NCBI GenBank assembly: GCA_026986785.1
Contig: JALSNW010000032.1
Coordinates: 1 to 33,505, forward strand
Origin: Deltaproteobacteria bacterium
Lineage (GTDB): Bacteria > Desulfobacterota > Dissulfuribacteria > Dissulfuribacterales > QOAL01
Direction of reading: 5' to 3'
DNA length: 33,505 bases
How positions within the stretch are numbered: the stretch's first letter is position 1; each line of letters opens with the position of its first letter. A program made the position numbers and the translations under genes. The notes beneath the pieces are model-generated. The model did not search any database and was not told where the DNA came from. It saw only the letters and a program-made list of their open reading frames with translations. Shown piece by piece: positions 1-33,505 of this stretch.

Positions 1-206
1 ATGCGAGCTGGAGGGCACTTAGAGACATACTTCTGTGCTTCACGTACCAGATAACCAAGGAGCTTTGGCAACCTTTGTGAGCCCTTTGTGGCTTTGAGTG
101 CCTGAAGATCTCTTCTCGATGCATTTGCACTTTTGGGTGTAGACATGATGGGACGATTTGTCTGATAACCATCCCAGATTTTTATAGGAAAGTTTTCTTC
201 AGGCAT
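1..206 (-). CDS. possible partial hypothetical protein running off the left edge
   Basis: Reading the minus strand from about 287 down to 1 gives an open frame with no stop; an in-frame TAA lies just upstream, near 288-290. The first ATG in this frame is at 206. The peptide begins MPEENFPIKIWDGYQT and continues with a basic stretch (STPKSANASRRDLQALKATK). Codon choice (AGA, AAG, CTC) resembles the neighbours. There is no clear Shine-Dalgarno site before the ATG and I do not recognise the family. It could be the N-terminal part of a real gene divergent from the binding-protein operon, or chance. The stop lies outside the window. Confidence 0.35.
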   Translation of the reverse strand, partial: MPEENFPIKIWDGYQTNRPIMSTPKSANASRRDLQALKATKGSQRLPKLLGYLVREAQKYVSKCPPAR

Positions 207-314
207 GTGAGGGATATGAGCTGGGTCAAGATGTTGAAGATCCTCGTCCCCTTTGGTGGCTGTTTTCTGTACTCTCTGCCCTTATTATGAATGGTGTGAA
301 CGGGGGAATTTTTC

Positions 315-1427
315 ATGTTCTTCAAAAAAACCACATTGGCCTTTTGTGCCCTTTTGTGTTGTCTGCTATTGTATTCTTGTCACAGGCAGAGGCCAGCCCT
401 GAAGATAGGCATGGTAGTGAATCTAAGTGGGATTGGAGGGGCAGGAGGAGAGCATTGCCGAAACGGTGTACTCCTGGCAATAAAGGAGATAAATGAGGCA
501 GGTGGTATCCGGGGCAGACCTGTGGAGCTCTTGGTGAGAGATGACCAAGGCACTATCCAAGGGGCAATCAAGGCAGATATGGAACTTATTGCCCAGGGTG
601 TACCTGTGATCATCGGACACAATCGGTCGTCCACAACCCTTGCTGCCTATCCAATAATAACCTCCAGGGACATCCTCCTTATTACTGCCTGTTCGGCTAC
701 GACGAGACTTAGCGGTAAAGAAGACCTGTTTTTCAGGACTTGTGTGGATTGCGGTCTCTATGGCAGAAAGAGTTCCAAGTTGCTCGAGGGAAAAGGGGTG
801 GCAACTTTGGCACTGCTTATGGATATGGCCAATCCTGGTTTTGTCACCGATTATGCCTCTGCTGTCCAAAGGTATTTCAGTGGACAGGTCTATCAAGTCC
901 ATTTTAAATCGGGTTCTGGTGTAGACTGGGACGAGATAATCCATGATTTGCTTCTCCATGAGCCAGATGCGGTCATGCTTCTCACAGAGGCAACAATGAC
1001 GGGTATTGCCCTGCAGAAACTTAAGGCAGCAGGCTACAAGGGGTTGCGGCTTGCAAGTCTATGGGCGCAGATGCCTGAATTGCTTCAATATGCATCAGAA
1101 GCTGGGGAAGACCTGTCTATCATCACTTATATAAATCCTGAACTCAATTCATCCAGGTTCGAGATGTTTAAACAAAAGATGAGCTCAGCCTTTCATGAGG
1201 AGGCCAACGCCCGTTCTGCCGCCTTTTATGAGCTTATGATGATACTTGCCCACGCTTTGGACAAGGCAAAGGCCATGTCAGGACCAGGAATTGCAAGCGC
1301 CCTCATCTCAGAAAGGTATGAGGGATTGATGGGTATGTTATCTTTCGACAAGTATGGTGACGTGATAAGGCCTGTATATGAGGTGACCATAAAAAAAGGA
1401 AGGTTTGTGCTGGAACGGAAGATATAG
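315..1427 (+). CDS. branched-chain amino acid-type periplasmic binding lipoprotein (Peripla_BP_6)
   Basis: This is a 370-residue extracytoplasmic solute-binding protein of the LivJ/LivK (type I periplasmic binding) fold. A short basic N-terminus and hydrophobic stretch lead to the lipobox LLYSC, with the lipidated cysteine near residue 22, so the mature protein should be membrane anchored. The family signature follows: LKIGMVVNLSGIGG, NGVLLAIKEINEAGGIRG, then PVIIGHNRSSTTLAAYPI. The ATG at 315 has a GGGGGA ribosome site about 8 bases upstream. No permease or ATPase genes are present. The next gene, a hybrid sensor kinase, starts at the base after this stop codon, so the protein more likely acts as a ligand-sensing partner for that kinase than as a transporter subunit. 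The ligand is unknown. Confidence 0.88.
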   Translation: MFFKKTTLAFCALLCCLLLYSCHRQRPALKIGMVVNLSGIGGAGGEHCRNGVLLAIKEINEAGGIRGRPVELLVRDDQGTIQGAIKADMELIAQGVPVIIGHNRSSTTLAAYPIITSRDILLITACSATTRLSGKEDLFFRTCVDCGLYGRKSSKLLEGKGVATLALLMDMANPGFVTDYASAVQRYFSGQVYQVHFKSGSGVDWDEIIHDLLLHEPDAVMLLTEATMTGIALQKLKAAGYKGLRLASLWAQMPELLQYASEAGEDLSIITYINPELNSSRFEMFKQKMSSAFHEEANARSAAFYELMMILAHALDKAKAMSGPGIASALISERYEGLMGMLSFDKYGDVIRPVYEVTIKKGRFVLERKI

Positions 1428-4347
1428 TTGAACAACCATTCTCTAAACAGAAGGTTAACATCAGTACTTTTGTGGTTTGCCATACCTGCGGGGCTGGCTA
1501 TGTTGGTTTTTGCCGGGGTAATGGAATACAATTCCTTGATGGAATCTATTGCCAGGGCTGTCAGGGGCAGGTTGGGTGTGGCTGCAGACTTAGTCAGGAC
1601 GCGGATTCTGTGTGACTGCATAGTAAATGATATAAAAAAACGATGTGGATGCCCTTTTCAAAAAGGGGAAAAGGGTATATCTGAGGAAGGATGGAGGTCA
1701 TTATCCCAGGTGTATTCTTTGGTATGTACTCGATGATTCGGGTAAGGTTGTACTCATACCCCAAAAATATAATTCCTTCCTGGGGGTAGATTTCAGCAAG
1801 GTCTTTGCAAACGGATTCAAGGATAGTCCCCATCATTATCAATCTATCCTTACTGGCCGTTCAGTGGTAGGTATGCTCTATCCCATTGATGGCAATTTTT
1901 CCCTTGTGGTGGAAAGGGATTTGGTCGATATAATCCCTGCCATACGATATTTCACTACCAATAGGATCCTTCCCCAGGAAGAGATATTCGTATTGTCGGC
2001 AACAGGCAGGGCCATCTATCATCCAGATGAAAAGATCGTACGGACCAGGGAAAATCTCGCCTTTGAGATGGGAGACCAACAGGGGCCAGATAGGTATGGA
2101 TTCATTACATACAGTTCTGGGAACAAAAAATATCTATCCATGTCCAGGCCCTTTGCAGTACCAGCTCAGTGGCGCATCTACTATACCCTTCCCATGGATG
2201 TCATCCATAGGCATATGCAGATGCCTTTGCTGCTGCATCTTTCCATGCTGCTTGGGATATTTGGTATCATATTTCTTCTGTTGTGGTTTTCTCTTAATAG
2301 GTTCTTTTCTCGCCCTGTGAAGAAGTTGGTAGAGGCTGTAGAGAGGCGCCAGATCCATGAGGAAGCTCCCCTTGATGCCCAACTTGCCGGCGGTATAAAG
2401 GAATTGGATCATATCCTTCAGGCCATAAATACCAGGGATACAAGGGTGAGCAGGGCGGCTGAGCAACTGAAGGCCATTCTCAACAGTATGGATGCCAGGG
2501 TTTATGTGGGTGATATGGATAGTTACGAACTCCTCTTTGTAAACGACAGGATAAGGCAGGAGGTAGGAGATGTGGTGGGCCAGAGATGTTACCTGGCCCT
2601 GCACCCCGGGCAGGAGGCTCCATGTACATTCTGTACCAACAACGTGCTCGTAGACAGGCATGGACGCCCTAAAGGGGTCCATATCTGGGAATACGAAGAT
2701 AAAGCAAGTAAGAGGTGGTACGAGTGTAGGGACAGGGCCATTCCTTGGACAGACGGTCGACTCGTGCGTATAGAGATATCGACTGACATTACCTGGAGAA
2801 AGGAGATAGAAAAGGCCATCTTCACGGAGAAAGAACGGCTTGCCGTCACATTGGCTTCTATTGGAGACGGGGTGATCACTACAGATACCAAACAGAAAAT
2901 AGTGTTGATGAACCCGGTAGCCGAAGAGATCACAGGCTGGAGCCAGGATGAGGCAAGGGGCACGACCTTTTTCCAGGTGGTGCAATTGTTGGATCAGGGG
3001 AGGGGAAGGGCGGTGGATAGCCCTGTGAGAATAGCCATAGATACCGGGGAAATAATCAGTCTGGACAAGGAATGCATCCTGGTGAGAAAAGATGGCACGA
3101 GATGCAATGTTTCTGACAGTGCTGCCCCCATATTTGACAGAGATGGATCGATAATCGGTGCCGTTGTGGTCTTTAGGGATATCACCAAGGAGCTTCTAAC
3201 TCAGCAGGAGCTCTTGAAGATGAAAAAGCTTGAGACAGTAGGGGTGCTGGCTGGAGGTATCGCTCATGATTTCAATAACATAATATCGGCCATAATGGGG
3301 AATATAGAGCTTGCACAATATCCCATGGAGCCGTCCAGTGAATCTTACCGGCAGCTTGACAATGCAATAAAGGCCTGCCATAGGGCCCATGAGATTGCCC
3401 TTCAGCTACTGACCTTTTCCAAAGGGGGACGCCCGATAAAGAAATGTACGCCTATCCCTCGCCTTATAAAGGAGTCTGCCGATTTTGTTCTGCACGGCAG
3501 CAAGGTGATCTGTTCCTATTTGTTCCAGGAGAATCTTTGGATGGTGCATGTAGATCAGGGCCAGATAGGGCAGGTTGTTCAAAATTTGGTATTGAACAGC
3601 ATACATGCCATGCCCAATGGGGGAGAGCTGAACATCTCGTGTTCCAATTGTAGAGAACCATCTGTCTTGGAAAAATTCAACCTTCCACCAGGCAAGTTCG
3701 TCAGAGTGGACATATCGGATACAGGCAGCGGGATCCCTGACGAAATCATAGACAAGATATTCGAGCCCTATTTTTCTACCAAGCATACTGGAAGCGGTCT
3801 TGGACTTGCCATTGTCCACTCTATAGTGTCGAAACACGGAGGGGCGGTTGGGGTTAGCTCCACAGGGGATGAAGGTACGACATTTTCCATCTTTCTGCCT
3901 GTATGTGAAAAGAACCCTCACTCTGCATCAGATATTGTCCACGAGGAGAAGAAAAGGTTGTCACATGGCTCCTTAGTCCTTGTGATGGATGATGATCAGA
4001 TGGTCAGAGGGCTTGCGATTCAGATCTTGAAAGTATTGGGACACGAAGCCATTGAGGCAAAAGATGGTAGACAGGCCATAGAGATTTACAGGCAAAGGCT
4101 TGAGGCAGGGAAGAGAGTGGATCTGTTGATAATGGATCTAACCATACCTGGTGGTATGGGTGGGGTAGAGGCAATAAATGAATTGTTGAGGATAGACTCC
4201 AAGGTCAAGGCAGTCGTGGCAAGCGGCTATTCAAACGATCCGGTCATGTCGGATTTTGAGAGATATGGTTTCAAGGCAGCCTTGTTGAAGCCTTATTCAA
4301 TCAAGGAACTGGGGGACATAATCAACTTTGTAAAGAGGCAGGCATGA
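1428..4347 (+). CDS. membrane hybrid sensor histidine kinase, frameshifted near the N-terminus
   Basis: As read, the gene is split. A TTG-started frame (1428-1736) encodes one transmembrane helix and the start of a sensor domain, then stops. The rest (about 1645-4347) is in the +1 frame. Removing one A from the A7 run at 1634-1640 joins both into about 972 residues. The order is TM1 (about 12-33), an extracytoplasmic Cache-like sensor, TM2 (about 264-288), a HAMP-like linker, two PAS domains, HisKA with GGIAHDFNN (His near nt 3265), HATPase_c with DTGSGIPDEI and GSGLGLAIVHS, and a C-terminal receiver with phosphoacceptor in LLIMDLTIPGG. The GTG at 1645 has no ribosome site, so independent initiation is unlikely. 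TTG directly follows the TAG of the binding-protein gene, suggesting coupled expression and joint sensing. Function depends on whether the shift is real. Confidence 0.82.
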
Positions 4348-4383
4348 AATGGATGAGCGTTTGCCATATATCAATCTTGACCA

Positions 4384-4398
4384 CTATCCAGAGGATAG
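4384..4398. terminator. small hairpin in the convergent gap (weak terminator candidate)
   Basis: The 68-bp gap between two convergent genes holds a 6-bp stem CTATCC/GGATAG with a 3-base loop. There is no T tract on either side, so rho-independent termination is doubtful. It is the only symmetrical element in the gap. Confidence 0.25.
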
Positions 4399-4415
4399 GA
4401 TGATAGCTTGACGCT

Positions 4416-5690
4416 TCAAAAAGCAGCAAGCCTTTTCAACTCATGAAACCTTTGCATGTCATAGCCTGAATATAGGCGGAAATAGAGGGTATTGTTGGTC
4501 ATCAAGGGATCCATCCGTGTTGAGACAATCCCCTTTTTTTCAAGGCGTTTCCACTCCACAGTACCAGGGATGGGGGAAAATTCTGCAAGATAGGGTCTGA
4601 CACCAAGGCCTTTTACATATTTGATGCCTTCTTCTATCTCATCGAGGTTCTGATCAGGCAGCCCCACAAGGAGATATACCCCGATCGCCTTTGCGGGCAT
4701 GCCTGCACTAAGGAGGTTCTTTACCGCCTCTTCAAGGTCTCTACTGGTGACTTTTCCCCCAGTTTCTTCTTGGCGAACAGGGTTTGTCGTTTCGAGGCTT
4801 AGGCGTATACTCTGGAAATTGGCCCTTACCAATAGTCTGGCAACATCTTTATTGATGAGCCTTGCATGGAGGCCGTTGGGTGTGTGAAAGGCTATTCTGA
4901 TATCTTTGTGAAGTAATCCCTTCAAGATGGGGCCAAGCCTGCTTTTGAAATCCACGAGGAGGGCGTCATCGTAAAAGGCAATCTGCCTTATACCCCTTGC
5001 ATAGAGGAACGAGATCTCTGAGATCACCTCCTGAGGCGATCGAGGCAAAAATGCCCCGGATACTATCCTGGAGGCACAGTAAGAACATGAAAAAGGACAG
5101 CCAGTGGCTGTCCTTACAGCCCAATAGCCTGTCTGGTCAAAGAGCCCGGGAAGGAGATACCATGGCCTTTCTCTTCGTTTTGGGGCTGGATCCAGCCCCA
5201 AAAAGTTGGCCAATGTCTTGGCACAACCATCAATGGGACCAGTGCAAAGAAAATCTGGCTGGCAGGCCTGTTTGGCGTGTTCTGGCCATAGGGTGGCATA
5301 GATACCGCCAAGGATTATGGGCGCCTCAGGTGAAACCTTTTTTATTTCCTCTATGGCAAGCTGTATCCCAGGATACCAATAGGACATGACGGATGTGAGA
5401 AAAACCGCGTCGAATTCTCCCATCTCTTTAATTCTCTGTCGGAATTCTTCGCGGCATATGCCATATCTGGCATAACTCCTTCGGAATCTGAAGGGCAAAT
5501 CTCCAGGGAATTCTATCTCTTGTCTCCTGAACTTACCCGGTGCCCTGAATGGAGAAAGACAGTCTATCAGATGGAACCGTGCACCCCTTGCATCAAGCCA
5601 TTGGGCCAGTCGGTAAAGTCCCAGGGGGCGAACCCAAAAATTATAGGCGGCAAAATCGGTTATCCACGGATTTACCAAGAGGCATTTCAC
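4416..5690 (-). CDS. radical SAM protein with B12-binding-type N-terminal domain
   Basis: This 424-residue protein of the COG1032 type has an N-terminal Rossmann-like region (MKCLLVNPW, then DAVFLTSVMSYWYPG and PIILGGIYATLWPEH) matching cobalamin-binding-like domains, but without the DxHxxG cobalamin-ligating motif. The radical SAM core follows, with the 4Fe-4S motif CxxxCxxC in TGCPFSCSYCASR. Later segments RLSLETTNPVRQ and GVYLLVGLPDQ are typical of the TIM barrel. The start is GTG at 5690, and its first four bases overlap the stop of the GGDEF gene (GTGA), so translation is probably coupled. It is the last gene of a tight minus-strand series. The substrate cannot be told from sequence; members of this class act in tRNA, lipid, pigment or peptide modification. 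Confidence 0.87.
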   Translation of the reverse strand: MKCLLVNPWITDFAAYNFWVRPLGLYRLAQWLDARGARFHLIDCLSPFRAPGKFRRQEIEFPGDLPFRFRRSYARYGICREEFRQRIKEMGEFDAVFLTSVMSYWYPGIQLAIEEIKKVSPEAPIILGGIYATLWPEHAKQACQPDFLCTGPIDGCAKTLANFLGLDPAPKRRERPWYLLPGLFDQTGYWAVRTATGCPFSCSYCASRIVSGAFLPRSPQEVISEISFLYARGIRQIAFYDDALLVDFKSRLGPILKGLLHKDIRIAFHTPNGLHARLINKDVARLLVRANFQSIRLSLETTNPVRQEETGGKVTSRDLEEAVKNLLSAGMPAKAIGVYLLVGLPDQNLDEIEEGIKYVKGLGVRPYLAEFSPIPGTVEWKRLEKKGIVSTRMDPLMTNNTLYFRLYSGYDMQRFHELKRLAAF

Positions 5691-6634
5691 TGATGTATCT
5701 TCTGTGCCCCAGGGGCACGCTGGTCTATGAGAAAATTGTTGCCCTCCATGGCCTTCACCTTTTTCTTTAGGGCTGCTGCAGTGGAGGCAACCTCACCGTA
5801 ATGACTATAACGTCCTGGTTCACAAGGTACCACTGCTATGGAGAGGCTGGTTAGAGGGAATGTTTTGGTATTGCCCTGGCGGTCTTTTGAGACAAAATGG
5901 CCTGCCTCGATATCGGCTTCATCCAAGAAGAGTGGTATTAGGGCAGAAAAATTTGTCAGTATCTCTTTGCAGATGGTCTCTATCTTCTCAAGGGGTACCA
6001 TGAATACAAAATCGTCTCCGCCTATGTGTCCTACAAAACCTTCATGGCCAGCATAGTCCTGTATGACATTGACGAGTATTCGAGAGACCATTCGAATCAC
6101 CTCATCACCCCTTGAGAAACCATACTTGTCATTATAGGGTTTGAAGTTGTCTATATCCACGTATGCTACTGCCCTGGCTTCTCTTTTCTCCAGCATGGTT
6201 TGGATGCTTTTCAATATAGACGAATTGCCTGGGAGTTTGGTAAGGGGGTTGTTGTCTGCAACCCTTCGTGACCTGGCAAGGGCAAGATCTATCCGTGTTA
6301 TGATCTCCTCGATGGAGGCATGTTCCGAGATCAGATCGTCCACAGGGTAATGGCCCCAGTCAAGTCCCACGGATAGATCCCTTTCGGACACCAGTAGTAT
6401 TATGGGCAAAAGTGCCAGTTGAAGATTGTTTTTGAGGGCCAGGATAACCTCCTTGTCCATGTGTCTATGGAGGCCTTTTTGGATAATGAGAAGATCCGGT
6501 GGGTCGGCGAGTATCCCCTCAAGGGATCTAGCCAGATCTGGATTGGCTACGATGGTGTGGCCTTTTGCCTCAAGGCAAAGTTTTTCATCTGCCCTCTTGA
6601 AATGATCAGGTGTGACCAGAGCTATTCGAGCCAT
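5687..6634 (-). CDS. GGDEF diguanylate cyclase with degenerate receiver domain
   Basis: The 315-residue protein has an N-terminal receiver-like fold (about 1-125) and a C-terminal GGDEF domain (about 135-300). The active-site motif is GGDDF, with the upstream metal/substrate segment VDIDNFKPYND, so cyclic-di-GMP synthesis is plausible. The receiver's usual phosphoacceptor position (LLIIQKGL) has Gln instead of Asp, so phosphorylation is unlikely. The RxxD inhibitory site expected just before GGDEF is not seen (HEGF instead). Start ATG at 6634 is preceded by AGGA, and the gene begins 8 bp after the HDOD gene. With that gene and the small gene at 7512 it forms a likely nucleotide-signalling group. 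Confidence 0.87.
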   Translation of the reverse strand: MARIALVTPDHFKRADEKLCLEAKGHTIVANPDLARSLEGILADPPDLLIIQKGLHRHMDKEVILALKNNLQLALLPIILLVSERDLSVGLDWGHYPVDDLISEHASIEEIITRIDLALARSRRVADNNPLTKLPGNSSILKSIQTMLEKREARAVAYVDIDNFKPYNDKYGFSRGDEVIRMVSRILVNVIQDYAGHEGFVGHIGGDDFVFMVPLEKIETICKEILTNFSALIPLFLDEADIEAGHFVSKDRQGNTKTFPLTSLSIAVVPCEPGRYSHYGEVASTAAALKKKVKAMEGNNFLIDQRAPGAQKIHQ

Positions 6635-6642
6635 TTTGTTTC

Positions 6643-7500
6643 CTAAGACTCTGTCCCTTCGTCTTTATGGATGTCCAGGGTGAAATCCTGCAGCTCTGCC
6701 AGTTTTTCATCCACTTCTTCAAGGATATGTGTCATGTCTTTCTTGCCAAACTTGATCCTATTCCAGGCATTGTGATCCAGGGGGGGGACCCACTTGTCGC
6801 CACCAAAGCCAAAGCCTAATGCCCTTATTAATATATCGGAAAAATGGATGATGGCAGAAATCTCCTTGTAATCTGGGGAAGCCTCGGGATTGTGATGATA
6901 TTCTATGGGATATACCAATCGTTCTGGTAGGTTCCATTGCCTTGCAAGTATGCCCCCGATCTCTCCATGGCCTATCCCCAGGGCCTCTTTTTCCACTTCA
7001 CGCATATATCTGTCCTGCTCACGGGCAGTCTCTACCACCTGTTCGTATTCTTCAGGCAATTCTGCCCTTAGTACTATCTTGCCAAGGTCGTGGATCAGTC
7101 CGGCAGTGGATACCTCTTCGGGGTTTTTGATGCCCAATTTTTTGGCCACGATGCCTGCTGCAGTAGCACAACCAAGGGAGTGCTCGAAAAGGCCTATGTC
7201 AGAGGATTGCATGACCTCGAATATGGACGATGTTACTATGAGTGTCTTTATGACATTGAAGCCAAGTAGAACTATGGCATTGGATACGGTGCTGATGCGT
7301 TGTGGAAAACCAAAAAAGGAAGAGTTCACCATCTTCAGGAGCTTACTGGTAAGCACCTGATCTTTTTCTATTATTCTACCTAATTTGACTGCAGTGACGT
7401 CTTCGTCAGAGACCATCTGGTTGAGCTTGGAAACAATGGGAGGCAATGTCGGAAGGGATTGAACATCTTTTAGACGTTGGCGGATTTCCTCCTTGTTCAT
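6643..7500 (-). CDS. HDOD domain signalling protein
   Basis: This 285-residue HDOD protein starts with the diagnostic LPTLPPIVSKLNQMVSDED segment and has KLLKMVNSSFFGFPQRIST and AIVLLGFNVIKTLI. Unlike many HDOD proteins it keeps metal-type HD residues (HSLGCATA, LIHDLGKI, GHGEIGG, EYHHNPE), so catalysis cannot be excluded, but no GYP motif is present. HDOD proteins usually act as output or scaffold modules in signalling, motility or stress pathways. The ATG at 7500 has an AGGAG ribosome site. The gene lies between the small N-domain protein and the GGDEF protein, in the same direction with very short gaps, which points to a shared operon. Confidence 0.9.
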   Translation of the reverse strand: MNKEEIRQRLKDVQSLPTLPPIVSKLNQMVSDEDVTAVKLGRIIEKDQVLTSKLLKMVNSSFFGFPQRISTVSNAIVLLGFNVIKTLIVTSSIFEVMQSSDIGLFEHSLGCATAAGIVAKKLGIKNPEEVSTAGLIHDLGKIVLRAELPEEYEQVVETAREQDRYMREVEKEALGIGHGEIGGILARQWNLPERLVYPIEYHHNPEASPDYKEISAIIHFSDILIRALGFGFGGDKWVPPLDHNAWNRIKFGKKDMTHILEEVDEKLAELQDFTLDIHKDEGTES

Positions 7501-7511
7501 GAAAAGGCTCC

Positions 7512-7859
7512 TTATCTGGTTTTGGTCTTTTTCAGTTTTTGGAGAAAGTCCTCACCCTTTTCCTGGACCACCCAGAATTCCGCAATCAGGGTCTTTAGTG
7601 CCCGCAGTACAGGGTCGTTTTTCACCTTTACAAATCTGTGATCAAGTTCCTTGAGTTTTTCTGTAAGGCCCTTTTCACCTGGAAGTTGAACTGGGTGGCC
7701 CTCCACGGTTACAGTCAGGACCTCTTGTTTGATCAGCCTTGCTATGACCTCTTGGCTGAGTTCAGTGCCTGCTCCGCAGAGTACCTGTCCCTCTGGAGTG
7801 ATTGCTTCCTTGGCCAGGATCATGCCTGGCTTTGCGAGTTTTATAGGAATTCTCTGCAA
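7512..7859 (-). CDS. small protein resembling the N-terminal segment of HD-GYP/HDOD signalling proteins
   Basis: This 115-residue protein has the pattern KLAKPGMILAKEAITPEGQ, then LCGAGTELSQEVIARLIKQ, followed by a charged helical tail. The pattern (KPGM-LA-D-G-LL-GT-LT--I--L) is the short beta-rich segment commonly found before HD-type domains in cyclic-di-GMP proteins; here it stands alone. The start is TTG at 7859, with AAGGAG 11 bases upstream that overlaps the end of gatA. It is followed after 11 bp by the HDOD gene. It may work with the HDOD protein as a split two-piece version, but that is inference. Confidence 0.65.
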   Translation of the reverse strand: MQRIPIKLAKPGMILAKEAITPEGQVLCGAGTELSQEVIARLIKQEVLTVTVEGHPVQLPGEKGLTEKLKELDHRFVKVKNDPVLRALKTLIAEFWVVQEKGEDFLQKLKKTKTR

Positions 7860-7878
7860 ACCGTGTATTACTCCTTTA

Positions 7879-9339
7879 TCAGGGTTCCGGCCATTCTCCT
7901 TGCAAGTTGAGGGCCGATTCCAGATTATAAGCCGTTTTTATGAGTTTTTCTTCTTGCAAGTGGCTTGCCATGAGTTGAATGCCAATTGGAAGACCCTTGG
8001 AATCGAACCCACAGGGGACAGACATGCCTGGGATACCTGCAAGATTTACCGGTATAGTAAAGATGTCCGAAAGATACATCTGTATGGGGTCATTCACCTT
8101 TTCCCCAAGCTTGAATGCAGTAGTAGGGGCTACAGGGGCAGCAATGCAGTCGCATTTTTCAAAGGCATTTTTGAAGTCCTGGATGATCAATGTCCGTACC
8201 TGTGATGCCTTTTTGTAAAATGCGTCATAATATCCGGCAGAAAGACAATAGGTACCAAGCATTATCCTGCGTTTCACCTCTGGGCCGAACCCCTCGGCCC
8301 TGGTCTTTTTATACATCTCCATGAGGTTGGAATACTCCTTGGCCCTGTAACCATATTTTACACCGTCGTAGCGGGATAGATTGGAAGATGCCTCTGCTGT
8401 AGCAATGATGTAGTAGGTGGCAACGGCATATTCTGTATGGGGTAGGCGGATATTTACGATTTTCGCCCCCTGGGAGGACAGGGCATCTATTGCCACTTTG
8501 ATGGCAGTTTCCACCTCTGGCTCCAGACCCTTTACAAAATATTCCTCCGGAATCCCTATGGTGAATCCATTGAGACCAGGTGTACACGCCTCAGAATAGG
8601 GTGGTACTGGAACCGAAAGGCAGGTGGAATCTCTGGGATCGTGGCCTGAGATGGCCTCGAGCAAAAGGGCACAGTCGCGCACACTGCGTGTAAGAGGGCC
8701 TATCTGGTCCAAGGATGAGGCAAAGGCCACGAGACCAAATCTGGACACTCGTCCATAGGTGGGCTTCATGCCAACTACCCCACAGTGAGAGGCAGGTTGG
8801 CGTATGGAGCCCCCAGTATCTGATCCCAGAGAACCAGCGCAGAGGCGTGCGCCAACAGCGGCGGCACTACCTCCACTCGAACCACCAGGGATCCTCTCAA
8901 GGTCCCAGGGATTCTTGGTGCGGAAAAAGGCGGAGTTTTCGGTGGAGGAACCCATGGCGAATTCGTCCATGTTCAGCTTTCCTAACATGACCGCGTCTTG
9001 GGCATGCAGCCTTTCCATTACATCGGCATTGAAGGGTGGTCTGAAGTCCTTGAGCATCTTTGATCCACAGGTTGTTTTGATCCCCTTGGTGCAAATGACA
9101 TCTTTTATGCCAAGAGGAATGCCTGTCAGAGATTTTGCTTCTCCTTTGGCTATTGTCTCATCGGCCTGTTGGGCCTGGGACAATGCCTCTTCTGCAGTCA
9201 CGCTAATATATGCACAAACCCGCTTGTCTGTTGATTCGATGCGTTCCAGATAGGCCTGGGTTGCCTCTACCGAAGAAAGCTCTTTCATATCGAGGAGCTG
9301 TCTCAATTCTGATATGGTCAAATCTACCGGATTTTTCAT
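7879..9339 (-). CDS. gatA: aspartyl/glutamyl-tRNA amidotransferase subunit A
   Basis: GatA is the amidase subunit that releases ammonia from glutamine for conversion of Glu-tRNA(Gln) and/or Asp-tRNA(Asn). The 486-residue length is normal. The amidase signature is intact: catalytic Lys in GIPLGIKDV, then the Gly/Ser-rich [15 protein letters not shown] and the catalytic Ser in [13 protein letters not shown]. Further family segments are [24 protein letters not shown] and [11 protein letters not shown]. The gene starts at ATG 9339, 55 bp after gatC. No gatB is in the window, so it must lie elsewhere, as is common. Confidence 0.97.
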
Positions 9340-9394
9340 TTGTCTAAACCTAATTCTCTGGGCTTTGTAAGAATAGTGAAGGGACGAATTATGG

Positions 9395-9682
9395 CTATAT
9401 TATCCTCGGTACCACAAAGGCGCCATTTTCAGCCATTGGTGCATTGGCCGTGGCCTCTTCAACTGGCAGAGATGGTTTGATCTCGTCTTTCCTGAATACG
9501 TTTAGGACCTCTATTGCCCTAGTAGTGGGCTCTATGTCAGACGTGTCAAGGGCGTCGAGCTTGTCCACGAATTCAAGGATATCATTGAGCTGCCTTGTAA
9601 ACTCATCTATCTCCTGGCTGTCAAAGGTTAGACGGGCCAGGTGGGCTACATGTTCTACCTCAGATACAGTTATCTTGGCCAT
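9395..9682 (-). CDS. gatC: aspartyl/glutamyl-tRNA amidotransferase subunit C
   Basis: GatC is the small subunit that stabilises GatA and bridges it to GatB. The 95-residue protein shows the family pattern [43 protein letters not shown] and a C-terminal [10 protein letters not shown]. The ATG at 9682 is preceded by GGAG. It is the first gene of the gatC-gatA series and follows the intrinsic terminator of the helicase gene, so a promoter is expected within 9690-9745. Confidence 0.96.
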
Positions 9683-9746
9683 GTTATTTTCTCCACTGGT
9701 TATTCGTAGTTGGGGAGGTATTTTACCACTATGGTATTCCTTATAT

Positions 9747-9779
9747 AAAAAAACTTTTCCAATATCAAAAGGGGGAAAA
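9747..9779 (-). terminator. rho-independent terminator after the helicase gene
   Basis: On the minus strand, the end of the helicase gene is followed by a stem TTTTCC/GGAAAA (or the alternative CTTTT/AAAAG with a shorter loop) and then a run of seven T (plus-strand A7 at 9747-9753). It separates the fatty-acid/helicase genes from gatCA. Confidence 0.6.
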
Positions 9780-9790
9780 TCGAGAAATGT

Positions 9791-11551
9791 TCAGAAAAGT
9801 TTTTTTTGGTGTACCTTTTTCCTCCTTTTAACGCCGGGTTTCTTCCCCTCTTTTTCAATAAACCCATCTATCTCTTTGATAAATTGGGAGGGGCGAACAG
9901 TTATCCTTTCACCCCAGAGTTGTCTTTCACTGGTACATGTAATGAATATCTGCTCGGAGGCCCTGGTCAATCCTACGTAGAAAAGGCGCCTTTCTTCCCT
10001 GGGATCACAATCCTTCAGGGGGATGATGTCCTGTTCACAGCCTGCAATGAACACTATCGGGAACTCTAACCCTTTTGATGCGTGGAGAGAGAGGAGGGAG
10101 ACTGCCTCTACGTGGAAATCCAGGTAGTCCTGCTCAGTCTTGAGGGCAAGACTCAAGGGCTTGCCTTGCCTGTGAGATGCTATGGCCCTTTCCAAAAACG
10201 CTTTTTCCACCGACTCAAGATGTAGTCCAAATGCCTCGGACAGGGTATCAAGAAGGTTTACTGGCTCCAGTGTCCGTAGGGCTTGCTTCTTGTGTCCCGA
10301 TAATGACAGTACTATTTTTCTCTCCTCCTTGCTCAGCATGATACTGTGGTAGTCCACATGATGTCCTTCGAGAAGTTCCAAGATATGCCATATCTTGTTG
10401 AGGTTTTCATCTGAGGAGTGATGTGATTTCGGGGACACCTGGTAGGGGATGCCCATCTTTGCCAGCTCCTTTGCCAGGATCTCGCCGAGGCTATTTATTC
10501 GAAAGAGGATAGCGATATCTGAAAGGCTTCTGAGTTCTTGCCCTGTTGCAGAGCCCTGGTTCAGGCTCTCGAAACTCACGCCACCAGATAGGCGATCGAT
10601 TGTTTTTGCAATCCATGTGGCTTCCTGAGAAGGGCCTTTGAATTGTTTGAAGGTGATTGAGCCAGGGATGGTGTTGGCAGATATCAATCTTGGGGCACTT
10701 TTTTCTCTCAGGACAACCCTTGCAGCATCCAGTAGATTCTGTCCACACCTATAGGCAGTAATGAGGCTTATCCTGGTACAAGGGCTGAAATCCTGCATAA
10801 ATTTTTCCATTAGGGCAGGATTGGAGCCCCTGAAGCCATAGATGGACTGGTGGGGGTCGCCGATAGCCATTATACAGCATCCCGGTCCTGCAAGGAGCTG
10901 GCAAAGCCTGTACTGGGCAGGGCTCACATCTTGGAACTCATCTATCAGAATATGGCGGTATGGTCGAAAATTAGAATCACGCCCACGTTCTTCTTCCAAG
11001 ATGGCAATGGCAGAGATGATGAGATCATCAAAGTCATAGAGATTGTGTGCGGCAAGGCTGTTTTGATAGTGTTGCCATGCAAGGCGGAGATCTTCAGCTT
11101 CGTCCTGGAGGTCTATTGGAAAGAACTGTTTGAGGAACTGGAGCCTTTGAAATAAGGGCCTCGTATCGCCCTTTAGCCCTACGCTGTGTGCAGCCTCCCT
11201 GAAGAGCCTTTTTTGTTCGTCCTCGGTGATGACCACTGGTGTTCTGTCCAGGGGGCGTTTTTTGCACAGGAGATCATACGCCCATGAATGAAAGGTGGTT
11301 ATCTTTACTCCTCCCTCAGGACAGGCCACCTTCATACGCTCGGCCATTTCAGATGCCGCCTTGTTGGTGAAGGTTATGGCCAATAGGTCGTGGGCATCCG
11401 TGCCTTGTTCCAGAAGCCAGGCAATCCTTGCAGTCAGGACCCTGGTCTTTCCTGTGCCAGGGCCTGCATTGACCAGGATATTGGCTCCCTGGACCATGAC
11501 TGCCTGCTTCTGGAGGTTGTTTAGATTTCTGAGCAGGGGATTCTCTATCAA
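9791..11551 (-). CDS. compact UvrD/Rep-family (SF1A) DNA helicase
   Basis: This ATP-dependent 3'-5' helicase has the ordered SF1 motifs: Q-motif region LNNLQKQAV, Walker A GPGTGKTR, Ia ITFTNKAASEM, II LIDEFQDV, III GDPHQSIYGFRGS, IV ITAYRCGQNLL, V LSLHASKGLEFP and VI RLFYVGLTRAS. At 586 residues it is clearly shorter than UvrD, Rep or PcrA (about 670-730). The loss lies between motifs IV and V (the 2B subdomain) and at the C-terminus. The start is TTG at 11551, immediately after the synthetase stop, without a clear Shine-Dalgarno site. The N-terminus cannot be much shorter, because the Q-motif lies about 12 residues in. Co-transcription with lipid genes is probably not functional. Confidence 0.92.
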   Translation of the reverse strand: MIENPLLRNLNNLQKQAVMVQGANILVNAGPGTGKTRVLTARIAWLLEQGTDAHDLLAITFTNKAASEMAERMKVACPEGGVKITTFHSWAYDLLCKKRPLDRTPVVITEDEQKRLFREAAHSVGLKGDTRPLFQRLQFLKQFFPIDLQDEAEDLRLAWQHYQNSLAAHNLYDFDDLIISAIAILEEERGRDSNFRPYRHILIDEFQDVSPAQYRLCQLLAGPGCCIMAIGDPHQSIYGFRGSNPALMEKFMQDFSPCTRISLITAYRCGQNLLDAARVVLREKSAPRLISANTIPGSITFKQFKGPSQEATWIAKTIDRLSGGVSFESLNQGSATGQELRSLSDIAILFRINSLGEILAKELAKMGIPYQVSPKSHHSSDENLNKIWHILELLEGHHVDYHSIMLSKEERKIVLSLSGHKKQALRTLEPVNLLDTLSEAFGLHLESVEKAFLERAIASHRQGKPLSLALKTEQDYLDFHVEAVSLLSLHASKGLEFPIVFIAGCEQDIIPLKDCDPREERRLFYVGLTRASEQIFITCTSERQLWGERITVRPSQFIKEIDGFIEKEGKKPGVKRRKKVHQKKLF

Positions 11552-11553
11552 TT

Positions 11554-13281
11554 TTATCTGGAGGAAAATTTGAAAAGATGTCTCTTGATCTTCTTGGTGG
11601 AGGTCTTGGGCAATTCTTCGTTTATTATCTTGAAGGATTTGATTCGCTTATAAGATGCCAGTTCCCTGTTTATCCTCCTTATCTCCGCCGAGATCAACTG
11701 ATGAAGTCTATCGTCCTCCATCTGCTCCTTGGGATATTCCCTGGCCAGGTATTCGTAGTCTGGAACTATTATTGCATATACCTCTTCCCCCATGGTACTA
11801 CTCGAAATTCGGCCGTAGACCATGGATTCCAGGATCAGTTCACTCCTGTTGAGCTCTGTCTCCAGCTCTTCTGGATATACATTTTTCCCAGCAGCAGTGA
11901 CAATGAGGTTTTTCTCCCTGCCGCATACAAAGACATATCCATCCTGGTTTATGAATCCAAGGTCTCCAGTGTGAAGCCATCCCTGTTCGTCCAGGGCCTC
12001 TTTCGTGGCCTCTGGATTGTCAAGATATCCTTTCATAATCATGGGGCCTTTGAAGGCAAGTTCTCCTACTCCCTCTCTGTTAGGTGATATGATTCGTATC
12101 TCGACTCCTGGAAGTGGTTTGCCAGCACTTTCATCAATTGGTGCATCGGGGGGATTCAATGTCAGGACCGGGCTTGCCTCTGTAAGGCCATATCCCTGGA
12201 GGATATCGATGCCCAACTTCCTGAAAAACTTAGGGATATATGGGGGCAGAGGTGCACCTCCTGCCACGAAATACCGAATGGTAGCCAGTCCTGCCTTTTT
12301 TCTCAAACCCTTGAAAAGGAACTTACCCAGGTGGGGATTGCCGAGTCTTTCGGCTGCACACACTGCCTTCCAGATACTTTTGAACAGTAGACGTCTTGGT
12401 CTGGGGGCCTTCTCTACGGTTCTTATGATACCCTCCATCATCTTCTGGTAGAGAAGTGGCACCCCGAGCATCACAGTGCCTTTGCAGGCCTTGAGATCCT
12501 CTATGATGGACTTGGACTTTAGGCTCCTGGCAAATGTGATGGAACAGCCTGAAAAGAGAGGGAGAATAAAACCGGCCGTGCATTCAAAGGTATGATGCAT
12601 GGGCAACACGGACAGGAAGCTTTCGTCTTTGATATCGATGGCATGGTAACAGGCAATACAGTCTGATACTATATTCCAATGGGTGAGCATGACACCTTTT
12701 GGGGTCCCTGTTGTCCCAGATGTGAATATTATGGCAGCCATGTCCTCAGGCATCACCTCGGGAAAAAGCTCATATCCCGGCCTGCCTGTTTCCATTACCT
12801 CCTTGATCGTAATCACCCCCTCAGGCAGGTCTTCCGCCTTGGGGTCAAGGCATATCACCCTTTCCAGGCTTGGATAAGCGTCCTTGGCATCAGTGATTAT
12901 TTCAAGAAACCTGGGCGCTACAAAGGCCATCTTGATCTTTGCCTTTGCAATGAGCTGGCTGAGTTCGTTTTTGCTGAGGAGAGAGTCCAAGGGGATATTG
13001 ACCCCACTGCACCTGGCCGTGGATAGATAGGCCAATGCCCATTCAGGAGAGTTAGGGCCGAGAATGGATACCCTGTCTCCTTTCGTTAGGCCCAGAGAGA
13101 TCAGCCCTGCGGCCAATCGATCGATCTGGCCCTTGAGCTCCTTATACGTAATGTAGCGGTCCCCGCTTTTTCCCCTAGCCCTTAATGCAGTCTTCTCTGG
13201 GTATAGGGATGCAGACCTTTCGATTACCTGTGGCAAGGTCATGGGATAACCTTGCCCTTTTACGATTTTCAATAGTTCCAT
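11554..13281 (-). CDS. long-chain acyl-CoA synthetase (AMP-forming)
   Basis: This 575-residue ANL-superfamily enzyme activates fatty acids to acyl-CoA via acyl-AMP. The P-loop-like motif is IIFTSGTTGTPKGVMLTH. The A5-type motif is GYGLTEASPVLTLN, the A7 motif GWLHTGDLGFINQDGY, and the hinge/C-domain KNLIVTAAGKNVYPEELE. The final Lys region (LPKTSTKKIKRH) contains the expected catalytic lysine. The start codon lies inside the fadL-type gene, with a 13-bp overlap, so translation is likely coupled. The pair gives uptake of long-chain fatty acids across the outer membrane followed by activation, for degradation or phospholipid use. Chain-length preference is unknown. Confidence 0.94.
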   Translation of the reverse strand: MELLKIVKGQGYPMTLPQVIERSASLYPEKTALRARGKSGDRYITYKELKGQIDRLAAGLISLGLTKGDRVSILGPNSPEWALAYLSTARCSGVNIPLDSLLSKNELSQLIAKAKIKMAFVAPRFLEIITDAKDAYPSLERVICLDPKAEDLPEGVITIKEVMETGRPGYELFPEVMPEDMAAIIFTSGTTGTPKGVMLTHWNIVSDCIACYHAIDIKDESFLSVLPMHHTFECTAGFILPLFSGCSITFARSLKSKSIIEDLKACKGTVMLGVPLLYQKMMEGIIRTVEKAPRPRRLLFKSIWKAVCAAERLGNPHLGKFLFKGLRKKAGLATIRYFVAGGAPLPPYIPKFFRKLGIDILQGYGLTEASPVLTLNPPDAPIDESAGKPLPGVEIRIISPNREGVGELAFKGPMIMKGYLDNPEATKEALDEQGWLHTGDLGFINQDGYVFVCGREKNLIVTAAGKNVYPEELETELNRSELILESMVYGRISSSTMGEEVYAIIVPDYEYLAREYPKEQMEDDRLHQLISAEIRRINRELASYKRIKSFKIINEELPKTSTKKIKRHLFKFSSR

Positions 13282-14486
13282 CTAAAGGATAGATTTATCA
13301 CGTGGGCCTGCCCCTTGTAAGTCCCGTCCAGTGTAGGGGTAAGGGGAGATGTACCACCATTTTCAACCAGGACATAACAGTAAGCTGCATCCACGCCAAA
13401 TTGTTTATAGTTCCAGCCTGTGCCCACGGAAAACGCCCAGCGGTCGTTGGTAGGCAGTGTTGGTTCCCTCCATTTGTTGTCAATTGGGGATTGGTCGTAT
13501 ATAAATCCTCCCCTCAAGAGCCACTGATCATTGAGGGTGTATTCAGCACCGAACCTGAATGCCCATGCGTCTTCCCAGTTCCTCGGTATACTGATAACAC
13601 CTGGTTTACCTGTCCCTGGTGCCTGCTCGTACTGGAAATCAAGTTTGTCATAAGACGACCAGTCCGTCCAGACGAAGTCAGCAGTAAAATTCCAGTTCTT
13701 GAGGGCTGTAGTGGATATACCAATACTGACAGTTCGTGGCAGGCGGACATCCAGCCACATGTTGGAGGCTGGGAATGAAGGCAGATCCATTGAATATCTG
13801 GCCTTTCCGTAGAGGTCTATATCGATCTGGGAATGATAGGTGAGTCCAAGATTCCAGTTTTTGAAGGGTTTTAAAAGCATGGATAGGGTATAGCCATAAC
13901 CCCAATCTTTTCCTTTCATGTTGGTCTTCAGGCCAGGCACTTGGGGTGTAAGGGCCCTTCTCATGTCGGCGGTCGCATAGACGAAATTGGGACCTACCCC
14001 AAAGGCAATCCAATCGTATGGTTTGAATGAAAGGGCAGGAGAAAGGTAGAGACAACGAAGCTCTGTATAGACAGCATAGTATTTGCCTGGCCAATCGTGT
14101 TGCCATTCCGTAGTGAGTCCATAGGGTACGTTGACAGACATGGATACGCCAAATTTGTTAGCCACCGGCATGGCAGCATAGACGTGTGGAACCGGATAGA
14201 CCTTGTCTTTCATGTCGTCATGGGTTCCATCGTGTTCAAGTTTCATCTGAGGAATGACAAGGGCTGTGCCAAAGGACATCTTTAACCCCTCTAACATGGA
14301 GGATGCTGCAGGATTGAACCAAGCGGACTCGGCAATGTCATCTCGGGCAGTAAGGGCACCTCCCATAGCCGTCCCCCGGGCAGAAAGTTCGCTGAAAAGT
14401 TGAAATCCAGCACAGTAGGCCTGCGAGGTAAAAAGAATCATTCCCAAATAAAAAAAGAGTACTAATCCCAATGTCTTTTTGGCCAT
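13269..14486 (-). CDS. FadL/OmpP1/TodX-family outer membrane long-chain fatty acid or hydrocarbon transporter
   Basis: This 405-residue beta-barrel porin begins with a signal peptide that ends near QAYCA, followed by the typical mature start GFQLFSELSARGTAMGGALT and the conserved NPA motif (AWFNPAASSM). The rest shows alternating hydrophobic beta-strands and ends in an aromatic residue plus Tyr (FRWNY), as expected for a Bam substrate. FadL proteins take up long-chain fatty acids or hydrophobic aromatics; the overlapping acyl-CoA synthetase favours fatty acids. The ATG at 14486 has a strong GGAGGGAG ribosome site. Confidence 0.94.
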   Translation of the reverse strand: MAKKTLGLVLFFYLGMILFTSQAYCAGFQLFSELSARGTAMGGALTARDDIAESAWFNPAASSMLEGLKMSFGTALVIPQMKLEHDGTHDDMKDKVYPVPHVYAAMPVANKFGVSMSVNVPYGLTTEWQHDWPGKYYAVYTELRCLYLSPALSFKPYDWIAFGVGPNFVYATADMRRALTPQVPGLKTNMKGKDWGYGYTLSMLLKPFKNWNLGLTYHSQIDIDLYGKARYSMDLPSFPASNMWLDVRLPRTVSIGISTTALKNWNFTADFVWTDWSSYDKLDFQYEQAPGTGKPGVISIPRNWEDAWAFRFGAEYTLNDQWLLRGGFIYDQSPIDNKWREPTLPTNDRWAFSVGTGWNYKQFGVDAAYCYVLVENGGTSPLTPTLDGTYKGQAHVINLSFRWNY

Positions 14487-14581
14487 TTATTGCTCCCTCC
14501 CTGATTTTTTCTACATCCCTTATCGACCCTTTTCCCTTCTGACAAGATTTTCCCTGGATGCACCGTGAGTCAAAGTCCTCA

Positions 14582-14616
14582 TCGGGCACTTTTCACCAAA
14601 AGTACCGATTTTTTTT
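14582..14616 (+). terminator. plus-strand intrinsic terminator-like hairpin inside the fadL leader
   Basis: On the plus strand TCGG, a small internal loop, ACTTTT, the loop CACC and AAAAGT pair back to CCGA, followed directly by eight T (14609-14616). This has the form of a rho-independent terminator, yet no plus-strand gene lies upstream. It may end antisense transcription or a small RNA, or form a leader hairpin in the fadL mRNA. Confidence 0.45.
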
Positions 14617-14749
14617 ATCTTGCCAGATACCTGATGCAAGGTAGATGGGGTTCTTGTTTCATAACTGCCGACCAAGGCATAAAAAGTTATGGCCTTGTAG
14701 CCTTCTCCTTGCAGTATATAGGATGACAAAAAATTTGTAACAGCTTGAT

Positions 14750-14777
14750 CTTATAATAAATATGTCTGAAATTTCAA
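14750..14777 (-). promoter_or_regulatory. candidate sigma-70 promoter for the fadL/acyl-CoA synthetase operon
   Basis: On the minus strand TTGAAA (plus 14772-14777) and TATAAG (plus 14750-14755) are separated by 16 bases, close to the -35/-10 consensus. It would start a transcript of about 260 bases before the fadL start. A TTGACA at higher coordinate (about 14812-14817) lacks a good -10 partner. Confidence 0.4.
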
Positions 14778-14900
14778 GCCATGTAGTTAAAAAGTAACAC
14801 AATATGCGGCATGTCAACACATCATTTTCAAAAAAACTATTTCCTTCCTATGTGTTTATCCTGGACTATACTTTGGGTAATCCTGTATTTTTGTTGTGTA

Positions 14901-15857
14901 TCAAGTTTTGAGATAAAGTAACATGATATAAAACAGGTAGGCAATAAGAAGTAAAAGGCCTTCCAACCTCTTGATATGTTTTTTTTTCATGATGGGGAAG
15001 AGGGCCAGGCTCATCACTACCATGACGGGGAGGTCCCGAATGAGGATTTGATGGTTTATCTGTAGTGGTTTGATGAGCCCTGTGATGCCGAGAACTGCAC
15101 AGGTGTTGGCAAAGTTGCTTCCAAGGACGTTTCCAATTATCAGCCCGCCTTGTCTCCGCCTGGCAGCAGACAATGTGCTTGCCAGTTCTGGCAGAGACGT
15201 ACCGATGGCCGTAAGGGTGAGGCCGATTATGAGCTCTGGGCAGTGTAAAAAACGGGCTATCTTCACAGAACCAACAATCAAGAACTTGGAGCCGGCCACG
15301 AGTCCAATCATGCTGATAGTGATTAGGAAGGCCCGGAGCAAGTACCTTGGCCTTTCCCTCAGGGCCAAGGTAGCAGGCCCTGGTTCAGTATCTGCCAAAA
15401 GTCCCCTTTTATAATGCCAAAGAAAAAAAAGATAGGCAGAAAAGACCACCAGAAATAAGGTTGCGGTTGAGCGGCCGATATACCCTCTGAACGAAGCGAC
15501 CAAGAAGCAGAATAGAGAGAAGATCAAAAAGGGCAGTTCTATCCTGGCTATCCTCGATGGAATGGCAAAGGGGCAGACCAAGGCACCTATCCCTAAGATA
15601 AGGCCTATATTGGCAATGTTGCTGCCGACTACATTGCCTACTGCAATGTCGGCCTGGCCTTCAAAGGCGGCCATGAGAGACACAAAAAGTTCAGGGGCAG
15701 AGGTGCCAAAGGCTATGATGGTAAGTCCTATGATCACAGGTTTTATACCCAGGGCCGTTGCCAGTTTTACAGATGTGGTGGTGAGCCATTCAGCACTGGC
15801 CATGAGGATAAGCAGGCCAAATATGACTTGGATTAAAGGCAGAATGAGGATATCCAT
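14901..15857 (-). CDS. CaCA-family calcium/sodium (cation/proton) antiporter
   Basis: This 318-residue inner-membrane exchanger is related to YrbG. Both alpha-repeats are clear. The first has IIAFGTSAPELFVS and GNVVGSNIANIGLILG; the second has LTAIGTSLPELASTLS and GNVLGSNFANTCAVLG. The acidic Glu in each PEL motif is the expected cation ligand. About ten transmembrane helices, arranged as two inverted halves, fit the family. The ATG at 15857 has only a weak GAG ribosome site. The repeat element at 15879 lies just upstream. Substrate (Ca2+ or other divalent ions) cannot be fixed by sequence alone. Confidence 0.93.
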   Translation of the reverse strand: MDILILPLIQVIFGLLILMASAEWLTTTSVKLATALGIKPVIIGLTIIAFGTSAPELFVSLMAAFEGQADIAVGNVVGSNIANIGLILGIGALVCPFAIPSRIARIELPFLIFSLFCFLVASFRGYIGRSTATLFLVVFSAYLFFLWHYKRGLLADTEPGPATLALRERPRYLLRAFLITISMIGLVAGSKFLIVGSVKIARFLHCPELIIGLTLTAIGTSLPELASTLSAARRRQGGLIIGNVLGSNFANTCAVLGITGLIKPLQINHQILIRDLPVMVVMSLALFPIMKKKHIKRLEGLLLLIAYLFYIMLLYLKT

Positions 15858-15878
15858 GCTCTAATAATTGATTACATA

Positions 15879-15991
15879 AACCCGGATCGTGCAGCTTACA
15901 AGCTTGCCAAAGATGTTAGGCATAACAAAGCAGATTCGGCAATAGTGCAAAGGACTTGTTCTTTTCATGCGTTTGAAGTGCATAATCCGGG
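15879..15991. repeat. dispersed repeat copy A with imperfect terminal inverted repeats
   Basis: The left end CCCGGATCGTGCAGCTTAC and the right end GTTTGAAGTGCATAATCCGGG form imperfect inverted termini. The same ends, plus an internal CAAGCTTG with similar flanks, recur at 31254-31337, while the interior differs in length (113 against 84 bp). It is non-coding and sits between two minus-strand genes. It is REP/MITE-like; mobility is unproven. Confidence 0.7.
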
Positions 15992-16026
15992 ATGAATCAA
16001 GGACGTGGCTAAGGTTGGAAATGCTG

Positions 16027-17187
16027 TCAGCAGGCACCTGTGTCTGAAATCAGCTCAGAACAGGAATGAAGTAGTTGCATGGAAATATCAATACCAAGAC
16101 CTGGTCCGTCTGGGATACTTGCCTGGCCATGAAAAGAGAATTCACAAGGTGTCTCGGTTATGTCCCTTTCCAGGACGAATCTTGAATAGCTGCCCTCGGT
16201 ATATCTAAAAGGTCCACAAATAGCTGCAAGATGCCTGCCTGCCGCAGCCAGAATGGAGGTCTCTCCTACATGGCAGCCGAGCTGACAAAATAGACCTGAC
16301 ACCTTTGCCATATTTACTGCCTTTATGCATTTAAGGAGCCCACCACACTTCGACAGTCTTATACTCAGCCCAGAACAGAGGCCCTGAGAAATTATTCTCT
16401 CCATATCGCTCATGGAACAGGCAGATTCGTCAGCTATTACAGGGACAGCAGAGTGGGCTTCAACCTTTTTCAGGCCTTCCAGGTCATCTTTGGAAACAGG
16501 CTGTTCAAAGGCAGAGATCCTGATCCCCCGATCACGTAGGGCTGCCAAGGTATCAACAGCCTCCTGCCAAGAGAAAGCGCCATTTGCATCCAGTCTCAGG
16601 TCTGTGCTTGGACCAAGAAGATCAAAGATCTCCATTGCAAGTTGCAGGGCCTGTCCGCGATCCGAGACCTTGGCTTTTATATGGGATAGACCAAGTTTCT
16701 TGGTGAGAGCAAGAAACTTGGCCCTTTGCCCTTTGTCGAGTAACGGCAGTACGGCAGAATAGGTGAGGCGGTCAACGCATGGCTGTTCAGTAAATACTCT
16801 CCACAATGGCAGGCCTTGTTTCCTGGCAAACAGGTCCAATAGGGCAATTTCCATGGCACAAAAGGCAGATGGATGGTTGGTGGCCAGGGATGTGCTACCT
16901 GTATCCTCTATGAACTCGATTAATATCTCCAGATTTCGAAAGGTCTTTTTCAGGAGTAGACTGCCCAATTGTGCAGCGGCATTTTCAGATGCCGCTGCAG
17001 TTTCACCTGTCACATAGTCTCTTGGGGTACCTTCTCCATATCCCCTATACCCGTCTGCATCCGTGATTTCAACTACAAATCCCTGACTCTCGTTTCTGCT
17101 GGCGAGGTTATGTGAAACTTGGAGCGAGAACGGTATCTGTACCCGGAATATCCTGATCCGCTTTATTGTCAATTGTCTCTGGCTCAA
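16027..17187 (-). CDS. enolase-superfamily enzyme (MLE subgroup; dipeptide epimerase or o-succinylbenzoate synthase-like)
   Basis: This 386-residue protein starts with IKRIRIFRVQIPFSLQVSH, the usual capping-domain start. In the barrel it has the KxK general acid/base motif (HIKAKVSD), then the three metal ligands in order: Asp in LRLDANGAF, Glu in FEQPVS and Asp in ADESAC. The opposite-face Lys is in IRLSKCGG. This fits the muconate-lactonizing subgroup, which includes L-Ala-D/L-Glu epimerase, N-acylamino acid racemase and OSB synthase. No menaquinone or peptidoglycan gene is adjacent, so the substrate is open; dipeptide epimerisation is my best guess. The start is TTG at 17187 with GGAG about 9 bases upstream, which puts its first 80 bp inside the acyltransferase gene. 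Confidence 0.85.
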   Translation of the reverse strand: MSQRQLTIKRIRIFRVQIPFSLQVSHNLASRNESQGFVVEITDADGYRGYGEGTPRDYVTGETAAASENAAAQLGSLLLKKTFRNLEILIEFIEDTGSTSLATNHPSAFCAMEIALLDLFARKQGLPLWRVFTEQPCVDRLTYSAVLPLLDKGQRAKFLALTKKLGLSHIKAKVSDRGQALQLAMEIFDLLGPSTDLRLDANGAFSWQEAVDTLAALRDRGIRISAFEQPVSKDDLEGLKKVEAHSAVPVIADESACSMSDMERIISQGLCSGLSIRLSKCGGLLKCIKAVNMAKVSGLFCQLGCHVGETSILAAAGRHLAAICGPFRYTEGSYSRFVLERDITETPCEFSFHGQASIPDGPGLGIDISMQLLHSCSELISDTGAC

Positions 17188-18094
17188 TACTGTGCTCCAG
17201 GATGAATTTAGATGCTCCCTTTATCTGATACCATTGAAATGGATATTTGGAAATATAGTCTTCCAATTTTTTCCATGCAATGGACGAGACAGAGGTGCAT
17301 GTCTGTCCATCAGCCAGAAAATCTACGGAGAGACGAAACCTGTCTCCTTGCCTATGCACGAGTGTCAAAAATGCAGGTACCTTTGCCTTTTTGAAGAAGA
17401 AGTCGAGGGTCCTGTCCCTTGGTATTGTTCGTCCAAATACATCTACCTTCTGCTGTTTGTGAAAACGCCATTCTGAGAATTCATCACATTCCGTTATGAG
17501 AAATCTGCCATCTCTTATGGCCTTCAATGCCTTAAAGGCCACCTTGGGTTCATCTGCATCTATTAGGAGTACTCCAAAACGTTTCGCCTTTTGTATAAGG
17601 GCCTTTTTCAGGCTTTTTGTCTTGAATCGGCAGATCATGGCTATCTTGTAACCATTCATTGCCAGGGCCAAGGGTAAGTATTCGACAGCCCCGAAATGGC
17701 CAGTGACGAGTAAGGCTCCCTTACCTTGTCTTGCCAGTACATCGAGCATCTGCCTGTTACTGATGGTTAGTTTTTCCTGGAGATAGAGTTTCGTCTCCTC
17801 CAAGGGCCTATAGGCCATCACCATCTTTTCCAGATAGTGTTCGAAAACCCCACATACTGCCCTGCAAAGGGCTATTGCCAAGGGCATGGGTAGGTTCCTG
17901 GCATTCCTGATAATGGAAAGGCATACTGCTATGTTGGCGCACATCCTGATTTTGATTATTATGTAGATGAGGCCCCATAGGTAAAGGTAGGTCCTGAGAA
18001 AGGATAGTGGCAATTTCCTTGCTAAGTAAACATTGAATGGCAGCTGAAAAAATTGACTGATGCCCATGTTTTTGAACAGACGGGGATGTTTCAT
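17108..18094 (-). CDS. LpxL/HtrB-type lysophospholipid (lipid A) acyltransferase family protein
   Basis: This 328-residue protein belongs to the bacterial lipid A biosynthesis acyltransferase family. The catalytic HX4(D/E) motif is present as HFGAVE in LLVTGHFGAVEYLPLALA. Downstream are a positively charged region (RFKTKSLKKALIQKAKRFG) and GRFLITECDEF. An N-terminal hydrophobic segment (FLRTYLYLWGLIYIIIKI) suggests inner-membrane attachment. The ATG at 18094 has a strong GGAGG site. The C-terminus runs 80 bp into the next gene. It may add a secondary acyl chain to lipid A or to another membrane lipid; the acceptor is unknown. Confidence 0.87.
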   Translation of the reverse strand: MKHPRLFKNMGISQFFQLPFNVYLARKLPLSFLRTYLYLWGLIYIIIKIRMCANIAVCLSIIRNARNLPMPLAIALCRAVCGVFEHYLEKMVMAYRPLEETKLYLQEKLTISNRQMLDVLARQGKGALLVTGHFGAVEYLPLALAMNGYKIAMICRFKTKSLKKALIQKAKRFGVLLIDADEPKVAFKALKAIRDGRFLITECDEFSEWRFHKQQKVDVFGRTIPRDRTLDFFFKKAKVPAFLTLVHRQGDRFRLSVDFLADGQTCTSVSSIAWKKLEDYISKYPFQWYQIKGASKFILEHSIEPETIDNKADQDIPGTDTVLAPSFT

Positions 18095-18410
18095 GGCTTC
18101 CTCCTTTGGAACCTTTTGGAGGGACGCATCTTAAGGCTGCTTATGCTATTCCCTTGTTTTTCAGGGAGTTAGTTGTTAAGCAGATGTGGGGAAGTGGGTC
18201 TATAGGTCAAGAATTCGTCCCTCCTTAAACAAATCTTATCAAATAACTTAGCAGGATAAGTGCCAAAATGGTTATTTATATTATATATATTAGCTATGAT
18301 TTTTTTGAAAGCCGAAATTTGATTTTTCTTAATCTTAATTATATGAAAATTCAATAAAAACAAAATTTCTTTCAAAAAGAGCAATGGTAGTTTGGCCATA
18401 AAAGACAAAA
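18095..18410. other. 316-bp divergent intergenic region, AT-rich
   Basis: This region separates the divergent acyltransferase and V4R-like kinase genes and should hold both promoters. The stretch 18230-18370 is very AT-rich, with several overlapping -10-like hexamers such as TATATT and TATTAT, so no single promoter can be chosen. One option for the plus strand is TTGAAA at 18305-18310 with TTAATC downstream. I see no terminator, RNA gene or convincing small ORF. Confidence 0.4.
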
Positions 18411-21179
18411 ATGGAAAAGCATAATAGCTGTCTAAATTGCCTGGCAATTATTCAATATGTCAAAGAACAGGCACCTGATAAAATACAGGCGCTCTTTCAA
18501 GGCCTTGATGAAGAACTGCATGGAATTCCAGACAAAGAGGCTTTTCTCTCAGATCCTAACAACTGGGTGTCCTCAACTGTAATAATAAAACTTTATGACA
18601 ATGCTAAAAAAATATTAAAGGATGAAAATATTGCCTATCAGATCGGATACAATTCCATAATGCAGAAGCGTTTTGGGTATGTTCAGAAGATTTTTATTTA
18701 TGCCTTTGGCAATCCTAAGAATATCCTCAGCTATGCCCAGCGCGTCAATGACAACTTCAATAGGACCAAGACTATTACCTTGGTGAGCCTCAGTCAGCGG
18801 GATGCCGTCCTGCAACTTCACTGGAACAGTGAATTGGCCTTGAGCAGAGACTTTTGCTTGTATAACAAGGGGATATATTCTGCCATACCTACAGTGTGGG
18901 GAGGAGATGCCTGTACTGTCGAAGAATCCCAGTGTTTCTTCAAAGGCCAGCCCTATTGTGAATACCATATTTCATGGAGGCCCCAGTCCAGGTTCAAAAG
19001 CAAGTTTTTTCATGTTGTAGCACCCTGGAAGATAGCCAGGGAATCCATCCGAGAAGTGGAAAAGGACAAACAGCTTCTCCAGGAAAAATATGAAAAGATT
19101 TATGCCCTGAACAAGGAACTCGAAAACAGGATCAATCAACTTTCCGCATTGTACGAAACCAGTACGGCCATTCTATCCACCCTGGATCTGTCCGAATTGC
19201 TTGATCAGGTCCTAAAACGAATGATGCATATCGCAAAGTTAGAAAGGGCCGGGGTATTCCTCGTAGACAGAGAAGGCAGGAAGCTGAGTCTCATCCATGC
19301 GGCTGGAATAGATGGGGAGACCTTGGAAAAACTCAGGGAATATCATATCCCCATTGACAAGAAGAACAATATCATAGCCCGGGCTGCCCAGGCCCAAAGA
19401 CCTATATTGGTGGACGATGTGGGGGCCCTTGCCCTCAACAAGAAAAATCCGTTGCTAAGGGCGTTTCAGCCTAAGGCCTTTGTGATTGTACCCATGTCTG
19501 TAAGGGGCCAGGTAGTGGGGATAATGGTGGGGGACAACGCATCTGACAAAGATTTCATCAAGGATATCGACAGGGACTTTCTCTCGAGTTTTGCCAATCA
19601 CATAGCTATGGCCATAGAGAATGCAAATCTCTACAGACAGATAGAGACATCGGAGAAGAAGCATAGGCAGATCGTAGAAAACATCAATGAAGGTATCATG
19701 ATCATCGATGAAGAGGGCTCTGTCATATTTGCCAACAGGAAGATGAATACACTTATTGGTAAAAAGGATCTAAAGGGCTGTAGGATTTATGATTTTGTGC
19801 CAGATCGTGATGAGAAAAGAAAGTTACTCTCCCTCCTGATGGCCAACTATTCCGGTCTTCAGGCAAAGGAGGAGATCCTTTTTCAATCTGTGGAGGGCAA
19901 GTCCATCCCTGCGCTTATGAGCAGTGTACCTGTCCAGGATACAAAGGATGGCAGCATGTTGGGTTGCCTTGCCCTGGTGACAGACCTCACCAGCCAGAAG
20001 GAGTTGGAGCGCAAGCTGTTGCAGGCCCAGAAAATGGAGTCCATTGGTACCATGGCCGGAGGAATCGCTCACGATTTCAACAACATCCTCACAGGTATCC
20101 TGGGTTTTACCTCCATCTTGAAAGAGAAGGTCACAGATAGGCCAGACCTGGCCCGCTTCGTGGAGATCATAGAAAATTCAAGCCTACGTGCAGCAGCCCT
20201 CGTAAAGAAGATGTTGGTCTTCAGCAGGGAGACCAAGCCCCAGGATGATGCCACATGCAGGATAAATGAGGTGATCGAAGAATCTTTGACGCTGTTGAAG
20301 AGTTCTTTCCCCAAAAACATCAAATTGGAATTCTACCTCACCAAGGATCTTCCCCAGATCCTCTGTGATCCTTCCCAGCTCCAGCAGATCGTCCTGAATC
20401 TATGTATCAATGCCAGGGATGCCATGCCCCATGGTGGAACTCTCAAGATCTCCACCAGCCTTTGTTCTATTGAGGATCTTCCTGCCTCTTTCAGGGGGAG
20501 GACCGACCACAGCGCATTTGTCAAGCTCGATGTCGCAGATACTGGCACAGGTATTCCCCAGGATATCATAGACAGGATTTTCGATCCATTTTTTACCACC
20601 AAGGAAGTGGGAAAAGGCTCAGGTCTTGGATTAGCCATGGTGTACGGTATCCTCGAAAGTCTGGGAGGGATGATAGATGTTGAGACAAGTCCAGGTATGG
20701 GGACATCGTTTCACCTCTATTTCAGGGTGGCACTTCCAAGAGAATATGCCTCCAAGGAGACGGAATCCGAGGTTCAGCTCTCGGGCAGCGAGGCCATCTT
20801 GGTCGTAGACGATGAGGAACTGGTGAGGGATCTGGCCTGTGAGATCCTTCGACCCTATGGTTACAGGACTATAATGGCCAAGAACGGAAGGGAGGCTGTC
20901 TCCATCTATCGTTCTCTCTTCCCGGAGATAAGCCTGGTCTTGATGGATGTCGTTATGCCAGAAATGGACGGGATAAAGGCATCAAGAGAGATCCTGAAGA
21001 CAGATCCAACTGCCAAGATATTGTTTTGCAGTGGCTACAGTTCAAGGGCAGATCTATCGGAATTTCATCAGAGCCAACTTCCTCTTCTTATAAAAAAACC
21101 ATTCAACCCCGACAGACTCTTGAAGGCTGTACGCCACTGTCTTGATGCACGTGTACCAGATCACAGTGCCTCCTTGTAG
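18411..21179 (+). CDS. soluble hybrid sensor kinase: V4R-like, GAF, PAS, HisKA, HATPase, receiver
   Basis: This 922-residue protein has no transmembrane helix. The N-terminal 200 residues resemble the V4R/XylR-N small-molecule binding fold, ending in the typical cysteine-rich segment EESQCFFKGQPYCEYHISW; a further CxxC is near residue 7 (CLNCL). A coiled coil (about 205-240) leads into a GAF domain (LYETSTAILSTLDLSELLD to about 405) and a PAS domain (IVENINEGIMIIDEEGSV). HisKA has GGIAHDFNN with His near 553. HATPase_c has DTGTGIPQDI and GSGLGLAMVYG. The C-terminal receiver carries the acceptor Asp in LVLMDVVMPEMDG. The ATG at 18411 is the first possible start after an in-frame TAA, with a weak ribosome site. 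It stands alone, so its ligand and target are unknown; the V4R-like domain suggests a hydrophobic or aromatic ligand, or metal binding. Confidence 0.92.
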   Translation: MEKHNSCLNCLAIIQYVKEQAPDKIQALFQGLDEELHGIPDKEAFLSDPNNWVSSTVIIKLYDNAKKILKDENIAYQIGYNSIMQKRFGYVQKIFIYAFGNPKNILSYAQRVNDNFNRTKTITLVSLSQRDAVLQLHWNSELALSRDFCLYNKGIYSAIPTVWGGDACTVEESQCFFKGQPYCEYHISWRPQSRFKSKFFHVVAPWKIARESIREVEKDKQLLQEKYEKIYALNKELENRINQLSALYETSTAILSTLDLSELLDQVLKRMMHIAKLERAGVFLVDREGRKLSLIHAAGIDGETLEKLREYHIPIDKKNNIIARAAQAQRPILVDDVGALALNKKNPLLRAFQPKAFVIVPMSVRGQVVGIMVGDNASDKDFIKDIDRDFLSSFANHIAMAIENANLYRQIETSEKKHRQIVENINEGIMIIDEEGSVIFANRKMNTLIGKKDLKGCRIYDFVPDRDEKRKLLSLLMANYSGLQAKEEILFQSVEGKSIPALMSSVPVQDTKDGSMLGCLALVTDLTSQKELERKLLQAQKMESIGTMAGGIAHDFNNILTGILGFTSILKEKVTDRPDLARFVEIIENSSLRAAALVKKMLVFSRETKPQDDATCRINEVIEESLTLLKSSFPKNIKLEFYLTKDLPQILCDPSQLQQIVLNLCINARDAMPHGGTLKISTSLCSIEDLPASFRGRTDHSAFVKLDVADTGTGIPQDIIDRIFDPFFTTKEVGKGSGLGLAMVYGILESLGGMIDVETSPGMGTSFHLYFRVALPREYASKETESEVQLSGSEAILVVDDEELVRDLACEILRPYGYRTIMAKNGREAVSIYRSLFPEISLVLMDVVMPEMDGIKASREILKTDPTAKILFCSGYSSRADLSEFHQSQLPLLIKKPFNPDRLLKAVRHCLDARVPDHSASL

Positions 21180-21214
21180 GGTAGACGCTGTCTTTAGACC
21201 ACCTGTTTTGGCAC

Positions 21215-21766
21215 TTAGTTCAAGACCTTGTAGCCTCTGTTCCTCATGCATCTGATATAGGCCTGTTTGTATCTTTGATCAGTTGATAGGCCCTTGTATG
21301 CCCCTCCGCCAATGCCTCCCGCAGCAGCACCTATGGCAGCTCCCTTTCCAGCATGGCCTAACACAGCACCTATGGCAGCTCCTGCTGCAGCGCCAATTGC
21401 ACCACCTATCAATCCACCCTTGATGGTTTCTTCTGGCATATAACCAGCTGCCTGCTGGGCGAGCATCTTACACTCTGCAAGGTCTTGGGCGTATGTCCTT
21501 CTGGATTGATAGGTGTTTACAGCCTGAATGATCCTCGGTTTCGTCCTGTGATAAACTTTTTTTACCCTTACTGTCCTGATTGGTCTCTTGGTATGTGTCA
21601 CTTCTTTATGATAGGTGGGAATAGGTCTTGTTGTTGTCACATCTGTCTTTATGGATTCATTAGAAGATGTATCAATAGTGGGTGTCCAGCCCGACTGGGC
21701 AGCGCATCCCAGGAGAACCAACAGTATGAGTAAAAGGATCAGTATTGAAAAGTCCTTGTTCATCAT
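21215..21766 (-). CDS. glycine-zipper outer-membrane-type lipoprotein
   Basis: This 183-residue protein has a lipoprotein signal with lipobox LVLLGC (Cys near 21), a Thr/Arg/Lys-rich linker, then a glycine-zipper block (GGLIGGAIGAAAGAAIGAV repeated with AIGAAAGGIGGG), and a C-terminal YIRCMRNRGYKV segment. That C-terminal motif (ACM-ARGY-like) is common in small glycine-zipper lipoproteins of the outer membrane. ATGs occur at 21766 and 21763; the GGAGG spacing favours the second. It lies downstream of the DUF2202 operon but after a terminator, so it probably has its own promoter. The role is likely envelope integrity; no specific function is known. Confidence 0.85.
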   Translation of the reverse strand: MMNKDFSILILLLILLVLLGCAAQSGWTPTIDTSSNESIKTDVTTTRPIPTYHKEVTHTKRPIRTVRVKKVYHRTKPRIIQAVNTYQSRRTYAQDLAECKMLAQQAAGYMPEETIKGGLIGGAIGAAAGAAIGAVLGHAGKGAAIGAAAGGIGGGAYKGLSTDQRYKQAYIRCMRNRGYKVLN

Positions 21767-21839
21767 ATCCTCCCTCTAACAGTAGTTGATTTCTTCCTTC
21801 CTGATGGTCTCTATTGCCTGCTATCCTGGCACAGGAGTT

Positions 21840-21868
21840 AAAAATACAGGAGGGCCTATAAGCCCCCC
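21840..21868 (-). terminator. rho-independent terminator after the DUF2202 gene
   Basis: On the minus strand GGGGGGC pairs with GCCCTCC (one G-T wobble) around a short loop and is followed by TGTATTTTT. It begins 14 bases after the DUF2202 stop codon and closes the leftward metal-stress-like operon. Confidence 0.75.
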
Positions 21869-21881
21869 TGGCATTTGCTTC

Positions 21882-22679
21882 CTATTGTCGATTGTCGCAG
21901 ATACCATCTCCATTCATATCGATGAAGTTGGCCCTGTTCCCCCTGCCCATGGCTCCATGGCCTCCACCTGACCTGCCGGGGCCAGCTACCGTGTTGCCGT
22001 CTTTGTCAACACGGCCCCTTTCCCAAGGACTGTTGATTATTGTATCAACCTGATCCTGTGTGAGAAACTGGGCAGTATAGGTGTCTCCCATGGCGGCAAG
22101 CCTGGCGGTGAAAGCCCTCAAGTGGTTCCTGGAGCCCTTTACGAGGTTCTGATAGACGGTTTGGATATCCTGGTTGTCTGTTGCTGCAAGGAGTTCCTCA
22201 AGGTCTTTTATGTCCAGGTCTTCTATGGTGGCCCCTACCATGAGTGCCTCTTCCAGGCTTGCTGTGCCTTTTTGTGTCAGGCTATTGTAGAGATCCTGCA
22301 TCTCAGCAGAATTGAACTGGCCTGGTCCCATGTTTGCAACAGGGTCCTGGAGATTATATTTGCTGATGAGGGCGGCAACTGCATCCATATGTCTCTGCTC
22401 TGATTGGGATATGTTAGAAAATACTGCATCCTGCCAGAGGTCATTTAGATACATATAGACATCCCTTGCCAGCTTTTCTTCTTCCCTCATCTTCAGCAGT
22501 CCATCCTGTTCTTGCTGGCTCAACTCTTCGTAGGGAAGTTGTGAGACGATCGCACCTGGCAAACAGGCGGATGAACCCCTATGGTTGCCAAAGCCTGGTC
22601 CTGCTGCCAAGGCCGTGTTCACACCAAACATGATGCAAATTGTTGTCACGATTATCTGACTCCTTTTGAATGTCTTCAT
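21882..22679 (-). CDS. secreted DUF2202 ferritin-like domain protein with EF-hand-like tail
   Basis: This 265-residue protein has a cleavable signal peptide (about 1-26, ending NTALAAG). The DUF2202 domain follows: LSQQEQDGLLKMREEEKLARDVY, then ISQSEQRHMDAVAALISKY and a second helical pair with ESLEEAL-like and NHLRAF segments. The E..H spacing (EEEKLAR, SEQRHMD, RNHLRAF) fits a four-helix ferritin-like fold with possible di-metal ligands. The C-terminus is Gly-rich and ends DMNGDGICDN, an EF-hand/dockerin-type calcium loop. GGAGG precedes the ATG. It lies 54 bp after the small His-tail gene and is probably co-transcribed from the leftward sigma-54 promoter. The proposed role is periplasmic metal binding or oxidation. 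Confidence 0.88.
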   Translation of the reverse strand: MKTFKRSQIIVTTICIMFGVNTALAAGPGFGNHRGSSACLPGAIVSQLPYEELSQQEQDGLLKMREEEKLARDVYMYLNDLWQDAVFSNISQSEQRHMDAVAALISKYNLQDPVANMGPGQFNSAEMQDLYNSLTQKGTASLEEALMVGATIEDLDIKDLEELLAATDNQDIQTVYQNLVKGSRNHLRAFTARLAAMGDTYTAQFLTQDQVDTIINSPWERGRVDKDGNTVAGPGRSGGGHGAMGRGNRANFIDMNGDGICDNRQ

Positions 22680-22733
22680 TTGTTGTCCTCCTGTCTCTTT
22701 AATGATCCTATGTTATAAGTCTTAATCGGTTTC

Positions 22734-23042
22734 TTACCTTCGTCCATGGCCATGACCTCTGCCGTGGCCAGTGCCATCGCAGGTTCCATTGCCATTGGTG
22801 TTTCCTTGGCCGTATCTATTGCCCCTTGCATATTGGGCCCTTTCTTGCGGTGTGGCGCTACGCATCTTTTCTCGCCAGGCATCTCTGAAGGCATTTCTTT
22901 CCTCCACGGATTTGTTCATCAATGTCCCTCGCATCTGGGCAAGCTCTTGAAGGGAGTAGTTGCTGTAATCCGCAGCCAGTACAGCCACGGACATAGACAA
23001 TACTGCTGCTATGATTATGGATTTAAGGGTTAACAATTTCAT
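22734..23042 (-). CDS. small secreted protein with Gly/His-rich tail (DUF1104-like, ZraP/CpxP analogue)
   Basis: This 102-residue protein has a signal peptide (cleavage near VLAAD, about residue 24). The helical core YSNYSLQELAQMRGTLMNKS and VEERNAFRDAWREKMRSATP resembles DUF1104-type periplasmic proteins. The tail is Asn/Gly-rich and ends in GTGHGRGHGHGRR, a likely metal-binding segment. GGAGG precedes the ATG. The gene is divergent from the sensor operon and has a -24/-12-like promoter about 55 bases upstream. By position and build it parallels ZraP, the Zn-binding periplasmic chaperone controlled by ZraSR, but no sequence homology to ZraP is claimed. Confidence 0.8.
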   Translation of the reverse strand: MKLLTLKSIIIAAVLSMSVAVLAADYSNYSLQELAQMRGTLMNKSVEERNAFRDAWREKMRSATPQERAQYARGNRYGQGNTNGNGTCDGTGHGRGHGHGRR

Positions 23043-23095
23043 TTTTGATCCTCCTTTTTATAAGGTTTTTTTCATGTTATTTGATTCTTGTCTAC

Positions 23096-23110
23096 TCAAG
23101 GAATGTGCCA
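23096..23110 (-). promoter_or_regulatory. candidate sigma-54 promoter (leftward)
   Basis: The minus strand reads TGGCACATTCCTTGA. The -24 block TGGCAC is perfect and the spacing to the -12 block is right (GG, ten bases, then GA), but consensus TTGC is here TTGA. The predicted start leaves a leader of about 40 bases before the ATG at 23042. Confidence 0.5.
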
Positions 23111-23176
23111 GATTTTGTTTTTGTATTTTTATTAATTAAAACAATAAGTTGTATGCTTAATGCAGGGGATGGCAAA

Positions 23177-23222
23177 TGTCGGGATTCGACAAGGGGATGC
23201 TTTCTCTCGACAATTTTGTCGA
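23177..23222. promoter_or_regulatory. candidate enhancer: two inverted repeats of CGACA/TGTCG
   Basis: TGTCG-GGATT-CGACA (23177-23191) and the nearly perfect palindrome TCGACAATTTTGTCGA (23207-23222) lie 67-97 bases or more from either -24/-12 element. The two CGACA half-sites are 21 bases apart, about two helical turns. They are candidate binding sites for the Fis-type helix-turn-helix of the regulator encoded at 25441. Confidence 0.55.
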
Positions 23223-23296
23223 TCCTGTGGGTGTAAAATGAGGAGTGTCATGTCTGTTCGATTTAGATCTTTAATGATTTTAAATGGTTTTGATTG

Positions 23297-23311
23297 TGGT
23301 ACCTTTTTTGC
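23297..23311 (+). promoter_or_regulatory. candidate sigma-54 promoter (rightward)
   Basis: TGGTACCTTTTTTGC has GG and GC exactly ten bases apart, with TTGC at -12 and TGG at -24. Only one base of the TGGCAC block differs. It would drive the secreted protein, sensor kinase and regulator with a leader of about 68 bases, allowing autoregulation. Confidence 0.7.
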
Positions 23312-23390
23312 GGTAAAAGGTTTATCCAACAATATTTAGAATGTACTCAATTACTGCTATAGTGAAGATGAGGATGTCTCATAGATCCAA

Positions 23391-23807
23391 ATGATTAGAT
23401 TGACCTGGGGGAAAAATATTGTTTTGTGGCTGTCGTTGATGGTGGTAGCCATGAGTTTCCTATCTCTAAGTTCTCTGGCGATGGCCTCCGAATTGTTGGA
23501 TGGCTGGGTGATAAGTATAGATAAGCCGGGGAAGCGTATAACCGTCCGGGATAGTGAAACTGGACAGGACAGGGTTGTATCCATCGATTCTGCCAAGGAT
23601 GTAGCCGCCATAGGCCCTGGTTCCCATATTAGAATCTGGATGTCCAGTCAGGCAGATGGGGGGATGCGGGCCAACAGGATCAGTGCTCGGCATCCTCATG
23701 ATATGACCGGGATCAAGAAGAGGCTCAGAAAGGCCATAGGTTTGAGGGGAAAGGGTTTTCATGGTCATAGGGGCAGAGGAGGCCGTGGGCATGGTCATGG
23801 CAGATGA
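23391..23807 (+). CDS. secreted beta-rich protein with Gly/His-rich C-terminal tail
   Basis: This 138-residue protein has an N-terminal signal peptide ending near LAMASE. A short beta-rich domain follows (LLDGWVISIDKPGKRITVRD, then VVSIDSAKDV, GSHIRIWMSS) like DUF5666/OB-type repeats of periplasmic proteins. A basic helix leads into a tail with GFHGHRGRGGRGHGHGR. The His/Gly tail is strikingly like that of the divergent small protein at 22734 although the domains differ. No strong ribosome site precedes the ATG at 23391. It sits 9 bp before the sensor kinase, in one operon, so it may be a periplasmic accessory to metal sensing. Precise function unknown. Confidence 0.75.
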   Translation: MIRLTWGKNIVLWLSLMVVAMSFLSLSSLAMASELLDGWVISIDKPGKRITVRDSETGQDRVVSIDSAKDVAAIGPGSHIRIWMSSQADGGMRANRISARHPHDMTGIKKRLRKAIGLRGKGFHGHRGRGGRGHGHGR

Positions 23808-23816
23808 CCGCCTTTG

Positions 23817-25427
23817 ATGATGACAGAGAGACAGAAAGATAGGATGGAGGCAGGTACCCCTTCCCCCAGCCTGTGGAAGGCCAATCTCGCCGCCTTTCTG
23901 GTGATATTGGGCGTGGCCGTCTCTGTGGCCATCTGGCAGACCAGGTATCTCGACAGGGTATTTCTAGACGAGGCCAGGGATCATGCCACATTGGCTGCTG
24001 AAATCATAAAACTCAATGCCCAAAATGCCATAGAAGCCGGTAAGATCACCAGACAGATCATATCCTCCTTTCTGAGGAGCCAAATCAAATTCATACGGTA
24101 TCTGAACGAGATAGAACCCTTTATGCCCCAAGAGCTTGCCGCCTTTTCAAGGGAAGCTGGCCTTAAGGGGATAAGCATCATAGAAAAAGGTAGCTCCAAG
24201 GTCATAGAGAGTAAGACGAACTGGTTGGGCAGAGACGTAGTTTCCCTATGTAGAGGTAGTTCAAGGCTCAGGCTATTTGACCAGGACAAGATCTTTGTCT
24301 TGAATAGTCCCTTTGATGGGAAGACAGATACCTGTGTCATCACTGGTATAGATGCCACAAATGTCCTTGAGATTCAGCAGAGAATAAGTCTCGAAAGTAC
24401 TTTGAAGGAAATCTCCCATCTGGCAGGGGTGAAATTTGTGAGGGTAATGGATAGAGAAAGTGCATGTCGAGAGAGAAATGGATGGGGGTGTCCCAAGACC
24501 TGTGATCGAAAGGGTGATGTGGAATATATCGATACCCCTTCAGGCCCTGTGGTCAGGGTACAGTTTGATTTTGACGAGGATGTCCTCGTCCTGGGCATGG
24601 ATGCATCTTCATTAAGGCAAAGACAACGGAATATCTGGATGCTTTTGTTCATTTTCTCTGCCGTATTGGTGGTGACTGGTGGCATAGTCACCTGGTTGCT
24701 TTACAGACACCAGGCAGCCTATGTGGAGAAGATGAGGGAATATGAGGAGCGTCTCTTCCAAAAACGCCATGAGGCAAGCCTTGGACGTTCTGCCGCTACC
24801 TTGGCTCATGAGATAAGAAATCCCCTCAACAGTGTATCAATGGGCATACAAAAGATCCTCATGGACAGGCAAGGCCTGTCCCAGCAGCACTCTTCGCTGT
24901 TGAGGTTGCTCCAAGAAGAACTGGTGAGGACGGAGCGGATAATTTCAGGCTTGTTGTCATATGCCAGAAAGCTAAAGCCAGACAAGATATCCTTGCTTTT
25001 GTCGAAAGAGCTGCGAAAGGCCCTTTTGAGCATGGAGTCTATGCAGGGTTCCAAGGAGATAGACATAGATTTGAGGATAAAAGAGGAAATGGAGGTGGAT
25101 GCAGATCCTCATCTGGTACATCAGCTGTTTCAAAACCTTCTTTCCAATGCTGTGGATGCCCAACCCCAAGGAGGGAATATCACTATGGAATTCTTTGTGA
25201 AAGATGGCTTTCAGGTGGTAAGGGTATCCAACAGGGGCAAGCTCCCACCAGCAGAAAAGATAGGCCAGATATTTGAGCCCTACTTTACCCTGAATACCAG
25301 GGGGACTGGTCTGGGGCTGGCGATCTGTAAGCGAATCGTTACCGCCCACAAAGGATTTATACATGCCTATCTTCAGGATGGGCTGTTCATCATCGAAGTG
25401 GCTTTTCCTTTAAGGCATGGGGCATGA
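23817..25427 (+). CDS. membrane sensor histidine kinase, ZraS/NtrB-like
   Basis: This kinase has about 536 residues. TM1 (about 20-42, LAAFLVILGVAVSVAIW) and TM2 (about 268-292, IWMLLFIFSAVLVVTGGIV) enclose a periplasmic domain of some 220 residues that contains the cysteine-rich stretch CRERNGWGCPKTCDRKGD (about nt 24466-24519), a possible metal or redox site. The phosphoacceptor His is in AATLAHEIRNPLNSVS, the N box in LFQNLLSNAVDAQPQGG and the G box in GTGLGLAICKR. There is no receiver. TTG at 23814 is in frame, but the adjacent ATG at 23817 or 23820 is a better start. The 3' end overlaps the longest frame of the regulator gene. Pairing with the downstream sigma-54 regulator is almost certain by position. 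Confidence 0.92.
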   Translation: MMTERQKDRMEAGTPSPSLWKANLAAFLVILGVAVSVAIWQTRYLDRVFLDEARDHATLAAEIIKLNAQNAIEAGKITRQIISSFLRSQIKFIRYLNEIEPFMPQELAAFSREAGLKGISIIEKGSSKVIESKTNWLGRDVVSLCRGSSRLRLFDQDKIFVLNSPFDGKTDTCVITGIDATNVLEIQQRISLESTLKEISHLAGVKFVRVMDRESACRERNGWGCPKTCDRKGDVEYIDTPSGPVVRVQFDFDEDVLVLGMDASSLRQRQRNIWMLLFIFSAVLVVTGGIVTWLLYRHQAAYVEKMREYEERLFQKRHEASLGRSAATLAHEIRNPLNSVSMGIQKILMDRQGLSQQHSSLLRLLQEELVRTERIISGLLSYARKLKPDKISLLLSKELRKALLSMESMQGSKEIDIDLRIKEEMEVDADPHLVHQLFQNLLSNAVDAQPQGGNITMEFFVKDGFQVVRVSNRGKLPPAEKIGQIFEPYFTLNTRGTGLGLAICKRIVTAHKGFIHAYLQDGLFIIEVAFPLRHGA

Positions 25428-25440
25428 TCGGGGTGTTGTT

Positions 25441-26775
25441 ATGAAGGTACTCATAGTTGACGACGAGCCTCTCCAGAGGAGCATCTTGAGGCAATTTTTA
25501 GAGGAAAAGGGCTTTCAGGCAGTCGAGGCTGAGGACGGTCGCAAGGCCATCTACCTCTTCAAGAAGGAGTTCATCCCTGTGGTATTACTGGATCACAGGA
25601 TGCCAGACATGAACGGAGACGATGTCCTCGAGGAGCTCATGAAGATAAACCCGATGGTCAAGGTCATAATGATAACAGCATATGGAGCTGTAGATACGGC
25701 AGTTAGGGTGATGAAGCTCGGGGCCTGTGATTTTCTTGAAAAGCCGGTGGATCTGGAGCTTCTTCTCGAAAAAGTTGATGCGGCTGTAAGCAGAATAGAA
25801 ACGGAGGAAGATCTCAAGGAGGTCAGCAAGGAGATCGAAGACAGCCAGATACCCTTGACATTCATAGGCAGCAGCCATGCCATGAAGGAGGCAGTTTCTA
25901 CAGCCAGGCGGGTGGCAGCCACTCCTTGGCCAGTGCTGATCTATGGAGAGACAGGTACGGGGAAGGAACTCATGGCAAGGCTTGTACATGAATTGAGTCC
26001 GAGAAAGGACTATCAATTCGTAGAGGTGAATTGTGCGGCCATTCCAGAAAATCTCTTTGAAAGCGAGTTGTTCGGTCACAAAAAAGGCGCATTCACAGGT
26101 GCAGCCAGAGACAAGAAGGGACTCTTTGAGTTTGCCCAGCGTGGGACCATATTCCTCGACGAGATAGGGGAACTGCCAGAGCATCTCCAGGCCAAGCTCT
26201 TGCGGGTTTTACAGGAGAAGAAGATGACGCCTTTGGGTGTGGTCCAACCAATTACGGTGGATGTCAGGGTCGTGGCAGCCACCAACAGGGATCTAAAGGC
26301 CTTGATCGAACAGGGACTGTTCAGGCAGGATCTATATTTTAGGTTGAATGTATTCGAGATCCATCTGCCTCCCTTGAGGGAACGAAAGGAGGACATCCCT
26401 GAGCTGGTGGAGCTCTTTCTGGGGAAATACAGTACAAAGCCGGTGCGTATCTCTTCGGAGGCCATGGATAGGCTATTGAAATACAACTGGCCCGGGAACG
26501 TGAGGGAACTGGAACACATAATTCAACGGCTGGTGACTCTTTGCCGAGGAAATGTAATAAGGGCCTCGGATATACCTGGGGATTTCCAGTCATCCGACGA
26601 ACTCGGCCAGGATCTCGAGTCACGCTTGAGGCAAGTGGAAAGGGAGGAGATCCTCAAGGCGTTGAGGGCCAAGGGCTGGGTCCAGACAAGGGCGGCTGAA
26701 CTTCTGGGGATCAGCGAAAGGGTGCTTAGGTACAAGATGAAAAAATATGGAATAAACAGAGAGAGATCTGTATGA
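25441..26775 (+). CDS. sigma-54-dependent response regulator (NtrC/ZraR family)
   Basis: This protein has about 444 residues when started at ATG 25441 (MKVLIVDDEP). A longer frame begins at 25417 inside the kinase gene, but it adds eight residues not typical of receivers. The receiver (about 1-120) has acceptor Asp in VVLLDHRMPDMNG. The AAA+ domain has Walker A GETGTGKE, the sigma-54 contact motif GAFTGA, Walker B GTIFLDEIGEL and NWPGNVRELEH. The C-terminal Fis-type helix-turn-helix is WVQTRAAELLGISERVLRYKMKKYG. The likely targets are the two -24/-12 elements in the 23043-23390 control region, so it would also regulate its own operon. Confidence 0.95.
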   Translation: MKVLIVDDEPLQRSILRQFLEEKGFQAVEAEDGRKAIYLFKKEFIPVVLLDHRMPDMNGDDVLEELMKINPMVKVIMITAYGAVDTAVRVMKLGACDFLEKPVDLELLLEKVDAAVSRIETEEDLKEVSKEIEDSQIPLTFIGSSHAMKEAVSTARRVAATPWPVLIYGETGTGKELMARLVHELSPRKDYQFVEVNCAAIPENLFESELFGHKKGAFTGAARDKKGLFEFAQRGTIFLDEIGELPEHLQAKLLRVLQEKKMTPLGVVQPITVDVRVVAATNRDLKALIEQGLFRQDLYFRLNVFEIHLPPLRERKEDIPELVELFLGKYSTKPVRISSEAMDRLLKYNWPGNVRELEHIIQRLVTLCRGNVIRASDIPGDFQSSDELGQDLESRLRQVEREEILKALRAKGWVQTRAAELLGISERVLRYKMKKYGINRERSV

Positions 26776-26776
26776 A

Positions 26777-27481
26777 ATGGCGCATGGTCACCGACAGAGG
26801 CTGCGGGAGAGATTTCTTCGTTATGGCCTGGATTCCTTTACCGATGAAGAGGTAGTCGAGACACTGCTTGCCCTGGGCACACCAAGGAAGGATTGCAAGG
26901 TACAAGCCCGGGAGCTCTGTAAGCGTTTTGGCGGTCTTGCCTTGATCCTCGAGGCCTCTTCCGAGAAGTTACAGGAAGTAAAGGGAATAGGCCCCAAAAA
27001 TATCTTCGCCCTAAAATTCATCCACGAAGTGGCAAGGAGATTTCTGAGGCAGCAGCTCCAGGAAAGGCGGCAGATTCGATCCGCTGCTGACATTACGGAT
27101 TATCTGTGCCATGCCCTCTCGTTCAGAGACAGAGAGGTCTTTGTCACAGTATTTTTGGATTCTCAAAATGGTATTATAGACCTGGAAGAACTTTTCGTAG
27201 GTACTGCACATGTTACTGCTGTATATCCGAGAGAGGTGATGAGAAAGGCCCTTTTAAAGAATGCGACAGCCCTTATATTTGCACATAATCACCCTTCGGG
27301 CTCATTGAATCCTTCAGCAGCGGATATGAATATGACAAGACAACTCGTTCATGCCGGAGATGTCGTTGGGGTCAAGGTGCTGGATCACATTTTGATTGGA
27401 GGGCCATCCAGTTATTACAGTTTTGCTGAACATGGGATACTTGAAGCGGACAGGAGGCAAGGCGATGTGCGGATTTCATGA
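26777..27481 (+). CDS. radC: RadC family JAMM-domain protein
   Basis: This 234-residue RadC (DUF2466) protein has an N-terminal helix-hairpin-helix region (LQEVKGIGPKNIFALKF) and a C-terminal MPN/JAMM domain with metal site HNHPSGSLNPSAADMNMTR. The typical EELFVGTAHVTAVYPREV segment is present. The ATG is one base after the regulator stop, so it is probably co-transcribed by read-through. The name is historical; a proven DNA-repair role is lacking. Confidence 0.94.
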   Translation: MAHGHRQRLRERFLRYGLDSFTDEEVVETLLALGTPRKDCKVQARELCKRFGGLALILEASSEKLQEVKGIGPKNIFALKFIHEVARRFLRQQLQERRQIRSAADITDYLCHALSFRDREVFVTVFLDSQNGIIDLEELFVGTAHVTAVYPREVMRKALLKNATALIFAHNHPSGSLNPSAADMNMTRQLVHAGDVVGVKVLDHILIGGPSSYYSFAEHGILEADRRQGDVRIS

Positions 27482-27941
27482 TGAGCAACTGGACAATTTT
27501 ATGAAACAGGCCATTTTGGAGGCCATAAGGGGGTGGAAAAAAGGGGAGGTCCCTGTAGGGGCAGTAGTGGTTTCTTCCTCAGGCCAGATATTGTCATCGG
27601 CTCACAACTGTCCCATTTCAATGGACGACCCCACTGCCCATGCTGAGATCCTGGCAATAAGAAAGGCAGGGGTCAAGGTTGGCAATTATCGCCTTAACAA
27701 TGCTTGGTTGTTCGTCACCTTGGAGCCCTGTGTGATGTGTGCAGGCGCTATGGTGTGGGCAAGGTTGAAGGGTGTCGTCTTCGGGGTGAGGGATCCCAAG
27801 AGCGGAGCCTTTGGCTCTGTATTGGATATAAATCAGCTTCCAGGCCTGAATCACAGGATGGATGTGAAGGAGGGGGTGCTTGCCAGCGAGTGCTCTCAAC
27901 TCCTGGGAGATTTTTTCAGAAAGAGAAGAAAAGATAGCTGA
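27465..27941 (+). CDS. tadA: tRNA-specific adenosine deaminase
   Basis: TadA converts A34 to inosine in tRNA-Arg(ACG). The zinc cytidine/deoxycytidylate deaminase motif is complete: HAE in DDPTAHAEILAIRKA and PCVMC in TLEPCVMCAGAMVWARL. I chose ATG 27465 because AGGAGG lies 7 bases upstream; it gives 158 residues, a normal size. The frame is open further up, to 27396, but that part lies within radC. The start overlaps the radC end by 17 bp. Confidence 0.95.
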   Translation: MCGFHDEQLDNFMKQAILEAIRGWKKGEVPVGAVVVSSSGQILSSAHNCPISMDDPTAHAEILAIRKAGVKVGNYRLNNAWLFVTLEPCVMCAGAMVWARLKGVVFGVRDPKSGAFGSVLDINQLPGLNHRMDVKEGVLASECSQLLGDFFRKRRKDS

Positions 27942-28186
27942 TCCATAGGGGGATCGTCTTGGGATGAACCAAAGATGGATAGTCTCGGTTCTGGCCTCGA
28001 TCTCGTTCGGGCCAAGGATATTAGCCACTTGAGGACAATTCCATGTCCAGGTGTTCATCATGGGGCGAGATCACTCCTTCTTGCCTTGATACTATAATTT
28101 TGATATCCTCAATCCCTAAGATAAAGAAGGCTGATTTTGCCTCAAAAAGGGAAAAAACGAGACCAAGATTTTTGGTCTGGAATTGT

Positions 28187-28280
<94 letters not shown>

Positions 28281-28351
28281 TTATTGATTCTTTTGTATTG
28301 ACTGAAAAGAGGTAATAAGGGTATAAGATTAACCCTGTTTCATAATATCCA

Positions 28352-28442
<91 letters not shown>

Positions 28443-28460
28443 TTTGCCAGAGACCTTTTT

Positions 28461-28562
28461 GATAGCCGGGTCCTGCGCAACGAAATCCCGCGAACCCCGC
28501 CAGGTCCGGAAGGAAGCAACGGTAGTGGGACCCTTCGTGTGCCGCAGGGGTGCCTGGCTATC
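28461..28562 (+). ncRNA. ffs: bacterial small signal recognition particle RNA (4.5S)
   Basis: This is the RNA of the SRP, which binds Ffh for co-translational membrane targeting. The conserved helix-8 segment AGGTCCGGAAGGAAGCA (28502-28518) with its GGAA tetraloop is diagnostic. The ends pair as GATAGCC/GGCTATC. About 100 bases is the normal short form without an Alu domain. It lies 18 bases after tRNA-Ser(GGA) and 35 before dnaX. Confidence 0.96.
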
Positions 28563-28576
28563 ATCTTTTTTCTTTT
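28553..28576 (+). terminator. T tract terminating the SRP RNA
   Basis: The terminal SRP helix (GATAGCC/GGCTATC) is followed by T6-C-T4 at 28566-28576, which can serve as an intrinsic terminator. dnaX starts 22 bases later, so it needs read-through or a separate promoter. Confidence 0.55.
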
Positions 28577-28597
28577 AGATTATCCGCAGCAGGGAAG

Positions 28598-30325
28598 ATG
28601 TCTTATTTAGTACTGGCAAGAAAATGGAGACCCCAGACCTTTGAAGAGGTCATCGGTCAGGGGCATGTTACCAGGACTCTCCAGAATGCTCTCAAAAACG
28701 ACCGCGTTGCCCACGCCCTCCTTTTCAGCGGGCCCAGGGGGGTCGGGAAGACCTCTGTGGCCCGCATTCTTTCAAAGGCCCTGAATTGTGAAAGAGGTCC
28801 CAGCCCGGTTCCATGTAATGAATGTTCCATCTGTAGGCAGATAACTGCTGGTAACAACGTGGACGTCAACGAGATAGACGGGGCATCAAATCGTGGAATC
28901 GATGAAATAAGACAGCTCAGGGAGGAGATCCGGTTTCAGCCAGTCCAGTGCCGTTTCAGGATATATATCATAGACGAAGTCCACATGCTTACCAAGGAGG
29001 CCTTTAACGCCTTGCTGAAGACATTGGAAGAGCCTCCAGCCCATGCCTATTTTGTATTTGCCACAACCGAGCCAAGAAAGATACCAGCCACAATACATTC
29101 CAGATGTCAACATTTTGAATTCAGGCGTTTGCCAGAAGATGACTTGGCAGACCATTTGGACAAGATCGTCCAGAAGGAAGGGCTGCACCTGCCAAGGCAG
29201 GCAACCCTTCTATTGGCCAGGGAGGCAGAAGGAAGCGTTAGAGATGGTTTGAGTCTTCTGGATCAGGTGGCAGCCTATGGTGCCTCGAGCTATGAGGAGG
29301 TATGCGAGGCCCTTGGGGTGATCGGTGTTGAAACCATAGAGGAACTGGCATTCTCCATATTGGGGTCGGATATGGCATCAGTGCTTTCTATGGTGGATAT
29401 GGCCTATAGGCTTGGCTCAGATCTCCAGAGGTTGGCAGGGGATCTTCTGAAATTTTTCAGGGACCTTGCAATCATCAAGAGGCTCCACAGGGAAAACTGT
29501 TCGTCATTGATCGAGATGGACCACAAAAGGCGCGATCTGATCAGACAGCGCTTTCGAAACTGTTCTTTTCATCAGATACTCCAGGCAATGCAGATCATTT
29601 CTTCTTCCATGGAGGACCTTTACAGGAGTAGTGATCCTCGGATGAGCCTGGAGGTACTCCTCATGCGTCTTTGTACCCTAAAGGAGTTTTCCAGCATAGA
29701 TGAACTCATCCAGCAGGTGGAAGCTCTTCTAAGGGCCTATCAGGAATATGGTAACCTGGATGGGGGGGCAAGGCCCGAAGGGCAGGGATGTGTAGAACAA
29801 GGGCATGTCTATCAGGGGGAAAGGGAGGACGGATCTCTTTCCATGACCTTTGCCAACAAAGTCGAACAGGGGAGTAATCAGCAGCCAGATAAGGGCACCA
29901 TAGGGATTGAGGAGAGATGGGAGGATTTTGTTGAGATTGTAAAGAGGGAAAGGCCTGGTATTGGAAATGTCCTGGAGGCCTGTTCAGGATTAAAGGCACG
30001 GGATGATTCATCCGTGGAGTTATCGTGCCCACCAGATGTGACAGGAGAGATGCTTTGTGACAGGGAAAATGCAGCTCGCATAAATCGTATGGCTGAGGAA
30101 TTTTTCAATAGGCCTGTAAATATTTTTTTTAGGATGGAAAAAGGCGGGGAGAGAAATGGTCATGGCAACAAGGGTGTATGCAGGTCCAACGGAAACAATG
30201 GCCGGCGGCTCCAATTAATTAATTCGCCCTTGGTGCAAGAGACCATAAACCTCTTTCAGGCCAGGATCAGCAATGTTACTTTTTATAATAGAAGAAAATA
30301 TAAGAAGACGAAGACAGGAGATTAG
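28598..30325 (+). CDS. dnaX: DNA polymerase III subunits gamma and tau
   Basis: This is the clamp-loader ATPase. I chose ATG 28598 (MSYLVLARKWRPQTFEEVIGQ), preceded by AGGGA; the open frame extends upstream only into the SRP RNA. Walker A is GPRGVGKTS and the zinc site CNECSICRQ with an upstream Cys (ALNCERG). Walker B is IIDEVHMLT, sensor 1 TTEPRKIPATIHSRCQ and sensor 2 GSVRDGLSLLDQ. The C-terminal region is short and ends with a LVQETINLFQARI segment typical of DnaX. Total 575 residues, similar to other DnaX proteins of this group. A T8 run at 30123-30130 is discussed in the findings. Confidence 0.96.
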   Translation: MSYLVLARKWRPQTFEEVIGQGHVTRTLQNALKNDRVAHALLFSGPRGVGKTSVARILSKALNCERGPSPVPCNECSICRQITAGNNVDVNEIDGASNRGIDEIRQLREEIRFQPVQCRFRIYIIDEVHMLTKEAFNALLKTLEEPPAHAYFVFATTEPRKIPATIHSRCQHFEFRRLPEDDLADHLDKIVQKEGLHLPRQATLLLAREAEGSVRDGLSLLDQVAAYGASSYEEVCEALGVIGVETIEELAFSILGSDMASVLSMVDMAYRLGSDLQRLAGDLLKFFRDLAIIKRLHRENCSSLIEMDHKRRDLIRQRFRNCSFHQILQAMQIISSSMEDLYRSSDPRMSLEVLLMRLCTLKEFSSIDELIQQVEALLRAYQEYGNLDGGARPEGQGCVEQGHVYQGEREDGSLSMTFANKVEQGSNQQPDKGTIGIEERWEDFVEIVKRERPGIGNVLEACSGLKARDDSSVELSCPPDVTGEMLCDRENAARINRMAEEFFNRPVNIFFRMEKGGERNGHGNKGVCRSNGNNGRRLQLINSPLVQETINLFQARISNVTFYNRRKYKKTKTGD

Positions 30326-30327
30326 AT

Positions 30328-30642
30328 ATGAATCCCAATATGAAAGAGATGATGAGGCAGGCCCAGATCCTACAGAACAGGATTGCCAAGACCCAGGAGG
30401 AGCTTGCCAAGAGGACAGTGGAGGTCAGTGTAGGGGGAGGTATGGTCAAGGCAGTCGCAAACGGTAAGCCCGAGATCGTCTCCCTTGCCATAGAAAAGGA
30501 AGTGGTTGATCCTGAAGATGTGGAGATGTTACAGGATCTTGTTGTAGCTGCAGTCAATGAGGCCCTCTCCCGTTCCAAGGAGATGGTTGAATCAGAGATG
30601 TCCAAGATAACGGGCGGGCTCAAAATGCCAGGGCTTTTTTGA
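30328..30642 (+). CDS. ybaB: YbaB/EbfC family nucleoid-associated protein
   Basis: This 104-residue protein has the family pattern MRQAQILQNRIAKTQEELAKR, VEVSVGGGMVKAVANGKPEI, EDVEMLQDLVVAAVNEAL and a Gly-rich end TGGLKMPGLF. It forms dimers that bind DNA. AGGAG precedes the ATG, which is 2 bp after the dnaX stop. The dnaX-ybaB-recR order is conserved widely among bacteria. Confidence 0.96.
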   Translation: MNPNMKEMMRQAQILQNRIAKTQEELAKRTVEVSVGGGMVKAVANGKPEIVSLAIEKEVVDPEDVEMLQDLVVAAVNEALSRSKEMVESEMSKITGGLKMPGLF

Positions 30643-30648
30643 CAGGAT

Positions 30649-31254
30649 ATGTCAAAATCAATGCCTCCAGCCCTTGAAAGGCTGGTCAATAATCTGATGC
30701 GTTTGCCTGGGATTGGAGAAAAGAGCGCCACAAGATTGGCCCTTCAGATACTCAGATGGCCATCGGCCCAGGCCAGGGAATTGGCCGATTCCATAGCAAT
30801 GCTCCACGATTGCATAGGCCTTTGTTCCAGGTGTTTTACGTTTTCGGAGAAAGATCCTTGTTCGGTTTGCAGTGATCCCAAAAGAGATTCCTCTGTCATC
30901 TGTGTGGTGGAAGAGCCAGGTGATGTCCTTGCCATGGAAAAGGCCGGTTGCTTTAATGGCATTTACCATGTGCTCCAAGGGGTGCTTGCGCCAATGGATG
31001 GTATTGGTCCTGAACAGCTGAAGATCAAAGAACTTCTAAAAAGGCTGGAAACAGAGGAGATAGATGAGGTGATTATTGCAACCAGCAGTACTGCATCCGG
31101 TGAGGCTACTGCAAGTTATCTTTCACAGGTCATTTCAGAGGCAGGTGTCAAGGCCTCCAGGATAGCCTGTGGGATTCCCATGGGCACAGATCTCAAATAT
31201 GCTGACCAGTTGACCCTCAAAAAGGCCATGGAGTTCAGGACCAATATCTCTTGA
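30649..31254 (+). CDS. recR: recombination protein RecR
   Basis: RecR works with RecF and RecO in gap repair and RecA loading. At 201 residues the length is normal. The helix-hairpin-helix MRLPGIGEKSATRLAL, the zinc finger CSRCFTFSEKDPCSVC and the Toprim domain (VVEEPGDVLAMEKAG) are present. The usual motif ATNPTxEGEATA reads ATSSTASGEATASYL. The stop codon overlaps the first base of the dispersed repeat. Confidence 0.95.
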   Translation: MSKSMPPALERLVNNLMRLPGIGEKSATRLALQILRWPSAQARELADSIAMLHDCIGLCSRCFTFSEKDPCSVCSDPKRDSSVICVVEEPGDVLAMEKAGCFNGIYHVLQGVLAPMDGIGPEQLKIKELLKRLETEEIDEVIIATSSTASGEATASYLSQVISEAGVKASRIACGIPMGTDLKYADQLTLKKAMEFRTNIS

Positions 31255-31337
31255 ACCCGGATTATACATTCCAAGCTTGTCGAAGAGGAGATAAGGGATC
31301 GCTTTTCCCAGGCGTTTGAAGTGTATAGTCCTGGTTC
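31254..31337. repeat. dispersed repeat copy B with terminal inverted repeats
   Basis: The left end GAACCCGGATTATACATTCC and the right end GTTTGAAGTGTATAGTCCTG pair as imperfect termini, about 19 of 24 bases. Shared ends and the internal CAAGCTTG match copy A at 15879-15991. The element begins on the recR stop codon. It could also fold into a hairpin in the recR transcript. Confidence 0.7.
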
Positions 31338-31638
31338 AGGGTTCTGCCCTGAAGAAAATGCCAAGAGCAATACCCTTATGGTTTTTATGCCGATTTTCCA
31401 TGTCTATTTCGAAATTGTGTAAGTATTCCTGAAATAACCCCTTGTTTTTTGTCCTTTCTTAAAGTTAAGTCTGTTTGTTCTTTTATTATTTCTGTTGATA
31501 AAATAATCCAGGGTGTTATTGATTGTTGCATAATATCCAGGGGGCTGATTATAGGTACGCATCTTGCAGGTAAGAATCTGTATTTGGATGAGCTTCTGGA
31601 TATAATCGTGGGGTTGGGTACATGAAATTGCTGGTTTG

Positions 31639-31662
31639 ACAATGCCCTTGGGCATGTTTTTT
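31639..31662 (+). terminator. intrinsic terminator-like hairpin in the leader
   Basis: ACA-a-TGCC pairs with GGCA-TGT around the loop CTTG, with one bulged A, followed by five T. It lies only 16 bases before the start codon of the membrane protein, so it may act as an attenuator rather than as the end of recR transcription. Confidence 0.45.
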
Positions 31663-31676
31663 CAGGGAGAACCCTG
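31663..31676 (+). promoter_or_regulatory. hairpin that masks the Shine-Dalgarno site
   Basis: CAGGG-AGAA-CCCTG is a perfect 5-bp stem with a 4-base loop. It contains the AGGGAG ribosome site for the ATG at 31679, so the folded form should lower translation. Confidence 0.45.
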
Positions 31677-31678
31677 TC

Positions 31679-32500
31679 ATGAAGAAGATGGATCTATTGT
31701 TTGCGGTCCTGTTGGTAGCGTCTGTTGGCTCCTTTTTCTGGGGATACGACATAGGGGATTTCACATTTTCACAGATCCACAATCATCTATATTTTCAGGC
31801 CTGGATAAGTCTAGCCACCATTATTCTGTCCGTTCTTCTGGCCGGTGCCACTGCATCTATCTATAAGTTCACCCGGCTGGAGACATTCAGGCTGGTTCCT
31901 GCAGCATTGTTGGTTTTTAGCCTGGGGATGATTCCCATAGGTTTTCACAACAGTTATTGCAAGGTATGCAGTGATCTCGGCTTTTGTGGTACAGCCCATA
32001 ATTATCCAGATATAATCACCATTATTGCCATCTATATATCTACCTCCATCTATGTGTTGTCTGAGTCAGCAATCAAGGACGTTGGCAGGGCCCTTAAAAA
32101 ACTCTGGAGGGCATTGATAATAGCCCTTGCTGCCATCATAGCTGTGATGTTGGTAAGCCTTTTTTACATGCAATTACCAGAACCCATACCCTATAAGTCG
32201 GCAAGGATAAATCCCCAGGGAATCGTATTCTTGTCCGTATCGATTTTTTCCATGGTAGCCGGCATCGTATATGTCTTGAGATACCGTCAGACAGGTAACA
32301 AGGCTCTTGAGGGAGTCTGCATACAATTCATAGTCACAGGCCTTGTCCAACTGATAGCTGCCTATCACATCTTCACCTGCTACTGGTGTAACGTGGAAGA
32401 ATGCTCGGAGTTTTTTGTTATAGGAGGGTTGTTCATACTCGTAAGTATGTATCTTTTATGGCGTTCTTATCTACCCCTGTTGAGCCGGTCCTTGCAATAG
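31679..32500 (+). CDS. polytopic membrane protein with two cysteine clusters
   Basis: This 273-residue protein has about eight hydrophobic helices. Two loops are cysteine-rich: CKVCSDLGFCGTAHNYPD (C-x2-C-x5-C) and CYWCNVEEC (C-x2-C-x4-C). I do not recognise the family. The pattern would suit redox or metal sensing, or a thiol-disulfide membrane protein. The next gene, a sensor kinase, begins 10 bases after its stop with its ribosome site overlapping the stop codon, so the two are co-expressed. It may be a membrane sensing partner of that kinase. Confidence 0.75.
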   Translation: MKKMDLLFAVLLVASVGSFFWGYDIGDFTFSQIHNHLYFQAWISLATIILSVLLAGATASIYKFTRLETFRLVPAALLVFSLGMIPIGFHNSYCKVCSDLGFCGTAHNYPDIITIIAIYISTSIYVLSESAIKDVGRALKKLWRALIIALAAIIAVMLVSLFYMQLPEPIPYKSARINPQGIVFLSVSIFSMVAGIVYVLRYRQTGNKALEGVCIQFIVTGLVQLIAAYHIFTCYWCNVEECSEFFVIGGLFILVSMYLLWRSYLPLLSRSLQ

Positions 32501-32510
32501 GAGGCGTGCC

Positions 32511-33505
32511 TTGAAAGAGGGTCTAAGGGGCGAGATAATCCGGGCTTTTCTCCTGGTGTCATTTCTGCCCACAGCTCTTATCTTTATCTTCCTGACTACT
32601 TCCACATGGTTGATGATGCGTAAACATGCCCAGCAGGACCTGGAAGAACAAAGTAAGCTCATGGCCTTGTTGGTAATGGAGAGCTTGAAAGACAGAACGG
32701 CTGGTTATGACTATGGATATATGAAAAACCTCACTAAGGAGATATGGAAAAGGTGTAGTAAAAAAGTAACAATAGTGGATAAGAAAGACGTCATAATAGC
32801 GTCTTCAAACTCGGAGCAACCTGGTAGAAAGTACCCCCTGAACATATGGGATAAGGTCCGGGCCTTTCGTGAACACAATGCAGGGGGCAAAAACAATGTT
32901 CCTGCCTTTGTCTGTAGTGCCGCCTTCGGTCCAGCAAAGAGGTTACTTATAGTTCCATTCTTTGATGGTGCTGGAAAGTATGCTGGGGCAATAATTTCCG
33001 ATTACAATCTTGCCGGCTCTGGGGCCATCTATGTCTTGAAACACCTATTCCTATTCTGGGCAGTGATGCTGGTTTGCATCCTGACCATGGCCACGATTTA
33101 TGCCCTCTATTTCTCATACAAACTCATGGAGCCGGTGGACGCCTTGAAAAAAGGTGCAGAGGCAGTGGGTAGAGGTGATTTGTCATTCAGGGTGGAGATG
33201 AGTTGTCGTAACGAGTTTGCCCTCCTGGCAGAGACATTCAACTGGATGACTTCACGGTTGAAGAAGAGTTATGATAGCCTCTCCGATCTGTCAGCCTACC
33301 TGAGCACCGTCCTTGATACCATGGGGTCCATGGTCTTTGTGATAGACGAGCAAGGAATAATAGAGGCAGTGAACAAGACTGTGACTGGCCTACTTGGATA
33401 TACTAAAGACGAACTTATAGGCACAGAGATATGCGAGATAGCCAGTAGGCAGTTTTGGGGGAATGGCGATTCTCATGTAGAAGAAAATAGTATGAGCAAA
33501 TGTTC
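32511..33505 (+). CDS. membrane sensor kinase, N-terminal part, cut by the window edge
   Basis: The open frame runs from TTG 32511 to the window end (331 codons). AGGAGG at 32499-32504 lies 6 bases upstream, overlapping the stop of the membrane protein gene. Seen in order: TM1 (about 12-36), a short extracytoplasmic sensor (about 37-175), TM2 (about 180-205), HAMP (MEPVDALKKGAEAVGRGD to TFNWMTSRLKK) and the start of a PAS domain (VLDTMGSMVFVIDEQGIIEA, LLGYTKDELIG). The catalytic domains are expected beyond the edge; this is inference, since a diguanylate cyclase output is also possible. Confidence 0.85.
   Translation, partial: MKEGLRGEIIRAFLLVSFLPTALIFIFLTTSTWLMMRKHAQQDLEEQSKLMALLVMESLKDRTAGYDYGYMKNLTKEIWKRCSKKVTIVDKKDVIIASSNSEQPGRKYPLNIWDKVRAFREHNAGGKNNVPAFVCSAAFGPAKRLLIVPFFDGAGKYAGAIISDYNLAGSGAIYVLKHLFLFWAVMLVCILTMATIYALYFSYKLMEPVDALKKGAEAVGRGDLSFRVEMSCRNEFALLAETFNWMTSRLKKSYDSLSDLSAYLSTVLDTMGSMVFVIDEQGIIEAVNKTVTGLLGYTKDELIGTEICEIASRQFWGNGDSHVEENSMSKC

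Follow-up and report, generated by a model that had tools for sequence, protein, structure and literature searches.

An orphan eight-helix membrane protein with two Cys/His clusters, encoded next to a hybrid sensor kinase gene: a possible accessory sensor subunit

Background

Accessory membrane proteins that modulate sensor kinases from within the membrane have been described (PMC8534201, PMC8404706). One of them is MgrB, a protein of 47 amino acids whose gene is itself controlled by PhoQ/PhoP (PMC8534201), and which is described as answering the periplasmic redox state via two periplasmic cysteines that are required for its control of PhoQ (PMC8534201, PMC8404706). In the window analysed here, a stretch of 33,505 nucleotides that makes up one entire contig (C32) of a 2.59-Mb genome assembled in 52 contigs, an orphan membrane protein, which we call P, is encoded directly upstream of a sensor kinase. 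As in the MgrB-PhoQ pair, a separate membrane protein with (predicted) outward cysteines accompanies a kinase that has a periplasmic sensor domain of its own. P differs from MgrB in having eight helices, in grouping six cysteines into clusters and in being encoded right beside the kinase.

Two other kinds of polytopic sensor invite comparison. MHYT domains carry a repeated, possibly metal-ligating motif close to the outer side of the membrane, with copper among the metals, and in this they are like P, from which they differ in motif and in helix number; MHYT was absent among the Pfam matches of P. CO, O2 and NO are named for the MHYT sensor domain of CoxC (PMC11347149). MASE3 domains (PF17159; NF047874) share with P a polytopic build, a signalling context and a histidine after the third helix, yet P stands alone rather than being fused to the kinase and falls below every curated cut-off, and the canonical MASE3 domains compared have neither of the two cysteine triads of P. 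As for the partner kinase, it resembles WalK-type kinases (NF033092) in its membrane helices, outer domain, HAMP and PAS, but departs from them by a further PAS, by a receiver at its C-terminus and by a score far below the WalK cut-off. No P-like protein is described in the titles and abstract openings of the papers listed by a full-text literature search.

Organisation of the locus

The last genes of the window before P are a dnaX-type gene, ybaB and recR (Table 1). Two tRNA genes and a small SRP RNA are found immediately 5' of the dnaX-type gene, at 28187-28562. The spacer between recR and P shows short open stretches in two frames when inspected by eye, which may represent a decayed small gene, and blastn of this spacer against the other loci examined returned two short weak matches only (E 0.003 and 0.039). 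The region has 3 terminator-like sites where shuffles have 1.6 on average, a difference that is not significant.

Table 1. Coordinates of the features at the locus (positions of the window unless a contig is named)
Feature	Position	Strand	Basis or remark
recR	30649-31254		family search
spacer between recR and P, 424 bp	31255-31678	.	weak terminator-like hairpin at 31642-31655
P, orphan membrane protein with eight helices, 273 aa, ATG start	31679-32500	+	ORF, hydropathy, low-confidence model
first Cys3His cluster, H90-x3-C94-x2-C97-x5-C103	31946-31987	+	between helices 3 and 4
second Cys3His cluster, H230-x3-C234-x2-C237-x4-C242	32366-32404	+	between helices 7 and 8
AGGAGG	32499-32504	+	sequence; likely ribosome-binding site of the kinase gene
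hybrid sensor kinase, 5' part, 331 aa, cut by contig end	32511-33505	+	open-ended ORF, TTG start
Cache-like extracytoplasmic domain, about residues 33-175	32607-33035	+	weak sCache_3_2, E 0.015, under cut-off
HAMP of kinase, residues 203-251	33117-33263	+	PF00672, E 1.2e-8
first PAS of kinase (start; cut by contig end)	33297-33505	+	PF00989, E 4.3e-6; PF13188 from residue 263
kinase remainder	L010:13661-15484 (contig C28)	-	own-genome search

The initial annotation had proposed that the two genes are translationally linked, and the details of their junction bear this out: the stop codon of P (TAG, 32498-32500) is overlapped by the AGGAGG, and the TTG start of the kinase, at 32511, follows 6 nt after this motif and 10 nt downstream of P.

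The kinase runs off the end of the contig. In a search of its own genome, residues 276-331 matched the end of contig C28 at 98%, the ends of C32 and C28 overlapping over 170 bases with one difference, and the joined kinase would be of 882 amino acids (275+607). Its domains would then be ordered as Cache-like sensor, HAMP, two PAS (the further one on C28), HisKA, HATPase and receiver, with matches over cut-off to PF00512 (HisKA, 4.5e-7), PF02518 (HATPase_c, 2.9e-26) and PF00072 (receiver, 1.2e-17). Judged from these domains, the partner gene is a hybrid sensor histidine kinase. Residues 10-310 align with the WalK model NF033092 at E 1.1e-20, with 73.8 bits against a cut-off of 725. The sensor domain had been called small, which does not hold, as about 140 residues lie between the two membrane helices, an ordinary size. 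A low-confidence model of residues 1-206 (pLDDT 57.5) gives a long helix, a helix, two strands, a helix, three strands and a long helix, an order that we take to be that of Cache domains. The outer domain contains two cysteines, C82 and C135.

Insertion of the pair between recR and DUF456

recR was located in 38 of the 46 genomes of the order, and the stretch following it was taken in 14 of these 38 (4.0-8.7 kb each). Two genomes of the same genus, G001 and G002, carry a convergent DUF456 gene about 30 bp after recR; in a third one, 55% complete, recR was not found. Their DUF456 genes are 88% and 76% identical to the one that lies beyond the kinase on C28; in both genomes, as here, DUF456 is succeeded by cytochrome b and then Rieske genes, so that gene order supports the joining of C32 and C28. 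The remaining 12 stretches had no DUF456 match. Across all 14, P and both parts of the kinase gave no tblastn match at E<=0.01, and the second part of the kinase found weak blastp matches in the ORFs of four stretches (E 7e-6 to 4e-3), three of them to its receiver.

Since recR and DUF456 adjoin each other in G001 and G002, P and the kinase form a two-gene insertion that was gained here, or lost by the others, together and at one place. The pairing suggested in the initial annotation is therefore strengthened beyond adjacency, as the pair is a discrete two-gene insertion relative to two genomes of the same genus. Conservation of the gene pair fared otherwise: neither P nor kinase residues 1-206 had a match in any of the order's 45 other genomes, both being confined to the same single genome among the 46.

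Horizontal transfer of the pair was considered on compositional grounds and rejected. Windows that cover the pair do have a lower GC (0.43-0.46), but GC3 is 0.52 for both P and the kinase and thus equals that of the other genes (0.48-0.61 in eight others of the window), and the low GC is explained by the amino-acid make-up.

Topology and Cys/His clusters of P

An ORF for an eight-helix protein had been annotated at this position; the ORF is present and hydropathy agrees with eight helices, as does a single-sequence AlphaFold2 model of low confidence (pLDDT 55). The two cysteine motifs reported earlier, C-x2-C-x5-C (C94-C97-C103) and C-x2-C-x4-C (C234-C237-C242), are both exact. The first reading had left unmentioned that each triad is preceded, four residues ahead of its first cysteine, by a histidine (H90 and H230). 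With helix limits set by hand, the loops of P hold 12 lysines and arginines inside versus 3 outside, and therefore both cysteine loops should face the periplasm; all six triad cysteines are predicted outside. In the AlphaFold2 model, helix 3 passes through C94-C97, which at such model quality speaks neither way.

Two C-x2-C-x4/5-C motifs appeared in none of 100,000 composition shuffles of P, and at least one H-x3-C-x2-C-x4/5-C appeared in 7 of 100,000. The loci examined contain 154 polytopic ORFs, P included, and one ORF besides P has a single C-x2-C-x3-7-C. Each outer loop would offer ligands enough for one tetrahedral Cys3His site, and metal binding is what we infer from them. Redox or metal sensing would be compatible with Cys3His sets predicted to lie outside, and we have a weak preference for a metal over a pure thiol switch, because a histidine stands at the same place in both loops.

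The thiol switch itself deserves consideration. The cysteines of P might exchange disulfides with one another or with C82 and C135 of the kinase, and report the periplasmic redox state without any metal. The two CxxC pairs predicted outside, the two cysteines in the outer domain of the kinase and the precedent described for MgrB would all suit such a switch, but the histidine in front of each triad completes a Cys3His set that a pure switch does not need, and neither DsbB nor VKOR thiol oxidoreductases were among the five Pfam matches of P up to E 10. We regard this explanation as rather unlikely.

A repeated motif raises the question of an internal duplication of four plus four helices, which was rejected. 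The gapped score of one half against the other (35) was reached by 1088 of 3000 class-preserving shuffles, and by 1296 of 3000 when the cysteines were kept fixed; the best ungapped diagonal was reached by 217 of 1000 (263 of 1000 with cysteines fixed). Only the motif repeats between the two halves, and a duplication is unsupported.

Search for relatives of P

P had been described as unrecognised, and so it remains: nothing in Pfam, NCBIfam, PHROGs or the PDB sequences passed a curated cut-off with it or gave a convincing E-value, the best PDB-sequence match having an E of 2.2. A clear match to an enzyme family unrelated to signalling, which would have told against the proposed role, did not appear. 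A fold search with the models of P (pLDDT 55) and of kinase residues 1-206 (57.5) gave no match at E<=0.001, the models being too poor for this to count.

At E<=0.001, P was matched by its own genome alone among 99 related genomes, and it had no match in the other 45 genomes of its order; kinase residues 1-206 were likewise matched by their own genome alone among the order's 46. In the phylum (395 genomes, overlapping the 99), the same threshold returned the own genome and one other at 5.9e-4, the latter lying opposite an FrdA-like frame as judged by eye. Weak matches to P covered 29 places in 28 genomes besides its own (E 5.9e-4 to 0.74), and the ORFs were read by eye, without a family scan, at 11 of the 29 (at L025 on the wrong strand only). 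Apart from the FrdA-like case, the matches at the 11 comprised an aminotransferase-like gene, part of a sugar-transferase-like gene that has membrane helices, and further frames that were alternative or opposite to a gene. None of the 11 loci looked P-like, and the weak matches are taken as chance.

Beyond the phylum, P was found neither in 395 genomes of the phylum of G424 (reached by way of a contig labelled Nitrospirae) nor in eight genomes reached via loci of a two-cluster pattern search, both being weak negatives as no positive is known there; in plasmids there was no match at E<=1. Exact 8-residue patterns of P were absent from the genome_contigs collection, a scan that is insensitive to distant relatives. 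Both clusters at their fixed spacing occurred in at least 118 stretches of this collection, and of 120 pattern matches read, five were open in frame, all of them Cys-rich low-complexity or hydrophilic; this search, too, is insensitive to distant relatives and would miss any with another spacing. In the genomes searched, no homologue was found against which the cysteines and histidines could be compared.

One family that came up was rejected. P scored 19.6 and 21.6 bits with the ABZJ_00895 family (NF038216; E 6.6e-4), below the cut-off of 33, and was the best match of this family in its own genome, the next having 9.4 bits. Yet in another order, 4 of 76 genomes had best matches that were likewise under the cut-off and about as high (21.4-27.2 bits), and among 14 control genomes 2 matched at E<=0.001, none over cut-off; an equal level in unrelated genomes marks the match as noise.

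P could also be an enzyme or a transporter, such as a thiol oxidoreductase or a carrier of a metal or small molecule, that is merely co-transcribed with the kinase or whose substrate is monitored by the Cache-like domain. Eight helices and CxxC pairs fit either kind of protein, and some kinases work with transporters, as described for the Bce systems (PMC8534201). Against this, no family match of P passed a cut-off, and we consider an enzyme or transporter distinctly improbable.

Resemblance to MASE3

A further possibility is that P is a far-diverged, detached MASE3-like sensor that responds to a membrane-soluble ligand, its cysteines merely bracing the loops. An HMM built from 27 MASE3 domains, a subset of those found, aligned with P collinearly over residues 36-263 at 8.0 bits, a score as high as this being obtained with 9 of 3000 class-preserving shuffles, and placed H90 beside the conserved histidine of the model. 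When the 154 polytopic ORFs were ranked by this HMM, 36 from MASE3 loci came first and P directly under them, above the other 117. The NCBIfam model MASE3_PAS_HK matched P at E 0.036 over residues 29-262. A stand-alone MASE3 protein of like size (263 amino acids, over cut-off) exists in another genome of the phylum (L206:5199-5990), and among four divergent MASE3 kinases of one genus (g39), three (L064, L065 and L067, not L066) have a C-x2-C-x2-C within the final loop of their sensor domain. However, PF17159 (gathering cut-off 31 bits) had no match to P at E<=10, a one-to-one hhalign of P and MASE3 gave E 0.024 with a probability of 2%, and the next, unrelated ORF in the ranking reached 7.2 bits against the 8.0 of P. 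The resemblance is marginal, a lead rather than membership, and that P is such a detached sensor seems quite unlikely. The stand-alone MASE3 gene overlaps a gene of TauE/SafE sulfite-exporter type (5987-6886).

Proposed role of P

Our tentative reading, to which we give somewhat less than an even chance, is that P is an accessory subunit of the adjoining kinase, sensing metal or thiol state through its outer Cys3His loops. The eight helices would place the two loops at the periplasmic side of the inner membrane, where each Cys3His set, or both jointly, might bind a soft metal (zinc, copper or iron) or switch by thiol oxidation. Occupancy of the sets could then change how the helices of P pack against the kinase's two membrane helices, and the kinase would combine this input with the signal from its Cache-like domain and pass phosphate on via its receiver domain. 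The analysis shows the two genes with their coupling signals, the motifs, the predicted topology, the domain order of the kinase and the insertion of both genes together; physical contact between P and the kinase, the metal or thiol chemistry, the direction of the effect and the output are all inferred.

In favour of an accessory role are the coupled genes, the insertion of the pair as a unit between recR and DUF456 and the co-occurrence in a single genome, together with the two outer H-x3-C-x2-C-x4/5-C sets and the finding of no enzyme or transporter family over cut-off. Against it, the kinase, with a sensor domain of its own, has no obvious need of P, and the motifs might form structural disulfides. 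The quality of the model of P is too low for locating the clusters in space, and C94 and C97 lie within a helix in it; GC3 gives no sign of a joint recent transfer of the pair; and no homologue of P was found, hence no conserved Cys/His or conserved pair. The sensor idea is plausible, but it is drawn from one sequence.

A stronger form of the proposal, in our view unlikely, is that P founds a new family of stand-alone membrane sensor subunits which have two outer Cys3His metal sites and act within the membrane on a Cache-HAMP-PAS kinase. If this is true, a kinase already equipped with a ligand sensor would gain a metal or redox input, and P, as a detachable input of this type, would represent a modular route by which a second signal enters a two-component system, its ligand positions being simple enough for a mutational test. 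Without a known homologue, P remains one orphan gene in one genome.

Other membrane and sensor genes were noted in the same genome. Two adjacent membrane-protein genes lie at L010:4718-7274; the larger matches cytochrome bd oxidase subunit I (E 9.4e-8) and has a C-terminal CxxCH as for haem c, while for the smaller Pfam gave no match at E<=1e-5. At 315-4347 of the window, a binding protein of the branched-chain amino acid type (NF011933, under cut-off) is followed at a short distance by a large VirA/CckA-like hybrid kinase, and the two are a second candidate pair of accessory sensor and kinase.
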